Part shown: positions 1 to 64,000 of the stretch, in pieces | How the letters are laid out: every line of letters starts with the position of its first letter | Numbering within the stretch: position 1 is the stretch's first letter | From: Xanthomonas sp. 10-10 | GTDB taxonomy: Bacteria > Pseudomonadota > Gammaproteobacteria > Xanthomonadales > Xanthomonadaceae | DNA: 64,000 nucleotides | Reading direction: 5' to 3' | NCBI RefSeq assembly: GCF_040182365.1 | Contig: NZ_CP144460.1 | Coordinates: 2,852,001 to 2,916,000, forward strand | The notes under the pieces: model-generated | Seen by the model: the letters and a program-made list of their open reading frames with translations, nothing else | Told to the model about the DNA's origin: nothing | Database searches by the model: none | Made by a program: the position numbers and the translations under genes

Positions 1-236
1 CAGCCTGACCACGCCGCATGGCATTGCGCAGCACCGACTGCGCACGCAGTGAGCAATGCAGCGTGATTGCCGTGGCATCCGCAAGGATCGACGCACCAAG
101 GCCCGGTCGCGTCCCTGCGCGAGTTCACCGGCGGCCCATTACTTGCGCCACGTCTCACACTGGATGCGGCATGATCCACACACATGGACGTGCCAAACCC
201 CTTCGTGTATTAAAGCCCGTCTCCAGGGAGCCGCGC

Positions 237-2306
237 ATGCAAAAAGGCAAAGATCTCACCCTCCGCCTGATGATCGTCGATGACAGCGTGGAGAGTGCCG
301 AGACCATCGTCACCGCGCTGCGCAACGGCGGCATCGCGGTACGTCCGTCGCGGCCGCAAAACCAGGAGGAACTGGCCAGCATGCTGTCGGGCCAGATCGA
401 TCTGGCCATCCAGGGCCAGGCCCAGCAGGTGCCGATGAGCGCGCTACAGGCGCAGATCGCCGGCAGCGGCAAGGACATTCCGATCATCCTGCTGGCCGAG
501 CGCATCGAGGAAAATGCAGTGGTCGAGGCCGCTGCGCATGGTATCCGTGCGATCGCGCTGCGCCAGCGTCCGGAACATCTGCTGGCCCTGGTGCGTTCGG
601 AGTGGGCCGACCTGCAGGCGCGTCGCGGCCTGCGCCGCATCGAAGCGCAGATGCGCGAAACCGAGCGGCGCTGCGATGCGCTGATCGCCTCCTCGCGCGA
701 CCCCATCGCCTACGTGCACGAAGGCATGCATATCCGCGCCAACGAGGCCTATCTGGAGATGTTCGGCTTCGAGTCGTTCGACGATGTCGAGGGCGTGTCG
801 TTGCTGGACATGATCGCCGCGCAATACGTGGACGACTTCAAGCAACTGCTCAAGGCCATGGCCAAGGGCGAGCCACCGCCGGCGCAGTACAAGGTCGACG
901 CACGCCGGCTGGAAGGCGACACCTTCCCGGCGACGATGGAATTTGCCACCGCCACGTATGAAGGCGAGCCATGCATCCAGGTGGTGTTCCGCCGCCGCGA
1001 GGAGTTCGACCCGGAACTGGCGCGCGAGGTCGAAGACCTGCGCCAGCGCGACCAGGTCACCGGCCTGCTCAACCGTCCCACCTTCATGGTGGCGCTGGAA
1101 CAGGCGGTGGCGCGCGCCGGCCGCAGCGAAGGCCAGTCCGGCTTCCTGCTGATCGAGCCGGATCACTACAGCCGCATCCTTCCCGAGATCGGCCTGGACT
1201 CGGCCGACGCCTTGATCGCGGCCATGGCCGCGCACGTGGCCGGCATCGTCGATGAGAGCGTAGTGGCTGCACGCTTCGGCGAGCACAGCTTTGCCCTGTT
1301 GCTGGACGGCAACTACGCACGCACCCACGCGCTGGCGGAAACGGTGCGCGATGCATTCGCGCAGCATGTTTTCAGCGTCGGCTCGCGCTCGGCCACGGTC
1401 ACGGTGAGCATTGGCGGCGTGCAGATCGGCGAAAAGATCGCCAGCATCGGCCAGGTGCTCAATCGCGGGACCGAAGCGGTGCGCACCACTGCCGAACTCG
1501 GCGGTAACGCGGTCAGCATCTACGACCCGGCCGCTGCCGACCGGGCCGAGGAAGAGCGCATCGAGCGTTGGGTCGCGCAGCTGCGCGAGGCGCTGGTCGG
1601 CGATGGGTTCCTGCTGCATTACCAGCCGGTGCTCAATCTGCAGGGCGAGCCGCTGGAGCTGTATCAGGCGTTCCTGCGCCTGGATCGCAACGGCGAGATG
1701 ATGTCGCCGAATGCCTTCATGGCCATCGCCGAAGAGCACGACCTGATCACCGAAATCGACCGCTGGGTGGTGGCGCGCGCCATCCGTCAGCTCGGCGAGC
1801 GGCAACGCGCGGGACACACCACGCACCTGCTGGTGCGCATCGGGCCGAACTCGTTCTCCGACCCGCAGATGATCGACACCATCCGCGAGCAGTTGGCGGT
1901 GTACGGCGTGCCGGGCGAGCGCCTGTGGTTGCAGACGCCCGAATCGAAGGTGTTTACGCATCTGCGTAATGCGCAACAGTTTCTGGCGGCGGTGTCGGCG
2001 ATGGGCTGCAAGGTCGGGCTGGAGCAGTTCGGTTCGGGCCTGGATTCGTTCCAGCTGCTCGCGCATTTCCAGCCGGCCTTCCTCAAACTGGACCGCGGCA
2101 TCACCGGCGACGTCGCCTCGGCCCGCGAGAGCCAGGAAAAGATCCGCGAAATCACCTCGCGCGCGCAGCCTGCCGGCATTTTGACCGTGGCCGAATTCGT
2201 GGCCGATGCGCAGTCGATGAGCAGCTTCTTCAGCGCGGGCGTGGATTATGTGCAGGGAGATTTCGTCGCACCCACCGGCCCGCTGATGAACTACGAATTC
2301 GGCTGA
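237..2306 (+). CDS. fimX: FimX-type GGDEF/EAL c-di-GMP receptor for type IV pili
   Basis: A 689-aa cytoplasmic protein. In order it has a receiver-like domain (about 1-125), a PAS domain (about 150-255), a GGDEF domain (about 270-420) and an EAL domain (about 435-689). Both catalytic signatures are degenerate: GGDEF reads FGEHS and the EAL triplet reads QAF. It should therefore bind c-di-GMP rather than make or break it, as known for Xanthomonas and Pseudomonas FimX, which link c-di-GMP to PilZ/PilB and pilus assembly. The start at 237 follows a GGAG-rich stretch and gives the usual length; a longer frame runs upstream to 18 but carries no family homology I recognise. The first 236 bases hold no gene I can support. 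A hairpin terminator follows. Confidence 0.92.
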   Translation: MQKGKDLTLRLMIVDDSVESAETIVTALRNGGIAVRPSRPQNQEELASMLSGQIDLAIQGQAQQVPMSALQAQIAGSGKDIPIILLAERIEENAVVEAAAHGIRAIALRQRPEHLLALVRSEWADLQARRGLRRIEAQMRETERRCDALIASSRDPIAYVHEGMHIRANEAYLEMFGFESFDDVEGVSLLDMIAAQYVDDFKQLLKAMAKGEPPPAQYKVDARRLEGDTFPATMEFATATYEGEPCIQVVFRRREEFDPELAREVEDLRQRDQVTGLLNRPTFMVALEQAVARAGRSEGQSGFLLIEPDHYSRILPEIGLDSADALIAAMAAHVAGIVDESVVAARFGEHSFALLLDGNYARTHALAETVRDAFAQHVFSVGSRSATVTVSIGGVQIGEKIASIGQVLNRGTEAVRTTAELGGNAVSIYDPAAADRAEEERIERWVAQLREALVGDGFLLHYQPVLNLQGEPLELYQAFLRLDRNGEMMSPNAFMAIAEEHDLITEIDRWVVARAIRQLGERQRAGHTTHLLVRIGPNSFSDPQMIDTIREQLAVYGVPGERLWLQTPESKVFTHLRNAQQFLAAVSAMGCKVGLEQFGSGLDSFQLLAHFQPAFLKLDRGITGDVASARESQEKIREITSRAQPAGILTVAEFVADAQSMSSFFSAGVDYVQGDFVAPTGPLMNYEFG

Positions 2307-2330
2307 TCCAACCGAAAGCCGGTCACACAG

Positions 2331-2370
2331 GACAACAAAAAACCCGCAATGCGCGGGTTCTTTGTTGTCT
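2331..2370. terminator. Long hairpin terminator between fimX and htpX
   Basis: GACAACAAA (2331-2339) pairs with TTTGTTGTC (2361-2369), and inside it AACCCGC (2341-2347) pairs with GCGGGTT (2353-2359). The A and T tracts on either side of the GC core make it usable from both directions, ending fimX on the plus strand and possibly htpX on the minus strand. Confidence 0.85.
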
Positions 2371-2534
2371 TTCAACCCGATACCTGGTCGGCTGGTTTCC
2401 GACCAGTCCATGCAGCGGGCACTGTTTGGCTGAACCCGGGCGGCGCGCTCCTGTAGCCATTGCACCAATGACCGATGCTGATTGCTGCAGCGGCTTCCGC
2501 ATCACACGGAGCCGCCGCGATCTTGCGGTGCCGC

Positions 2535-3413
2535 TTACAGTGCCGCAGCATTGGCCGCCCGCAGCGCGGTGATGCGCTCGGTCAGCGGCGGGTGGCTCAG
2601 GAACAGGCGACGCAAGCCGTCGCCGACGCCACCGGAGATGCCGAACGCCTGCACCTGCGAGGGCAAGCTGCTCTGGCCATGGTTGAGCGACAGCCGCTCC
2701 AGCGCGGCGATCATCTTGTTGCGTCCGGCCAGCTGCGCGCCACCGGCGTCGGCGCGGAACTCGCGACGGCGCGAGAACCACATCGCGATCATGGTCGCGA
2801 ACATGCCGAGCACCATCTCCAGCGCGAACACGATGATGTAGTACGCAAAGCCGCGGCCGCCCTCGCGGTTGCCCGACAGGGCGCTGTCGATGACGCCGCC
2901 GACCACACGCGCCAATACGATCACGAAGGTATTCAACACACCTTGCAGCAGCGCCATGGTCACCATGTCGCCATTGGCGACGTGGGCGATCTCGTGGCCG
3001 AGCACTGCCTCGGCTTCGTCCTGGCTCATGTTCTGCAGCAGCCCGGTGGAGACCGCGACCAACGCATTGTTGCGATTGGCGCCGGTCGCGAAGGCATTGA
3101 TTTCCGGGCCCTCGTAGATCGCTACTTCCGGCATGCCGATGCCGGCGGCCTGCGCCTGACGCCGCACCGTCTCCAGCAACCAGCGCTCGGTCGGTGTGCG
3201 CGGCTCGGTGATCACCTGCGCGCCGGTGCTGCGCTTGGCCATGAACTTGGACAGCAGCAACGAGACGAACGCGCCGCCGAAACCGAAAATGGCGCCCATC
3301 ACCAGCAGGCCGCTCATCTGTGCGGAATTGACGCCCAATACCGACATCACAATGCTGGCGAGGAACAACACCGCCAGGTTGGTCAGCAGGAACAGGAAAA
3401 TGCGGTTGAACAT
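2535..3413 (-). CDS. htpX: Protease HtpX (M48 membrane zinc metalloprotease)
   Basis: A 292-aa inner-membrane protease of the M48B family, expected length. The first 55 residues hold two membrane helices. The zinc site HEIAH is at residues 140-144, with the third ligand Glu in REFRAD near 222, and two further hydrophobic stretches lie around 150-210. HtpX degrades misfolded or damaged membrane proteins alongside FtsH and is usually stress-induced. It stands alone, divergent from gluQRS with about 97 bp between the start codons, and the hairpin at 2331-2370 lies downstream. Confidence 0.95.
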
Positions 3414-3510
3414 GACGCGCTTGCTCCACTCATCGGGGGTGACCTGCTGCGGATCTGCGGCCGTCGCGGCTTGAAATCAAGCAAGCACCTGACCGACGAT
3501 TCAGCTGTCT

Positions 3511-4410
3511 ATGCCACAGCCTCCCTACCGCGGCCGCTTCGCGCCCTCCCCGACCGGCCCCCTGCACTTCGGCTCGCTGCTGGCGGCATTCGGCAGTTGG
3601 TTGCTCGCCCGTCATGCCGGTGGGCAGTGGTGCGTGCGCATCGAGGACATCGACCCGCCACGCGCCGAGCCGGACGCGTCCGAACGCCAGCTGCGCAGCC
3701 TGGCCGCGTTCGGGCTGACATCCGACCTGCCGGTGATCCGGCAATCGGACCGCGATGCGCACTACAACGACGCAATCGCCACACTGCTGGTGAGCGGGCT
3801 GGCGTTCGAATGCAGCTGCAGTCGCGCCGATCTGGCCCGGATGGGCGGTATCCACCACACCTGCGTGGCGGCGCTGGGCGACCGGCGCGCGGTGCGCCTG
3901 CGCGTGCAGCCTCAGGACCCGGTCGGCTTCGACGATGCGCTACAAGGCCACGTACGGCAGGACGTCTACGCCGACGTCGGCGATGTCGTGCTGCGTCGCG
4001 CCGATGGCTACTGGGCTTACCAGTTGGCGGTGGTGGTGGACGATGCTGCGCAGGGCATCACCGATGTCGTACGCGGCGCGGACCTGCTCGACTCCACCCC
4101 GCGCCAACTCCTGCTGCAACGCGCCCTGGACTTGCCCCAGCCACGCTACCTGCACCTGCCGCTGATCCTGGATGCCGATGGCCGCAAATTATCCAAATCG
4201 CACGGCGCGCCCGCACTGGACGATACCGACCCGTTGCCGGCGCTGCATGCCGCCTGGCAGGCGCTGGGCCAGCCGCCGTCGGCCCTGCCGCAGCAGGCAG
4301 GCATCGATGCGTTGCTGCGGCGTGCCGTGCAGCATTTTTCGCCCGAGCTGCTGCCGCGCACCGCCACCCTGGGCAGCGATGGGCGCGCATCGCAGCCCGG
4401 GCGTGACTAG
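3511..4410 (+). CDS. gluQRS: Glutamyl-Q tRNA(Asp) synthetase
   Basis: A 299-aa paralogue of the glutamyl-tRNA synthetase catalytic core without the anticodon-binding domain. It activates glutamate and attaches it to queuosine at position 34 of tRNA(Asp). The class I signatures are visible: the HIGH-like segment PSPTGPLHFGS (13-22) and the KMSKS-like KLSKSHG. Cys101, Cys103 and Cys118 fit the zinc-binding positions of E. coli YadB. It is followed 84 bp later by phbB on the same strand. The queuosine-pathway gene queG lies 9 kb away in this window, a thematic link only. Confidence 0.94.
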   Translation: MPQPPYRGRFAPSPTGPLHFGSLLAAFGSWLLARHAGGQWCVRIEDIDPPRAEPDASERQLRSLAAFGLTSDLPVIRQSDRDAHYNDAIATLLVSGLAFECSCSRADLARMGGIHHTCVAALGDRRAVRLRVQPQDPVGFDDALQGHVRQDVYADVGDVVLRRADGYWAYQLAVVVDDAAQGITDVVRGADLLDSTPRQLLLQRALDLPQPRYLHLPLILDADGRKLSKSHGAPALDDTDPLPALHAAWQALGQPPSALPQQAGIDALLRRAVQHFSPELLPRTATLGSDGRASQPGRD

Positions 4411-4494
4411 AATTGCGACCCAGCACCGGCATCCGGGCGCGGCGTCTGCGCCGGCACCCCGATCCCCCGGCCTTCCCCGCTTAATGGAGTCGTC

Positions 4495-5235
4495 ATGACA
4501 TCTCGCGTCGCATTGGTCACCGGCGGCACCGGCGGTATCGGTACCGCCATCTGCAAGCGCCTGGCCGACCAGGGCCACAAGGTGGCCAGCAACTTCCGCA
4601 ACGACGAAAAGGCGCGCGACTGGCAGCAGCGCATGCAGGCGCAGGGTTACGCATTTGCCCTGTTCCGTGGCGATGTGGCCTCCTCCGAGCACGCGCGCGC
4701 CCTGGTCGAGGAGGTGGAGGCCTCGCTGGGGCCGATCGAGATCCTGGTCAACAATGCCGGCATCACCCGCGACACCACCTTCCACCGCATGACCGCCGAG
4801 CAGTGGCACGACGTCATCAACACCAACCTCAATTCGGTGTTCAACGTCACCCGCCCGGTGATCGAAGGCATGCGCAAGCGCGGCTGGGGCCGGGTCATCC
4901 AGATCAGTTCCATCAACGGGCTCAAGGGCCAGTACGGCCAGGCCAATTACGCCGCGGCCAAGGCCGGCATGCACGGCTTCACCATTTCGCTGGCGCGCGA
5001 GAACGCCGCCTTCGGGGTCACCGTCAACACGGTCTCGCCCGGTTACGTGGCCACCGACATGGTCATGGCGGTGCCGGAAGAGGTCCGCGCCAAGATCGTG
5101 GCCGATATCCCCACCGGCCGGCTGGGCCGCCCGGAAGAGATCGCCTACGCGGTGGCATTCCTGGTGGCGGAAGAGGCTGCCTGGATCACCGGCTCCAATC
5201 TGGACATCAACGGTGGCCACCACATGGGCTGGTAA
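4495..5235 (+). CDS. phbB: Acetoacetyl-CoA reductase (PhbB/PhaB)
   Basis: A 246-aa short-chain dehydrogenase that reduces acetoacetyl-CoA to 3-hydroxybutyryl-CoA with NADPH, the second step of polyhydroxybutyrate synthesis. The nucleotide-binding motif TGGTGGIG is at 9-16, NNAG at 86-89, and the catalytic Ser139, Tyr152 and Lys156 are all present. The C-terminus (NGGHHMGW) is typical of PhaB rather than FabG. An AATGGAG ribosome site precedes the ATG. The next gene is the PHB regulator phaR, which supports the assignment; no PHA synthase gene lies nearby in this window. Confidence 0.92.
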   Translation: MTSRVALVTGGTGGIGTAICKRLADQGHKVASNFRNDEKARDWQQRMQAQGYAFALFRGDVASSEHARALVEEVEASLGPIEILVNNAGITRDTTFHRMTAEQWHDVINTNLNSVFNVTRPVIEGMRKRGWGRVIQISSINGLKGQYGQANYAAAKAGMHGFTISLARENAAFGVTVNTVSPGYVATDMVMAVPEEVRAKIVADIPTGRLGRPEEIAYAVAFLVAEEAAWITGSNLDINGGHHMGW

Positions 5236-5394
5236 CGTTTGCTGCAACTTTGCGGTGCAGCATGGATTTTGGATAAAAACCATGCTGCGCAACATTTTTA
5301 ATGTGTCCGCTTAAGCAAATAAGGCCGTTTGGCTGTTGCAACCGCTGCTGCGCTGCGCCATCCTGCGCGCACTATCAGTGTGAGTGAACGTTCC

Positions 5395-5964
5395 ATGGCC
5401 GGACTTCGCATCATCAAGAAGTATCCCAATCGCCGTCTCTACGACACCGAGATTTCCAGCTATATCACCATCGAAGATGTGCGTCAGTTGATCATCGACG
5501 GCGAGGAGTTCGAAGTCCGCGATGCCAAGAGTGGCGAAGATTTAAGTCGTGCCGTCTTGCTGCAGATCATCGCCGACCGCGAACAGGACGGCGAGCCGAT
5601 GCTCTCCACCCAGTTGCTGAGCCAGATCATCCGCTTCTACGGGGACTCGCTGCAGGGCTTCATGGGTAATTACCTGGAACGCAGCATGCAGGTGTTCCTG
5701 GACCAGCAGCAGCAGTTCCGCCAGCAGATGGGCAACCTGCTCGGGCAGACCCCGTGGGCGATGATGAACCAGCTCACCGAGCGCAACCTGGAGTTGTGGC
5801 AGGAATTCCAGCGCAACTTCGGCGCCGGTTTCGGTCGTCCGGGCGGCCCCGGCACGCCGCCGACGCCGCCTGGCGCCGGCAGCATGGGCAGTGGCCCGAT
5901 GGGCACCGGCACGCACGGTGGCGCATCAAGCAGCACCACCGGCAAGGCACGCAACCGCGGATGA
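5395..5964 (+). CDS. phaR: Polyhydroxyalkanoate synthesis regulator PhaR
   Basis: A 189-aa DNA-binding repressor. The conserved N-terminal PHB/PHA-accumulation domain (residues 4-64, starting with the signature IIKKYPNRRLYDT) is followed by a granule-associated PHB_acc domain, a Gln-rich segment (QQQQFRQQ) and a Gly/Pro-rich tail. PhaR represses phasin and PHB genes and is released when it binds polymer. ATG at 5395 is chosen because the family normally starts a few residues before the IIKKYPNRR segment. An in-frame GTG at 5380 is possible, and neither start has a strong ribosome site. Its place directly after phbB fits. Confidence 0.9.
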   Translation: MAGLRIIKKYPNRRLYDTEISSYITIEDVRQLIIDGEEFEVRDAKSGEDLSRAVLLQIIADREQDGEPMLSTQLLSQIIRFYGDSLQGFMGNYLERSMQVFLDQQQQFRQQMGNLLGQTPWAMMNQLTERNLELWQEFQRNFGAGFGRPGGPGTPPTPPGAGSMGSGPMGTGTHGGASSSTTGKARNRG

Positions 5965-5974
5965 GCTCGCTCCT

Positions 5975-6006
5975 CGCGCCTTCCAGCCTGCGTGGCTGGA
6001 GGCGCG
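5975..6006. terminator. Hairpin between convergent phaR and the TraB/GumN gene
   Basis: CGCGCC-T-TCCAGCC (5975-5988) pairs with GGCTGGA-GGCGCG (5994-6006) around a TGCGT loop with one bulged T. It sits between two converging genes and has no strong U-tract, so it may end transcription poorly or act mainly as a 3'-end stabiliser. Confidence 0.6.
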
Positions 6007-6019
6007 ACCAGACGCTTGA

Positions 6020-6982
6020 TTAGTGGCCGGCCTGCTGCGCGCAGGCCGAGCAGATCCGCTGCACGTGGTAGCCACGCGCACGCAAGCGCTCCACGACTCC
6101 GTCGTTGCCCAAAAGATGCAGGGCGCCCACCACCACCAGGGTGGTTCCACTGTGCTTGCCCAGCTGTTTTTCCAGCCGCGGCACCCAACGCGCATTGCGC
6201 TCGACGTTGATGTCCTGATACAGCGCCGGATACTGGCGGCGCATGTCTTCTGCCATCTGCGTCGATAGCGTGTGCACGTCGCCATCGCGCCAGGCCGCAT
6301 GCAGCCGACGCAGCTGATCGGTGGTATCGGCCTCGTCCAGCGCCTCTTCCAGCAGCTGATGCTGCTCGGTGGGCGACATGCCATCCAGCAGGGCGATCTG
6401 TTCTTCGGCGCGCTCCAGGCCGTCGGCGGGCTTGCCCCTGGCCTGCGCCTGATCCATCAGGTAATGATCCAGGCCCGCGTTCGGCTCCATGCCTTGCCGG
6501 GTCATTTCGGCCAGGCTGACCGACAGTGCGACGAACCACGGTTTGAGCGACTGCAAGGCATCGATCGACATGCCGTACTTGCGCGCGTAGGCACTGAGTG
6601 CCTGCCAGGTCTTTGCATCCAGCACATCCTGCAGAGTGCGACCATCGGTGCGTCGTGCCACTTGCAGCATGCGGGTGGCCAGCTGCGGCGATTGCGCATC
6701 GGCCGGCGGCAGCTCGAACAGCAGACGGTCGGCCTTGGCGAATGCCTGCATCACATCCGGGGAAAGCGGGTAATCGCTGGGTTTGAGCACGTGGAACGAG
6801 CCCAGCAGGTAGAGCGTGCCGCCCTTGCCATCGACCTTCCACAGCAGCGGCACCGGCGGGCCGGCAGGCGCCCGGTCGGCACCACGCGCCCAGGCCGGTG
6901 CCATCGCCCCACCCCACAGCGCCAGACCGATCATCGCCCCGCCGCACCACGCGGCAACACGCGCGCGCAGGCGCAGGCTCAT
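6020..6982 (-). CDS. TraB/GumN family exported protein
   Basis: A 320-aa protein with an N-terminal signal sequence (hydrophobic stretch about 12-32, then Ala-rich cleavage region) and one TraB/GumN domain. The domain's first block LYLLGSFHVLKPSDYPL and its last block VVVGALHLLGNDGVV, each with its conserved glycine and histidine, are present, so the fold looks intact. The family resembles Tiki-type metalloproteases, but the activity of bacterial members is not settled. ATG 6982 is preferred because GAGAGGTG lies just upstream; an in-frame GTG at 7006 has none. It begins 33 bp after the DUF1684 gene and probably ends that operon. Confidence 0.85.
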   Translation of the reverse strand: MSLRLRARVAAWCGGAMIGLALWGGAMAPAWARGADRAPAGPPVPLLWKVDGKGGTLYLLGSFHVLKPSDYPLSPDVMQAFAKADRLLFELPPADAQSPQLATRMLQVARRTDGRTLQDVLDAKTWQALSAYARKYGMSIDALQSLKPWFVALSVSLAEMTRQGMEPNAGLDHYLMDQAQARGKPADGLERAEEQIALLDGMSPTEQHQLLEEALDEADTTDQLRRLHAAWRDGDVHTLSTQMAEDMRRQYPALYQDINVERNARWVPRLEKQLGKHSGTTLVVVGALHLLGNDGVVERLRARGYHVQRICSACAQQAGH

Positions 6983-7015
6983 CGCATCACCTCTCACCGG
7001 GTCCACCTCATCACG

Positions 7016-7951
7016 TCAGTGCGGCACCTTGTAGGTTTTCTCGCCGGCCGTAACCGCCAGGTCGATCCGGTTTTCCGGCGGCGGCAACGGGCAGGTTGCA
7101 AAGGGGGTAAACGCGCAGGGCGGGTTGTAGGCGCGATTGAAGTCCACCACGACATGACCGGACGCATCCGGCACGTCCAGATCCAGGAAGCGCCCGGCCG
7201 GATAGCTGCCGTGCCCACTGGTGCGGTCGGCGAACACGACGAACGCCGGCCGCCCGGGTTCGCCGATCGTCTCCAGGCGATAGGTCTTGCCGTCGCGCTC
7301 GAATTCGACGGCACCGGCATTGGATTGCTCGCTGCTGATGCCGACGATGTCCACGATCGGAATGGTCTTGCCGACATCGTTGGGGACGTAGCGCGCGTCG
7401 ATGCGCCAGGAGGGATCTGTCGGCCAGTACTCCAGCCCGGCGAACTGGCTGCGCGATGGCGCGTCGGCATGCTTGACCCGCAGTGCGTATCGGTCGCCGC
7501 GATGGATCAGGCTGAGCACGCCCTTGCCATCGTCGAAATGGATCAACGTGGGCTGCGGGTCGCGATCGGACTGGAAGCGGATCCTGCTAGCCAGCGGCTT
7601 GCCACCCACGGTAAGCGCGGCGCCACGTTCGGGCACGAACCACACCGCCCCGCCCTCGCTGGACACCATGCCCATCTTCGGCGACCCGACCGCAAGCCGG
7701 ATGCCGCTATCGGCGCTACTGCCGATGTAATGCGCCTTCAGCGACAGCCAATGCAGACCGACCAGGCTGGTCCAGCCATCGGGGGCGCGCAGTTCGTTGA
7801 TCCGGCTTTCGCGCCAGGCGGCATTGTCGGCCAGAAATGTCTTGTCCAAGGCAACCGGTGCGGCCGGTGGCGGCGCATCGCGCCCACATCCGGCCAGCGT
7901 CGCTACCACCAGCATGCCGAGCAGCCAGCCCTTCCCCATGTGCACCGCCAT
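7016..7951 (-). CDS. DUF1684 lipoprotein
   Basis: A 311-aa predicted lipoprotein: the lipobox LAGC ends at Cys22 after a hydrophobic segment. The rest is a DUF1684 domain, seen in the FNRAYNPPCAF.PFATCPLPPPENRI block near the C-terminus. The biochemical role is unknown. The ATG at 7951 shares one base with the mutL stop (TGATG) and has CAGGGGGCGG just upstream, so translation is likely coupled to mutL. Longer starts would lie inside mutL. Confidence 0.85.
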   Translation of the reverse strand: MAVHMGKGWLLGMLVVATLAGCGRDAPPPAAPVALDKTFLADNAAWRESRINELRAPDGWTSLVGLHWLSLKAHYIGSSADSGIRLAVGSPKMGMVSSEGGAVWFVPERGAALTVGGKPLASRIRFQSDRDPQPTLIHFDDGKGVLSLIHRGDRYALRVKHADAPSRSQFAGLEYWPTDPSWRIDARYVPNDVGKTIPIVDIVGISSEQSNAGAVEFERDGKTYRLETIGEPGRPAFVVFADRTSGHGSYPAGRFLDLDVPDASGHVVVDFNRAYNPPCAFTPFATCPLPPPENRIDLAVTAGEKTYKVPH

Positions 7952-9822
7952 CACCGCCCCCTGAGAAACCAACGATCGATATCGCTCAGCGTAAACCGAG
8001 CCCAGGTGGGTCGGCCATGATTGCACTGACCCGAGCGCTCGGTGGCTTCCATATCGCGCAGCAAGGCGTTCATTTCCGGCACGGTGAGGCGACGGTTGGC
8101 GCGCACCGCGCCGTGGCAGGCCATGGTCGACAGCAGTTCGTCGCGCGCGCTGGCGATGCGGCGGCTCTGGCCGTGCTCGCGCAGGTCGCCAAGCACATCG
8201 CGCAGCAACGCCTCCGGCTCGGCATTGGCCAGCAAGGCCGGAATACTGCGGACGTGCAGCGATTGCGGGCCGGCGCGGGTGATCTCGAAGCCCAGGCTCG
8301 CCAGCGTCTCGGCTTCGCGTTCGGCGGTGTCGGCCTCGCGCTCACCCACTGCCAGCGTCATCGGCACCAGCAACGGCTGCGCATGCAGGCCGATGCTGTC
8401 GTGGGCGTTCTTGAGCCGCTCGTAGCCGATGCGTTCGTGCGCGGCATGCATGTCCACCACGATCAGGCCTTCGGCGTTCTCGGCCAGGATGTAGATGCCG
8501 TGCAATTGCGCCACCGCATAGCCCAGTGGCGGCACGCCGCTGTCTTCGGCCGTCGCTGGCAAACCGTCCCCGGAAAACTGCGGCACGCTGGCGGACTGCT
8601 GCGCATGGCCCGACGACGGCGCATACAACGCGCTATAGGCTGCGCGCGCTTCGTCCACACGCAGGCCCAATGGCGTCTGCGAGGGCGTCCAGTTGGCGTA
8701 GCTGCCCGAGCCGCCGCCACTGCCGGATGCGCCGGCATGGGTTGCGGAACCGCCGCCAACGAGGTTGCCCATTCCGCCAGCAGCCGCGTAGCCGGCGCCA
8801 TCGCTGCCGATGCTGTTGGGCGTGGCGCCGGCGCGCGTCTGTGCCAGCGCATCCTGCAAGGTGCGATAGACGAAGTCGTGAATCAGCCGCGCTTCGCGGA
8901 AACGCACCTCGTGCTTGGCCGGGTGCACGTTGACGTCCACGCGCGCCGGGTCCAGCTCGAGAAACAGCACGTACGCAGGCTGGCGGCCATGGAACAGCAC
9001 GTCGCCGTAGGCCATCTTGACCGCATGCGCCACGCTGCGATCGCGCACCGAGCGGCCGTTGACGTAGAGATATTGCTGGTCGGTACTGGCCCGCGAGTAA
9101 TGCGGTTGCGCGACCCAGCCATGCAGCCGCAGGCCGGCGCCGCTGTGATCCACACGCAAGGCCTGCCGCGCGAAGTCCTCGCCCAAGGTTTCGCCCAGCC
9201 GCGCATCCGAATACAGATCGCCTGGCTTGTAGCGGCGCGACGGTTTGCCGTTGTGCGCCACGCGCAATTCCACATCCGGGCGCGCCAATGCCAACGAGCG
9301 CAGCCACTCTTCGATATGCCCGAGCTCGGTACGCTCGGCACGCAGAAACTTGCGCCGTGCCGGCACGTTGAAGAACAACTCGCGCACTTCCACCGTGGTA
9401 CCGGGCGCATGCGCGTGCGGTGTCACCTCGCCAAGCCGCCCGCCTTCGATCTGCAGCGCCGAGCCGTGTTCGGCATCGTGCCGGCGCGAGATCAGCGTAA
9501 AGCGGCTGACCGAGGCGATCGAAGGCAAGGCTTCGCCGCGGAAGCCGAGCGTGGCGACGGTTTCCAGATCGTCCAGCGAGGCGATCTTGCTGGTGGCATG
9601 CCGCGATACCGCCAACGGCAGCTCATCGGGCGTAATGCCACCGCCGTTGTCGCGGATGCGGATCAGGCGCACGCCCCCCTCTTCCAGATCGATGTCCACG
9701 CGGGTGGCACCGGCATCGAGGGCGTTTTCGACCAGTTCCTTGACCACCGACGCGGGACGCTCGACGACCTCGCCGGCAGCGATCTGGTTGATCAGGATCT
9801 CGGGCAACTGACGGATCGCCAT
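7951..9822 (-). CDS. mutL: DNA mismatch repair protein MutL
   Basis: A 623-aa GHKL ATPase that couples MutS mismatch recognition to strand incision. The N-terminal ATPase motifs are intact: [11 protein letters not shown] (29-39), DNGGGI and GFRGEAL. A Gly/Ser/Ala-rich linker (about 350-410) leads to the C-terminal dimerisation domain. That domain contains DMHAAHE....E near residue 457, matching the DQHA(X)2E(X)4E endonuclease motif of MutL proteins from bacteria that lack MutH. It lies in the conserved nnr-tsaE-amidase-mutL order, 138 bp after amiC. Confidence 0.96.
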
Positions 9823-9960
9823 CAGCGCGCGCTTGAGCGCTGGCAGCGCAAAACAGGGTGGATGTCGGGGGTGGCAGGCAAGACGAACGTCGGCACGGCA
9901 ATCCGGCGGCGCGCAGGCGCCGTCGCTCAGGGAATCAGTGCGGAATGATAGCCGAGCGGG

Positions 9961-11658
9961 TCAGCGACTGCCGCCGGCCACGGTGCCGACGGCATCGGCC
10001 TCGGCCTGCGCGCGCGCGGCGAACAAGGTGCCCGGCGGCGGCTGACGGGTGAAGAAGGTATCGATGCCATCCAGCACGGCGGCGGCGATCTTGCGCTGGT
10101 AGGCCGGGTCGATCAGGCGGCGTTCTTCATCCGGGTTGGAGATGAAGGCGGTTTCGACCAGCATCGCCGGCATGTCGGAGGTGCGCAGCACTGCGAAATT
10201 GGCGCGTTCCAGCTGCGGCTTGTGATTGTTGCCGATGCGCTTGAGGCCACCGAGCACATGGCCGGCGGCATCCTCGGAGGCCTTCATGTGGCCGCTCTGC
10301 GCCAGGTCCAGCAGCACATTGGCCAGCGTGCTTTCGGTCTGTTGCAGACGCACGCCACCGACCAGGTCGGCGGCGTTTTCCTTATCGGCCAACCAGCGCG
10401 CGCGTTGCGATGAGGCGCCCTTGGTCGACAGCACGTAGACCGACGAACCGGTCGCACTGCGATTTTCTGCAGCATCGGCATGGATGGAAATGAAGATGTC
10501 GGCCTTCGCAGCTCGCGCCTTTTGCGCACGCATCGGTAATGGAATGAACACGTCGGTGTCGCGGGTCAGGTACGCCTTCATACCGGGCGTGGCGTTGATC
10601 TGGCGTGCCAGTTCGCGGCCGACCGCCAGGGTCACGTCTTTTTCGCGCTTGCCGGTCGGGCCCATCGCACCCGGATCCTGGCCGCCGTGGCCGGGATCGA
10701 TGGCGACGATCAACGGCCGCATGCCCGGCGCCATCTTGACGCGCGATGCCTCGCTGGGCAGCACCGGGCGCGGTGGCAGGTCGTCGTCTGCAACGGCGCC
10801 GGGCGCAGTACCGGAGACCACGGCGCCGGCGCCGGCAACTGCCATCGGCGTGCTGCCGCCATTCAAAATTGCAGCGGCGGATGCACCGCCTGCGGACGTT
10901 GCACCGGCCGCAGGCGTGGCGGGATTCACGGCGACCCGATTGGCTGGATTGCCGACCGCAGCCGCCTGCGTGGCAGCAGCGGGCGTTCCCGGGCGTGGCG
11001 TCGGCACACCGGTGGCAACCGTGGTTGGCACGGCTGCGGGCGTGACCGTCGGCATCGCCGCCGCAGGCACGACGGCCGGCGCTGACGGCGGCGGCGGTGT
11101 TGACGGCACGGACAAGGCACGTTGCGCCGATGCGGCCAGGGCAGCGGTTGCACGCGCGGCCTCGGCTTGTGCGTTGAGCGGACGTGGCGGCGGCAGTGCG
11201 GCAGGCGTACTGGCCGCAACGGAAGTGGCAGCCGCAGGCGCCGGATCGCCCGGCCACTCGATCACAAGGGTCGAAGCACTGCCCAGCGTCTGCATCTGCG
11301 GCTTGAGCGCGGTAACCGGGCTTGCCAGCTCGAACACCACCCGGAACGTGCCCGGCACCGGCTGCCCGGTGCGCACCGAGGTGACCAGGCCGTTGGCCGG
11401 CGGCAACTTCAAGCCACGTGCGGCTGCCGACTCGGGGAAATCCACCACCAAGCGATTGGGGTTGGCCAGTGTCAGCGTCTTGAACCCGCCGCTGCCGGCC
11501 AGCTGGATTTCTGCACGCGTGCCGGTGGCGCCGGTACTGACGCCGACGCTCTTGATCTCGCCGGCCCACGCAGCAAAAACCGCCAGGCTGAGGCTGGCGG
11601 TCAGGGCGGAAGCGCAGAAGTGTCGGATCCCCGGTGTCATGGCGCTGGATTCAATCAT
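9961..11658 (-). CDS. amiC: N-acetylmuramoyl-L-alanine amidase (AMIN + Amidase_3)
   Basis: A 565-aa periplasmic amidase that removes peptides from murein during daughter-cell separation. It has a signal peptide (cut near residue 32), an AMIN domain for septal targeting (about 35-135), a very long Ala/Pro/Thr/Val-rich linker (about 140-320) and a C-terminal Amidase_3 domain. The zinc-site segments IDPGHGGQDPGA, KREKDVTL and ISIHADA are present, plus the catalytic Glu in VETAFISN. The linker is far longer than in E. coli AmiB or AmiC. An internal ATG at 11640 is an equally plausible start; neither has a clear ribosome site. It begins 52 bp after tsaE. Confidence 0.93.
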   Translation of the reverse strand: MIESSAMTPGIRHFCASALTASLSLAVFAAWAGEIKSVGVSTGATGTRAEIQLAGSGGFKTLTLANPNRLVVDFPESAAARGLKLPPANGLVTSVRTGQPVPGTFRVVFELASPVTALKPQMQTLGSASTLVIEWPGDPAPAAATSVAASTPAALPPPRPLNAQAEAARATAALAASAQRALSVPSTPPPPSAPAVVPAAAMPTVTPAAVPTTVATGVPTPRPGTPAAATQAAAVGNPANRVAVNPATPAAGATSAGGASAAAILNGGSTPMAVAGAGAVVSGTAPGAVADDDLPPRPVLPSEASRVKMAPGMRPLIVAIDPGHGGQDPGAMGPTGKREKDVTLAVGRELARQINATPGMKAYLTRDTDVFIPLPMRAQKARAAKADIFISIHADAAENRSATGSSVYVLSTKGASSQRARWLADKENAADLVGGVRLQQTESTLANVLLDLAQSGHMKASEDAAGHVLGGLKRIGNNHKPQLERANFAVLRTSDMPAMLVETAFISNPDEERRLIDPAYQRKIAAAVLDGIDTFFTRQPPPGTLFAARAQAEADAVGTVAGGSR

Positions 11659-11710
11659 CCAACTGTGTGAATTGCAAGGTGATTTCCCTTAATAATCCGT
11701 AACCTGGCGT

Positions 11711-12211
11711 TCATTCTTCTTGTCCGCTGACAAAAAGGGGCTGCAACTCGGCCTGTTGGGCCGCGGCATGCAGCCAGTCGCGTCCGGCAGGGCTGCGAGC
11801 CAGCAGCCTTACGCTGCGCCCGTCGCCATCCACGGCCAGTTCCACATCCAGATCCACCGGGGGCAGGATGCCTGCGCCGCGCTCCGGCCATTCGACCAGC
11901 CACAAACTGGCACTACCCTCGTCCAGGCCGAGGAAATCCAGCTCGCCGGCATTGCCGATGCGGTACAGATCCAGATGCCAGGCTTCGTCGCCGCTGCTCA
12001 GCGGATAACGCTCGACCAGGGTGTAGGTCGGGCTGCGGATCGGGCCGGTGACGCCAAGCGCGCGCAGTAACGCGCGCGCAAGCGTGGATTTGCCCGCGCC
12101 CAGGTCGCCATGCAGCTGGACCATGGCCGTGGCGGGCCGTACCGCTGCCAGGGCGCGGCCTAGCGTTTCGGTCGCCTCGGCGTCGGTAAGATGTGCATCG
12201 AGCTGATTCAT
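11711..12211 (-). CDS. tsaE: tRNA t6A biosynthesis ATPase TsaE
   Basis: A 166-aa P-loop ATPase that works with TsaB, TsaC and TsaD to add N6-threonylcarbamoyl to A37 of ANN-decoding tRNAs. The Walker A motif GDLGAGKST, the PTYTLVE block and HLDLYR are all present. Its ATG overlaps the nnr stop (ATGA, 4 bases), so it is translated with nnr. The C-terminal 40 residues are slightly longer than in E. coli TsaE. Confidence 0.94.
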   Translation of the reverse strand: MNQLDAHLTDAEATETLGRALAAVRPATAMVQLHGDLGAGKSTLARALLRALGVTGPIRSPTYTLVERYPLSSGDEAWHLDLYRIGNAGELDFLGLDEGSASLWLVEWPERGAGILPPVDLDVELAVDGDGRSVRLLARSPAGRDWLHAAAQQAELQPLFVSGQEE

Positions 12212-13695
12212 GCGTCGGCTCCGGCATTGGCGAGGCGACGCAGCTGCGGCAGCAGATCGGTAGGCAACAGGCCGCGCTCGCCATCGCGCGCGGCCGCATC
12301 GCCGGCACAGCCGTGCAGCAACGCGCCAAGGCTGGCGGCATCGAAGGCTGACCAGCCCTGCCCCAGCAATGCGGCGATCACCCCGGTCAGCAGGTCGCCC
12401 ATGCCGCCGACGGCCATGCCGGGGTTGCCGGCGTCGATGATGCGCGGGACCACATGCGGGGCAGCCACGACCGTGCCGGCCCCTTTGAGCACCACCACCG
12501 CATCGAAGCGCTGGGCCAGCGCGGCGGCAGCGGCCAGGCGATCGCGCTGCACCTGCGCGGTGGGCAGTCCCAGCAGCCGCCCTGCTTCGCCGGGATGCGG
12601 TGTCAGTACGCGCGGGCCGCGCCGTGGTGCGGCGGTGGCCGCCAGCAGATTGAGGCCATCGGCATCGATGACCACGGTGCTGTCCGACCCCAGCACGCCC
12701 TGCCACAACGCCCGTGCCCAGTCGTCCTGGCCCAGTCCCGGCCCAAGCGCAACGACATCGGCGGCTCCGGCCAGTGCGGCGATGTCGTCGTCGGCCTGCG
12801 TGGCGCGCACCATGGCTTCGGGGCAGCGCGCCAGCAGCGGGGCGACATGTTCGGCACGGGTGGCGACCTGCACCAGCCCGGCGCCGCTGCGCAAGGCGGC
12901 TTCGGCGGTCAGCATGATCGCGCCACCGCTGCCGAGATTGCCGCCCACGCACAGTACCCGCCCCGATTCGCCCTTGTGCGTATTGCGCCGACGCGGCCGC
13001 AACTGCGTGGCCAATGCATCGATGCCCCAACCGTGTGCGGCCGGGTGTAGCCCATCGAAGGCGGCGGCCGGCACGTCCAGCGAGGTGATGCCGCGTTCGC
13101 CCGCATGGTCCAGTGCGTCGCCGGTATACAGGCCAATGTGCGGCACGATGAACTGCAAGGTGCTATGCGCGCGCACCGCGGTCCCGAACGCCACGCCGTG
13201 GTCGGCATCGATCCCGCTGGGCACATCCAGCGCCAGCACCGGGGCGCCTGCCGCGTTGATGGCCTCGATCAACGCGGCAGTCTGCGCATCCGGGGCGCGG
13301 TTCAGGCCGATGCCGAACAGCGCATCGACGACGACATCGGCCTGCGCCAGCGCGTATGGAAACAGCTCGATCGCACCGCCAACCGCCAGATAGTCGGTGC
13401 AGGCGCGCTGGGACAGCGCCGAGGCCGGGCCGTACTCGGGCAGATGCACCACGCACACTCGGCGCCCGGCCCGCTGCGCCAGCCGCGCCAGCACGTAGCC
13501 ATCGCCGCCGTTGTTGCCGGTGCCGCACACCACCACGATGCGGCGCGCCTGCGGCCAGCGTTCCAGCAACCATTGCCAGGCCGCCTGCCCGGCGCGTTGC
13601 ATCAAGGTGTAGCCATCGCCACCCAGCAGCGTGGTGGCCTGCGCATCGAGCGTGCGCGCGGCAGCGGTGTCGTAAAGAGCGAGCGGTGCGTACAT
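12208..13695 (-). CDS. nnr: Bifunctional NAD(P)HX epimerase/dehydratase
   Basis: A 495-aa two-domain metabolite-repair enzyme. The N-terminal YjeF_N domain (about 10-215), with CGTGNNGGDGYVLAR, epimerises hydrated NAD(P)H. The C-terminal ribokinase-like domain (about 225-490), with GNPGMAVGGMGDLLTG, dehydrates it at the expense of ADP or ATP. ATG 13695 gives the standard length. It is divergent from queG with only 24 bp between the start codons, so its promoter must lie at least partly within the start of queG. Confidence 0.95.
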   Translation of the reverse strand: MYAPLALYDTAAARTLDAQATTLLGGDGYTLMQRAGQAAWQWLLERWPQARRIVVVCGTGNNGGDGYVLARLAQRAGRRVCVVHLPEYGPASALSQRACTDYLAVGGAIELFPYALAQADVVVDALFGIGLNRAPDAQTAALIEAINAAGAPVLALDVPSGIDADHGVAFGTAVRAHSTLQFIVPHIGLYTGDALDHAGERGITSLDVPAAAFDGLHPAAHGWGIDALATQLRPRRRNTHKGESGRVLCVGGNLGSGGAIMLTAEAALRSGAGLVQVATRAEHVAPLLARCPEAMVRATQADDDIAALAGAADVVALGPGLGQDDWARALWQGVLGSDSTVVIDADGLNLLAATAAPRRGPRVLTPHPGEAGRLLGLPTAQVQRDRLAAAAALAQRFDAVVVLKGAGTVVAAPHVVPRIIDAGNPGMAVGGMGDLLTGVIAALLGQGWSAFDAASLGALLHGCAGDAAARDGERGLLPTDLLPQLRRLANAGADA

Positions 13696-13719
13696 GCCGG
13701 GAATTCTATACTTGCCGCC

Positions 13720-14787
13720 ATGTCTGCCGCCGTCACCCGCCCCGACCCCACCGACGCTGCCGCGCGCATCCGTGCGCTTGCACGCGAAGCGGGCTTTCAA
13801 CGCTGCGGCATCACCGGCATCGAGCTGGGCGAAGACGAGGCGCACCTGCGCAGCTGGCTGGAAGAAGGCCTGTACGGAACGATGCACTGGATGGCCCAGC
13901 ACGGCGACAAGCGCTCCCGCCCGCAGGAACTGGTGCCGGGTACCTTGCGGGTGTTGTCGGTGGGCATGGATTACGGCCGCAAGGACGACAGCGAGGCCTG
14001 GACGACCTTGCACGATGGCACCCGTGCGTACGTGGCGCGTTATGCACTGGGCCGCGATTACCACAAGTTGATGCGCAACCGGCTGCAGAAACTGGCCGAG
14101 CGCATCCAGGGCGAGATCGGTGCGTTCGGCTACCGCGTGTTCGTCGATTCCGCTCCGGTGCTGGAGCGCGCGCTGGCGCGCAACGCGGGGCTGGGCTGGA
14201 TCGGCAAACACACTTGCCTGATCGACCGCAATGGCGGGTCTTGGTTCTTTCTGGGCGAGATCTACCTCGATCTGCCATTGCCCATCGACACGCCCGCCAC
14301 TGCGCACTGCGGCACCTGCACGCGCTGTATCGACATCTGTCCGACCCAGGCCATCATTGCGCCGTATCGGCTGGATGCGCGCCGCTGCATCGCCTATCTC
14401 ACCATCGAGCACGATGGCCCGATTCCCGAAGACATGCGCAAGCCGATCGGCAACCGCATCTTCGGCTGCGACGACTGTCAGCTGATCTGCCCGTGGAACA
14501 AGTTCGCCCAGCGCACCGACGAGGCCGACTTCCGCGCCCGCAACGAGTTGGATGTGGCGACGCTGCCGCAGCTGTTTGCCTGGGACGAATCCGAGTTCCT
14601 GCGCCGTACCGAAGGCAGCCCGATCCGCCGCAGCGGCCACGCGCGCTGGCTGCGTAACATCGCCGTGGGCCTTGGCAATGCGCCAGGTACGCCGGAGGTA
14701 TTGGCGGCACTGGAAGCGCGTCGCCACGATGCCTCCGATCTGGTGCGCGAACACGTGGGCTGGGCACTGGCACAGCACGGTCTTTGA
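13720..14787 (+). CDS. queG: Epoxyqueuosine reductase
   Basis: A 355-aa iron-sulfur and cobalamin-dependent enzyme that performs the last step of queuosine synthesis in tRNA. Two 4Fe-4S binding blocks are clear: CGTCTRCIDICP and CDDCQLICPWNK. A HEAT-like C-terminal region (SGHARWLRNIAVGLGN onward) follows. The chosen ATG gives the usual QueG length. Divergent pairing with nnr matches the arrangement in E. coli. xseA follows 54 bp downstream. Confidence 0.94.
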   Translation: MSAAVTRPDPTDAAARIRALAREAGFQRCGITGIELGEDEAHLRSWLEEGLYGTMHWMAQHGDKRSRPQELVPGTLRVLSVGMDYGRKDDSEAWTTLHDGTRAYVARYALGRDYHKLMRNRLQKLAERIQGEIGAFGYRVFVDSAPVLERALARNAGLGWIGKHTCLIDRNGGSWFFLGEIYLDLPLPIDTPATAHCGTCTRCIDICPTQAIIAPYRLDARRCIAYLTIEHDGPIPEDMRKPIGNRIFGCDDCQLICPWNKFAQRTDEADFRARNELDVATLPQLFAWDESEFLRRTEGSPIRRSGHARWLRNIAVGLGNAPGTPEVLAALEARRHDASDLVREHVGWALAQHGL

Positions 14788-14841
14788 CGCACAGACCAAC
14801 GTGCTCACCCATGGCGTGCGCCACTACGGGATAATGCCGCG

Positions 14842-16179
14842 ATGGCCGACCGCAACCAACAGATCCTCACTCCCAGCCAGCTCAATACGCTGGCGCGCGA
14901 CCTGCTGGAAGGAAGCTTCCCGCTGGTGTGGGTGGAAGCCGAACTGAGCAGCGTCACCCGCCCGTCCTCGGGCCATCTGTATTTCACGCTCAAGGATGCG
15001 CGCGCGCAGATCCGCTGCGCGATGTTCAAGCCCAAGAGCACCTGGTTGAAGTTTCAACCGCGCGAAGGCCTGCGCGTGCTCGCACGCGGCCGTTTGACCC
15101 TGTACGAGGCACGCGGCGACTACCAGCTGGTGCTCGACCATATGGAGGAAGCCGGCGAAGGCGCGTTACGGCGGGCCTTCGACGAACTGCGCGCGCGGCT
15201 TGCGGCAGAAGGCCTGTTCGATGCCGAGCGCAAGCAGCCCTTGCCTGCCCACGTGCGGCGGCTGGCGGTGATCACCTCGCCCAGCGGCGCAGCGGTGCGC
15301 GACGTACTCAGCGTGCTGGCGCGGCGCTTCCCGCTGCTGGAAGTGGACCTATTGCCGTCGCTGGTGCAAGGCGACAGTGCCGCAGCGCAAGTTACCTCGC
15401 TGCTGCAGCGCGCCGATGCCTCCGGGCGCTACGACGTCATCCTGATCACCCGTGGCGGCGGCTCGCTGGAGGATCTGTGGGCGTTCAACGACGAACGCCT
15501 GGCGCGTGCGATTGCCGCCGCGCAGACGCCGGTGGTGTCGGCGGTCGGCCACGAGACCGACTTCAGCCTGAGCGATTTTGTCGCCGACGTGCGTGCACCG
15601 ACGCCGTCGGTGGCGGCCGAATTGCTGGTGCCCGACCAGCGCGAACTGGTGGCACGGGTGCGGCGCGCGCACGCGCGCATCGCCCAGCTGCAGCAACATG
15701 CCTTGGGCGATGCGATGCAACGCGCCGACCGGCTGGCATTGCGCTTGCGTGCGCATAGCCCGCAAGCGCGCTTGCAGCTGCTGCAGCGCCGCCAGGAAGA
15801 GGCCGGCCGGCAGTTGCGAGCGCGCATGACCCAGCTGCTGGAACGTCTGCAGGCCCGCATGCAGCGCGGGCAGACGCACCTGCAGGCGCACAACCCGCAA
15901 CGCAATCTGGCCAGTTTGCAGCAGCGGCTGCGCGCATTGCACCCGCAGGCGGCCATGCAACGGCGGCTGCAGCACGATCAATTGCGATTGCGCGGGCTGG
16001 CGCGCTCGCTGGAAGCGGTCAGCCCGCTCGCCACCGTGGCGCGCGGTTACGCCATCGTGACCCGCTCCGCCGATGGCGGCGTGGTGCGCAGCGCCGCCGA
16101 CGTGACGCCTGGCGAGCGCCTGCGTGCGCAACTGGCCGATGGCAGCATCCAGGTGCGCGTCGAACGCGGCGATGACTGA
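14842..16179 (+). CDS. xseA: Exodeoxyribonuclease VII large subunit
   Basis: A 445-aa nuclease subunit, normal length. An N-terminal OB-fold (about 8-105) is followed by the catalytic core with [27 protein letters not shown] and [19 protein letters not shown] long Gln/Arg/Leu-rich coiled-coil region (about 270-395) precedes the closing strand VARGYAIV. It degrades single-stranded DNA from both ends when bound by several XseB subunits. The small subunit gene xseB is not in this window. Confidence 0.96.
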
Positions 16180-16257
16180 GAGCGGCTGAAAAACCTAGCG
16201 AGCGCTTGCCCGTCAGTGAGTAGTGAGTCTCGTGTGCCGTTGGCATCGCGTCGCCCC

Positions 16258-17511
16258 TCACCCCCGGCTGGGCCTGGGCGTCTGCACCGCATGCTGCCAG
16301 CCCTGCATCAGCACGCCGGCCAGCACCACCGGATCGTGATCGAAGTGATGCCCACCGGGCCGCATCACGACTTCCACGCCGCGCGTACGCAGCTCCGGGC
16401 ACAGCGTGTCTTTTTCTTCGCTGCCGTAGATGCACTGCAGACGCTGCGCATCCAGCGACTGGATCGCAGGCTCGACATCGCGCTCGGCATCGTTATGCCA
16501 GCCCAGCCAGCCGCCGACACGGACCTTGAAGTCGGCCTGGTGGGCAAGCCCCAGCAGGCTGACGAACTGTACCGAGGCGCGCCGCTGAGGCGAGATTTCC
16601 GGATAGGCGAACGGCAGCACGTCGGCGCCGAACGAGTAACCGACCAGCGCCACGTGATGGATATGCCAGCGTTGCTGGTAGGTGGCGATCACCCGGTCCA
16701 GATCCGCGCCGACCTGCTGCGGGGTACGGCTGGCCCAGAAGTAGCGCAGGCTGTTCCAGCCCACGACGGACACGCCCTGCTGCTGCAACTGCGCGGCAAT
16801 GCCCTTGTCCAGCTCGCGCCAGCCGCCATCGCCGGACAGCATCAACACCAGCCTGTCGCTGCCGGGTGCGCGCATTTCGACCAGCGGCAGATCGCCAAGA
16901 CCCTGCGCCTGCGCTGCCTGGAAATGGCCGCGCGTGGCTGCAGCAATCTGCATCGGGCTGGCATCGTCGACCAGATCGTCCAGGAAGCCCTGGTTGGCAT
17001 CGGGCATATCGCGCGAACAGGCCAGGCCCGCATCCTTGGTGCCGGCGTCGGCCACCACCGCGCCGCCGAGCACGTCCGGCGCCGCAGACGCCAGAGCCTG
17101 ACGCGCCAGCACGGCGCCATCGCCCTGTCCCACCAGCACCGGCGGCAGGAACGCATCCACGTGTTCGGCACGCAGCACTTTCTTGCCCAGCCGCTCGGCG
17201 TCGTCGGCCAGCGAGCTGCACGCGGCGCGGTGCGAGCGCACGCGTTCGCGGTAGCTGGCGGTATCGATCACTGCCACCAGCGCGCCGTCGTTGCTCAGCA
17301 TGTCGGCCAGCTGCTGCGCCTGCTGCGGATGGCCGCTATCGGGCAACAGCACCACCATTGCCTTGGGCGCGCCTTCCGGACGGACCACTTCCACCGAGCG
17401 GTAATGCCCGGCGATGTTGCCGTCCTGCATATGCCGCGCCACGGCGAAGCCACTGCCGCCGATCAGCAGGATTGCCACGACCCAACGAAACAGTTTGATC
17501 CCCATGCCCAT
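16258..17511 (-). CDS. VirJ/AcvB-family alpha/beta-hydrolase protein
   Basis: A 417-aa membrane-anchored periplasmic protein: one N-terminal membrane helix (about 8-27), then a two-part VirJ region. The C-terminal part holds a hydrolase nucleophile elbow GYSFGAD and a late histidine in PGGHHFDHD. In Agrobacterium AcvB/VirJ has been tied to virulence and to hydrolysis of lysyl-phosphatidylglycerol, and the serine-hydrolase motif here fits such a lipase. No lysyl-PG synthase (mprF/lpiA) gene lies next to it in this window, so the substrate remains inferred. It lies 140 bp downstream of the SUMF1-type gene on the same strand and converges with xseA. Confidence 0.82.
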   Translation of the reverse strand: MGMGIKLFRWVVAILLIGGSGFAVARHMQDGNIAGHYRSVEVVRPEGAPKAMVVLLPDSGHPQQAQQLADMLSNDGALVAVIDTASYRERVRSHRAACSSLADDAERLGKKVLRAEHVDAFLPPVLVGQGDGAVLARQALASAAPDVLGGAVVADAGTKDAGLACSRDMPDANQGFLDDLVDDASPMQIAAATRGHFQAAQAQGLGDLPLVEMRAPGSDRLVLMLSGDGGWRELDKGIAAQLQQQGVSVVGWNSLRYFWASRTPQQVGADLDRVIATYQQRWHIHHVALVGYSFGADVLPFAYPEISPQRRASVQFVSLLGLAHQADFKVRVGGWLGWHNDAERDVEPAIQSLDAQRLQCIYGSEEKDTLCPELRTRGVEVVMRPGGHHFDHDPVVLAGVLMQGWQHAVQTPRPSRG

Positions 17512-17651
17512 CGCAGCAGTCCTTCAGAAGCGCTGGCGCTTCGACCTCGGTCCGCGCCAACGGTTCCGGCCTGGAGCAGGCGAGTGTTCGCTGCGGTTAA
17601 GCCATGCGATCCAGCGCCACTCCGGCGCAACATTCCCCGCACCCCGCGCGC

Positions 17652-19517
17652 CTAGATCCCGCGTGCCAGCCGGAAGCCGATGCGCGCACTGGTGGTATCG
17701 GAGTCCTGCGATTGCCGCCAGGCCGCACGCGTCTGCTGCGGCGAATTGGCCCAGCTGCCGCCACGGATCATGCGCTGCCGGCAGCCCGGGTTGAACCACG
17801 CCGCGCCATCGGCCGGTGCCCGCCGGTAACTGGCGTGCCAGCAATCGGCCACCCACTCGCTCAGGTTGCCGCCCATGTCGTGCAGGCCCCAGGCGTTGGC
17901 GCGGAAGCTGCCCACCGGTGCCGGGCCCCAGAAGCCATCGCCGTAGCCGACAAAGCCGTTATTCCAGTGCCGGCCGCTGCGCGAGACGTCGTTGCCGCCG
18001 GTGAAATTGCCCGCATCGCGCGGTGGCGAGCCGGCATTGCCCCAGGGATAGCGCCCGGTGGTGCCGGCGCGCACCGCGTACTCGAACTCGGCCTCGCTGG
18101 GCACGTGGTAATGACGTCCGGTCTGTTCGGACAGCCATGACGCATAGGCTTCGGCGTCGCGGATGCTGACATGCATGACCGGGCTGTTGGGCGCGGCCTG
18201 CGCGCCGTTGTAGTCGGACTGCCAGTCCACGCCGCTGCGGCGGATGAAATTGCCGCTGCGCTCGTCGTACACCACTGAATGGCCGCGCCGGGTGGCGCGA
18301 GGACGCGCGCCGGTGGCTTCGACGAATTGACGGAACTCGGCCACCGTCACCTCGGTGATCGAGAGCGCGAAGCCGCGCGCAAAGCGCACGTAATGCGCCG
18401 GGCGCTCGGTGTCGGATGCGCCCGGTTCGGCATCGCCCGCCCCCATCTGGAACGCGCCATGCGGCACCACGATCATCTGCGGCCCGCGGCCACCGACCTT
18501 GAGCCCGTCGGTGAAGACCTGTCCGGGGCGGAAGCTGCCGTAGTGGGTGGCCAATTCCAGGCGACGCCGCAGATCGCCGGCCATCGGGTCGCCGGGGTCG
18601 GCAATGCGCAGCACTTCGGCGAGTTTCTCGCCTGCGGCCTTGAGCCCGCGCGGCGAGGTCAGATCGTGAAGCCCGGCATCGTGCAAGGCCGCGATCTGCC
18701 CGCGCCGGGTGCGCTCGATGCGCGCGCGTGCGTCGGCGATGGTGGGCGCGCGGTCGCGCACCTGCCCGGCCATCTGCAGCCAATAGCGCGCGCCGATGAA
18801 ATCGGCGGCGTCGGCAGCCAGTTCGGCACGTTCCAGCAGGCCGCTTTCCACGGCAGCCAGTCCCTGGCGTGTGCGTGGGTTGTCCGGGTCCAGCTGCGCG
18901 GCGTCGCGAAAATTCGCCAGCGCGCCATTGCCGTCTTCGCCCAGGCGACCACCGCGCAGGTCTTCTTCACCGGCGCGATTGAAACCGAGCACGCGTTGCG
19001 CAGTTTCCACATCGCTCTGCAAGGCGCGCACCTTCGGGTCCTTGGGTGCGAGCGCCAGGGCCACGATGGCGAGCTCGCGCGCCTGTTCGAGCGCATCGTC
19101 CTGCCGATCGGTCTGTGCAACCAGCGCCCGGCCGCGTTCGATCAAGCGGGCGCGCGCCTGTTCCAGGCCGCGCCGACTGGCCGCATCCTTGCCGCCGCTG
19201 CGTTGTTCGATTGCCAGGTACAACGGGATCGCAGCGTCCGCATCGCGATACAGGCGGTCGTCCTGCAAGGCCTGGTCGGCGCGCTTGCGTGCCTGCGCCA
19301 CTGGCTCCTCGCCCAGATCCACCGTCGGCGGTTGCCACTGCGCGACCGTCTCGGCGGATTCTTCGCCACCGATGGACACATTCGGCTTGCTCGCTTGCGC
19401 GGGCGCTACCGGCTGTCGCGCAGCGGCAGGCGCCGGCGCGGGGGCACGCGAACAGGCGCATATGCTCAGCACGACCAATGCCCACGCCGCGATCCGGTTG
19501 CCGCACTTGCCCACCAC
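17652..19517 (-). CDS. SUMF1/FGE-fold lipoprotein without the catalytic cysteine pair
   Basis: A 621-aa predicted lipoprotein (lipobox-like ICAC ending at Cys22) with a 320-residue Ala/Arg/Leu-rich helical middle region, probably TPR- or coiled-coil-like, and a C-terminal SUMF1 domain (about 350-620). Family landmarks are present: MGAGDAEPGASDTERPAHYV, ITEVTVAEFRQFV, PSEAEFEYA, MGGNLSEWVADCWH and RGGSWAN. The segment that carries the two active cysteines in true formylglycine-generating enzymes reads WRQSQDSDTTSARIGFR and has none, so sulfatase activation is unlikely. No sulfatase gene is near. Start: two adjacent GTG codons (19517, 19514) follow AAGGAG; the second is better spaced. Confidence 0.82.
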   Translation of the reverse strand: MVGKCGNRIAAWALVVLSICACSRAPAPAPAAARQPVAPAQASKPNVSIGGEESAETVAQWQPPTVDLGEEPVAQARKRADQALQDDRLYRDADAAIPLYLAIEQRSGGKDAASRRGLEQARARLIERGRALVAQTDRQDDALEQARELAIVALALAPKDPKVRALQSDVETAQRVLGFNRAGEEDLRGGRLGEDGNGALANFRDAAQLDPDNPRTRQGLAAVESGLLERAELAADAADFIGARYWLQMAGQVRDRAPTIADARARIERTRRGQIAALHDAGLHDLTSPRGLKAAGEKLAEVLRIADPGDPMAGDLRRRLELATHYGSFRPGQVFTDGLKVGGRGPQMIVVPHGAFQMGAGDAEPGASDTERPAHYVRFARGFALSITEVTVAEFRQFVEATGARPRATRRGHSVVYDERSGNFIRRSGVDWQSDYNGAQAAPNSPVMHVSIRDAEAYASWLSEQTGRHYHVPSEAEFEYAVRAGTTGRYPWGNAGSPPRDAGNFTGGNDVSRSGRHWNNGFVGYGDGFWGPAPVGSFRANAWGLHDMGGNLSEWVADCWHASYRRAPADGAAWFNPGCRQRMIRGGSWANSPQQTRAAWRQSQDSDTTSARIGFRLARGI

Positions 19518-19610
19518 CTGCTCCTTCCAGTGCTCTGCCGCACGACAGGCGATCGCGACGTTAGGCTATTCTGCGCGTTCTGCGCAAACCTCGCTGTCGA
19601 CGGAAATCAC

Positions 19611-20705
19611 GTGCCCCATTGGATCACCCACCCCTCCGAGCTGAGCGAACGCCTGCAGGCATCGCGTCCGTCCCGCATTGGCCTGGATACCGAGTTCATT
19701 CGCGAACGCACCTACTGGCCGCAACTGGCGCTGGTGCAGATGGCCATCGGCGAGGAGATCCTGTTGATCGACCCGCTGATCCCGGGCATGAACGAAGCGC
19801 TCAAGGAGTGGTTGACCGCCACCGACATCGTCAAGGTGATGCATAGCGCCAGCGAGGACCTGGTCACCTTCAAGTGCGCATGCGGCGTCTTGCCGCGTCC
19901 GTTGTTCGACACCCAGATCGCTGCCGCGCTGGCCGGTATAGGCGGCGGCATGGGCTACCAGAAGCTGGTGCAGGAAGTGACCGGCACCTTGCTGAGCAAG
20001 GGCGAGACGCGCTCGGACTGGATGCGTCGCCCGCTGTCGGCATCGCAACTGGAATACGCCGCCGATGATGTGCGTTACCTGTTCGCGATTCACGACGAGC
20101 TCACCGCCCGCCTTACCGAACAGGATCGCCTGGGCTGGCTGGCCGAAGACGCCGAGCGCCTGCTCGCCACGGTCGAGCACGATGACGGCGAGCGCTGGCC
20201 GCATGTGAGCCTGCGCACTGCACAGTTTCTGGAGCCGGCGGCGCAACGTCGGCTGCTGCGGCTATTGCGCTGGCGCGACCTGCAGGCGCGTCAGAGCGAC
20301 CGCCCGCGCAGCTGGATCCTGGACAACGAACTGGCCAGCCAGCTGGCACGGTTTCCGCCGGCCGATCTGGACGCCCTGCTGCGCCAGTTCGACAAGTTTC
20401 CCAAGGCGCCACGCAAGCTCGCCAATGCGGTGTGGGACGCGCTCAACACGCCGTTGCCCGACGAAGACGCCGCACCGCTGGCGCAGGCCGCCACCGACGG
20501 CAACAAGGCCGTGCTCAGGCGCTTGCAGGATGCGGTGGCGCAGCGCAGCCGCGAGCTTGGCTTACCGGATGGTCTGCTCGCCTCGCGCCGGCATCTGGAA
20601 ACCCTGATCGAGCAGCACAGCTGGCCCGCCGCACTGGGCCAGTGGCGTCGCCAGATGCTGGAAGCGCAGCTGATGCCGCTGCTGGCCGACACTACGGCGC
20701 CATAA
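19611..20705 (+). CDS. rnd: Ribonuclease D
   Basis: A 364-aa 3'-5' exoribonuclease that trims tRNA precursors. The DEDD exonuclease core is visible: IGLDTEFIRERTYWP (Exo I, residues 23-37), SASEDLVTF (Exo II) and the Exo III tyrosine in LEYAADDVRYLF. An HRDC domain follows (about 205-290), then a second helical domain. Translation starts at a GTG (19611); no ATG fits the family length. It is divergent from the SUMF1 lipoprotein gene, with about 93 bp between starts. A strong hairpin follows. Confidence 0.94.
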   Translation: MPHWITHPSELSERLQASRPSRIGLDTEFIRERTYWPQLALVQMAIGEEILLIDPLIPGMNEALKEWLTATDIVKVMHSASEDLVTFKCACGVLPRPLFDTQIAAALAGIGGGMGYQKLVQEVTGTLLSKGETRSDWMRRPLSASQLEYAADDVRYLFAIHDELTARLTEQDRLGWLAEDAERLLATVEHDDGERWPHVSLRTAQFLEPAAQRRLLRLLRWRDLQARQSDRPRSWILDNELASQLARFPPADLDALLRQFDKFPKAPRKLANAVWDALNTPLPDEDAAPLAQAATDGNKAVLRRLQDAVAQRSRELGLPDGLLASRRHLETLIEQHSWPAALGQWRRQMLEAQLMPLLADTTAP

Positions 20706-20732
20706 GCCCCGCCTGAGGCGAACGCAGACGAC

Positions 20733-20758
20733 AACAGCCCGCAGCGATGCGGGCTGTT
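20733..20758 (+). terminator. Terminator hairpin after rnd
   Basis: AACAGCCCGCA (20733-20743) and TGCGGGCTGTT (20748-20758) form a perfect 11-bp stem with a GCGA tetraloop. It lies 28 bp after the rnd stop. The U-tract is short. Confidence 0.75.
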
Positions 20759-21296
20759 CCCAGGTGCGGTGCGCTGCTGGCGACGCGTTCGGGTCAATCC
20801 TTGCCTTGCCCAACGGGCCAGGTCTTGCTGAAGACGATCGATCCCTGCCCCCGGGCCCTTGCGCCGACGCCGCGACTTCTCCGGCACATCGCGCAAGCTG
20901 AAGCCATCGATACGGTGCAGCCTGGATCATTCCGACCACGGCAGCGGCAATGCGACCGACGCACCGTCCCCAAGTGTTCATCGCATGCGCCTTGCTCCGG
21001 AACCGCAGCGCATCGATTCCGTCGACAACAAAGCGATCGCAGGCGCGTAAGCCGGTGCTTCACGTGTCCTCGCTCGTTGCGTGCTCCTGTATCTTCATGG
21101 CCGGGGTCGCTGGCCTGCGTGTAAGCTGGGCAGCGCCCGCAACGACAATGCGAAAGCGGCCGAGCAGCGCTTGTGAAAAGGCTGTTCACGCCACGTGCAA
21201 GCACCAGCACACGCAGCGGTCTCCCCCGGGCCGCATGCCATAATGGCGCTCGCCCTAGGGCGGCGTCTCCACTCTTTATTCCGAGGCCATACCTCT
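20759..21296. other. Intergenic region before the H-NS-like gene
   Basis: About 540 bp without a gene I can support. Open frames exist in several phases but lack family features or ribosome sites. A CATAAT box at about 21238 lies some 60 bp before the H-NS-like start and could be a -10 element, but I see no convincing -35 partner. H-NS genes often have long leaders or several promoters. Confidence 0.5.
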
Positions 21297-21698
21297 GTGA
21301 GCAATACTTCTTCGAAACTGGATTCCATCGCGCAAGCCAAAGCCAAGCTGCTGGACGAGCTGCAGAAGCTGGAAGAACAGGAGAAAACCGAGCGCGCGAG
21401 CGAGGCATCCTCTGCGCATGCCACCATCGTGTCGCTGCTCGAGCAGTTTGCCGGCCATTTCAACACCAAGCAGCGCAACGATATCGCGGCGTATCTGGGC
21501 GCCACCTCTGCGCGCAAGGAAGTGGTCAAGAGCGGCCGTAGCGAAGTGAAGCCGAAGTACGAACTGCCGCACACCGGCGAGACCTGGTCCGGCCGTGGCC
21601 GTACCCCGAAGGCCTTCGCGGCCTGGGAAGGCTCGGTGTCGTACAAGGAATGGAAGGCCAAGAACCCGGACCTCAAGTTCCCGCTGGTGCGCGAGTAA
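21297..21698 (+). CDS. H-NS-family nucleoid-associated protein
   Basis: A 133-aa protein. The N-terminal half (about 5-50) is a charged Leu/Glu/Lys coiled coil for oligomerisation. The C-terminal half (about 80-125) is an H-NS DNA-binding domain with the core TWSGRGRTPKAF, matching the family's minor-groove-binding loop. Such proteins bind AT-rich or curved DNA; several H-NS-like regulators of virulence have been described in Xanthomonas (the Xrv proteins), and I cannot say which one this is. The GTG at 21297 is chosen because upstream codons lack H-NS similarity; an ATG at 21195 or 21243 would add an unrelated extension. Confidence 0.88.
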   Translation: MSNTSSKLDSIAQAKAKLLDELQKLEEQEKTERASEASSAHATIVSLLEQFAGHFNTKQRNDIAAYLGATSARKEVVKSGRSEVKPKYELPHTGETWSGRGRTPKAFAAWEGSVSYKEWKAKNPDLKFPLVRE

Positions 21699-21784
21699 TT
21701 CCTGGCGCTGGTGCGTCGGTTGGCGTGGTCCGCTGCCGGCCGCATTGGCGAACCGCGCGGCATGTGGTTAGAATCCAAGCACGT

Positions 21785-21860
21785 GGGGCGGTAGCTCAGC
21801 TGGGAGAGCGTCGCGTTCGCATCGCGAAGGTCGAGGGTTCGATCCCCTTCCGCTCCACCA
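21785..21860 (+). tRNA. tRNA-Ala(CGC)
   Basis: A 76-nt cloverleaf with encoded CCA. The acceptor stem GGGGCGG pairs with CCGCTCC and carries the G3:U70 wobble pair that defines alanine tRNAs. The anticodon loop TTCGCAT, closed by TCGCG/CGCGA, gives anticodon CGC reading GCG. The T-loop GGTTCGATCC is standard. It lies 86 bp after the H-NS-like gene and is followed by a terminator. I see no duplicated tRNA end nearby that would suggest an integrated element. Confidence 0.96.
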
Positions 21861-21872
21861 CCGCATCAAACC

Positions 21873-21910
21873 AAGAGCCTCGGACATCCACGTCCGGGGC
21901 TCTTTCGTTT
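21873..21910 (+). terminator. Terminator after tRNA-Ala
   Basis: AAGAGCC-T-CGGAC (from 21873) pairs with GTCCG-GGGCTCTT (ending about 21904) around an ATCCAC loop, followed by TCGTTT. A typical intrinsic terminator starting 12 bp after the tRNA. Confidence 0.85.
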
Positions 21911-22012
21911 CTGCCGATGCAAGCCAGCCGGACGGCCGGGGTGCAGGCCATGCCGCCGGTATCACATCGCGCGCGCTAACGTCCGCCTCTCCATCACAGC
22001 GGACCCTTCGCC

Positions 22013-22189
22013 ATGAGCAACCAACAGCGCCAACCCGACAATGCCGGCGACGACGCCAGCGGCGTTTCCGACAGCCAGGAATCGCGCAAGCAGGACGAGG
22101 CGGCCAAGCAGCGTCCGGGCCAGGAAGACCTGAAAGTGCATGACGAGCACAGCCGCCGCCCCAAGGGCAATGCCGGCCAGGGCGAATGA
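22013..22189 (+). CDS. Small hydrophilic hypothetical protein (58 aa)
   Basis: A 58-residue, highly charged and Gln/Asp/Gly-rich protein that begins MSNQQRQPDNAGDDASG and ends GNAGQGE. There is no hydrophobic segment or cysteine, so it looks intrinsically disordered. Third codon positions are strongly G/C, as in neighbouring genes. Function unknown. It is a lone gene between the tRNA-Ala terminator and the GAF-GGDEF gene, without an obvious strong ribosome site. Confidence 0.6.
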   Translation: MSNQQRQPDNAGDDASGVSDSQESRKQDEAAKQRPGQEDLKVHDEHSRRPKGNAGQGE

Positions 22190-22391
22190 CTGCCATGCCC
22201 GAGGCTGGCAGGACTGCGGCGTCGGAGTGGAATCGCCAGCGCTTACCGCCGCCTGCCGATGTGGCAAGATCTTCAAACGTCGGCCGCCGGGGGTAGCCGA
22301 CGTTTCAACTGACGGGATGGCGCACGCGATGGCAGCGACCATTGATGCAGACATTTGATCGCCTTGACGGCGCTTGTTGCAAAGGCCTTGC

Positions 22392-23477
22392 ATGCAGCTT
22401 CCAGACGCACCCGCGTTGCACCTGATCCACGCGACCTTGTTGCCGGGCGACGTTGGCGCCTTGCTGGGTGCGCGCGCACCGGCCAATGAAGACGAGCGCC
22501 TGGCCACGCTGCACGCCTACCGGCTGCTGGATACCGCGCCCGAGCCGCAGTACGACGCGCTGGCCGCCGATGCCGCTGCGCTATGCCGCACGCCGATGGC
22601 GCTGATCTCGCTGGTCGACACGCAGCGGCAGTGGTTCAAGTCCAGAATTGGGATGCAGCCGAGCGAGACGCCACGCACGCTGTCGTTCTGCGCCCACGCC
22701 ATCCTTGCGCCCGATCAGCTGATGGAAGTGGCCGACACGCATCTGGATGCGCGCTTCGTCAACAACGCGCTGGTCACCGGCGAGCCGCAGATCCGCTTCT
22801 ACGCCGGCGCCCCGTTGCTGACGTCCGATGGCATTGCGCTGGGTACCTTGTGCGTGCTCGATCGCACGCCGCGGCGGCTGTCCGGTGCCGAGCGCGATGC
22901 GTTACGGGCACTGGCGCGGCAGGTGGTTGACACTATCGAATTACGGCGTGCGGCCGAGCTGGTTGAGCTGGATGGGTTGCGCGATACGCTCACCGGTCTC
23001 TGGAACCGTGCAGGGTTGGAGCATGGCTTGCAAATGCTGCAAGACCCATGCGCCGCAGGGTCGGAGCAGTCGCTGGGCTGTTTGCTGATCGATCTGGATG
23101 GCTTCAAGCGGCACAAGCTGCAAGCCGGCGTTGCCGCAGCGGAAGCGACGCTGATGCAGGCAGCGAGACTGGTCGAAGCGCAGCTGCCGCCTGCCTCCAT
23201 CGTGGCGCGGCTCGACTGCGATCGGTTGTGCGTGGCGCTGCCGGCTGCGGCAGCGCCTGCTGCCATGCAGGCTGCCGAAGACATCCGCCAGGCGGTCGAG
23301 ACCGCACGCTGGCCCACCGGTACGCTGACCGTCAGCATCGGGGTGGTCGATGTGCCCGCCGGCGAGACGCTCGACAGCAACACCTTGCTGGCACGTGCAC
23401 GGCATGCGCTGCAGGGCGCGATCTGCGCTGGACGCAATCGCGTGCAGCGGTTCAGCGGCTGGCATCTGCAAGGCTGA
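22392..23477 (+). CDS. GAF-GGDEF protein with degenerate GGDEF motif
   Basis: A 361-aa soluble protein. A GAF domain (about 35-185) with SFCAHAIL and FYAGAPL..SDGIALGTLCVLD leads into a GGDEF-like domain (about 200-355). The domain keeps DTLTGLWNRAGLE and LIDLDGFKRHK, but the active-site motif reads LDCDR instead of GGDEF, and the metal and substrate positions around it are not conserved. It is probably not an active diguanylate cyclase; it may sense a ligand or bind GTP. An upstream TTG (22374) could extend it by six residues. No partner gene is adjacent. Confidence 0.82.
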   Translation: MQLPDAPALHLIHATLLPGDVGALLGARAPANEDERLATLHAYRLLDTAPEPQYDALAADAAALCRTPMALISLVDTQRQWFKSRIGMQPSETPRTLSFCAHAILAPDQLMEVADTHLDARFVNNALVTGEPQIRFYAGAPLLTSDGIALGTLCVLDRTPRRLSGAERDALRALARQVVDTIELRRAAELVELDGLRDTLTGLWNRAGLEHGLQMLQDPCAAGSEQSLGCLLIDLDGFKRHKLQAGVAAAEATLMQAARLVEAQLPPASIVARLDCDRLCVALPAAAAPAAMQAAEDIRQAVETARWPTGTLTVSIGVVDVPAGETLDSNTLLARARHALQGAICAGRNRVQRFSGWHLQG

Positions 23478-23805
23478 TACCCGCTCGCGCTGCATTGCCT
23501 GAACTAACCTTACTTCGTGCAGTGAGCGGCAGTGGGCGCACGCCAGGCACGCCGGACCGCCCACACACGCAGCTGCGTGACGCGTGCATCGACGCGCCCT
23601 CGGAGATCTGAGCCAGAGTGCCACCGTACGTCGCCAGTTGCGTGGGCGAAAAACGACGGGCGACCTGTTGCCTGCGTACGCTGCCCAACCGACGCGACCC
23701 GGTCACGGCTCAAGGCGACTCACGCTGCGCAGTCTGCTCCCTGCACGCTGACAGTCGCCTGCACGCTCAATCGACCGGCATGGCGCGCCATGACTCACGC
23801 GACCC
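23478..23805. other. Intergenic region between convergent GGDEF and cheW genes
   Basis: About 330 bp lying between the 3' ends of two converging genes. I see no gene, no clear terminator hairpin with a U-tract and no repeat also seen elsewhere in the window. Confidence 0.5.
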
Positions 23806-24315
23806 TCAGGCAGCCAGCGCGTCGGCGTTGCCGGCAATCTCGTCCACCTGTAGCACCTGCTCCATCTCCAGCAGCACCACGAAGCGCTCGCCCACCTTGC
23901 CCATGCCACGCAGCAGGTCGCGGCGGATATGCGTGCCGAAGGCCGGCGCCGCTTCGATGTCCTGATCGGCCAGTTCGATCACCGCGTTGACCGCATCGAC
24001 CAGCACCCCGATCACCTGCGGTCCCTGCGCCTGTTCGGTGGCCAGGATCACGATGCAGCTGCGCTTGTTGATGGCGCTGTCGGCACGCCCGAGCCGCGCC
24101 TGCAGGTCCACCACCGGCACCACTGCGCCGCGCAGGTTGATCACCCCGCGCACGCAGGCCGGCATCGATGGCACCGGCGTCGGGGCGCGGTACTGGATGA
24201 TTTCGCGAATGCCAAGAATGCTGGTGGCGAAGGTTTCGCCGTCCAGCTGGAAGGTCAGGTACTGGGCCGCCGCGTCGGCGTCGCCAGGCATCACATCGGG
24301 GGTCTGTGCAGTCAT
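23806..24315 (-). CDS. cheW: Chemotaxis coupling protein CheW
   Basis: A 169-aa CheW-domain protein that bridges chemoreceptors to the CheA kinase. The conserved blocks YLTFQLDGETFATSI, VRGVINLRGAVVPVVDL and the closing ILLEMEQVL-like segment are present. It starts 11 bp after the stop of the chemoreceptor gene on the same strand, so the two are almost certainly co-transcribed and probably work together. Confidence 0.95.
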   Translation of the reverse strand: MTAQTPDVMPGDADAAAQYLTFQLDGETFATSILGIREIIQYRAPTPVPSMPACVRGVINLRGAVVPVVDLQARLGRADSAINKRSCIVILATEQAQGPQVIGVLVDAVNAVIELADQDIEAAPAFGTHIRRDLLRGMGKVGERFVVLLEMEQVLQVDEIAGNADALAA

Positions 24316-24326
24316 CGATCGGTCTC

Positions 24327-25985
24327 TCAGAAGCGGGCGAACTGGCCTTCGTCCGGGCCCTCGGACATCGCGTACGCCGGTGCGGCATTGCTGCGCCAGC
24401 CGCGCGCACCGGTCGCACGTACCGGGCGTGCGACCGCCGCCTTGCCGCGCTTGGGCGGCGTGCTCGCAGGCCCCTGCCCGCCCAGGCGGAAGAACGCCAT
24501 GCTCTGCTGCAGCTGCTCGGCCTGCGCGCTCATTTCTTCGGCGGTGGCGGCCAGCTCCTCGGACGCGCTGGCGTTCTGCTGGGTGGTCTGGCTCAACTGC
24601 ACCACCGCCGAGTTGATCTGGCTCACGCCCGAGGATTGTTCTTCGGATGCGGCGGAAATTTCCTGCACCAGATCCGAGGTGCGCTTGATGCTGGGCACGA
24701 TGGTGTCGAGCAGGCGGCCGGCGCGGTCGGCCAGCTCCACACTGGAACTGGCCACCTCGCCGATTTCCTGCGCGGCCACCTGGCTGCGTTCGGCCAGCTT
24801 GCGCACTTCGGCGGCAACCACCGCAAATCCCTTGCCATGCTCGCCGGCACGCGCCGCTTCGATGGCGGCATTGAGCGCCAGCAGATTGGTCTGATAGGCG
24901 ATGTCGTCGATGATGCCGATCTTCTGCGCGATCTGCTTCATCGCCTGGGTGGTGGCGACCACCGCTTCGCCACCTTCGATGGTTTCCCTGGCAGCCTGGG
25001 TGGCCATGCCATCGGTGATGCGGGCGTTCTCGGTGTTTTGGCTGATCGATGCGGTCATCTGCTCCAGCGAGGCGCTGGTTTCTTCCACGCCGGCCGCCTG
25101 TTCGCTGGCGGCCTGCGACAACGACTGCGCAGTGGCGCTGACTTCTTCGGAGGCGCTGGCCAGGGTCTCGGCGCTGGTATTGACCTCGCCCACCACCTGC
25201 GACAGCTTCTGCACCATGGTGCGCATGGCTTCGAGCAGCTGCGCGGTCTCGTCGCGACCATGCACGTCGATGCGCATGGTCAGATCGCCCTCGGACAAGC
25301 CGTTGGCGACCGTGACGGCGCGCCGGATCGGGCCGGTGACGCTGCGGCTGATCACCACGCCAAGCACCGCGCCGAGCAGCACGCCGCCGCAGATGATGGC
25401 TACCAGCAGTTTGGAACTGCGCGCGTGGATGGCGCCGGTTTCGGCGTTGGCCGAGGCCGCGCTGCGCTCGCGCAGGCCGCTCAGGTCCGTCATCAGGTTA
25501 TCCACCTCATCCGAGCTTGCGCGGACCGCACGCGACAACGCGGCCAGTTCCGGATTGGCTTCGCGCAAGGCCTCACGGTTGGCGGCCTCGATGAAACGGC
25601 CGCGCTCGTCCAGATACTTCTGCCAGGCGCGGTCGAACTGCGCGAGCTTGTTCTTGCCCTCTTCGGTCTGGAAGCTGCCGCGCGCACGGGTCATGTAATC
25701 GACCACCTTGGCGGTGTACTTGTCGATGTTCTGCACATGCGACTGGCGCTCTTCCGCGCTGCTGGCCAGCAGCAGGTTGGCGCGCGCGCGGCCGGCATAG
25801 ATCAGGTTGATGTTGGCTTCCTTGACGTTGGACAGGCCCAGCAATTCGCGCTCGTACAGCGAGGTCGACAGGTCGCTGATGCGTCCAGAGTTCGAATAGC
25901 CCACCCACCCGATGCAAGCGCCGATCGCCGAGACGATCAGAAACGCCACGATCAGCCGGGTTCCGATTTTGAAGTTGCCTAACAT
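24327..25985 (-). CDS. Methyl-accepting chemotaxis protein (4HB sensor, HAMP)
   Basis: A 552-aa chemoreceptor. A first membrane helix (about 10-30), a periplasmic four-helix-bundle sensor (about 35-190), a second membrane helix (about 191-213), a HAMP domain and a long cytoplasmic signalling coiled coil follow. The highly conserved tip ([20 protein letters not shown]) lies at about residue 360. The C-terminus ends in a basic/Ala-rich tail without the CheR-binding pentapeptide. The gene is followed by cheW and preceded by a good FliA-type promoter, so it belongs to the flagellar/chemotaxis regulon. The ligand is unknown. Confidence 0.95.
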
Positions 25986-26093
25986 TGGGGAGTTCTCTTG
26001 AGTGATGCGTGGGCTGCATGCGGTGCATGGGCAATCGACGGTGCTGCGCGTGCCGATCGCACGCTGCGGACTCGTCTAACCAATCGTTGATAG

Positions 26094-26120
26094 CTATCGG
26101 CGATGGCGAAACACGCTTGA
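26094..26120 (-). promoter_or_regulatory. FliA (sigma-28)-type promoter for the chemoreceptor-cheW operon
   Basis: On the minus strand TCAA (26120-26117), a 15-nt spacer and GCCGATAG (26101-26094) match the sigma-28 consensus TAAA-N15-GCCGATAA at 3 of 4 and 7 of 8 positions with exact spacing. The predicted transcript would start about 100 nt before the chemoreceptor ATG. Confidence 0.7.
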
Positions 26121-26283
26121 GATGTAGCCCCTCGTACAGCGCCCATTTATGCAGACGGATATGCGGTTTTGTGACAGGGCTTGCGCTCCTGACCTGGCTT
26201 GTTCGGAAAAACCCTACCCCTGATTAACGGACCGTCCGGGACAGTCCGCAGAGACATCACGAGCGTGTGGCTAGACTGGCGCG

Positions 26284-26904
26284 ATGCCGTACAGGACCCT
26301 GCCCCGCGCGTTCTACACCCAAGATGCGCGCCAGGTTGCGCCGCGCCTGCTCAACAAGGTGCTGGTCAGCGCCGATGGCCGCCGCGGCCGCATTACCGAG
26401 GTCGAGGCCTATTGCGGCAGCGAAGATCCCGCCGCCCATTCGTTCCGCGGCATCACCCCGCGCACCCAGGTGATGTTCGGTCCACCCGGACATCTGTATG
26501 TGTATTTCATCTATGGCATGCACTGGGCGATCAATGCGGTCTGCGGGGGCGCGCCTGGGCACGCTGTGCTGATCCGCGCACTGCAGCCGTTGGCCGGGGT
26601 GGAAGCCATGCAGGCTGCACGCGGCACGGCGCCGGCCAAGGCACTGACCACCGGGCCCGGCCGTCTGGCGCAGGCGTTCGGCGTAACTGCGGCCGACAAC
26701 GGGCTGGACCTGACCGATGCCGACGCGCGGCTGTGGATCGAGGACGATGGCACCCTGCCGCCGACTGTGCCGCTCGCGACGCCGCGCATCGGTATCCGCA
26801 AGGCCATCGATCAGCCATGGCGCTGGGTGGTGCCCGACAGCGCCTATGTGTCGCGTCCGCTCCCGCGCGTGACCGGCACGCGGGCAGCGCTGACAGGCGA
26901 CTGA
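26284..26904 (+). CDS. mpg: 3-methyladenine DNA glycosylase (AAG/MPG family)
   Basis: A 206-aa monofunctional glycosylase that removes alkylated purines such as 3-methyladenine and hypoxanthine. Diagnostic segments include the catalytic Glu in [38 protein letters not shown] and [12 protein letters not shown]. The length is normal for bacterial members. The last 61 bases overlap the 3' end of lhr on the other strand. The ATG lies close to its promoter region; no operon partner. Confidence 0.94.
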
Positions 26905-29900
26905 GCCAGCCACTGCTCCATCGGCGTCAGCTCGGCCGCACCCGGCCCGCGTTGCAGGATGCGCAATGCCTGCTCGCCCTGTTCGGCAGTGAGCGCGTGC
27001 AACGGCTGGAAGCGATCAGCCACCCACACCGCCATCGGCAGGCCATCTAGCGATGCGACGCGATTGCCCGGCACACGCGCCACGCGCTCGCCGGGCAGGA
27101 TGCTGCCCAACAGATTGCTCGGGTCGCTTGCGCTCACGCACACCCAGCGCTGCTGCGGCACCTGTGCGCGCACGCGACGCAAGGCCGCGATCGCATCCGG
27201 CAACGCGAACTGCTCGCCAGACAGGCCGGCGATGAAGCGGCCGCCACGGATTTCGCCGCGCGCTTCCAGGCGTTGATACATGCGCAGCAGTTCGCGCCAG
27301 GGCGGCAACCATGCCGCCTCGCGTTCGAGCAAGCGCCAGCACACCACGCCGTAGCGGCGTAGCAGCGTGCGCGCAACGTGTTCGAGCATCTCCTGATGCC
27401 GCTCGCCGGCTTCGGCCTGCGGCAGATCGGCCGGCGTACGCACCGGCGCCCAGCGCCCGGCATCGCGGATACCCAGGGCGCCGCTACGCCGCCGCTGACG
27501 CGAGAGCGCCGACGGCCGCTTGGACGCCGGTACCAGCAGCGCGCGCAGTCCGGCATAACTGTCGCAATGCGCACGGCCACGCATCACCAGTTCGCTCAAG
27601 GCATCTTCCAGTTCGGTGCTCATCAGGTGTGCGGCATCGGCGATCTCGTCGAAGAACAACGCGCCCTGCTGCTGCAGCACCTCCACCACGCGCTGCGCGC
27701 GCGACCCCAGCGGCGCGTCGTCTGCTGCGCGTGCCAGCCCGCTCCAGCGCTGCGCCTCGCGGCGTGGCAACAGCACGATCGGAGTGGCCCGCAGCGCGGC
27801 GCCGCTGCGCCCGCCGCCGGGGCGCAGGCGCGCCCACGTGGTACGTCCGGCGGTGCACAGTTCGTCCAGCCACGCGGGTTGATAGTCGCGCACACGCGCC
27901 GGCAGCACTTCGCTTTCCCACAGCACGGCCGGCGCTTCGAAACCTTCCAGTTGCCCGACAACGCCAGCCAACGCGTCCGGTCCGGCAACCCGGCTATCGC
28001 TGTCCAGATGCTGCCACTCGAACAGGAAGCGCGCGTAATCGCGCTGCGACACCGGCTCGATCTCGCGCCGCAGACGCCCCAGCGTGTAGCGGTGGATGCG
28101 CGCCAGCAGATGGCGTTCGCACCACTCTTCCGAGTGCGCGTGCGCACTGAACTGGCCGGCCATGACATAGCCCTCGCGCTGCAGTGTCAGCAACGCCAGC
28201 GCGATTTCGTCCTCGGGCAAGCGCAATGCGGCGGCCAATGCCGGCACCTGCGCCGGGCCAACCGCCGACAGGCGCCCGCGCAACAGCTCGCACACCGCCC
28301 AGTCGCGCTCCCAGTCGGCCACGCGGCAGTCATCCGGTGCCTGCAACGGCGGCTGCGCCGCTGCATGCGGATACAGGCGCATGAACCAATCGATGCGCTC
28401 GGCGCTGATCCACAGCGCCGGCGCGCCTTGCATGAGCAGGCAGCTGGCGCGGCCATCGGCGGCAAGCACGCTCAACCATGCCTGCCACTGCACATCTGCC
28501 GCCTCGGCGACCGGCAGCACGCCCAGCCCGACCAGGGCCTCGTGCATCTCTTCGGCATCGCGGGGCTGCGGCCAGGCTTCCTCGCGCACCGACGCGATGG
28601 CCAATGGGTCCAGCCGCCCAAGATCGTCGCCGCTCTGCGGGCTGTAGCGGCGGCTCTGCACGGCCTGGGTGCGGCGCTCTTCCAGCGGCGCGTCGTCCAG
28701 GAATGCGTACGGACGCGCATTCAAGGCTTCCGCCGCCAGCGGAGAGGGCGCCGCCAGATCGTGCGCCACCAGGGTGATGGCGCCCGATTCCAGCCCACGC
28801 AACACCTGCAGCCAGCCTTCACTGTCCATCGCCTGGTGCAGGCAATCGTCCAGCGTCTGCGTGACCAACGGATGGTCCGGCACCTCGCGCTCGCCGACCA
28901 GGTTCTCCGCACAGGCCACCTGATCCGGAAACACGGTCGCCAACAGGTCTTCGGACTTCATCCGCTGCAACTGCGGGGCGACCTTGTTGCCGCCGGTGAA
29001 ACGCGGCAACGCCATCGCATTGGTGGCGTTCCAGCGCCAGCGCACGCCGAACAATGGCGCATCCAGCAGCGCCTGGATCAGTACATGTTCGGCCGACGAC
29101 GAATGCAGGTAGCGGCCAACCTCTTCCAGCGCAAAACTGTGGCTGGTGGACAGCGACAACACGATCGCATCCTCGGTCGCGGCTGCCTGCAATTCGAAAT
29201 TGAAGGTGCGACAGAAGCGCTTGCGCAGTGCCAGCCCCCAGGCACGATTGATGCGGCTCCCATAGGGCGAGTGGATCACCAGTTGCGTGCCGCCGCTGGC
29301 ATCGAAGAATCGCTCCATCACCAGGCACTGCTGCGTGGGCATGGCGCCCAGCGCCGCACTGGCATGCGCCAGATAGTCCACCAACTGCTGCGCTGATTCT
29401 GCAGAACAGCCAAGCGCACTGCATAGCCAATCGCGTGCCGCCCGGTGCGGTGCATTGTCGAGTCGGGAAGCAATCTCGCCGCGCAGGCGCGACACCGCCG
29501 CCGACAACTCGTCGCTGCGGCCAGGCGCTTCGCCCAACCAGAACGGGATATTCGGCGGTGCGCCTTTGGCATCTTCCACGCGCACGCGCCCGGCCTCCAC
29601 ACGCAGGATGCGGTAGCTGGCATTGCCGAGCTGGAACACGTCGCCGGTGAGACTTTCGACCGCAAAATCTTCGTTCACCGTGCCGATCTTTTCGGCCTGC
29701 GGCTCCAGCACCACACTGTAGTCGCCGGTTTCGGGAATGGTGCCGCCGGAGGTCAGCGCGGTCATGCGCGCACCGCGGCGCGCATGCAGCCGCCGGTGCA
29801 CCGCATCGCGATGCAGATACCCGGCACGCGGCCCCAGCCGCGTGCTGAAACCCTCGCACAGCATGCGCACCACACTGTCGAAGGTGGCGCGACTCAACTG

Positions 29901-31238
29901 AGCGAACGGCCATGCGCGCCGCATCAATGCGAACAGCGCGTCCTCGTCCCAGTCTTCGCATGCCGCCTCAGCCACGATCTGCTGTGCAAGCACATCCACC
30001 GGCGCCACTGGAATGCGCAGCGCATCCAGTTCGCCACGCCGGATGCCGTCCAGCAATGCCGCGCATTCGACCAGCTCGTCGCGGGTCTGCGGAAACAGCC
30101 GCGCCTTCGGCGTGCCGCCGACCTTGTGACCGGAGCGGCCGGCGCGCTGCAGGAAGGTGGCGATCGAGCGCGGCGACCCGAGCTGGCAGACCAGATCCAC
30201 GTCGCCGATATCCAGGCCCAGCTCCAGCGAGGCGGTGGCCACCAGCACGGTGAGTTCGCCTGCCTTGAGCCGTTGCTCGGCCAGCAGACGGGTCTCGCGC
30301 GACAGACTGCCGTGATGGGCGGCAACGCGCTGCTTGCCCAATAGATCGCCCAGATGCCGCGCCGCACGCTCGGCCATGCGCCGCGTGTTGACGAACACCA
30401 GTGTGGTGCGATGCTGCTGCGCTAGCGCGGCCACGTCGGCATAGACCTGCAGCCATTGGTCGTTGGACATCACCACGCTCAGCGGCGTAGGCGGCAACGC
30501 CAACGCCAGATCGCGCTCACGCGTGTAGCCGATATCGACGATCTCGCAGGGCGGCGCCGCGCCGTCTTCGTCAACGCCGACCAGAAATTGCGCGACGGTT
30601 TCGATGGGTTTCTGGGTTGCCGACAAACCGACCCGCGTGATCGGCTGATCGGCAAGTCGCTGCAGCCGCTCCAACGTCAGGCTCAGATGGCTGCCACGCT
30701 TGTCCGCCGCCACCGCATGGATTTCATCGACGATGACCGTGCGCACATGCCGCAACGCACTGCGCCCGGATGCCGAGCCCAGCAACACGTACAACGATTC
30801 GGGCGTGGTCACCAGGATGTGCGGCGGCACCCGCCGCGCCTGAGCCCGCTCGCGCTGCGGCGTATCGCCGGTGCGGACCGCCGTGCGCACTGCCACATCC
30901 GGCAGGCCGTCGGCAGCCAGGGCGGTGCGGATGCCCTGCAGCGGCGCTTCCAGATTGAGATGGATGTCGTTGGACAGCGCCTTCAACGGCGACACATACA
31001 CCACCCGCGTCTGGTCGGGCAGCGCACCGCCATTGTCCAGCCCGTCGCGGATCAGCGCATCGATCGCCGCAAGGAACGCGGTGAGCGTCTTGCCCGAACC
31101 GGTGGGCGCGGCCACCAGCGTATGCCGGCCGGCCTGGATCGCCGGCCACGCAGCAACCTGCGCCGGCGTGGGCGCAGCGAAGGTCTGCGCGAACCACGCA
31201 GCGACCACGGGATGGAAATGCTGCAGAACAGGATGCAT
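26844..31238 (-). CDS. lhr: Large ATP-dependent helicase Lhr
   Basis: A 1464-aa superfamily 2 helicase. The N-terminal Lhr core (about 1-870) has the Walker [12 protein letters not shown], the DEIH-box [15 protein letters not shown], a second RecA lobe ending in QRAGRSGH, then winged-helix and beta domains. The C-terminal about 600 residues form the extra domain of long proteobacterial Lhr. Lhr unwinds RNA:DNA and DNA with 3'-5' polarity and is linked to DNA repair. ATG 31238 is preferred to a TTG at 31268; neither has a strong ribosome site. The gene converges with and overlaps mpg, another repair gene, by 61 bp. Confidence 0.93.
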
Positions 31239-31457
31239 GGGCGATGTCAGTAACGGATGGCCGGCCAAATGCGTTCAACCCGTAGATGTACTGTCAGATG
31301 GCGCTTCTGTGGCGCGGATGCAAGCCGGCGTCGGCAAGGCTGGTGAACCCATTCACGCACATTCACGGAAACATGGGGTGACCTCCTCCGCACGCTGATT
31401 GAGAACAGCGGCCGTCATGCGATTGTCGGGCAGGCGACGCCGTGGCACATTGGCGAC

Positions 31458-31802
31458 ATGCCCAGCCTCATCCTCTTCATGATTGCCGGCGCAGCGCTGT
31501 TCGCGTTCTGGAACTCGTCGCGTGCCGCAGCCGAACGTGCCGACATCCTCGGCCGCAATGCCTGCCGTGCGGCCGATGTGCAGTGGCTGGACCAGAGCGT
31601 GCATTCCACCAATCTGCGCGTCTGCAGACTGCCCAATGGCTGGCTGGGCTTCGAGCGCACGTTCCGCTTCGAGTATTCCTACGATGGCGCCGATCGCCAC
31701 AGCGGCAAACTGGTGCTGCGCGGCGATCAGTTGATTGCGTTCACCGGGCCGCAGGTCGCGACGGTGCGGGCGCTGCATCCGGAGCATGAGCGGCTGGAGT
31801 GA
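31458..31802 (+). CDS. DUF3301 small membrane-anchored protein
   Basis: A 114-aa protein with one N-terminal membrane helix (about 3-18) followed by a conserved DUF3301 domain: NACRAADVQWLDQSV and LRVCRLPNGWLGFERTFRFEYS are typical. Function unknown. It is a single gene starting about 220 bp from the divergent lhr start and is followed by a perfect 9-bp hairpin. Confidence 0.85.
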   Translation: MPSLILFMIAGAALFAFWNSSRAAAERADILGRNACRAADVQWLDQSVHSTNLRVCRLPNGWLGFERTFRFEYSYDGADRHSGKLVLRGDQLIAFTGPQVATVRALHPEHERLE

Positions 31803-31814
31803 GCAGGCTGCGCT

Positions 31815-31837
31815 GGCACCTGCATCTGGCAGGTGCC
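31815..31837 (+). terminator. Hairpin after the DUF3301 gene
   Basis: GGCACCTGC (31815-31823) and GCAGGTGCC (31829-31837) form a perfect 9-bp stem with an ATCTG loop, 12 bp after the stop. There is no U-tract, so termination may need Rho or the hairpin may protect the 3' end. Confidence 0.55.
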
Positions 31838-32035
31838 GATGTCTGTGGCTGATGCCGGCTTAGAGCGGGTGGCAGACGCAGTGAGCAGTCGCCAGCCCGG
31901 TGTGGACGACGCGCCAGGAACCGCAGGGTCTGCGTGACGCTGCCGAACAGGATTCCGGCCGCCGCCCGCGTGGCGACGAGCGCAGTCCTGTGTCAGCCGT
32001 TCTTAGGCGCGCTGTCGTCGTCGGTTGCCCTTGGC

Positions 32036-32425
32036 TCACTCCATCAGCCGACGAAGTGCATCCATCCACCCGGATCCGGCCGCTGCCGGGCCGTCCGGCA
32101 CCGGCTCGTATCCGTTGCCCCGGCCGCTCAACCAGCGTAGCTGCTGCTTGCCCTCGCGACGCAGCTGCGCCTGTGCGAACAGGCACAGCGGGCGCAGCAT
32201 GTCGGCCTTCTTCAACAGGCGCGACCTGCCATTTATCTCGATGCTGAGAAAGTGCGCTTCATCGGGCGTATCGACGTAGCTGCGCGCGACAAGACAGCGC
32301 CTGCCTTGCACGAAACGATAAATGTCGTACTCGTAGTGGTAATCGACTGCGCCGGACGCATCCGGCGCACTGCAATCGACATGACGGGCGCGTTCCACCC
32401 ACACGGGAACGCGGCTGTCAGCCAC
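32036..32425 (-). CDS. Hypothetical protein downstream of sspB
   Basis: A 129-aa protein with no signal peptide or membrane helix. It contains the block YHYEYDIYRFVQGRRCLVARSYVDTPDEAHFL cut here into its visible features: a Tyr-rich strand, an Arg-rich turn and a conserved-looking Asp/Glu patch, then a basic helix near 70-95. I do not recognise the family. It starts at a GTG (32425) nine bases after the sspB stop and probably belongs to the sspA-sspB transcript, which hints at a stringent-starvation or proteolysis link, by position only. Confidence 0.68.
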   Translation of the reverse strand: MADSRVPVWVERARHVDCSAPDASGAVDYHYEYDIYRFVQGRRCLVARSYVDTPDEAHFLSIEINGRSRLLKKADMLRPLCLFAQAQLRREGKQQLRWLSGRGNGYEPVPDGPAAAGSGWMDALRRLME

Positions 32426-32434
32426 CGTGCGCGC

Positions 32435-32875
32435 TTACTTGACCACGCGCAGGTGCGGGCGCTTGCCACCGCCGGGCGGCTCGTCGGGCGTCGGCGCGCT
32501 AGGCGGCGGTGCGCCGGGATCCGGCGGCTCGCTGCTGGTACCGGGGATGTCGTCCGGCAATGCCATGCCCTGCCCGGTTTCGCGCGCGTAGACCGCCAGC
32601 ACGGCAGACATCGGCACCATCACCGGATAGCTGACACCGCCGAAGCGCGCAGTGAAACTCACGCTCTCATTGTCGACCTGCAGCCCGACCACGGCGCGCT
32701 CGGCGATGTTCAACACCACGCGGCCGTCCTTGACGGCACTGGCCGGTACTTGCACGCCGGGCAGTCCTGCGTCCACCAGAACGTGCGGGGTCATGCCGTT
32801 GTCGTTGATCCATTCGACCAAGGCCCGCAACAGATACGGGCGATGGCTGGTCATGCGGGGGAAATCTTCGCTCAT
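32435..32875 (-). CDS. sspB: ClpXP protease specificity-enhancing factor SspB
   Basis: A 146-aa adaptor that hands ssrA-tagged proteins to ClpXP. The folded substrate-binding domain (about 5-115) includes RPYLLRALVEWINDNGMTPH, VLNIAERAV and FTARFGG. A Pro/Gly-rich flexible linker leads to the short C-terminal ClpX-binding tail RPHLRVVK, which matches the XB motif of SspB proteins. It lies 78 bp after sspA, the usual arrangement. Confidence 0.95.
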   Translation of the reverse strand: MSEDFPRMTSHRPYLLRALVEWINDNGMTPHVLVDAGLPGVQVPASAVKDGRVVLNIAERAVVGLQVDNESVSFTARFGGVSYPVMVPMSAVLAVYARETGQGMALPDDIPGTSSEPPDPGAPPPSAPTPDEPPGGGKRPHLRVVK

Positions 32876-32953
32876 GACGTCATTTTACCCGGACATGGCC
32901 CGCAACGGCGGCGACGAGATGGGGCGTCGGTCTGTTGGCATACAGCCGTCACA

Positions 32954-33589
32954 TCAGCCCGGCAAATCACGCAGCTTTTTTTCCTGCTCGGTGAGGCTGC
33001 GAATGAAACCGGGATTGCGGAAGATCCGGTTGCCGTAGTCCTCGATCGCCTTGCCATCCTTGGGCAGGCCGATCTCCAGTGCATCCAGTCGCCAGATGAT
33101 CGGCGCCATCGCGCAATCGGCCAGACTCATTTCCGGATTGAGGAAGAACTTGCTGGCCTTGAACAGCGGCACCGAGGCGGTGAGCAGTTCCTTCAGGCGC
33201 TTGCGGCCGGCCTCGGCCTGGGTCTTGTTGCCGAGCTGGATCGCCTGCACCTGCGGCACCCAGTCGTGTTCGATCCGCAGCATCGCAAGGCGAAGGCGCG
33301 CCCGCGACAGCGGGTCGACCGGCATCAGCGGCGGATGCGGGTAGCGCTCGTCCAGATACTCGCTGACCACCGATGCGGCGTACAGCACCAGATCGCGCTC
33401 GACCAGGGTCGGCACCGAATGATAGGGATTGAGATCGATCAGATCTTCCGGGGGGTTTTGCGGGTCGACCGGCACCAGGTCGTAGGTCACCCCTTTCGCC
33501 GCCAGGACCAGACGGACCCGGTGGCACAACACGTCGTCGTTGGACGAAAACAAAGTCAAGGTATTCCGCATACGCACACTCGTCGCCAT
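32954..33589 (-). CDS. sspA: Stringent starvation protein A
   Basis: A 211-aa protein with a glutathione S-transferase fold but without GST activity in known members. It binds RNA polymerase and alters transcription in stationary phase and starvation. The N-terminal thioredoxin-like domain (about 9-85) begins LTLFSSNDDVLCHRVRLVLA, and the PYHSVPTLV and conserved surface-pocket region are present; the C-terminal helical domain spans about 95-205. An earlier Met at the start (MATSVRM) is used; a second ATG six codons later is possible. First gene of sspA-sspB. Confidence 0.94.
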   Translation of the reverse strand: MATSVRMRNTLTLFSSNDDVLCHRVRLVLAAKGVTYDLVPVDPQNPPEDLIDLNPYHSVPTLVERDLVLYAASVVSEYLDERYPHPPLMPVDPLSRARLRLAMLRIEHDWVPQVQAIQLGNKTQAEAGRKRLKELLTASVPLFKASKFFLNPEMSLADCAMAPIIWRLDALEIGLPKDGKAIEDYGNRIFRNPGFIRSLTEQEKKLRDLPG

Positions 33590-33836
33590 TCAAGGCTCTC
33601 CGACGACCGGAATCCGCCGGCCGCATCGGCGCGGCCGGCCCAACGCCGACCGTCACCACGGTCCTTCGAGTGTGCAATCACGTCACGCAAAAGCCAAGGG
33701 TGATAGGGCCTCAAAAACACCAACAAGCCATATTGTCGCCTCCCATGTCGGGCGCGGCCGGCGCTGACGCATCATCGGCAAGTAGGTCCGCGGCTTATCT
33801 GCGGATTCTGTGCAGGGCCCTTGTCCGCCCACCATC

Positions 33837-33902
33837 GCGGGACACGCCGCAAGTACGTCCTTGTAGGCTCCGGCGCGGCATCCATGCCGCTCAGGGTCCC
33901 GC
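33837..33902 (+). repeat. Palindromic intergenic repeat, copy A
   Basis: Bounded by GCGGGAC (33837-33843) and GTCCCGC (33896-33902). Inside, GCGGCAT (33875-33881) pairs with ATGCCGC (33884-33890) around CC. The stretch from about 33811, including CCCACCATCGCGGGACACG, is repeated at copy C. Confidence 0.85.
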
Positions 33903-34064
33903 GACGGTGAGCGGGCAAGGACCAGTCGAGATGGTCGGTACGCGAAGTAAGAGCAGTGCTGGGTGCGCCTTGTTCGATCGTGAAGCATCGGCACCACGCC
34001 TGATGCGCAGCGCGCGACAGACGGCTTTTCGAATGAGCACCGACCAATCTGTCTGGTGCGGTGT

Positions 34065-34153
34065 CCTCGCCGCTTGCGGGACCGTGTGGCGGCATGGATG
34101 CCGCCACCGAGCCCCCAGGGACGGGTTCACGGCGTGTCCCGCAAGCGGTGAGG
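34065..34153 (-). repeat. Palindromic intergenic repeat, copy B (inverted, long terminal arms)
   Basis: Same family as copy A in the opposite direction. The ends are CCTCGCCGCTTGCGGGAC (34065-34082) and GTCCCGCAAGCGGTGAGG (34136-34153), which are complementary at 17 of 18 positions. Inside, TGGCGGCAT (34087-34095) pairs with ATGCCGCCA (34098-34106) around GG. Confidence 0.85.
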
Positions 34154-34208
34154 GCGCAGCGCCCTCGACGCTGCGAGTTTGCTGCAAGGCCCTTGCCCGC
34201 CCACCATC

Positions 34209-34266
34209 GCGGGACACGCCGCAAGTACGTCGAAGTAGGCTCCTGAACGGCGTCCATGCCGCTCAA
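34209..34266 (+). repeat. Palindromic intergenic repeat, copy C (right end diverged)
   Basis: Starts GCGGGACACGCCGCAAGT like copy A and shares upstream flanking sequence with it from about 34183. The inner hairpin is degraded (CGGCGTCCATGCCG) and the right boundary GTCCCGC is lost. Confidence 0.8.
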
Positions 34267-34379
34267 CGACTGCACGACCGCCGACAGACGCGGCCCATGC
34301 TCGAAATCGGCAAGCAGCATGCATACACCCTGGTCCTGCGCGGGGCTTGCATGCACCGGGCGACCAGTCTGCTGCTCCT

Positions 34380-34407
34380 AGGCGGCCGCGGCATTGCGCG
34401 GCCGCCT
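34380..34407 (-). terminator. GC-rich hairpin after petC
   Basis: GGCGGCCGCG (34381-34390) and CGCGGCCGCC (34397-34406) form a perfect 10-bp stem around GCATTG, extended by an A-T pair. It lies just past the petC stop, at the end of the petABC operon. No U-tract. Confidence 0.6.
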
Positions 34408-34423
34408 CGGGTTCACAGCACGA

Positions 34424-35182
34424 TCAATGCACGTCCTTCCAGTATTCCTTCTTCAGCAGGTACGCCATGAAGGTGAGGAACACCAGGAACAGGATCACCC
34501 ACACGCCCATGCTCTGCCGTTTCAGCGCCGCCGGTTCGCCCGCGTACTCGAGGAAGTTGGCGATATCGCGCACGGTCTGATCGAACTCCACCGGCGTTTG
34601 TCGTCCCGGCTGCCCAAGCTTCAGTGCCTCCACCGGTTTGTCGCCGGTGGCCTTGTCGGCCGGGCCGAATTGCGCCTGCTGCAGACCTTGCAGTTCCCAG
34701 AGCGGATTGGGCATGGATGCGTTCGGGAACAACTGGTTGTTCCAGCCCAGCGGACGGGTCTGATCCAGATAGAACGACTTGAGATAGGTATAGACCCAGT
34801 CGGTGCCGCGGACGCGCGCGATCAAGGTCAGATCCGGCGGCGCCTTGCCGAACCACTTGGTCGCCGCATCGTGCGGCATGGTGCCTTCGATATGCTCGCC
34901 GATCTTGGCCCCGGTGAAGTTGAGGTTGGCCATGACCTCGGCTTCGCTCAATCCCAGATCGCTGGCCATGCGCGAATAGCGCAGGTACTTCAACGAGTGG
35001 CAGCCGGAGCAGTAGTTCATGAACAACTGCGCGCCGCGTTGCAGCGATGCGCGGTCGCCCAGATCATTGCCGGCCTGCTGCACCTTTCCGCCCTCGGCCG
35101 CCATTGCGCCAAGGGCCAGTGTCAGTCCGCAGAGCACAACCGCCACGCGCGACTTCCATGACATCACGATGCGCTTAGTCAT
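34424..35182 (-). CDS. petC: Cytochrome c1 of the bc1 complex
   Basis: A 252-aa periplasmic c-type cytochrome that passes electrons from the Rieske protein to soluble or membrane cytochrome c. It has a signal peptide (about 1-29), the heme attachment motif CSGCH at 58-62, an axial-methionine region (FPNASMPNPLWEL), and one C-terminal membrane anchor (about 228-245). The start overlaps the petB stop by 8 bases. Last gene of petA-petB-petC. Confidence 0.96.
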   Translation of the reverse strand: MTKRIVMSWKSRVAVVLCGLTLALGAMAAEGGKVQQAGNDLGDRASLQRGAQLFMNYCSGCHSLKYLRYSRMASDLGLSEAEVMANLNFTGAKIGEHIEGTMPHDAATKWFGKAPPDLTLIARVRGTDWVYTYLKSFYLDQTRPLGWNNQLFPNASMPNPLWELQGLQQAQFGPADKATGDKPVEALKLGQPGRQTPVEFDQTVRDIANFLEYAGEPAALKRQSMGVWVILFLVFLTFMAYLLKKEYWKDVH

Positions 35183-36434
35183 GGGTCGTCACCCGCTCCG
35201 GTACCGGCTTGGTCTTGTCCAGCCGGGTCCACACCGGCATTGTGATGAAGAAGGCGAAGTACAGGAAGGTCAGCACCCGCCCGACGTAGGTCTCGTGCGC
35301 GTCGGTGCCCGGCCCGGAGCCGATCACACCCAGCCACACGAAGCACACCACCAGCACGCCCAGCGCCACCTTCGAGATCCAGCCGCGATAGCGCACCGAC
35401 CGCACCTTGGCGCGATCCAGCCACGGCACCAGGAACAGGATGGCGATTGCCGAGAACATCACCAGCACGCCGCCCAGCTTGTTGGGCACCACGCGCAACA
35501 TCGCGTAGTACGGGGTGTAGTACCAGACCGGTTTGATGTGCTCGGGCGTGACCAGTCGATTGGCCTCGGTGAAGTTGTCGTGTTCCAGGAACAGGCCGCC
35601 GAACGCGGGGGCGAAGAAGATGATGAAGGCAGCGATCAGCAGCAAAAAGCCGACACCGACCAGATCCTTCACCGTGTAATACGGATGGAACGGAATGCCG
35701 TCGGCGGGCTTGTGCGCATCCCAGCGATTGCCCTTGGGTCCCTTCTTGATCTCCACGCCATCGGGATTGTTGGAGCCCACCTCGTGCAGTGCGCCGATGT
35801 GCAGCACGATCAGCAGCAACAGCACCAGCGGCAGTGCGATCACGTGCAGCGCGAAGAAGCGGTTGAGCGTGGCATCGCCGGGCAGGTAGTCGCCCATGAT
35901 CCACTCGGTCAGCCCGTTGCCGATCACCGGAATGGCGCCGAACAGGGAGATGATGACCTTCGCGCCCCAGAACGACATCTGGCCCCACGGCAGCACGTAG
36001 CCCATGAAGGCTTCGGCCATCAGCACCAGGTAGATCAGCATGCCCAGGATCCACACCAGCTCGCGCGGCTTCTGGTAACTGCCGTACATCAGCCCGCGGA
36101 ACATGTGCAGATACACCACGATGAAGAACAGCGAGGCGCCAGTGCTGTGCATGTAGCGGATCAGCCAGCCCCACTCCACGTCGCGCATGATGTATTCGAC
36201 CGACGCGAACGCATCGGCCGCACTGGTCTTGTAATGCATCGTCAGGAAGATGCCGGTGACGATCTGATTCACCAGCACCACGATGGCCAGCGAGCCGAAG
36301 TAGTACCAGAGGTTGAAGTTCTTCGGCGCGTAGTACTCGCTGATGTGCTTGCGGTACGTGGGCATCAGCCCGGGTGCGCGTTCGTTGACCCACTCGAACA
36401 CGCCGTTGGCGGTACGAACCAGGATATTGCTCAT
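35175..36434 (-). CDS. petB: Cytochrome b of the bc1 complex
   Basis: A 419-aa membrane protein with eight predicted helices. It holds the quinol oxidation and quinone reduction sites. The b-heme region SVEYIMRDVEWGWLIRYMHS, GYVLPWGQMSFWGA, the quinol-site PEHIKPVWYYTPYY-type motif (PEW variant of proteobacteria) and the heme histidines in helices two and four are present. Its ATG shares one base with the petA stop (TGATG), so translation is coupled. Confidence 0.96.
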   Translation of the reverse strand: MSNILVRTANGVFEWVNERAPGLMPTYRKHISEYYAPKNFNLWYYFGSLAIVVLVNQIVTGIFLTMHYKTSAADAFASVEYIMRDVEWGWLIRYMHSTGASLFFIVVYLHMFRGLMYGSYQKPRELVWILGMLIYLVLMAEAFMGYVLPWGQMSFWGAKVIISLFGAIPVIGNGLTEWIMGDYLPGDATLNRFFALHVIALPLVLLLLIVLHIGALHEVGSNNPDGVEIKKGPKGNRWDAHKPADGIPFHPYYTVKDLVGVGFLLLIAAFIIFFAPAFGGLFLEHDNFTEANRLVTPEHIKPVWYYTPYYAMLRVVPNKLGGVLVMFSAIAILFLVPWLDRAKVRSVRYRGWISKVALGVLVVCFVWLGVIGSGPGTDAHETYVGRVLTFLYFAFFITMPVWTRLDKTKPVPERVTTHD

Positions 36435-37078
36435 CAGGCAGCCCCCGTGCTTTTGGCCGACGTACCGGCACCATCCGGATCGACGCCGATCACCAGGGTG
36501 TTGTCGTCCACATAGTGATGCGGGGGCACCAGCAGATTGATCGGTGCGGGCACGCCGTCGAAGACGCGGCCGGACATGTCGAAGCGCGATTTATGGCACG
36601 GACAGAAGTAGCCGCCCTTCCACTGCGGGTCGTAGGGCTCGGGCCGGATTTCGGCCACCATTTCCGGCGAGCACCCCAGATGCGTGCACAGCCCGACCAG
36701 CACCGAGATATCGGACTTGATCGAGCGGTACTCGGGGTTCTTCAGCACGTAGTCGGGCTGTTGGTCCTTGTTCTCGGACTTGGGGTCCTTGAGCCGGTCG
36801 TCCAGCGACGGCAATGCGTCGAGCATCGCCTTGGAGCGTTTGACGATCCAGATCGGCTGACCGCGCCATTCCAGAACCAGCCGTTGCCCTTCCTGCAAGG
36901 CGCTGATGTCGGCGGTCACCGGTGCGCCGGCCAACTTGGCGCGTGCACTGGGATTCCACGACTTCACGAACGGAACTGCAACAAATCCTGCTCCGACCGC
37001 ACCGACCACGGCCGTCGTCGCGGTCAAAAACCGGCGACGCCCGATATCAGCAGGTGCGTTAACCCCATCGTTGGCCAT
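36434..37078 (-). CDS. petA: Ubiquinol-cytochrome c reductase Rieske iron-sulfur subunit
   Basis: A 214-aa protein carrying a 2Fe-2S cluster. A twin-arginine type signal-anchor (GRRRFLTATT, residues 13-22, followed by a hydrophobic helix to about 38) leads to the Rieske domain. Cluster ligands and the disulfide are seen in C131-T-H133-L-G-C136 and C159-P-C161-H162. The Tat signal fits export of the folded cofactor protein, which remains membrane-anchored. First gene of the operon. Confidence 0.96.
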   Translation of the reverse strand: MANDGVNAPADIGRRRFLTATTAVVGAVGAGFVAVPFVKSWNPSARAKLAGAPVTADISALQEGQRLVLEWRGQPIWIVKRSKAMLDALPSLDDRLKDPKSENKDQQPDYVLKNPEYRSIKSDISVLVGLCTHLGCSPEMVAEIRPEPYDPQWKGGYFCPCHKSRFDMSGRVFDGVPAPINLLVPPHHYVDDNTLVIGVDPDGAGTSAKSTGAA

Positions 37079-37445
37079 CCGGCTCTCCGATCTTGATTAG
37101 GTAGCGTGAGGCTGCCAACGGCTGGCGGGGGGTCCAGCCGCGATGAATCGACCGCAGTGTAGCGGAACGCTTAATGCACAGACAATGCAATGTACGCAGT
37201 CGGGCATGTGCGATGCAATGGCCGATGTGTGCGGGCGCCTGGGACGATGCAGGCCAAGCGCGATGGCTTATGCAGTGGCTGTGACGCAGTACGCGCGCGC
37301 AGCGCATTCGTTCGAGGGGGGATGACGCAGCGGCGGCATCGCAACGCATGTGCAGCATTGGCGACCACGCGAATGACAAGACCTCATGGAGTGGCCACCA
37401 CAGCGCCGCATGCCGCATCTGCAAGCGCCGGGACCAACGCGTTGC
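37079..37445. other. Intergenic region upstream of petA
   Basis: About 367 bp between petA and the 3' end of the lytic transglycosylase gene. It must contain the petABC promoter. I see no gene; the short frames present lack ribosome sites. The stretch 37150-37300 is unusually rich in TGCA and GCAATG words, without a clear operator or hairpin. Confidence 0.5.
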
Positions 37446-38429
37446 TCAGTTGGCAGTGGTGCTTTGACCGCGATAACGGCCGGCCAGCAGGCCGACGCGT
37501 TGCACATAGCGCTGGGTCTCGCTGTAAGGCGGCACACCGCCATAACGATCCACGGCCCCCTCGCCGGCGTTGTAGCCAGCGGCCGCTAGCGTGAGGTCGC
37601 CATTGAAGCGCTTCAGCAACCACGAAAGATATTGCACGCCACCGCGGATATTTTGCGATGCGTCATAAGCATCGCTGACGCCGAAGCGGCGCGCAGTGCC
37701 CGGCATCAACTGCATCAAACCCTGCGCACCGGCGCGACTGAGCGCCAGCGGGTTATATGCCGACTCGGCATGGATGATGGCGCGCACGATCGCCTCTTCG
37801 ACCCCGAACTCGCGCGCCGCCGACGCGATCTCCTGCTGATAGGCCGCGGTGTTGAGCCGGATTGCGCCGAAGTTTACGCCCGGCTTGGCGCCGCAGGCGT
37901 AACAGGTCTCGATGAAGCTGTAGTGGATGGTGCGCAGCCCTTCGATGCTGGCCACCTGGCGCGGACGTGCGCTGGTGTAGTGGCGCACGCCGTCCTTCAT
38001 ATAAGAGTAGACCTGTCCGCTAACCACGCGGCGCGGGTTGACCGCAGCGGCCGGCGCAGCGGCGGGCATGATCGATGTCGCACGCTCTGCCACCGGCAGC
38101 GTAGGCGGCGCGGCCATAGCCGTCCCGGCAGCGCGGCGTGGTGGCGGGCTGATGATGGTGGCAGGTGCACCGCTGTCGATCGTGGCGACGGAACGGGCCG
38201 ACGTGGTGGACACTGCCGCTGCCGGAGGCAGTGGCGCAACTGGCACACGGCGGGCCGAGCGCTCGGGGGTGAAGCTGCTGATGACGCTGCAGGCCGCACC
38301 GCTCTGGCGCTTACTGAGGTAGCTGGTGATGCCGTCGCCGCTGACACACTTGTACAGCGTGCCGGCGCTGGCCGGCGCAGCCGACAACGCGACAAACAAC
38401 AGCCCCAGCAATCTTGACGTCCCCTTCAT
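37446..38429 (-). CDS. Exported lytic transglycosylase (DUF4124 + SLT)
   Basis: A 327-aa periplasmic murein enzyme. A signal peptide (cleaved near residue 22) is followed by a DUF4124-like segment (TLYKCVSGDGITSYLS), an Ala/Pro/Thr-rich linker (about 60-135) and a C-terminal SLT domain (about 195-320). The catalytic Glu222 sits in HAESAYNP, and AGAQGLMQLMPGTARRFG and AAYNAGEG match the family. It cleaves glycan strands to 1,6-anhydro products. Such enzymes in Xanthomonas serve cell-wall turnover or open the wall for secretion systems; the context here gives no secretion partner. Confidence 0.92.
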   Translation of the reverse strand: MKGTSRLLGLLFVALSAAPASAGTLYKCVSGDGITSYLSKRQSGAACSVISSFTPERSARRVPVAPLPPAAAVSTTSARSVATIDSGAPATIISPPPRRAAGTAMAAPPTLPVAERATSIMPAAAPAAAVNPRRVVSGQVYSYMKDGVRHYTSARPRQVASIEGLRTIHYSFIETCYACGAKPGVNFGAIRLNTAAYQQEIASAAREFGVEEAIVRAIIHAESAYNPLALSRAGAQGLMQLMPGTARRFGVSDAYDASQNIRGGVQYLSWLLKRFNGDLTLAAAGYNAGEGAVDRYGGVPPYSETQRYVQRVGLLAGRYRGQSTTAN

Positions 38430-38478
38430 GCGGCGGAGTGTCCCAGCTTGCCCCGGGCTTGCCAAGAGGCAGTAGCGC

Positions 38479-39444
38479 TCAGGCCGACGGCCGGTGCAGT
38501 CGCGTCCGCAAGGCGTCCAGCGCATCGAGCAGCGGTTGCCGCATGGCGGCCGGTGTAATCGCCTCGAAGGGCAGCTCGAGCAGCAGCAGATTGGCGGCAA
38601 GCGCCGGCATGGTCGGCGCGCCCAGCCCCAGCCAGCAGTGGTCAGCGCCGTCTGCCTCCAGCGCACCCAGCCAGGGTGGAACCTGCGCGGCCAGCATCTC
38701 CAGCGTGCCAGGCAACCGCACCCGCGCACGACACGGAAACGGCGCTTCGCCGATGGCCTTGCGCAGCAGTTGCAGCGGATCTTCCGGCAGCGCCCGGGCC
38801 TCGAACCTGGCGCCGGTGGGCACCGCCAGATCGATACGGTCGGCGCGCAGCGTGCGCCAGTCCTGTCGTTCGCAGTCCCAGGCCAGCAGGTACCAGCGCC
38901 GGCCGTAGTTGACCAGCAGCGCCGGCTCGACGCAGCGGGTGATGGCCGCGCCAGAGTGACGCCGATAGTCCAGCCGAAGCGTGGTGCGGTCGCGACAGGC
39001 GCCGGCAAGCTGGGCCAGCAAGGCCGCATCCACCCGGGTTCCCGGCTCGGCGATCGGCATGCTTGCCATGGCCGCGTGCGCCGCGCTGGCGCGTTGACCG
39101 CTGCGCCGCGGCAGCAGCGGGTCCAGTTTTGCCAGCACGCGGGCGGCGGCGGCATCCATGCCGGCGATGGCCGGCGCCGCCGCGCGCAAGGCGATCGCCA
39201 CGGTCAGCGCCTCTTCCTCCTCGAACAGCAGCGGCAAGGCGGCCGCCCCCTGCCCGAGTCGGTAACCGCCGCCGGATCCCGGCGCCGCATGCACCGGGTA
39301 GCCGAGCTCGCGCAACCGCTCGATATCGCGCCGCAGGCTGCGCGGGTGGACCTCCAGGCGCTCGGCAAGCGCAGCGCCCGGCCAGCTGCGCCCACCTTGC
39401 AGCAAGGAAAGCAGTCGCAACAGACGAGCAGCGGTCGAGGCCAT
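38479..39444 (-). CDS. YafY-type transcriptional regulator (HTH + WYL)
   Basis: A 321-aa regulator. An N-terminal HTH_11 winged helix (about 5-60; RRDIERLRELGYPV) is followed by a WYL ligand-binding domain (about 130-220) with VNYGRRWYLLAWD, and a C-terminal WCX extension. It is divergent from a GST gene across 109 bp that contain a perfect palindrome 10 bp upstream of this gene's start. It therefore probably controls itself and the GST gene, perhaps in response to an electrophile or other small ligand. Confidence 0.9.
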   Translation of the reverse strand: MASTAARLLRLLSLLQGGRSWPGAALAERLEVHPRSLRRDIERLRELGYPVHAAPGSGGGYRLGQGAAALPLLFEEEEALTVAIALRAAAPAIAGMDAAAARVLAKLDPLLPRRSGQRASAAHAAMASMPIAEPGTRVDAALLAQLAGACRDRTTLRLDYRRHSGAAITRCVEPALLVNYGRRWYLLAWDCERQDWRTLRADRIDLAVPTGARFEARALPEDPLQLLRKAIGEAPFPCRARVRLPGTLEMLAAQVPPWLGALEADGADHCWLGLGAPTMPALAANLLLLELPFEAITPAAMRQPLLDALDALRTRLHRPSA

Positions 39445-39454
39445 GCCCAGACGG

Positions 39455-39481
39455 TATTGCGGACAGAAGCTGTCCGCAATA
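39455..39481. promoter_or_regulatory. Perfect palindromic operator between the WYL regulator and GST genes
   Basis: TATTGCGGACA (39455-39465), a GAAGC spacer and TGTCCGCAATA (39471-39481): 11-bp perfect arms. It lies 10 bp from the regulator's start codon and 72 bp before the GST start, as expected for an autoregulated divergent pair. Confidence 0.78.
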
Positions 39482-39553
39482 GCTCCGTAGGATCGTCATA
39501 CCAGCAATGACCCTGCACCCGCCCCATCACCACCTGATCCCAAGGAGACAGCC

Positions 39554-40198
39554 ATGCCCGACGACCGCCATATCACCCTGTTCCACAATCCCCGTTCGCG
39601 CTCGCGCGGTGTCCTGGTGCTGCTGGAGGAGTTGCGCGCCAGCTACAGCCTGCAGGTCATCGATCTGGAAAAGGAGCAGCAGCTTGCGCCGGACTTCCTT
39701 GCGATCAACCCAATGGGCAAGATTCCGACGATCGTGCACGGCGACAGCGTGGTGACCGAACAGGGCGCCATCTACCAGTATCTGGCCGAGCTGTACCCCG
39801 AGGCCGGCCTGTCGCCCGCGCCGGGCGATGCCGACCGCGGCGGCTACCTGCGCTGGCTGGCCTTCTACGGTGCGGCGTTCGAGCCGGCGATCGTCGACCT
39901 TGCGCTCAAGCGCACGCCCCCACCGCGCTCGCTCTCGCCCTATGCGGACTGCGACACCGTATTGAACGTGGTCTACACACAGCTGGCGCAGGGCGACTAC
40001 CTGCTGGGCCCGCGCTGCAGTGCAGCCGACGTGCTGTGGGGCGGCGCATTGGCATGGATGGTGCAGTTCGGCCTGATCGACCCGCCAGCCCCGACCCGCG
40101 CCTACATCGCACGGATGGCGGACCGCCCGGCGGTCGCGCGTGCCACCGCCATCGATGGGCAGGCAGCCGACAGCGCAGGCACGGGCATCAGCGGGTAA
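39554..40198 (+). CDS. Glutathione S-transferase
   Basis: A 214-aa cytosolic GST. The N-terminal thioredoxin-like domain (about 6-82) starts ITLFHNPRSRSRGVLVLLEE and has NPMGKIPTIV with the cis-proline, and EQGAIYQYLAE for gamma-glutamyl binding. The helical C-terminal domain spans about 92-205. An AAGGAGACAGCC ribosome site precedes the ATG. It probably conjugates or reduces an electrophilic substrate sensed through the divergent WYL regulator; the substrate is unknown. miaB follows 36 bp downstream. Confidence 0.92.
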   Translation: MPDDRHITLFHNPRSRSRGVLVLLEELRASYSLQVIDLEKEQQLAPDFLAINPMGKIPTIVHGDSVVTEQGAIYQYLAELYPEAGLSPAPGDADRGGYLRWLAFYGAAFEPAIVDLALKRTPPPRSLSPYADCDTVLNVVYTQLAQGDYLLGPRCSAADVLWGGALAWMVQFGLIDPPAPTRAYIARMADRPAVARATAIDGQAADSAGTGISG

Positions 40199-40234
40199 AC
40201 TGGGCGGCTATCTCACCCGCCTGGAATAAGCGCC

Positions 40235-41704
40235 ATGCCCGGGACATCCGTTTCCGATCTGTCTGCGGCCACCGCCGTGGGCGCCCCTGCCCTGCTGCCG
40301 TTGCCGGTCGCCCGCCCGGCGGCGCCTGCCGTGGTGCGCGGCAAGCTGTACATCAAGACCCACGGTTGCCAGATGAACGAGTACGATTCGGCCAAGATGG
40401 CCGACGTGCTTGCCGCCTCCGAAGGGTTGGAGCTGACCGACAACCCCGAAGACGCCGACGTGGTGCTGGTCAACACCTGCTCCATCCGCGAAAAGGCGCA
40501 GGAAAAGGTGTTCAGCCAACTGGGGCGCTGGCGCTTGCTCAAGGAAAGCCGGGCCAAGGCCGGCGGCACGCCGGTGATCATCGGCGTGGGTGGCTGCGTG
40601 GCTTCGCAGGAAGGCGAGGCCATCGTCAAGCGTGCGCCGTATGTGGATCTGGTGTTCGGGCCGCAAACCCTGCATCGCCTGCCGGAACTGATCCGTGCAC
40701 GGCGCCAGTCCGGCAAGTCGCAGGTGGATATCAGCTTCCCGGAAATCGAGAAGTTCGATCGCCTGCCCGAACCGCGCGCCGATGGTCCATCTGCCTTCGT
40801 GTCGATCATGGAAGGCTGCTCCAAGTACTGCTCGTTCTGCGTGGTGCCCTACACGCGCGGCGAAGAAGTCAGCCGCCCGTTCGAGGATGTGCTGGTGGAA
40901 GTGGCGCAACTGGCAGCGCAAGGCGTGCGCGAGATCAACCTGCTGGGCCAGAACGTCAACGCGTATCGCGGTGCGTATGGCGCCGATGCGGGTGAAGCGC
41001 CGCAGTACGCCGATCTGGGCCTGTTGATCCGCACCATCGCGCAGATCGAGGGCATCGGCCGCATTCGCTTCACTACCTCGCATCCGCTGGAATTTTCCGA
41101 TTCGCTGGTGGATGCGTATCGCGATGTGCCACAGCTGGCCAACTATCTGCATCTGCCGGTGCAGGCCGGCAGCGACCGCATCCTGTCGGCGATGAAGCGT
41201 GGCTACACCGCGCTGGAATTCAAGTCCAAGATCCGCAAGTTGCGCGCGGTGCGTCCGGATATCTCGATCAGCTCGGACTTCATCGTCGGCTTTCCCGGCG
41301 AGACCGAAGCGGATTTCGAAAAGACCATGAAACTGATCGAAGACGTCGGTTTTGACCAGAGCTTTTCGTTCGTGTATTCGCGTCGCCCCGGCACGCCGGC
41401 CGCGGATCTGGAAGACGACACGCCCGAGGCGGTCAAGCAGGCGCGCCTGGCCCGCTTGCAGGCGCATATCAGCGCACATGCGGCGACCATTTCGCAGTCC
41501 ATGGTGGGCAGCGTGCAGCGGGTGCTGGTGGAAGGCCCGTCGCGCCGCGACCCGAACGAACTGACCGGCAAGAGCGAGAACATGCGCCCGGTGAACTTCC
41601 CCGGCAGCCCGCGCCTGATCGGGCAGTTTGTGGATGTACTGATCACCGAGGCGATGAGCAACTCGCTGCGGGGCCGCATCCAGCTGGACGACAGCACCAG
41701 CTGA
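40235..41704 (+). CDS. miaB: tRNA-2-methylthio-N6-dimethylallyladenosine synthase
   Basis: A 489-aa radical-SAM methylthiotransferase that adds the 2-methylthio group to i6A37 of tRNAs. The N-terminal cluster cysteines are C45, C82 and C121; the radical-SAM cysteines are C195, C199 and C202 in [12 protein letters not shown]-terminal TRAM domain covers about 415-485. The 36-residue N-terminal extension rich in Ala and Pro is longer than in E. coli. A hairpin follows the stop. Confidence 0.95.
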
Positions 41705-41709
41705 CATAC

Positions 41710-41729
41710 GCGCCGCATCTGTGCGGCGC
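41710..41729 (+). terminator. Hairpin after miaB
   Basis: GCGCCGCA (41710-41717) and TGCGGCGC (41722-41729) form a perfect 8-bp stem with a TCTG tetraloop, 5 bp after the stop. No U-tract. Confidence 0.55.
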
Positions 41730-42106
41730 TGCATTGAAGATGCGATCGCAGCGCACCTACGTCGTGCCTGCGCTGCAGGCGTGATGCCTCGTGCGCAACG
41801 GTTGAACGTTGCATGCAGGCTGCTCGGAGTAGTGCGTGCCTGCGCCGCGCTGTGCGACCCATGCATTGACACGCGTTGCGCCCGCGTCGATGCAACCCGG
41901 TGCACTCGCTGCCTACGGTGACTGGTGGTCGATGCACGCGGGAGTGCAGCCGTGTTGCCGCAGAACAGCAAGGCCCCGCCCCACGTATCCGACGCTGCCT
42001 GTGCAGCGACTGCATCGTGTGGCCAGGAGCGCATGGCCTGGTTGCGGCAGTGATCAAAAATTCACCACACAGGTTCAACACCTTGCAGCGCAAGGCGTGG
42101 TGACAC

Positions 42107-42266
42107 TTACCCACAGGCTTTGCCGAATTCGATCCACACCGCGTGTGGACAACCCTGCGCGCAGTGGCGACTTTTTCACCACTCACCCATCAGACCTTAT
42201 GCCAGTAGGGCTGACGCAATCTATCCACAGGTTAGTGATGCGTGACTCCACAGCGCTTGTGGAAAA
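42107..42266. promoter_or_regulatory. Cluster of four DnaA-box-like sites upstream of phoH
   Basis: Within the 677-bp miaB-phoH spacer, which otherwise shows no gene, four 9-mers each differ by one base from TTATCCACA: TTACCCACA (42107-42115, plus), TGTGGACAA (42144-42152, minus), CTATCCACA (42221-42229, plus) and TGTGGAAAA (42258-42266, minus). A perfect palindrome CCACAC-CGC-GTGTGG (42134-42148) overlaps the second, and TCCACA-GCGCT-TGTGGA the fourth. Binding is inferred. Confidence 0.5.
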
Positions 42267-42381
42267 GCTGCTCGCCCCGTATCGACCACGCCGCGACGCC
42301 CGGCATGTTGGTGGGATCACATCCTGCGCGCTACCCTCACCTGCCGCCCTACCGACGCTGCGCGCGCTGTCCGATCCGACC

Positions 42382-43368
42382 ATGAACTCACCTGCCTCCC
42401 GCGATTTCACCCTGGAACCCGACGACACCGAGCGCCTGGCCAATCTGGCCGGCCCGTTCGACGCGCACCTGCGCCAGATCGAACTCAAGCTTGGCGTGGA
42501 GATCGCCAACCGCGGCAATATCTTCCGCATCACCGGGCCGGAGCCGGCGATCACCGCCGCGCAGACGCTGTTGACCGCGTTGTACGACGAAGCCGCCTCC
42601 ACCACCTTCGATAACCACGCGATCCACCTGCGCCTGAACGATGCCAATGTCGAGCATGTGGTCGATCGTTCCTATGTGGCACAGGACGTGGCGATCAAGG
42701 TCAAGCGCGGCACCGTGCGTGGCCGTGGCGCCAACCAGGCCAAGTACCTGCACGCGATCACCACCCACGACATCAATTTCGGCATCGGCCCGGCCGGCAC
42801 CGGCAAGACCTTCCTGGCGGTGGCCAGCGCGGTGGAAGCCTTGAACGAATCGCGCGTGCAACGGCTGATCCTGGTGCGCCCGGCAGTGGAAGCCGGCGAA
42901 AAGCTCGGCTTCCTGCCCGGCGACCTCAGCCAGAAGGTGGACCCCTACCTGCGCCCGCTGTACGACGCGCTATACGAAATGCTGGGCGTGGAAAAGGTGA
43001 TCAAGCTGCTGGAGCGCAACGTGATCGAGATCGCACCGCTGGCGTATATGCGCGGCCGCACGCTGAACGATGCGTACGTGATCCTGGACGAGGCGCAGAA
43101 CACCACCATCGAACAGATGAAGATGTTCCTGACCCGGCTAGGCTTCGGCTCCACCGCAGTGGTCACCGGCGACCTGACCCAGATCGACCTGCCCAAGCAC
43201 GTCAAATCCGGCCTGCGCGATGCGATCGAGGTGCTGCGTGACGTGGAAGGCGCCAGCTTCACCTTCTTCGAAGCGCGCGACGTGGTACGCCACCCGCTGG
43301 TGCAACGCATCGTCACTGCTTATGAAAAGCGCGATCTGGCCGAAAAGCCTGTCGAACCTGCGGCATGA
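42382..43368 (+). CDS. phoH: PhoH-family ATPase (YbeZ)
   Basis: A 328-aa P-loop protein. An N-terminal KH-like segment (about 15-75) is followed by the PhoH ATPase domain with Walker A GPAGTGKT (136-143), VRPAVEAGEKLGFLPGD and the Walker B DEAQNTT. In E. coli YbeZ works with the endoribonuclease YbeY in rRNA maturation and stress. Here ybeY lies downstream but is separated from it by a secreted-protein gene. ATG 42382 is chosen because upstream codons run into the DnaA-box region and lack similarity. Confidence 0.94.
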   Translation: MNSPASRDFTLEPDDTERLANLAGPFDAHLRQIELKLGVEIANRGNIFRITGPEPAITAAQTLLTALYDEAASTTFDNHAIHLRLNDANVEHVVDRSYVAQDVAIKVKRGTVRGRGANQAKYLHAITTHDINFGIGPAGTGKTFLAVASAVEALNESRVQRLILVRPAVEAGEKLGFLPGDLSQKVDPYLRPLYDALYEMLGVEKVIKLLERNVIEIAPLAYMRGRTLNDAYVILDEAQNTTIEQMKMFLTRLGFGSTAVVTGDLTQIDLPKHVKSGLRDAIEVLRDVEGASFTFFEARDVVRHPLVQRIVTAYEKRDLAEKPVEPAA

Positions 43369-43478
43369 AGCAAGCTGGTGGGAGGTAACCGCGGATACCC
43401 TGCTCGGCACGACTCGGTGCAACGCAGGGCAAGCCGGGAAACCTCAGGTAGCGCGCGGTCATCGCACAGCCTCTCGCG

Positions 43479-43520
43479 CCGGTTGGTCTACAGCGGTACC
43501 GAGCCCCACACACCAACCGG
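43479..43520 (+). terminator. Long-loop inverted repeat between phoH and the next gene
   Basis: CCGGTTGGT (43479-43487) is complementary to ACCAACCGG (43512-43520) across a 24-nt loop that itself contains CGGTACCG. It lies 110 bp after phoH and 50 bp before the next start. It could separate the two transcripts or be a regulator site; there is no U-tract. Confidence 0.4.
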
Positions 43521-43569
43521 CCGCGTCACGGCGATACACTTGCGGCATTGTTCTGCACAGGAGGTGCAC

Positions 43570-44442
43570 ATGGTCGGATGTCGCGTGTTGTTCTTCGCCT
43601 GCATGCTGGGTGTTGCTCCAGTTGCGTTATCGGCCGCGCCGGATGAGCCCCCGGCAGCCTCGCGCGCTTACATCGAAACCAGTTACCTGGCCGCGCCGAG
43701 GAACGTTGGTCCATTTACGCTCGCCCGCAGCTCCTACAACCCGGCAGCCAAGGTCTCTGGGGCTGGATTCCATTACGCGATGGCTGAGCATCCGGAATTG
43801 AATATCGATGTGTTCGTTTACCCAGCCGGGCAACGCGCTCAAGCCGAGGCCATCGAGCACGGCATGATCGCCTTTCGCAAGGACCTCGCCGCGGCGCGCA
43901 CACAAGGCACTTATTCGCGGCTGGACGAGCTGGACCAGAGCAGGTTCGTATTGACCAGCGACGATGCCCCGAAAAACATCCCGGCCAATGCAGTGGATGC
44001 TAAGGTGATCGCGGCCATCGCGGATGCCGAACGCATCGTTGGGGAAAAGTTGCAGCTCAGCATGGACCTGTCGTCGTCCGGCATGCCGCTACTGTCCAAC
44101 GGCTACCTGTTCTACAAGCAGCTGTACTACATCAAGGTGCGGGTATCGGCAGCACAGCAAGCAATCGCGCAGGCCAGGTTCGACGCACTCGCCGACCAGG
44201 CTGCGCGCGCGCTCGTACCTGCCATCCAGGTCAGCAATGTTGGCGGGTGCGCGGACCTGACCGTCCACCTCGATGCCAAAGCGACGCCCGATCAAGGCGC
44301 CGTAGAGATGGCGCGCCAAATCAAGACTCATCTGGGCTTCAATTGCCACGGCTCGACCAAGCAAGCCGGCATCGAAGAGCTGGTCAAGACAGCCGAGGTG
44401 ATCGAAATCGGCTATGACCCCAGCGAGTGGAAGTCGCAGTGA
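43570..44442 (+). CDS. Exported protein of unknown function between phoH and ybeY
   Basis: A 290-aa protein with a clear signal peptide (about 1-22, cut after ALSA-A). The mature part has no membrane helix, two late cysteines (near residues 226 and 256) and an alternating strand/helix pattern: FHYAMAEHPELNIDVFVYPAG suggests a beta-sheet domain, and two Ala/Gln-rich helices follow. I do not recognise the family. It has a very strong ribosome site (AGGAGGTG) and its own possible promoter, unlike its neighbours. Its insertion between two genes that are usually adjacent (phoH and ybeY) is unusual. Confidence 0.8.
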   Translation: MVGCRVLFFACMLGVAPVALSAAPDEPPAASRAYIETSYLAAPRNVGPFTLARSSYNPAAKVSGAGFHYAMAEHPELNIDVFVYPAGQRAQAEAIEHGMIAFRKDLAAARTQGTYSRLDELDQSRFVLTSDDAPKNIPANAVDAKVIAAIADAERIVGEKLQLSMDLSSSGMPLLSNGYLFYKQLYYIKVRVSAAQQAIAQARFDALADQAARALVPAIQVSNVGGCADLTVHLDAKATPDQGAVEMARQIKTHLGFNCHGSTKQAGIEELVKTAEVIEIGYDPSEWKSQ

Positions 44443-44496
44443 GGCAACGCACGCGCGATACTGTGGCTCCCGTCTGAGCTCAATGCTGGTATCGCC

Positions 44497-44982
44497 ATGA
44501 CCAAAGGCCCCATCCGCCTCGACGTCGCCGTCAGTTACGCGTTGCCGCGCGCCGGCCTGCCGTCGGCGGTAAGTTTTCGCAAGTGGGTGGCTGCGGCGCT
44601 GAAGGGGCGCATCCGCGAAGCCGACCTGGCAGTGCGCGTGGTCGACGAGAAGGAAGGCTGCTCGCTCAATCATCATTACCGCGGCAAGGATTACGCCACC
44701 AATGTGCTGAGCTTCCCGGCCGAACTGCCCGAAGGCTTGCCCAAGGGCATTAAGATGCCGCTGCTAGGCGATCTGGTGATCTGTGCGCCGGTGGTGGCGC
44801 GCGAGGCGGCCGAACAGGGCAAATCGCTGGCGTCGCATTACGCGCATCTGACCGTGCACGGCACCTTGCACCTGCTGGGCTGGGACCACGAAGACGACAA
44901 GGAGGCCGATGCCATGGAGCAACTGGAGCGGGAGATCCTGGCCGATCTAGGCATCGACGACCCGTATGCGGGGGAGCGCTGA
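44497..44982 (+). CDS. ybeY: Endoribonuclease YbeY (16S rRNA maturation)
   Basis: A 161-aa zinc-dependent RNase. The metal site is complete: H121, H125 and H131 in [11 protein letters not shown]. The Asp-rich DKEAD segment after it and the [17 protein letters not shown] block are typical. It acts in 16S rRNA 3'-end maturation and ribosome quality control. Its stop shares one base with the next gene's ATG (TGATG). Confidence 0.95.
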
Positions 44983-45500
44983 TGCGCGCGTTGCTGGCCA
45001 TGAGCGTCCTGCTGCTGAGCCCGTCGGCGGCTGTTGCCCAGACCGCGCCGGTGCGTCCGGACCTGCCGGCGCTGATCGAATGCCGCCAGCGCATCGGCGA
45101 CTTCAATGCCCTGGCGCCGGTGCTGGCCGACCCGCTCAAGGCGGTCGCGCTGGGCTGGACGCCGCTGGATCAGTCCAACCTGTTCATGACCGAATACACG
45201 CTCAACACGCCGATCAGCGTGTTCGGCCACAGCACCACGCATATCGCGTTTTCCGGCGCCAGCATCATGGCGCTGCTGGACCTGCCCGACCCGCGCCCGC
45301 TGGCCAAACAGCTGAACCTGGAGCTGGGCGTGGATAACGCCGACAAGGTGATGTACGGCCGCGAGCTGGTCAGCGAAGACACCACCAACCCGAAAACCGG
45401 CGAGGCGATGATCGAATCGGTCGTGCTCAGCGTGACCAACGTCAAATCGCATCCGGGCAAGACCGTGGTCGGCTGCGGCTATAGCCTGGACCTGCCCTGA
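44982..45500 (+). CDS. Exported hypothetical protein coupled to ybeY
   Basis: A 172-aa protein with a signal peptide (cut after AVAQ, about residue 20) and a compact mature domain with two cysteines (about 34 and 167) that could form a disulfide joining its ends. I do not recognise the family. The ATG overlaps the ybeY stop, so it is translated with ybeY. corC follows 96 bp later. A periplasmic protein tied to ybeY and corC suggests envelope or ribosome-stress adaptation, by position only. Confidence 0.8.
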   Translation: MRALLAMSVLLLSPSAAVAQTAPVRPDLPALIECRQRIGDFNALAPVLADPLKAVALGWTPLDQSNLFMTEYTLNTPISVFGHSTTHIAFSGASIMALLDLPDPRPLAKQLNLELGVDNADKVMYGRELVSEDTTNPKTGEAMIESVVLSVTNVKSHPGKTVVGCGYSLDLP

Positions 45501-45596
45501 CACCCCGGCGCCCGGCAGCGGATCCACAGCGCCTTGCCGGCTTCCTGCTAGACTGCAGCCTAACGCCTGGTTTGCCGGGTGCCGTTCCCCGTCACG

Positions 45597-46475
45597 ATGT
45601 CCGAAGACGACAGTAGCCATACCTCAGAACCCTCCGAAAAACGCCGCAGCTGGCTCGAACGCCTGAGCGCGGCCTTCTCCGGCGAACCCCACACCCGCGA
45701 CGAACTGGTCGCGCTGCTGCGGACTGCCGAGCAAGACGGTCTCATCGCCGCCGACACCTTGCGCATGATGGAAGGCGCGATTTCCGTGTCAGAGCTCACC
45801 GTGGGCGACGTGATGATTTCACGCTCGCAAATGGTCTCGCTGCCGGTGGAAGCGCGCTTCATCGACCTGATGAAGCAGGTGGTCGAATCCGGCCATTCGC
45901 GCTTCCCGGTGCACGGCGAGAACAAGGACGAAGTGCTCGGCATCCTGCTGGCCAAGGACCTGTTGCGCGGCGTGGTCGCCGACAACGGGCCCGGCAACGT
46001 GCGCGAGCTGCTGCGCCCGGCGGTGCTGATCCCCGAGTCCAAGAAGCTCAACGTGCTGCTCAAGGAATTTCGCCTGTCGCGCAACCACATGGCGATCGTG
46101 GTGGACGAGTACGGCGGCGTCGCCGGCCTGGTCACCATCGAAGACGTGCTGGAGCAGATCGTCGGCCAGATCGACGACGAGCACGACGATGCCGAAGAAG
46201 AAAATTCGCTGATCGCGATCCAGGCCGATGGCCGCTACGTGGTCGATGCGCTGACGCCGATCGAGGACTTCAACGAGCGCTTCGGCGCCGAGTTCCCGGA
46301 CGACGAGTACGACACCGTCGGTGGTTTGGTCACCGATGCGATCGGGCACCTGCCGGAGACCGGTGAAGAGCTGACCCTGGGCCGGTTTGCGTTCCGCGTG
46401 GCCAAGGCCGACGCGCGCCGCGTGCACGCCTTCCACGTCACCATCCTGCCGCCCGACCCGCAGGACGACGCTTGA
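45597..46475 (+). CDS. corC: CorC/HlyC-family transporter-associated protein (CBS domains)
   Basis: A 292-aa cytoplasmic protein of the CorC family without the membrane DUF21 part. A CBS pair (about 70-185) with VMISRSQMVSLPV and MAIVVDEYGGVAGLVTIED leads into a CorC_HlyC domain (about 205-285, DTVGGLV...GHLPETGEEL). Linked in E. coli to Mg/Co efflux and cell-envelope robustness. ATG 45597 (MSEDD) is chosen; a GTG six codons earlier is possible. Its stop overlaps the TTG start of the next gene. A corA gene is two genes downstream. Confidence 0.93.
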   Translation: MSEDDSSHTSEPSEKRRSWLERLSAAFSGEPHTRDELVALLRTAEQDGLIAADTLRMMEGAISVSELTVGDVMISRSQMVSLPVEARFIDLMKQVVESGHSRFPVHGENKDEVLGILLAKDLLRGVVADNGPGNVRELLRPAVLIPESKKLNVLLKEFRLSRNHMAIVVDEYGGVAGLVTIEDVLEQIVGQIDDEHDDAEEENSLIAIQADGRYVVDALTPIEDFNERFGAEFPDDEYDTVGGLVTDAIGHLPETGEELTLGRFAFRVAKADARRVHAFHVTILPPDPQDDA

Positions 46476-47737
46476 ACCTCGCACGCCGTTCCGCCACGGT
46501 GCGCTACCGCCGTGGTGCCTGGCAATGGGTCGCGTGCTGGGCGCTGCTCCTGCTGACACTGCTGGTGGCACCGCTTGCCTCGGCGCAGGCTCTGCCCACT
46601 GCTGTGCCGACCAGCGCACCGCCACCACGCGTCGGCGTGGTCACCATGCAACCGGGCGAGGTGTTCTTCGAACGCTTCGGGCATGACGCCATCGTGGTAG
46701 TCGACCCGCTCACCCAGCAGGCCACCTCGTACAACTTCGGCTTCTTCGACCCGAGCGAACCGGACTTCGTGCCGCGCTTTGCGCGTGGCGAAATGATGTA
46801 CTACCTGGTGGCGCTGCCGCTGCAAGAAGACCTGTCGCAGTACCGCAACGTTGGCAGGGGCGTCAGCATCCAGTGGCTGGATCTGCCGCCGGAGCAGGCG
46901 CGCGCGCTTGCCGATGGGTTGGCGGTCCGCAGCCGGCCGGAAAACGCCCGGTATCACTACGATTATTTCGAAGCCAACTGCGCCACCATGGTGCGCGACA
47001 CCCTGGACCGTGCGATGGGCGGCGCGCTCAAGTCGCAACTGGCCGGGCGCTCGCGCGGCAATACCTTCCGCAGCGAAGCGGTGCGCCTGGCCTCCCCTGC
47101 CCCGTGGATGTGGCTGGGCTTCGACCTGGGGCTGGGGCCGTATGCCGATCGCCCCTTGTCGCGCTGGGAAGAAGCCTTCGTGCCGATGCGCTTGGCCGAC
47201 AGCCTGACCCAGGTGCACAACAGCGCCGGCCGCCCCTTGGTGCAAGCCACGCAGGTGCTGCTGCCGCATCGCATCGCGCCGGAGCCTGCCGAACAACAGC
47301 GCCATTGGTGGCCGTGGTTGTTGACCGGGCTGATCGTTGCCGCCGGCATGCTGGCGCTGCGCCGCAAACCCCGATTACTGGCCGGCCTTGCGCTGCCATT
47401 CTGGCTACTGTGCGCCATCGGCGGCAGCTTGCTGGTGTATCTGTGGGGCTTCACAGCGCATCAGTCCGCATGGGCCAATCGCAATCTGTTGCTGGTCAAT
47501 CCGCTGTGCGCGTTGCTGTTGATCGGCAGCCTGCAGTCGCTGCGTGGTCTCCGGCCCGGACGCTGGTTCGATGGGCTGCGCTGGGTGGTGGCTGCCGGGG
47601 CTTTGCTGGCTCTGGTCATTCACTGGCTCTCATTCCAGGCGCAGGACAACCTGCAATGGGTGATGCTGCTGTTGCCGATCCATGTCGCGCTCGCGATCGC
47701 TCTGCAGCCGCGCGACTTGTCGCTGCGTACGCGCTGA
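46472..47737 (+). CDS. DUF4105/Lnb-like membrane protein at the lnt position
   Basis: A 421-aa protein. After a signal or anchor helix (about 17-39) comes a periplasmic DUF4105 (Lnb N-terminal) domain with His71 in ERFGHDAIVVVD and Cys170 in YDYFEANCATMVRD, the His-then-Cys order of permuted NlpC/P60-like thiol enzymes. Five membrane helices follow (about 272-290, 297-320, 332-350, 358-378, 386-405) with the conserved-looking ANRNLLLVNPL. This is the full layout of Lnb, a lipoprotein N-acyltransferase described in Bacteroides. It starts at a TTG overlapping the corC stop (TTGA), so translation is coupled. Family and layout are seen; acyltransferase activity is inferred. Confidence 0.82.
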   Translation: MNLARRSATVRYRRGAWQWVACWALLLLTLLVAPLASAQALPTAVPTSAPPPRVGVVTMQPGEVFFERFGHDAIVVVDPLTQQATSYNFGFFDPSEPDFVPRFARGEMMYYLVALPLQEDLSQYRNVGRGVSIQWLDLPPEQARALADGLAVRSRPENARYHYDYFEANCATMVRDTLDRAMGGALKSQLAGRSRGNTFRSEAVRLASPAPWMWLGFDLGLGPYADRPLSRWEEAFVPMRLADSLTQVHNSAGRPLVQATQVLLPHRIAPEPAEQQRHWWPWLLTGLIVAAGMLALRRKPRLLAGLALPFWLLCAIGGSLLVYLWGFTAHQSAWANRNLLLVNPLCALLLIGSLQSLRGLRPGRWFDGLRWVVAAGALLALVIHWLSFQAQDNLQWVMLLLPIHVALAIALQPRDLSLRTR

Positions 47738-47751
47738 TCCAGGATGCGCCC

Positions 47752-48753
47752 ATGAACAATCACGGTCGCCATCCAGACAACCCGTCCTGCGTCATCACCT
47801 GCGCCTACTACGACGGCGACGGCAAGCGGCACGACATCAGCCTGGAGCAGATCAGCGATGTGCTGCAGCGCCCGGACGGCTTCGTCTGGGTTGGCTTGTA
47901 CGAGCCGCAGGAGTCGGTGCTGCACAAGCTGCAGGAGGAATTCGGCCTGCACGACCTGGCCATCGAGGATGCGCTCAAGGCGCATCAACGCCCCAAGGCC
48001 GAGAGCTACGGCAATTCGTTGTTCGTGGTGGTCAACACCGCGCAACTGGTCAACGAACGCATCCGCTACGGCGAAACGCATGCGTTTCTGGGCGCACGCT
48101 TTTTGCTCACCGTGCGCCACGGCGCGTCGCTGTCTTACACGCCGGTGCGGCACCGGGTCGAACGCGAACCGGCGATGCTGCGCATGGGCGCGTCGTTCTG
48201 CCTGTACGGCGTGCTGGACTTTGTGGTCGACAACTATCTGCCGATCATGGACGAGTTCCGCGACACGCTGGAAGGCCTGGAAAAAGACATCTTTGCCGAC
48301 AATTACAAGCGCGAAACCGTGGTGCGCCTGTATGAGCTCAAGCGCGAACTCAACAAGATGCGCCTGGTGGTCGCCCCGCTGCAGGACGTGTTGTCGCACC
48401 TCAAGCGCAATCCGGGCTCGCTGATCCATGACGAGGTCGGCATCTACCTGCGCGACGTGCTCGATCACGCCGTGCGCATCAACGATGCCATCGATACCTT
48501 GCGCGAGATGCTGGGCACCGCCTTGAGCGTCAACCTGTCGATGGTGACGCTGGCACAGGGCGAAACCGTCAAGCGCCTGGGCGCCTGGGCCGCCCTGCTC
48601 GCCGCGCCCACGCTCATCACCAGCTGGTACGGGATGAATTTCACCCACATGCCCGAACTGGACAAGCCCTACGCCTACCCGTTGCTGGTAGGCGGTGTGG
48701 TGGCCTCGTGTCTGGTGCTGTATCGACTGTTCAAGCGGGCGCGGTGGCTTTAG
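47752..48753 (+). CDS. corA: Magnesium/cobalt transporter CorA
   Basis: A 333-aa transporter subunit that forms a pentameric channel. A large cytoplasmic N-terminal domain (about 1-265) with a long coiled helix leads to two C-terminal membrane helices; the selectivity motif YGMNF lies between them. The tail KRARWL is basic as usual. The ATG is 14 bp after the Lnb-like gene, so the two are probably co-transcribed with corC. A hairpin beginning at the stop codon follows. Confidence 0.95.
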   Translation: MNNHGRHPDNPSCVITCAYYDGDGKRHDISLEQISDVLQRPDGFVWVGLYEPQESVLHKLQEEFGLHDLAIEDALKAHQRPKAESYGNSLFVVVNTAQLVNERIRYGETHAFLGARFLLTVRHGASLSYTPVRHRVEREPAMLRMGASFCLYGVLDFVVDNYLPIMDEFRDTLEGLEKDIFADNYKRETVVRLYELKRELNKMRLVVAPLQDVLSHLKRNPGSLIHDEVGIYLRDVLDHAVRINDAIDTLREMLGTALSVNLSMVTLAQGETVKRLGAWAALLAAPTLITSWYGMNFTHMPELDKPYAYPLLVGGVVASCLVLYRLFKRARWL

Positions 48754-48767
48754 GCCGCTTTGCGGCC
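48753..48767 (+). terminator. Short hairpin at the corA stop
   Basis: GGCCGC (48753-48758) and GCGGCC (48762-48767) form a 6-bp stem with a TTT loop; the G of the TAG stop is part of it. It runs straight into the GGGATT repeat. Confidence 0.5.
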
Positions 48768-49005
48768 CGGGATTCGAGAGTTGGGATTCGGGATTGGTTA
48801 GAGCGGGTTACTGACTGCTGATTGTTGTTTTGGCACTGAACTGCTTGAGGTTCCCGCACTGCAAGGGCGCGCCAGCTCTGTACTGGCTGATTTGAAGGCA
48901 TCGGCATCATCGTGTGCTGCCCGTGCCCTCATCCGCCCTTCGGGCACCTTCTCCCGAGGGGAGAAGGAAGGCCTGCTCTTACGAATCCCGAATCCCCAAT
49001 CCCGG
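48767..49005. repeat. Inverted pair of GGGATTCGGGATT repeats flanking 180 bp
   Basis: Left copy 48767-48797 (ending TTGGGATTCGGGATTGG) and right copy 48982-49005, whose reverse complement reads CCGGGATTGGGGATTCGGGA. They face each other across about 185 bp that contain repeat R1. No gene lies between. This GGGATT motif family is common in Xanthomonas spacers. Confidence 0.75.
48926..48967 (+). repeat. CCCTCATCCGCCCTTCGGGC repeat, copy R1
   Basis: CCCTCATCCGCCCTTCGGGC, then ACCTTCTCCC-GAG-GGGAGAAGG. It contains GCCC-TTC-GGGC and CCTTCTCCC/GGGAGAAGG hairpins. Two further copies are at 62069 and 62662. Confidence 0.85.
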
Positions 49006-49008
49006 CCC

Positions 49009-50373
49009 TCAAGCCACATAGATCGTCTTGATGTTCATGAACTCGTGGATGCCGTGATCGGCGAGCTCGCGGCCAAAGCCTGAGCGTTTGATGCCGCCGA
49101 ACGGCAGCCGTACATCGCTCTTGACCACCGAATTGACGAAGGCGGCGCCGCACTGCAGTTGCTGCGCCACGCGTTCGCCGCGCTTGGCATCTGCGGTCCA
49201 CACGCTGCCGCCCAGGCCGAAGGTGGTGTCGTTGGCCACGCGTACCGCGTCGGCTTCGTCGGCCACGCGGATGATCGAGGCCACCGGGCCGAAGAATTCT
49301 TCGTCGTACGCCGGCATGCCGGGGGCGACCTGGTCGAGGATCGTGGCCGGGTAGCCCGCATGCGAGCCCGGTACTGGTTCGCCGCCAAGCAATACCTTGG
49401 CGCCCTTCTGCACGCTGGCCTGCACCTGCTTGTGCAATTCGTCGCGCAGGTCGGCGCGTGCCATCGGTGCGAGCGTGGTGGCTTCCTGCTGCGGGTCGCC
49501 GAGCACGCGCTTGGAGGCAGCGGCGACGAAGCGTTCGATGAACTGGTCGGCGATGGCATCGACCACTATGAAGCGCTTGGCTGCGATGCAGGTCTGCCCG
49601 CTGTTGTCGAAGCGCGACTGCACTGCCGATTGCACGGTGTGCTCAAGGTCGGCGTCTTCCAGCACCACGAAAGCATCGCTACCGCCCAGCTCCATCACGC
49701 ATTTCTTCAGCTGATCGCCGGCATTGGCGGCCAGCGAGCGGCCAGCACGTTCGCTGCCGGTCAGCGTGACTGCGGCAATGCGGTCATCGCGCAGCACATC
49801 GGCGGCCTGATCATTGTCGATATGCAGCACGTCGAACACACCCGGCGGAATCCCGGCAGCATCGAGCACCTGCTTCATTGCATCGGCGCAACGCGGCACG
49901 TTGCTGGCATGCTTGAGCAGCGCCACATTGCCGGCCATCAGACCCGGTGCAAGAAAGCGAAACGCCTGCCACAGCGGGAAATTCCACGGCATCACCGCAA
50001 ACACGCAGCCCAGCGGTTCGTAACGCACATAGCTGGACTGCGCTTCGGTCGGAATCTCGCGCGGCGCCAGGTACGCGGCGGCATGCTCGGCGTAATACGC
50101 GCAGGCCTGCGCGCACTTGTCGACCTCGGCCAGCGCCTCACCGCGCAGTTTGCCCATCTCGGCGGTCATGATGCGCTGCAGATCCTCGCGCCGCTTGGTC
50201 AACTCTTCGCCGACCCGGCGCAGCAGTGCACCGCGCTCGACCAAGGGCAGCGCTGCCCACTGCGGAAACGCCTTGGCCGAAGCAGCAAGACGCGCCTCGA
50301 TGGCGGCGGCGTCCAGCGTCTGCTGGGTGTGTTCGACCTGGCCATTGGCCGGGTTGACGGTGTCGTAGGACAT
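49009..50373 (-). CDS. NAD(P)-dependent succinate-semialdehyde dehydrogenase-type ALDH
   Basis: A 454-aa aldehyde dehydrogenase of the Sad/GabD type. The general base Glu is in ELGGSDAF, the catalytic Cys in NSGQTCIAAKR, and PWNFPLWQ and EEFFGPV are present. The length and the closing MNIKTIYVA match the succinate-semialdehyde branch. It oxidises succinate semialdehyde to succinate, the last step of GABA and putrescine degradation. It lies in the same strand and neighbourhood as spuC and the pot genes, which supports that role. A lone transcript between repeats and the octamer array. Confidence 0.88.
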   Translation of the reverse strand: MSYDTVNPANGQVEHTQQTLDAAAIEARLAASAKAFPQWAALPLVERGALLRRVGEELTKRREDLQRIMTAEMGKLRGEALAEVDKCAQACAYYAEHAAAYLAPREIPTEAQSSYVRYEPLGCVFAVMPWNFPLWQAFRFLAPGLMAGNVALLKHASNVPRCADAMKQVLDAAGIPPGVFDVLHIDNDQAADVLRDDRIAAVTLTGSERAGRSLAANAGDQLKKCVMELGGSDAFVVLEDADLEHTVQSAVQSRFDNSGQTCIAAKRFIVVDAIADQFIERFVAAASKRVLGDPQQEATTLAPMARADLRDELHKQVQASVQKGAKVLLGGEPVPGSHAGYPATILDQVAPGMPAYDEEFFGPVASIIRVADEADAVRVANDTTFGLGGSVWTADAKRGERVAQQLQCGAAFVNSVVKSDVRLPFGGIKRSGFGRELADHGIHEFMNIKTIYVA

Positions 50374-50565
50374 GATGGTCTCCTGTTACAGACCCCTCAT
50401 GCTAGTCGCCGGGAAGTTGCAGCCGCGTCACAACTCCCTGAAATCTGTGCAACGCTGTGTTTACCGGCGCCGCGACGCAATGCCGCACCTCCAGCGCGCA
50501 GCCCGCGCACGAACAGCAGCGGGGATCACACTCCGGACAAGGCCATGAAAACCGCCCTGCCCTGT

Positions 50566-50610
50566 TCCAACGGTCCAACGGTCCAACGGTGCAACGGTGC
50601 AACGGTGCAA
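50566..50610 (+). repeat. 8-bp tandem repeat array upstream of a lipoprotein gene
   Basis: Three copies of TCCAACGG (50566-50589), two of TGCAACGG (50590-50605) and a partial TGCAA (50606-50610). The array ends 54 bp before the lipoprotein ATG, in the region where its promoter would be. The two homogeneous blocks suggest recent slippage. Confidence 0.9.
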
Positions 50611-50664
50611 GATGCTCTAGCATTGCGCAGTGGCATAGCTATTCATTCATGGAAGACCACCACG

Positions 50665-51075
50665 ATGCGCAGGGATCTCATTGTTCTGGTTGTACTTGGC
50701 AGCAGCGCGTGCCTGCCTGGATGCGCCGCCTTCCAGGACCTGTTGGGTGGCCCGCGTCCCGGCCCGGCCGGGTTTGTCACTGTGAGCTGCACCAGCCTGC
50801 AGGCCGATCCCGCGCAACCCTGCGAGGACGAAGCACTGCGTGCGTGCTCGGACACGGCCATCCGCCAACTCATCACCGCGCAGTCGTCGCCGAACTTGGT
50901 CACGATCTTTCCAGATAAGCGAAAGTCCAAGGACGACAACAAGAACGACCGCAAGGACCGCGCCGACGAACAACCCCGAGTCGAGCAACACGGCTATGAC
51001 ATCCGGGCCGAATATCAGTGCTACCTGACCAAACCGGAGCCCTGGGACAACGGTTACACGCCACCAGCCAGGTAA
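50665..51075 (+). CDS. Small lipoprotein of unknown function
   Basis: A 136-aa protein with a lipoprotein signal: hydrophobic core IVLVVL and lipobox LPGC (Cys20). The mature part has five more cysteines, a Ser/Thr-rich start, and a Lys/Asp/Asn-rich charged segment (about 95-110, DKRKSKDDNKNDRKD), ending in a hydrophilic Pro-rich tail. I do not recognise the family. ATG 50665 is in a CACCACG context without a strong ribosome site. The octamer array just upstream could change its expression. Confidence 0.72.
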   Translation: MRRDLIVLVVLGSSACLPGCAAFQDLLGGPRPGPAGFVTVSCTSLQADPAQPCEDEALRACSDTAIRQLITAQSSPNLVTIFPDKRKSKDDNKNDRKDRADEQPRVEQHGYDIRAEYQCYLTKPEPWDNGYTPPAR

Positions 51076-51230
51076 GAGCCGCACATCGAATTGTTGCGCG
51101 CATCGGCCAGCAGACACGTCGAGCGGCCTGACGCGACGTGCAGCCTTCGCACACGTAGGTGGCTCAAGCGTTTGCGTCTATCCGGCAGCGGGCCTCCGCG
51201 GTTCATCGGCAGCCTGGCGCTGGCGCGCGC

Positions 51231-52079
51231 TCAGGGAATAGCTTGCTGCGCCAGTTGCGCATCGCGCTGCCGGCGCTTTTCGCTGCGTGCCAGCAGCCAC
51301 CACCCGATGACAGCGGCAACCGACACCGCCAGCACCATGACCGTGGCCAGTGCGTTGATCTTGGGGCTGATGCCCAGCCGCACCGAGGAGAACACCTTGA
51401 TCGGCAGCGTGGTGGAACTGGGCCCGGCCAGGAAGCTGGCGATCACCACATCGTCCAGCGACAGCGTGAACGCGAGCAGCCAGCCTGACGCCAGCGCGGG
51501 AGCAATGATCGGCAAGGTGATCAGGAAGAACACCTTCAGTGGGGTGGCACCCAGGTCCATCGCGGCTTCTTCCAGCGAGCGATCCAGCTCCTGCAGACGC
51601 GAGGAAATCACCACGGTGACGAACGAGACGGTGAAGGTGACATGCGCCACCCAGATCGCCACCGCACCGCGCGGGGCGATACCGAGCACGCCGCCCATCG
51701 AGACCAGCAACAACAGGATCGACAAGCCGATGATCACCTCCGGCATCACCAACGGTGCGGTAATCAGCGCGCCGAACAACGTCTTGCCGGGAAACCGTCG
51801 CATGCGCACCATCGCCATCGCGGCCATCGTGCCCAGCACCGTCGACGCACAGGCGGTCCAGAACGCGACTTCCAGGCTGACCCAGGCCGCCTCCAGCAAC
51901 TGGCGGTCGCGCAGCAGCTCGCCATACCAACGTGTCGAAAATCCGCCCCATACCGTGGCCAGGCGCGAGGCATTGAACGAGTACACCATCAGCAACAGGA
52001 TCGGCAGATACAAAAAGCCGAACCCCAGCGCGAGCACGCTGCCGCCCAGCACGCGCCCACCGCGCGAGGCGCGCATCAT
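51231..52079 (-). CDS. potI: Putrescine/polyamine ABC transporter permease PotI
   Basis: A 282-aa inner-membrane permease with six helices (BPD_transp_1). The ATPase-contact EAA loop is visible as EEAAMDLGATPLKVFFLITLPII. It pairs with PotH in the PotFGHI/PotABCD-type polyamine importer. The ATG overlaps the potH stop (ATGA); a second ATG follows at once, so either codon may be used. Last gene of potA-potH-potI. Confidence 0.93.
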   Translation of the reverse strand: MMRASRGGRVLGGSVLALGFGFLYLPILLLMVYSFNASRLATVWGGFSTRWYGELLRDRQLLEAAWVSLEVAFWTACASTVLGTMAAMAMVRMRRFPGKTLFGALITAPLVMPEVIIGLSILLLLVSMGGVLGIAPRGAVAIWVAHVTFTVSFVTVVISSRLQELDRSLEEAAMDLGATPLKVFFLITLPIIAPALASGWLLAFTLSLDDVVIASFLAGPSSTTLPIKVFSSVRLGISPKINALATVMVLAVSVAAVIGWWLLARSEKRRQRDAQLAQQAIP

Positions 52080-52990
52080 GTCAGCCGCCCTTCCAGCTCG
52101 CGCTGCTGGTAACGGTGGAAGATCACGATCGGCGCGAGCAACAGCACCAGCATGACGGTGGCCACTGCAGCAGCCACCGGCCAATCGCGATTATTGAAGA
52201 ACTCGCCCCACAGCACGCGGCCGATCATCAAGGTGTTCGGGCCGCCCAGCATCTCGGGAATCACGAACTCGCCCACCGCCGGGATCATCACCAGCATGCA
52301 GCCTGCCACGATGCCGTTGCGCGACAGCGGCAAGGTGATGCGCACAAACGCCTGCCACGGACGCGCGCCCAGATCGTAGGCCGCTTCCAGCAAGCGGTTG
52401 TCGTGCTTGACCAGATTGGCGTACAGCGGCAACACCATGAAGGGCAGATAGCAGTAGACGATGCCGATGTAGGCGGCGATGGGCGTATACAGCAACTGCA
52501 ATGGCTGCTTGATCACGCCCAGTGCCAGCAGCGCCTGATTGAGCAGGCCGTTGCCATCGAGTATGCCGATCCACGCGTAGACGCGAATCAGGAACGAGGT
52601 CCACGACGGCAGCACCACCAGCATCATCGCCACGTTGCGCGTGGCCAGCGGCAGGCGCGCGATCACATACGCCATCGGATAGCCGAGCAGCAGCGCCAGT
52701 GCGGTGGAGATGGCCGCGATCCTGATCGAGCTCAGGTAAGCGGCCACGTACTGGCTGTCGCGCAGCAGTGCCAGGTAATTGCCCAGATGCAGCTTGACGC
52801 TGACTGCGCCATCGGCCGCATACGCGAACAGCGGCGTATACGGCGGCATCGCAGTGGCGCGTTCGGCAAACGAAATCTTCAGCACGATCAGGAACGGAAT
52901 CGCGAAGAACACCAGCAGCCACAGGTAGGGCGCGGCGATCACGCCCCAACGCGCACCCGGCAAGCCGCGACGGAAAAGACGCGGTCTCAT
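52076..52990 (-). CDS. potH: Putrescine/polyamine ABC transporter permease PotH
   Basis: A 304-aa permease with six membrane helices. The EAA loop reads EAAYDLGARPWQAFVRITLPLS. The family's VLPSWTSFLIRVYAWIGIL and IPAVGEFVIPEMLGG are present. The ATG at 52990 overlaps the potA stop by four bases (ATGA), so potA, potH and potI form one coupled operon. An upstream frame to 53032 overlaps potA further and is less likely. Confidence 0.93.
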   Translation of the reverse strand: MRPRLFRRGLPGARWGVIAAPYLWLLVFFAIPFLIVLKISFAERATAMPPYTPLFAYAADGAVSVKLHLGNYLALLRDSQYVAAYLSSIRIAAISTALALLLGYPMAYVIARLPLATRNVAMMLVVLPSWTSFLIRVYAWIGILDGNGLLNQALLALGVIKQPLQLLYTPIAAYIGIVYCYLPFMVLPLYANLVKHDNRLLEAAYDLGARPWQAFVRITLPLSRNGIVAGCMLVMIPAVGEFVIPEMLGGPNTLMIGRVLWGEFFNNRDWPVAAAVATVMLVLLLAPIVIFHRYQQRELEGRLT

Positions 52991-54117
52991 GCGGTGAGCA
53001 CCACGCCATCGTCCTCGCCCCACCCCACCCACACCGCATCGCCCCAGGTCAGCGCTTCGCTGGCCCAGCGCTGGCGATTGGCGAAGTTGGCCATCAGCTT
53101 GACCCCACTGGGCAGGCGCACGTGGTAGACCGAATGGCTGCCGAAATAGGCGATATCTTCGATCACGCCCTGCGCCTTGTTGCAGGCCTGCGCCGGCTCA
53201 TCCTTGCCGATGGACAATTTTTCCGGGCGCAGCGCAAACGCCACCGCCTGTCCTTCGAACCCGGTGATGCCGTGGCCGATGCGGATACGGGCGTCGAAGG
53301 CCGGCGTCTTCAAGGTGACGTAGTCGGGCGCGTCTTCGGCGATGACGGCGTCGACCAGATTGACCGAGCCGATGAATTCGGCGGCAAAGCGATTGGCCGG
53401 TTGTTCGTAGATTTCATCGGGCGTGCCGACTTGCTGGATCCAGCCCTGATCCATCAGCGCGATGCGTGTGGCCATGGTCATCGCCTCTTCCTGGTCGTGG
53501 GTGACCATCACGCAGGTAACGCCGGAGGTTTCGATGATGTTGACCAGTTCCAGTTGCATCTGCGAGCGCAGTTTCTTGTCCAGCGCGCCCATCGGTTCGT
53601 CCAGCAGCAGCAGCTTGGGCCGCTTGGCCAGCGAGCGCGCGAGCGCAACGCGCTGCTGCTGGCCGCCGGAGAGCTGATGCGGCTTGCGCCTGGCCAACGC
53701 GCCCAGCTGCACCAGCTCCAGCATCTCGCCGACGCGCGTGGCGATGGCGGCCTTCGCCAAGCCTTCCTGCTTCAGGCCGAAGGCGATGTTCTGCTCCACG
53801 CTCATGTGCGGAAACAGCGCGTAGGACTGGAACATCATGTTGATCGGACGCTCGTACGGCGGCAGCGCGTCGATCGGCTGGCCATCGAGCACGATGCGCC
53901 CCTTGGTGGGTCGCTCGAAGCCGGCCAGACAGCGCAGCAAGGTGGATTTGCCGCTGCCCGACCCGCCCAGCAACGCGAAGATCTCGCCCTTGCGGATCTG
54001 CAGGCTGACATCGTCCACCGCGACAAAACCATCGAACTCCTTGCGGACCTCGCTGATGGACAGGTAGCCGGCATCCGCAGGGCTGGACAGGGGCGGCAGG
54101 GCGTCGGTCAGTGACAT
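52987..54117 (-). CDS. potA: Polyamine ABC transporter ATPase PotA/PotG
   Basis: A 376-aa ABC ATPase: Walker A GGSGSGKST, Q-loop, signature LSGGQQQRVALARSL, Walker B LLLDEPMGALD and the H-loop VTHDQEEAM, followed by a TOBE domain (about 290-370). It energises polyamine import through PotH and PotI, with the binding protein PotF encoded 5 kb upstream. ATG 54117 is chosen because GAGAGGAACC precedes it; a longer frame to 54171 has no ribosome site. Confidence 0.94.
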   Translation of the reverse strand: MSLTDALPPLSSPADAGYLSISEVRKEFDGFVAVDDVSLQIRKGEIFALLGGSGSGKSTLLRCLAGFERPTKGRIVLDGQPIDALPPYERPINMMFQSYALFPHMSVEQNIAFGLKQEGLAKAAIATRVGEMLELVQLGALARRKPHQLSGGQQQRVALARSLAKRPKLLLLDEPMGALDKKLRSQMQLELVNIIETSGVTCVMVTHDQEEAMTMATRIALMDQGWIQQVGTPDEIYEQPANRFAAEFIGSVNLVDAVIAEDAPDYVTLKTPAFDARIRIGHGITGFEGQAVAFALRPEKLSIGKDEPAQACNKAQGVIEDIAYFGSHSVYHVRLPSGVKLMANFANRQRWASEALTWGDAVWVGWGEDDGVVLTA

Positions 54118-54626
54118 GGTTCCTCTCGATGACGGCGAGCGCAGACTCCGGGGCCAGAGCCTGCGCGCCATGATGGCAAAAGCGTGTGTCGGCTGCCGGG
54201 CGCGTGCAGGTCTGCGCGTCTACGGCTGAGAGTGACGGTCAGGCGGCATTGCGGCAAGAGCACGTGACTGTCTCGTTGGTGCCCTGCCTCGATTGCCGCA
54301 GACATCGACGGGCATGCCAGTCAATCAAGCGCAGCCAGCGCTGAAGTTGGTCTGATCAACCGCCTGCCCGGATGCAAACCGCACGCCGTCCGAGCCTATG
54401 GCGATGCGCAGACCGGCATGTAGGTCGTCATCGTCCGTGCGTGGTTGACTCCAGCAACGTCCAGGCCCGACCACTGATTGACGCGACGTCTGCCCCCCCA
54501 TCAACCGACGGCATCCGTGCGACCAAAGACCGCACTGTCGACCGCACGCGCAACCATCACGGACGGGCGGCAATGGGTTTGGGAGCGCAGGCATCCATAC
54601 TGGAGCGCTTCATCGACAATCGGCAC
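54118..54626. other. Intergenic region between the efflux operon and potA
   Basis: About 510 bp that must carry the potA promoter. I see no full gene. A minus-strand frame ending at 54325 shows coding-like codon use over its last 35 codons but has no start with a ribosome site and no family I recognise; it may be a relic. No terminator hairpin or operator was clear. Confidence 0.45.
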
Positions 54627-56117
54627 TCAACGCGTCTGCTCCGGCGCCTGGCTCCAACCCAGGCCCAGGCTCTTCTGTAGCGCGACATAATTGACCAGCA
54701 GCTGCACCTGCGCCTGCGCGGCGGCGTCCTGCGCGGACAGTTGCTGGCGCTGTACGTCGAGCAGATCGATCGACGACGTCGCTCCGGCATCGCGCCGTTG
54801 TTGCATCAGCCCGGCCGAGCGCGTGGCCGACGCTTCGGCCTGGCGTGCGACCACCAGTTGCTTGCGCGCCGAGCCGAAACGCGACAGCGCGGAGTTGGCG
54901 TCCTGCAACGCCGCCAGCACCGCACCCTCGTAAGCCGCCTCGCGGCCGGCGTTGCCGGCACGCGCCTGCTCCACCTGCGCGCGGGTCTTGCCGAAATCGA
55001 AGATCGACCAACGCAGCATCGGCACCGCCAGCGTGGTCAACGCGTCGGAGTTGAAGTCGCTGGGCGAGCCGGCGACCCAGCTCAGGCCGCCCAGCAAGGT
55101 CACCTGCGGGAAATAGCCATTCAACGCCTCGCCGATCTGCGCGCTGGACGCCGCCAGCTCGCGCTCGGCCTTGCGCACATCGGGGCGGCGGCGGATCAAC
55201 GCGCCGGCATCGTCCACGCGCACGTCGGTGGGCAACATCGGCAGCGGCCGCACCGCAGCCAGTTGCGCGTCCAGCGCACCCGGCTCGCGGCCGACCATCA
55301 AGGCGAGCTGGTCCAGCGCTTCCTGCAACTGCATGTCCAGCGGCAGGCGCTGGGCTTGCTGCTGCTGCACCTGGGTGGCGATCTGGTCGACCTGCAGGTC
55401 CGAGGCCGCACCGCGCTCGCGGCGCTGCCGGGTCAGCGCCAGCGATTGGCCGATCTTGTCCAGGTTGGCATCGGCAATGGCCAGCCGTGCCTGCAGCCCG
55501 CGGTAGTTCAGATACACCTGCCCCACTTCGGCAGCCAGTTGCACCTGCGCATCGGCCAGCTCGGCTTCGGAGGCCTGCGCTTGCGCCAGCGCACCTTCGG
55601 CGGCACGACGGCGGCGGCCAAAGAAGTCCAGCTCCCAGCTGGCATCGAAGCCGGCGCTGTAGATCTGGGTCTTGTCCAGATCCAGCGCCTCGCTGCCCTG
55701 TGCCGGTGGCTGGCCGTTCTCACCGTTCTGCAAGCCGCCCAACGTGTCGACGATGGTCTGCGGCGGCTCGGCATACGCATACACCGCGCTCGCGTTGAGC
55801 TTGGGCAGACGCTCTGCACGGCGCTGGCTGGCCAGTGCACGGTTGGCGCGCAGCCGTGCCTGCGCCGCACGCAGGTTGGGACTGTCGGCCAGGGCCTGGG
55901 TCACCAGCTGGGTAAGCTGCGCATCGTTGAGCTGCTCCCACCAGTGATTCAACGGAGCGGCGGCAACCACGTCGGCGCCACCGGCGCGATGCAATGCGGG
56001 CGCCTGAATCGCCGCATCGGCCACGGGCGGTGCCTTGGTGTAGTTGGGGCCGAGCATGCAGCCGCCGAGCAACACGGCGCTCAACGCCGCCGCCAGCGGC
56101 ATGCGGACCAGGCGCAT
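54627..56117 (-). CDS. Outer-membrane efflux lipoprotein (NodT/OprM family)
   Basis: A 496-aa TolC-like outer-membrane factor. A lipoprotein signal ends at Cys20 (LGGC). Two outer-membrane efflux repeats follow (about 65-270 and 280-480) with the long helices of the periplasmic barrel. It opens the outer membrane for the EmrA-EmrB pump. ATG 56117 is five bases past the emrB stop; the frame extends to a TTG inside emrB, which is less likely. Last gene of emrA-emrB-omf. Confidence 0.92.
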   Translation of the reverse strand: MRLVRMPLAAALSAVLLGGCMLGPNYTKAPPVADAAIQAPALHRAGGADVVAAAPLNHWWEQLNDAQLTQLVTQALADSPNLRAAQARLRANRALASQRRAERLPKLNASAVYAYAEPPQTIVDTLGGLQNGENGQPPAQGSEALDLDKTQIYSAGFDASWELDFFGRRRRAAEGALAQAQASEAELADAQVQLAAEVGQVYLNYRGLQARLAIADANLDKIGQSLALTRQRRERGAASDLQVDQIATQVQQQQAQRLPLDMQLQEALDQLALMVGREPGALDAQLAAVRPLPMLPTDVRVDDAGALIRRRPDVRKAERELAASSAQIGEALNGYFPQVTLLGGLSWVAGSPSDFNSDALTTLAVPMLRWSIFDFGKTRAQVEQARAGNAGREAAYEGAVLAALQDANSALSRFGSARKQLVVARQAEASATRSAGLMQQRRDAGATSSIDLLDVQRQQLSAQDAAAQAQVQLLVNYVALQKSLGLGWSQAPEQTR

Positions 56118-56121
56118 GGAA

Positions 56122-57708
56122 TCAGTGCATTGCAAGGTGCGCCCCCTTGGGTAACGGCTTGAGCAAAAAGGCCAGCGGAATCGTGCAGACCACGATCACG
56201 CCGAAGATCCAGAACAGGTCGCTATAGGTCATCACCAGCGCCTGCTGCTGCACCAGGCGCGCCAGCTGCGCAACCGAGCGGATGGCCGCCTCGCCGCCGG
56301 CGCTGCCCTGCATCTGCGCGGTCAGGCCGGACAGAAACTCCTGCGCGCGTGTCGCATTGGCGGTGATCGCGCTGCCGATGGTTTCGGTGTGGAAGGTCAT
56401 GCGGCGCTCCTGGAAGGTGGAGATCAGCGCAAGCCCCACCGAGCCGCCCAGGTTGCGGCCGGCGTTGAACAGGCCTGACGCATCGCCGGCCAGCTCCGGC
56501 GGTACCGAAGAGATGGCCGCCTGGTTCAGCGACATCATCGCCAGCGCCAGGCCGCAGCCCTGCAGCAACTGCCCGGCGACAAAATGCGTGCCGACGGTGT
56601 CGGCGGTCAGCGACAGGTTGACGAAACAGGCCGCGGCAAAACAGATCAGCCCGGCGATCACCAGGATGCGTACGTCCACCACCTCCAGCAGCTTGGGCAT
56701 CATCGGCATCAGCAGCACGGTCGGCAGGCCCGACAGCAGCAGCACATAGCCGGCCTGCTCGGTGTTGTAGCCGGAGATCACCGCCAGGAACTGCGGAATC
56801 ATGTACATGACGCCGAACAGGATCATGCCCACTGCCATGATCATGATGAACACTGCGCCGAAACTGCGGTGCAGCAGCAGCGACAGGTGAATCACCGGCG
56901 GCCGCTTGCGGAACTGGCCGATCACCAGGGCGATGAAGCCGCTCAAGGCGATCACGCTCAGCATGTTGATCTCGCTGGATTCGAACCAGCGCTCACGCTG
57001 GCCTTCTTCCAGCACCACGGTAAGCCCGCCCAGGCCGGCGGTCAGGCCGTAGATGCCCAGCCAGTCCGCATTGAGCAGGCCGGCCCAGTCGCCTTTTTCA
57101 TGCTTCAGGCCGAGCAGCAGCAAGGCCACCAGGCCCACGCAGATCGGCACGTTGATGAAGAACGCGTAGTGCCAGCTGACGTTCTCGGTGAGCCAGCCGC
57201 CGAGCAGCGGGCCGATCACCGGGCCCATGATCACGGTCATGCCGAACAAGGCCGTGCCCATGGTCTGCTGGCTCGGCGGCAGCCGGGTCGCAACGATGGT
57301 CAGCGCGGTGGGAATCAGCGCGCCACCGGCCAGGCCCTGCCCCACGCGGCCGATGATCATCATCGTCAACGAGGTCGACAGCCCGCACACCACCGAAAAC
57401 GCGGTGAACATCACCGCGCAGATCAGCAGGAAGTTGCGCAGGCCCAGCGTGCGCACGAACCAGCCGGTCAGCGGGATCATGATGATCTCGGCGACCAGGT
57501 AAGCGGTGGAGATCCAGGTGCCTTCGGTACCGCTGGCGCCGACCTCGCCCTGGATGGTGGGCAGCGCCGCGTTGACGATGGAGATATCCAGCGTCGCCAT
57601 GAACGAGCCGATGGTGCCGGCCAGCACCGCCAGCCAGGCGCCCGGCTCGGCCTTTTCGCTGGCAGCGCTGCCGCCGGCGCTCTGGCCGGTGGCTGCCGCT
57701 GCACTCAC
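56122..57708 (-). CDS. emrB: MFS multidrug efflux permease EmrB (DHA2)
   Basis: A 528-aa DHA2-family drug:proton antiporter with 14 predicted helices. The first-helix ATLDISIVNAALPTI and the following motif GPVIGPLLGGWL (motif C of antiporters) are typical. It pairs with EmrA and an outer-membrane factor to export hydrophobic compounds or organic acids to the outside. The GTG start overlaps the emrA stop (GTGA), so it is translated with emrA. Confidence 0.94.
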   Translation of the reverse strand: MSAAAATGQSAGGSAASEKAEPGAWLAVLAGTIGSFMATLDISIVNAALPTIQGEVGASGTEGTWISTAYLVAEIIMIPLTGWFVRTLGLRNFLLICAVMFTAFSVVCGLSTSLTMMIIGRVGQGLAGGALIPTALTIVATRLPPSQQTMGTALFGMTVIMGPVIGPLLGGWLTENVSWHYAFFINVPICVGLVALLLLGLKHEKGDWAGLLNADWLGIYGLTAGLGGLTVVLEEGQRERWFESSEINMLSVIALSGFIALVIGQFRKRPPVIHLSLLLHRSFGAVFIMIMAVGMILFGVMYMIPQFLAVISGYNTEQAGYVLLLSGLPTVLLMPMMPKLLEVVDVRILVIAGLICFAAACFVNLSLTADTVGTHFVAGQLLQGCGLALAMMSLNQAAISSVPPELAGDASGLFNAGRNLGGSVGLALISTFQERRMTFHTETIGSAITANATRAQEFLSGLTAQMQGSAGGEAAIRSVAQLARLVQQQALVMTYSDLFWIFGVIVVCTIPLAFLLKPLPKGAHLAMH

Positions 57709-58892
57709 TGCGCGCGCTCCTGCTCCTGCACGCGGTCGGATTCTGCTTCGGCCCGCTGCTTGGCGTCCTTGGCCGAGCGCGTATCCACCGTCACCTCCAC
57801 CGACATGCCCGGCACCAATACCTTGCGTGCCTCTTCGCCGGCCAGCACACGAATGCGCACCGGCACGCGCTGCACCACCTTGGTGAAGTTGCCGGTGGCA
57901 TTTTCCGGCGGCAACAGCGCGAACTGCGAGCCGGTACCGGGCGAGAGGCTTTCGACCTTGCCGTGCAGCTTCACGCCGGACAGCGCATCGACCTCGATTT
58001 CGGCCGGCTGGCCGGGACGCATCAGGCCGACCTGGGTTTCCTTGAAGTTGGCGATCAGGTACAGCGATTCCTGCGGCACGATGGTCATGGTGCGGGTGCC
58101 TGCGGCCAGGAACTGCCCAACCTGCACGGTCTTGTCGCCGACGCGGCCGTGGATACGGCTGGTCAGGCGGGTGTCTTCCACCGCGATGCGGGCCTGGTCG
58201 GCGTCGGCGGTGGCCTGCTTCACGCCGGCCTGAGCCTGCTCCAGTTGCGCGGTGCTGGCCTGGATCTGACTCTGCGCTGCCTTGGCCTGCGCCTGGGCGG
58301 CGTCGTACTGGGCGCGGGCGCGGGCCAGGTCGTGCTGCAGGCTTTCCTGGTGCTCGTGCGTGTCCGCGCCGGAGGCCGCCAGCGGCGCGAAGCGCTTCAC
58401 CTCGGCCTGGGCGAACGTGAGGCTGGCAGCGGCGGCAGCGACCTGGGTGCGCGCCTGCACCAGCGACGATTCCTGCGCGGACACATTGGCCGTGGCGGCA
58501 GCGATGTCGGCCTGGCGCGCGGCGATCGCGGCCTCGGCCTGCTGCAGCGTGGCCTGGTAGGTGCGGTCATCGATCTGCAGCAACGGCTGGCCGGCGTCCA
58601 CGATCTGGTTGTCGCCCACCATCACCCGGGTCACGTAGCCGCTGACGCGCGGCGCCACCGCCACCGAATCGGCCTGCAGATAGGCGTTGTTGGTGTCCTG
58701 CATGTAGCGGCCCTTGATCAGGTAATAGGCCAGCCAGACCACCAGCAAGACCAGCACCAGCACGCCCACCAGGATCAGCGTCCACTTGACCTTGGGGTTC
58801 TTCAAGGGTGAAGGCTTCTGCTCCTGGTCGTCGTGCGCGTCTGCGGCCTGGCTGCGGCCATCGTTGGACTGGCGGTCTTCTTGGTTGCTCAA
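57705..58892 (-). CDS. emrA: Membrane fusion protein EmrA (HlyD family)
   Basis: A 395-aa adaptor: a short cytoplasmic N-terminus, one membrane helix (about 38-60), a biotinyl-lipoyl-like domain (AYLQADSVAVAPRVSGYVTRV), a long alpha-hairpin very rich in Ala and Gln (about 110-215) and a beta-barrel domain. It links EmrB to the outer-membrane factor. TTG 58892 is chosen because an AGGA site precedes it; an ATG at 58934 adds 14 residues without a ribosome site. No MarR-type regulator gene is adjacent, unlike E. coli emrRAB. Confidence 0.88.
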   Translation of the reverse strand: MSNQEDRQSNDGRSQAADAHDDQEQKPSPLKNPKVKWTLILVGVLVLVLLVVWLAYYLIKGRYMQDTNNAYLQADSVAVAPRVSGYVTRVMVGDNQIVDAGQPLLQIDDRTYQATLQQAEAAIAARQADIAAATANVSAQESSLVQARTQVAAAAASLTFAQAEVKRFAPLAASGADTHEHQESLQHDLARARAQYDAAQAQAKAAQSQIQASTAQLEQAQAGVKQATADADQARIAVEDTRLTSRIHGRVGDKTVQVGQFLAAGTRTMTIVPQESLYLIANFKETQVGLMRPGQPAEIEVDALSGVKLHGKVESLSPGTGSQFALLPPENATGNFTKVVQRVPVRIRVLAGEEARKVLVPGMSVEVTVDTRSAKDAKQRAEAESDRVQEQERAQ

Positions 58893-59225
58893 AGGAAGCG
58901 TCCTGTAGGTCGTGGGCGAGGCGCGCGGCGGCATGCCGGATCAGCGGCAGGGCGAAAGCGGCAGAACCATACAATTATTTGAACCCGTCAGTACAGGTTG
59001 CGTGACGAGCCCAGTCAGCTGGTGCTGAGGCTGGCCGGACGTGCGCTATCGGCCGGTTGATTCACGTCGGCCAGCCGCGTGCTGCGCGCCAGCACGCGCT
59101 CGCAGTGCAATCGATGACGATGGCCCAGCTGCGCGCTGCCGCGACCGGGTTTGCAGTCTCTCAGCCAATGATTGGCGATTGATGAAGATGCGGCCACCTG
59201 CGCCGCATCGTCGCCCCGCCCCGTC

Positions 59226-60341
59226 TCAACGGCCGGTCTTGATCTCGGTCCACAGCCGCGTGTACAGGCGATCGACGTCCGGCGAATTGATCGCATAGGT
59301 GAACATCTTGGCGGTCACCTCCGGCGGCGGGTAGATGGTGGGGTCGTTGCGGATCGCCGCATCCACCAGCGGCGTGGCGGTGCGCACCGGGTTGGCGTAG
59401 TGGATGAAGTTGCTGTTGGCCGCGGCCACCTCCGGCTTCAGCAGGTAATTGATGAAGGCGTAGGCGTTGTCAGGATGCTTGGCATCCTTGGGGATGGCCA
59501 GCATGTCGAACCATTGCGGCGCGCCTTCCTTCGGAATGGCGTAGGCCACATTGACGTTGTTGCCGGCCTCCTTGGCACGGTCGCGCGCCTGGATGATGTC
59601 GCCCGACCACCCCACCGCCAGGCAGGTATTGCCGTTGGCCAACGAGGTGACGTATTGGCTGGAGTGGAAGTTCTGCACGTACGGGCGGATGGTCTTGATC
59701 AGCGCCGCGGCTTTCTCGATCTCGGCCGGCACGCTGCTGTGCGGGTCCAGGCCCAGGTAGTTCAGCGCGATCGGGATCATGTCCGAGGGCGTGTCCAGAA
59801 TGGTCACACCGCAATCCTTCAGCCTGGACAGATTCTCTGGCTTGAACACCAGATCCCAGCTGTTGGCGACATCGGTGCTGCCGAAGATCGCCTTGAGCTT
59901 GTCGACGTTGTAGCCGATGCCGGTGGTGCCGATCATGTACGGCACGCCATAGGCATTGTTGGGGTCCTGTGCGGCGATGCGGCGCATCACGTCAGGATCC
60001 AGATTGGCCAGATTCGGGATCTTGCTTTTGTCCAATGGCAGGAACACACCGGCCTGGATCTGCCGGCCGAAGAAGTTGAGCGTGGGCACCACCACGTCGT
60101 AATCGCTGCCACCGGCCAGCAACTTGGTTTCCACCATCTCGTCGCTATCGAACACGTCGTAGGTGACCTTGATGCCGGTGCTCTTTTCGAACGCGGGGAT
60201 GGTGTCTTCTGCGATGTAGTCGGAGTAGTTGTAGACGTTGAGCACCTTGGCCTGCGCCTCGGCCTTGCCCGGGGCGCCACCGCCGCCGCAGCCGGAGAAC
60301 AGGGTGATGGACAGGGTCAGTGCGAGCAGTCGCAGCGTCAT
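59226..60341 (-). CDS. potF: Putrescine-binding lipoprotein PotF
   Basis: A 371-aa extracytoplasmic solute-binding protein (type 2 periplasmic fold). A lipoprotein signal ends at Cys18 (FSGC) rather than a plain signal peptide as in E. coli PotF. Polyamine-family segments include LNVYNYSDYIAEDTIPAFEK, GTTGIGYNVDK, and YAIPKEGAPQWFDMLAIPK. It delivers putrescine or spermidine to PotA-PotH-PotI, whose genes are 5 kb downstream. ATG 60341 begins the signal; the longer frame upstream is spurious. Confidence 0.93.
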   Translation of the reverse strand: MTLRLLALTLSITLFSGCGGGGAPGKAEAQAKVLNVYNYSDYIAEDTIPAFEKSTGIKVTYDVFDSDEMVETKLLAGGSDYDVVVPTLNFFGRQIQAGVFLPLDKSKIPNLANLDPDVMRRIAAQDPNNAYGVPYMIGTTGIGYNVDKLKAIFGSTDVANSWDLVFKPENLSRLKDCGVTILDTPSDMIPIALNYLGLDPHSSVPAEIEKAAALIKTIRPYVQNFHSSQYVTSLANGNTCLAVGWSGDIIQARDRAKEAGNNVNVAYAIPKEGAPQWFDMLAIPKDAKHPDNAYAFINYLLKPEVAAANSNFIHYANPVRTATPLVDAAIRNDPTIYPPPEVTAKMFTYAINSPDVDRLYTRLWTEIKTGR

Positions 60342-60559
60342 GTGGGTCTCCAGGGCAGCGCGATGGGGCGGCCCGGCATCGCGGCCGGTCTGCGCCCAGC
60401 CTACCCACCGCGCCCGGGTTTGCACAGCGTGCGGTGTGTGGGCGGCGGTGCGCGGGTGCGATGCGCTGCAGCGTCGTGATTGGCGAAGGTCATTGCCGTC
60501 GGTGGCGCTTGCTGCACGGCAGCTGCGCGGCCCTGGGGCCGAAGGCATGCCGCCACGGC

Positions 60560-61939
60560 TTACCTGCCCAAGGCCTGGGCGGTATCGTCCAACGCCGCCC
60601 AGGCCTTGTCGAACAGCTCATCGACCTGGTCGCAGGTGATGATCAACGGCGGCGACAGCAGCATCGCATCGTAGGTCGCGCGCAGGATCAGGCCCCGCCG
60701 CAGCGCGAAGTCGCGACACATCGCGCCGACCCGTCCGCGCCCGGGGAAATACCTGCCGCGCCGGCGCTTGTCCGGCACCAGTTCCAGCGCCCCGACCAGG
60801 CCCGCAATCCGCGCCTCACCGACCAGCCGATGCGCGCCCAGCTCGGCCCAGCGCTGCGCCAGATACGGCGCGATCTGCGTGCGTGCGGTGTCCACGATGC
60901 CTTCGTCCTGCAGCAGGCGCAGATTCTCCAGCGCCACCGCCGCGCACACCGGATGCCCGGCATAGGTGCCGCCATGCGCCAATTCGCCGCCTTGCTGCTT
61001 GAGCACCCCGGCCACGCGATCGCTGAACATCGCCGCCGCCAGCGGGATGTAGCCGGAGGTGATGCCCTTGGCCAGCGTCATCACATCGGGCTGGAAGCCG
61101 AAGTAATCGGCGCCGAACCATTCGCCGGTACGTCCGAACCCGCAGATCACCTCATCGGCCACCAGCAACACATCATAGTGCCGGCAGATGCGCTGGATTT
61201 CCGGCCAATAACTGCGCGGCGGGATGTACACCCCGATCGCACCCATGATGGGTTCGCCGATGAAGGCCGCCACGTTTTCCGGACCGATCTCGAGAATCCT
61301 GGCTTCCAGACGGCGCGCGGCAAGCAGCCCGTAGTCCTCCGGCGCCATGTCCCCGCCATCGCCGAAATGATTGGGCGGCTCGATATGCACGATGCCCGGT
61401 ATCGGCAACCCGCCCTGCTTGTGCATGCCCTGCATGCCACCCAGGCTGGCACCGCCCATGGTGGTGCCGTGATAGCCATTGTGGCGACCGATGAAGACCT
61501 GTTTCTGCGGCTGCCCCTGCACCGCCCAGAAATGCCGCACCAGGCGCAGGATGGTGTCGTTGGCCTCCGATCCGGAATTGGCGAAAAAGGCATGATTCAA
61601 GTCGCCCGGCGTCAGCTCCGCCAGCTTGGCGGCCAGATGGATGGTGGGCTCGGTGGTGCACTGGAAAAAGCTGTTGTAGTAGGCCAGCTGCTCCATCTGC
61701 CGCGCCGCGGCCTGCGCCAGTTCGATACGCCCATACCCCACATTGACGCACCACAACCCTCCGAACGCATCCAGCAGTTTGTTGCCGTCGGCATCCCACA
61801 CATACACGCCCTCACCGCGCGTGAGGATGCGCGTGCCCTTGCCCGCCAAGACCGCGTTGTCGTTGAACGGATGCAGATGATGCGCGGCATCGAGCTGCTG
61901 CAACGACCTGAGCACAGAAGAATCCACGACCTGCTCCAC
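60560..61939 (-). CDS. spuC: Putrescine-pyruvate aminotransferase (SpuC type)
   Basis: A 459-aa class III PLP aminotransferase. The PLP lysine lies in LAKGITSGYIPLAA; DEVICGFGRTG, NSGSEANDT and HGGTYAGHPV are present. SpuC moves an amino group from putrescine or cadaverine to pyruvate, giving 4-aminobutyraldehyde. A glutamine-synthetase-family gene lies upstream and potF downstream on the same strand, the usual company of polyamine breakdown genes. Full length. An in-frame start at 61939 (MEQVVDSS) is used. Confidence 0.92.
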   Translation of the reverse strand: MEQVVDSSVLRSLQQLDAAHHLHPFNDNAVLAGKGTRILTRGEGVYVWDADGNKLLDAFGGLWCVNVGYGRIELAQAAARQMEQLAYYNSFFQCTTEPTIHLAAKLAELTPGDLNHAFFANSGSEANDTILRLVRHFWAVQGQPQKQVFIGRHNGYHGTTMGGASLGGMQGMHKQGGLPIPGIVHIEPPNHFGDGGDMAPEDYGLLAARRLEARILEIGPENVAAFIGEPIMGAIGVYIPPRSYWPEIQRICRHYDVLLVADEVICGFGRTGEWFGADYFGFQPDVMTLAKGITSGYIPLAAAMFSDRVAGVLKQQGGELAHGGTYAGHPVCAAVALENLRLLQDEGIVDTARTQIAPYLAQRWAELGAHRLVGEARIAGLVGALELVPDKRRRGRYFPGRGRVGAMCRDFALRRGLILRATYDAMLLSPPLIITCDQVDELFDKAWAALDDTAQALGR

Positions 61940-62068
61940 GCATGAGGAACCAGGAGCATACCCACGCCCTGTTGCCGGACCGTGGACGGCTCTGCAGAGT
62001 GCCCTGCCAATCCCCTGCGTGCCCGACAGACAGGTGGGCCGCGAGAACTTGCCCTGCCACCGACGTCG

Positions 62069-62133
62069 CCCTCATCCGCCCTTGGGGGCACCTTCTCCCC
62101 CATGAAGGAGGACAATGTCCCGATGGGAGAAGG
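62069..62133 (+). repeat. CCCTCATCCGCCCTTCGGGC repeat, copy R2 (interrupted)
   Basis: CCCTCATCCGCCCTTGGGGG, then CACCTTCTCCC; the closing GGGAGAAGG half lies 25 bp further on, after an insertion (about 62100-62124) absent from R1 and R3. The inserted piece contains ATGAAGGAGGACAATGTCCC. Confidence 0.8.
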
Positions 62134-62249
62134 AAACGTCTGACGACGTAGGTGGCCTGCACATTTCGACTACGCTTCCGGCCTCCTGCCCGGCACTGCC
62201 TGGCATGCGTATGGCATCGCCGCACCTTCGAGCTGCGCCCGTTGCAGCG

Positions 62250-62294
62250 CTTGCCTTGCCTCGCCTTGCTTCGCCCTGCCTTGCCTTGCTTTGC
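62250..62294 (+). repeat. Degenerate CTTGC pentamer array (9 units)
   Basis: Nine 5-bp units: CTTGC, CTTGC, CTCGC, CTTGC, TTCGC, CCTGC, CTTGC, CTTGC, TTTGC. The unit length keeps no reading frame, which argues against coding. Confidence 0.85.
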
Positions 62295-62356
62295 TTGCGC
62301 TTTTCCGGGGCCCCATACCGCAGCGGCAAGGCCGGCAGATACAACCCGCAGGGCGG

Positions 62357-62372
62357 CGCGCATGGATGCGCG
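62357..62372. repeat. CGCGCAT-GG-ATGCGCG palindrome
   Basis: Seven-base perfect arms (62357-62363 and 66-72) around GG, immediately before the larger GG-centred palindrome. Same CATGGATG core as the hairpins at 33875 and 34087. Confidence 0.8.
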
Positions 62373-62375
62373 ACG

Positions 62376-62409
62376 TTTTTGTAAGGGACATGGATGTCCC
62401 TTACAAAAA
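62376..62409. repeat. Perfect 16-bp-arm palindrome, GG centre
   Basis: TTTTTGTAAGGGACAT (62376-62391), GG, ATGTCCCTTACAAAAA (62394-62409). Perfect 16-bp arms with A/T tracts at both ends, so a bidirectional terminator is possible. Confidence 0.9.
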
Positions 62410-62481
62410 TTTCTGCCGGACTTGCGCACCCGCAGCGCCGAAGGCGCGCAGGTCGCGAGGACGGGGTGTGCTTTCTTTTTG

Positions 62482-62517
62482 GTTACTTTTTCTTTGCACA
62501 AGCAAAGAAAAAGCAAC
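62482..62517. repeat. GTTAC/GCAAC hairpin repeat
   Basis: CTTTTTCTTTGC (62486-62497) and GCAAAGAAAAAG (62502-62513) form a perfect 12-bp stem with an ACAA loop, extended imperfectly by GTTA/CAAC. AT-rich in a GC-rich setting; it resembles common Xanthomonas spacer hairpins. Confidence 0.85.
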
Positions 62518-62661
62518 TCGCGCCCGAAGGGCGTGAAAGCTCTGCTTTGGGTTCAACTATCCAGAACATCCCAACGGAGGTGAAGCCCTGCTCTGTTTTA
62601 AACCCCCAGAACCGCGCAAGCACACAAACCACGCCACGCTTCAACATCACCCAGCGCCGTA

Positions 62662-62703
62662 CCCTCATCCGTCCTTCGGGCACCTTTTCCCGGCGGGAGA
62701 AGG
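62662..62703 (+). repeat. CCCTCATCCG repeat, copy R3
   Basis: CCCTCATCCGTCCTTCGGGC, then ACCTTTTCCC-GGC-GGGAGAAGG. It lies 33 bp after the stop of the glutamine-synthetase-family gene, in a position to form its 3' hairpin. Confidence 0.85.
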
Positions 62704-62735
62704 GAAACGCCCGGCACGGGCTTCGACTACGTTGC

Positions 62736-64000
62736 TCACACATTCAACAACAGGAATTCGCGCTCCCACGAGCTGATCACCCGGAAGAACGTCTCATATT
62801 CCTTCCGCTTCACCGAGATATAGGCCCGCACAAACCGTCGCCCCAACATCTCCTGCAACGCATCGCACCGCTCCAGCCCATCCAGCGCCTCGCCCAAGGA
62901 GCGCGGCAGATCGTAGCCCTGCTCCTTGCCGTTGCTGCTGATCGGCGCGGTCGGCTCCAGCTTTTCGCGGATGCCCAGCAACCCGCAGGCCAGGGTCGCC
63001 GCCATCGCCAGATACGGATTGGCATCGGAACCGGCAAACCGGCTTTCCACCCGCATGTTCTGCGGCGCATCGATCGGCACCCGCAACCCGCAGGTACGAT
63101 TGTCGAAGCCCCACAGCACATTGCTTGGCGAGACTTCGCCGAACATCAGCCGCCGGTACGAATTGACGTTGGGCGCCAGCAGCCCCATCGCCAGCGGAAT
63201 GTATTTCTGCAGCCCGCCCAGATAGTGCGCGAAGGTGTCGCTGAACCCGCCCTCGCGCTTGCCGCTGAACACGTTCTTGCCGGTGCCGGCATGCAGCAGG
63301 CTCTGGTGGATATGCATCGCACTGCCCGGCTCGGTTTCCATCGGCTTGGCCAGAAACGTGGCATAGACGCCGTGTCGCAACGCGGCCTCGCGCATGGTGC
63401 GCTTGAACAGGAATACCTGATCGGCGCGCGACAAGGCATCGGCGTGGGTGAAATTGACTTCCAGCTGCGCGGCGCCGGATTCGTGGATCAAGGTATCCAC
63501 GTCCAGCTCCATCGCATCGCAGTAGTCGTACATCAGGTCCAGGATCGGGTCGAACTCGTTGACCGCATCGATCGAGTACGACTGCCGCGCGGTTTCCGGG
63601 CGTCCGGAGCGCCCGGCCGGCGGCAGCAAGGGGAAATCCGGATCAGTGTTCTTCTGCACCAGAAAGAATTCCAGCTCCGGCGCCACTACCGGTTGCAGCT
63701 TGACCTGCGCATACGCATCGAGCACGCGACGCAGCACATTGCGCGGTGCCAGCTCGTGCGGCTGGCCATCCTTGGTGTAGCAATCGTGGATGACCTGCGC
63801 GGTCGGATCGGCTGCCCACGGCACCATGCGCACGGTGGACGCGTCCGGGCGCAGATGCATGTCCGAATCCGATGGCGAGGTCAGCGCGTAATAATCGTCT
63901 GGGAAATCGCCGGTGACGGTGGTGGCGAAGATGCCTTCCGGCAAGCGCGTGCCGTAGTCGTGCGAGAACTTGTCTGCCGGAATGATCTTGCCGCGCGCAT
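62736..64000 (-). CDS. Glutamine-synthetase-family ligase, probably gamma-glutamylputrescine synthetase (5' end cut)
   Basis: A partial gene: 421 codons plus stop are inside the window and the N-terminus lies beyond 64000. It has the GS catalytic blocks HESGAAQLEVNFTHADALSRAD, GSAMHIHQSLLHAGTGKNVF, LAPNVNSYRR and NRTCGLRVPI. The sequence is of the PuuA/SpuI-like group rather than housekeeping GlnA, which has a different C-terminal adenylylation tyrosine region not seen here. Next to spuC and potF it most likely glutamylates putrescine in the gamma-glutamyl pathway. True glutamine synthetase activity cannot be excluded from the sequence alone. Confidence 0.85.
   Translation of the reverse strand, partial: ARGKIIPADKFSHDYGTRLPEGIFATTVTGDFPDDYYALTSPSDSDMHLRPDASTVRMVPWAADPTAQVIHDCYTKDGQPHELAPRNVLRRVLDAYAQVKLQPVVAPELEFFLVQKNTDPDFPLLPPAGRSGRPETARQSYSIDAVNEFDPILDLMYDYCDAMELDVDTLIHESGAAQLEVNFTHADALSRADQVFLFKRTMREAALRHGVYATFLAKPMETEPGSAMHIHQSLLHAGTGKNVFSGKREGGFSDTFAHYLGGLQKYIPLAMGLLAPNVNSYRRLMFGEVSPSNVLWGFDNRTCGLRVPIDAPQNMRVESRFAGSDANPYLAMAATLACGLLGIREKLEPTAPISSNGKEQGYDLPRSLGEALDGLERCDALQEMLGRRFVRAYISVKRKEYETFFRVISSWEREFLLLNV

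What the first reader, a model, noticed from the sequence alone, without database searches (positions are those of the whole stretch)
46472..47737. An Lnb-like DUF4105 protein sits where lnt is expected, after corC
Seen: a periplasmic domain with His71 and Cys170 in DUF4105-type motifs, followed by five membrane helices with ANRNLLLVNPL, its TTG start overlapping the corC stop. Known: in E. coli corC is followed by lnt, which adds the third acyl chain to lipoproteins; in Bacteroides the DUF4105-type protein Lnb performs that N-acylation. Inference: this Xanthomonas protein may be a second or replacement lipoprotein N-acyltransferase, or a related lipoprotein-modifying enzyme, kept at the lipoprotein-maturation locus. 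At least six predicted lipoproteins in this window (for example PotF, the DUF1684 protein, the SUMF1 protein and the efflux factor) would be candidate substrates.
Basis: partly seen in the sequence, partly recalled or inferred. Interest (0 to 1): 0.78.

Follow-up and report, generated by a model that had tools for sequence, protein, structure and literature searches.

The report
Lnb-like enzyme in lnt's place
In Xanthomonas and most of its relatives examined, which lack the usual enzyme that puts the third fatty chain on membrane-anchored proteins, an unrelated enzyme of a kind known from Bacteroides sits in the missing gene's place and most likely does that job, so these bacteria probably do not have the two-chain lipoproteins that had been assumed for them.

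Summary
Confirmed: 46472-47737 (+) encodes a 421-aa protein with Lnb_N (DUF4105) and 5TMH_Lnb domains, overlapping the corC stop by 4 nt, in a miaB-phoH-ybeY-corC block where lnt is expected. His71, Cys170 and the membrane residues His330 and Asn336 are invariant in 118 of 118 aligned homologues, three of them from Bacteroidota. No lnt was found in the genome. In the GTDB order 117 of 121 genomes match the Lnb model (one only as a weak fragment). Of the four without it, three carry a canonical Lnt (two directly after corC) and one is a draft whose contig ends just past corC. Of 271 class members outside the family, 249 have LNT_N and none full-length Lnb. Exception: 15 of the 117 also carry a divergent Lnt-family gene. 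The AlphaFold model (pLDDT 91) resembles permuted NlpC/P60 thiol enzymes. Best reading: an Lnb-type lipoprotein N-acyltransferase has taken lnt's slot, so these bacteria probably N-acylate their lipoproteins, against a 2023 paper that modelled diacyl anchors because it found no Lnt. Activity is untested.

The parts
46472..47737 (+). lnb-like gene: DUF4105/Lnb_N + five-helix membrane domain, 421 aa, TTG start (presumptive)
46637..47023 (+). Lnb_N (PF13387) match, residues 56-184; permuted NlpC/P60-like fold in the model
46682..46684 (+). His71 codon, presumed catalytic base; invariant 118 of 118
46979..46981 (+). Cys170 codon, presumed nucleophile; invariant 118 of 118
47315..47698 (+). 5TMH_Lnb (PF25221) match, residues 282-409
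47459..47461 (+). His330 codon, between membrane helices 2 and 3; invariant 118 of 118
47477..47479 (+). Asn336 codon (in ANRNLLLVNPL); invariant 118 of 118
45579..46475 (+). corC (ybeX), CBS + CorC_HlyC, immediately upstream, 4-nt overlap
44497..44982 (+). ybeY (PF02130), part of the block
41836..43368 (+). phoH/ybeZ (PF02562); true start not determined
40235..41704 (+). miaB-type protein (UPF0004, Radical_SAM, TRAM)
47752..48753 (+). corA (PF01544), downstream neighbour; start chosen by me

Best explanation
The gene encodes an inner-membrane lipoprotein N-acyltransferase of the Lnb kind that has replaced Lnt, in lnt's own place after corC, in most of the order of Xanthomonas. Proposed mechanism: the periplasmic permuted NlpC/P60-like domain, with His71 as base and Cys170 as nucleophile, takes an acyl chain from a membrane phospholipid as a Cys thioester and passes it to the free alpha-amino group of the S-diacylglyceryl cysteine left by Lgt and Lsp; the five-helix domain, with the invariant His330 and Asn336, holds the catalytic domain at the membrane and helps bind donor or acceptor lipid. 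Shown: family, residues, predicted fold, no detectable lnt, gene position, distribution, purifying selection. Inferred: the reaction, the donor, the roles of all named residues, and that the products are triacylated.
Against: No biochemical evidence. The protein is far below NCBI's equivalog cut-off (147.8 against 550), though Parabacteroides (398) and Hymenobacter (220) DUF4105 proteins fail it too. Exclusion is not strict: 15 of the 18 order genomes with an Lnt-family gene over the cut-off also match Lnb, and 3 of 11 Lnb-bearing Gemmatimonadota MAGs have LNT_N. The genome has one LolC/E-family protein over the cut-off, i.e. the LolF arrangement, which from recalled literature can serve bacteria without N-acylation. 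22 of 271 class genomes have neither LNT_N nor full-length Lnb (some are incomplete), so lacking both seems possible. Foldseek finds nothing at E<=0.001 (best 0.029). The switches between Lnt and Lnb are few evolutionary events, so genome counts overstate independence.
Confidence: 0.82

Rival explanations
1. Lipoproteins of these bacteria are diacylated, as assumed in print, and the DUF4105 protein does something else in the envelope, for example phospholipid deacylation/turnover or acylation of another amine.
For: PMC10368991 (passages read) found no Lnt in X. campestris B100 and modelled diacyl anchors. Fold relatives include lipid-cleaving enzymes. A single LolF-type protein is present.
Against: The gene sits in lnt's slot and is missing in just those three order genomes with a canonical Lnt, plus one draft. 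The sequence is Lnb-like over both domains, with the membrane residues also invariant.
Confidence: 0.12
2. N-acylation is done by one of the two other Lnb_N proteins of this genome (345 aa at 1163394-1164428; 713 aa around 2337464), and the corC-linked protein is an accessory.
For: Both score higher than the window protein on PF13387 (166.6 and 99.5 against 55.5 bits).
Against: Neither matches NF051878 up to E 1 or shows the 5TMH_Lnb domain. The 345-aa type (E<=1e-10) occurs in 8 of 271 class genomes outside the family, all 8 with LNT_N. Of 19 class genomes with a partial Lnb match in a 612-845-aa frame, the size range of the 713-aa protein, 18 have LNT_N (DUF7844 itself was not tested in them).
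Confidence: 0.03
3. An unrecognised, highly divergent Lnt persists in the genome and Lnb is a second enzyme.
For: 15 of 121 order genomes do carry a divergent Lnt-family gene over the cut-off beside Lnb.
Against: In the window's genome nothing exceeds 36.4 bits on TIGR00546 and LNT_N finds nothing, while LNT_N finds E. coli and 249 of 271 class genomes. None of the 18 other same-family genomes has a TIGR00546 match at E<=1e-15.
Confidence: 0.03

Closest known systems
Lnb, lipoprotein N-acyltransferase of Bacteroides (DUF4105; NF051878, PF13387 + PF25221)
   Same: Same two domains in the same order, similar size (421 against 390 aa), invariant His/Cys and membrane His/Asn/Pro, 30% identity over 301 residues to a B. 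finegoldii member
   Different: Far below NCBI's equivalog cut-off; lies after corC, whereas two Bacteroidales loci have an alkaline-phosphatase-family gene and secA downstream; different phylum
Lnt, apolipoprotein N-acyltransferase (nitrilase fold; TIGR00546, PF20154)
   Same: Same chromosomal slot (after corC) and, by inference, same reaction
   Different: No Pfam match to Lnt domains; Lnt is a CN-hydrolase-type enzyme (recalled), this one resembles permuted NlpC/P60 thiol enzymes
Permuted NlpC/P60 group: TseH, YiiX, LRAT/HRASLS-TIG3
   Same: Predicted fold of about residues 48-267, His before Cys in sequence
   Different: Adds a five-helix membrane domain; sequence identity 8-13% in the structural alignments

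Membership tests
Lnb (DUF4105) family | Lnb_N periplasmic domain over Pfam cut-off | tested here: met
   53.1 bits against 22.2
Lnb (DUF4105) family | Five-helix Lnb membrane domain over Pfam cut-off | tested here: met
   29.0 bits against 25.2; five helices in the model as I read it
Lnb (DUF4105) family | Conserved His and Cys, and membrane His/Asn/Pro, shared with Bacteroidota members | tested here: met
   invariant in 13 of 13; H71, C170, H330, N336 in 118 of 118, P344 in 117 of 118; only 3 rows are Bacteroidota
NCBI equivalog 'lipoprotein N-acyltransferase Lnb' (NF051878) | Score over the curated cut-off of 550 bits | tested here: not met
   147.8 bits; two of three Bacteroidota DUF4105 proteins tested also fail, 398 and 220. 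So I file it in the Lnb family, not in this equivalog
Lnb (DUF4105) family | N-acyltransferase activity on diacylglyceryl lipoproteins | not testable with these tools
   needs mass spectrometry or complementation
Lnt family | LNT_N / CN-hydrolase domains | tested here: not met
   no such Pfam match up to E 1
Permuted NlpC/P60 group | Fold similarity to solved members | tested here: met
Permuted NlpC/P60 group | Superposition of His71/Cys170 on the solved catalytic His/Cys | not tested
   no model coordinates in the Python box

The most novel reading that the evidence does not exclude
Across most of the order of Xanthomonas (Lysobacterales/Xanthomonadales) the third step of lipoprotein maturation is carried out by a non-homologous enzyme of the Lnb kind that was exchanged for Lnt inside the same operon slot; Lnt and Lnb are interchangeable parts that swap in place, perhaps in both directions, and the published diacyl assumption for Xanthomonas is wrong.
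Probability: 0.75. Interest if true: 0.75.

Novelty: new member of a known kind. Interest (0 to 1): 0.63.

Why it matters
It gives a candidate for the missing lipoprotein N-acyltransferase of an order that includes Xanthomonas, Stenotrophomonas, Lysobacter and Rhodanobacter (names), where a structural paper inferred diacyl anchors from the lack of Lnt (PMC10368991, passages read). N-acylation state bears on Lol transport models and on recognition by TLR2 (the latter recalled). It also offers a natural case of two unrelated enzymes exchanged in one operon slot, and names residues (His71, Cys170, His330, Asn336) to mutate.

Tried and rejected
Strict mutual exclusion of Lnt and Lnb was tested and does not hold. 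LNT_N hits 24 of 121 order genomes and TIGR00546 passes its cut-off in 18 of 121. Of these 18, 15 also match Lnb; their Lnt relatives score 147-204 bits: 13 in frames of 822-1079 aa, one of 515 aa (G050), one of 434 aa at a contig end (G094). In the 7 long ones that I looked at (L011-L017) the active-site Cys stands in CLDD (one CLDA), not in the CYE of the three canonical ones; G050 has CFDA and G094 CYDA. G052 among the 15 matches Lnb only as a 21.5-bit fragment. I do not know what these Lnt relatives do. A further group (6 loci: five of family f12, one of f3) has CKD at the Cys and stays below the TIGR00546 cut-off, 87-100 bits.

A donor lineage was sought and not found: in a 55-row Lnb tree (34 of the 80 named loci, 18 order loci, 3 Bacteroidota) Gemmatimonadota (99/96) and Bacteroidota (100/100) are united, but deep proteobacterial branches are unresolved. 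A second in-place swap in two Nevskiaceae-labelled MAGs (L118, L176) was suggested by the first CorC tree (56 rows), but the AU test does not reject one clade (p 0.091; two long-branch rows dropped before it). I did not resolve where the f6 genomes (lnt in the slot) branch, so I cannot say whether they kept or regained lnt.

Sequence searches of solved structures gave no relative: best E 0.03, a run of beta-lactamases, and E 0.74 with the profile. PHROGs up to E 0.01: none. Foldseek gave no match at E<=0.001. Paper searches: no listed title or abstract start, and no passage that I read, links DUF4105/Lnb to Xanthomonas or its order; most listed papers were not opened. Two more papers were seen as passages and mention Lnb only for Bacteroides or in general; PMC8739992 has no Lnt text. 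The PNAS Lnb paper is not held, and Fig 4B of PMC12994826, which shows three contexts of Lnt/DUF4105 displacement, could not be seen, so a corC context may already be in that figure; the paper's main text has no Xanthomonas, corC or ybeX.

Full report
What is there. The + strand ORF 46472-47737 (421 aa, TTG) overlaps the stop of corC (45579-46475) by 4 nt. The neighbourhood reads miaB-type (40235-41704), phoH (to 43368), a 354-aa ORF not tested, ybeY (44497-44982), a 172-aa ORF without Pfam match, corC, this gene, corA. In E. coli (recalled) the same block ends in lnt. Among the six Xanthomonas loci compared, the closest are Xanthomonas sp. 3793 (99% aa identity) and X. pisi (97%).

The protein. 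Pfam gives Lnb_N at residues 56-184 (53.1 bits, cut-off 22.2) and 5TMH_Lnb at 282-409 (29.0, cut-off 25.2). NCBI's Lnb model matches residues 50-351 with 147.8 bits, E 3.8e-43, below its cut-off of 550. That cut-off is tight: a Bacteroides finegoldii protein scores 667, but Parabacteroides and Hymenobacter DUF4105 proteins score 398 and 220. Among 121 order genomes the best member reaches 208 bits and none passes the cut-off. BLASTP to the B. finegoldii protein: 30% over 301 residues, 1e-39.

Residues. In 29 order members (of 32 extracted, the window's among them) 36 columns are invariant, among them His71, Asn169, Cys170, His330, Asn336 and Pro344. In 13 rows with three Bacteroidota and three Gemmatimonadota these six are still invariant. 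In a 118-row alignment (window, 31 order loci, 80 named loci, three Bacteroidota and three more order loci; some near-copies) H71, N169, C170, H330 and N336 are present in 118 of 118, P344 in 117. The gene is under purifying selection: dN/dS 0.07-0.13 for five of six Xanthomonas comparisons; the sixth, nearly identical, gives 0.46 on very few changes.

No lnt. In the window's genome (5.17 Mb, one contig) TIGR00546 finds nothing over 36.4 bits (cut-off 132.9) and LNT_N nothing. As controls E. coli and six other named genomes pass the cut-offs. Three Lnb_N proteins exist, but only the window's matches the full Lnb model. PMC10368991 (passages read) independently found no Lnt in X. campestris B100 and therefore modelled diacyl anchors.

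Distribution in the order. Lnb model: 117 of 121 genomes (G052 only 21.5 bits, and G092 49 bits in a short frame). The four without are G006, G017, G019 and G045. The first three have the three highest Lnt scores of the order, 298-305 bits. In G006 and G017 the lnt follows an order-type corC directly; in G019 it follows a distant CorC-like gene. G045 is 80% complete and its contig ends 116 nt after the corC match. TIGR00546 passes its cut-off in 18 of 121; the other 15, at 147-204 bits, also match Lnb. They are divergent, and the seven long ones I looked at have no corC match within 1.5 kb. Of the 103 genomes without an Lnt-family gene over the cut-off, 102 match Lnb.

Distribution beyond. Class draw of 274: outside the family (271), full-length Lnb in none (19 show only 18-31-bit partial matches), LNT_N in 249. 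Phylum draw of 349: full-length matches only in 8 genomes, all of the own order; 15 others have 18-28-bit partial matches. Of 19 Lnb genomes of that set tested for LNT_N, 3 have it, all Gemmatimonadota MAGs.

The slot. corC lies directly upstream of Lnb in 28 of the 30 best-scoring order loci (of the others, L046 has little upstream sequence and L035 no corC match) and, within 380 nt of the match, in 68 of 80 named loci; the 12 without are the 11 Gemmatimonadota, three of them with short upstream sequence, and L159. Outside the order, corC lies within 170 nt upstream of lnt in 16 of 20 class loci that I chose by hand from the listed top-scoring lnt matches. So one position is filled by either of two unrelated enzymes.

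Other Lnb_N proteins. The 345-aa paralogue type is found at E<=1e-10 in 8 of 271 class genomes outside the family, all with LNT_N, so it does not look like a stand-in for Lnt. The 713-aa type carries DUF7844.

Transport. The genome has one LolC/E-family protein over the cut-off (469 bits), the LolF arrangement, which does not decide between di- and triacyl anchors.

Judgement. Family, residues, predicted fold, slot, distribution and the absence of lnt agree on a lipoprotein N-acyltransferase of the Lnb kind in lnt's place. The reaction is inferred. The kind is known; its place as the apparent N-acyltransferase of most of a proteobacterial order, and the conflict with the diacyl assumption, did not turn up in my paper searches, with the caveat that Fig 4B of PMC12994826 and the PNAS Lnb paper could not be seen and most listed papers were not opened.

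Noticed in passing
L001:1123-2160 (own genome 1163394-1164428): A second Lnb_N protein (345 aa, hydrophobic N-terminal part, no 5TMH domain), patchy in the class draw and coexisting with Lnt; function unknown.
   Followed up: partly
L002:514-2655 (own genome around 2337464): A 713-aa protein with DUF7844 plus Lnb_N; partial Lnb matches in similar-sized frames occur in Lnt-bearing Gammaproteobacteria.
   Followed up: partly
L011-L017, L108, L224 and other order loci: Divergent Lnt-family proteins, many with frames over 800 aa and a CLDD motif at the active-site Cys, in 15 of 121 order genomes beside Lnb; perhaps a different acyltransferase.
   Followed up: partly
L105-L107, L109, L110, L112: A third group of LNT_N proteins with CKD at the active-site Cys, five of six in family f12, below the Lnt cut-off.
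   Followed up: no
L010 (G019): An order member without Lnb whose Lnt follows a distant CorC-like gene; possibly acquired from elsewhere.
   Followed up: no
L118, L176: Nevskiaceae-labelled MAGs with corC-Lnb and no LNT_N match; their CorC does not group clearly with the order's (AU p 0.091).
   Followed up: partly
window 44982-45500 (+): A 172-aa ORF with a signal-like N-terminus and no Pfam match at E<=0.001, between ybeY and corC.
   Followed up: no
window 54627-56135, 59226-60341, 7016-7954 (-): Predicted lipoproteins by lipobox, possible substrates.
   Followed up: no
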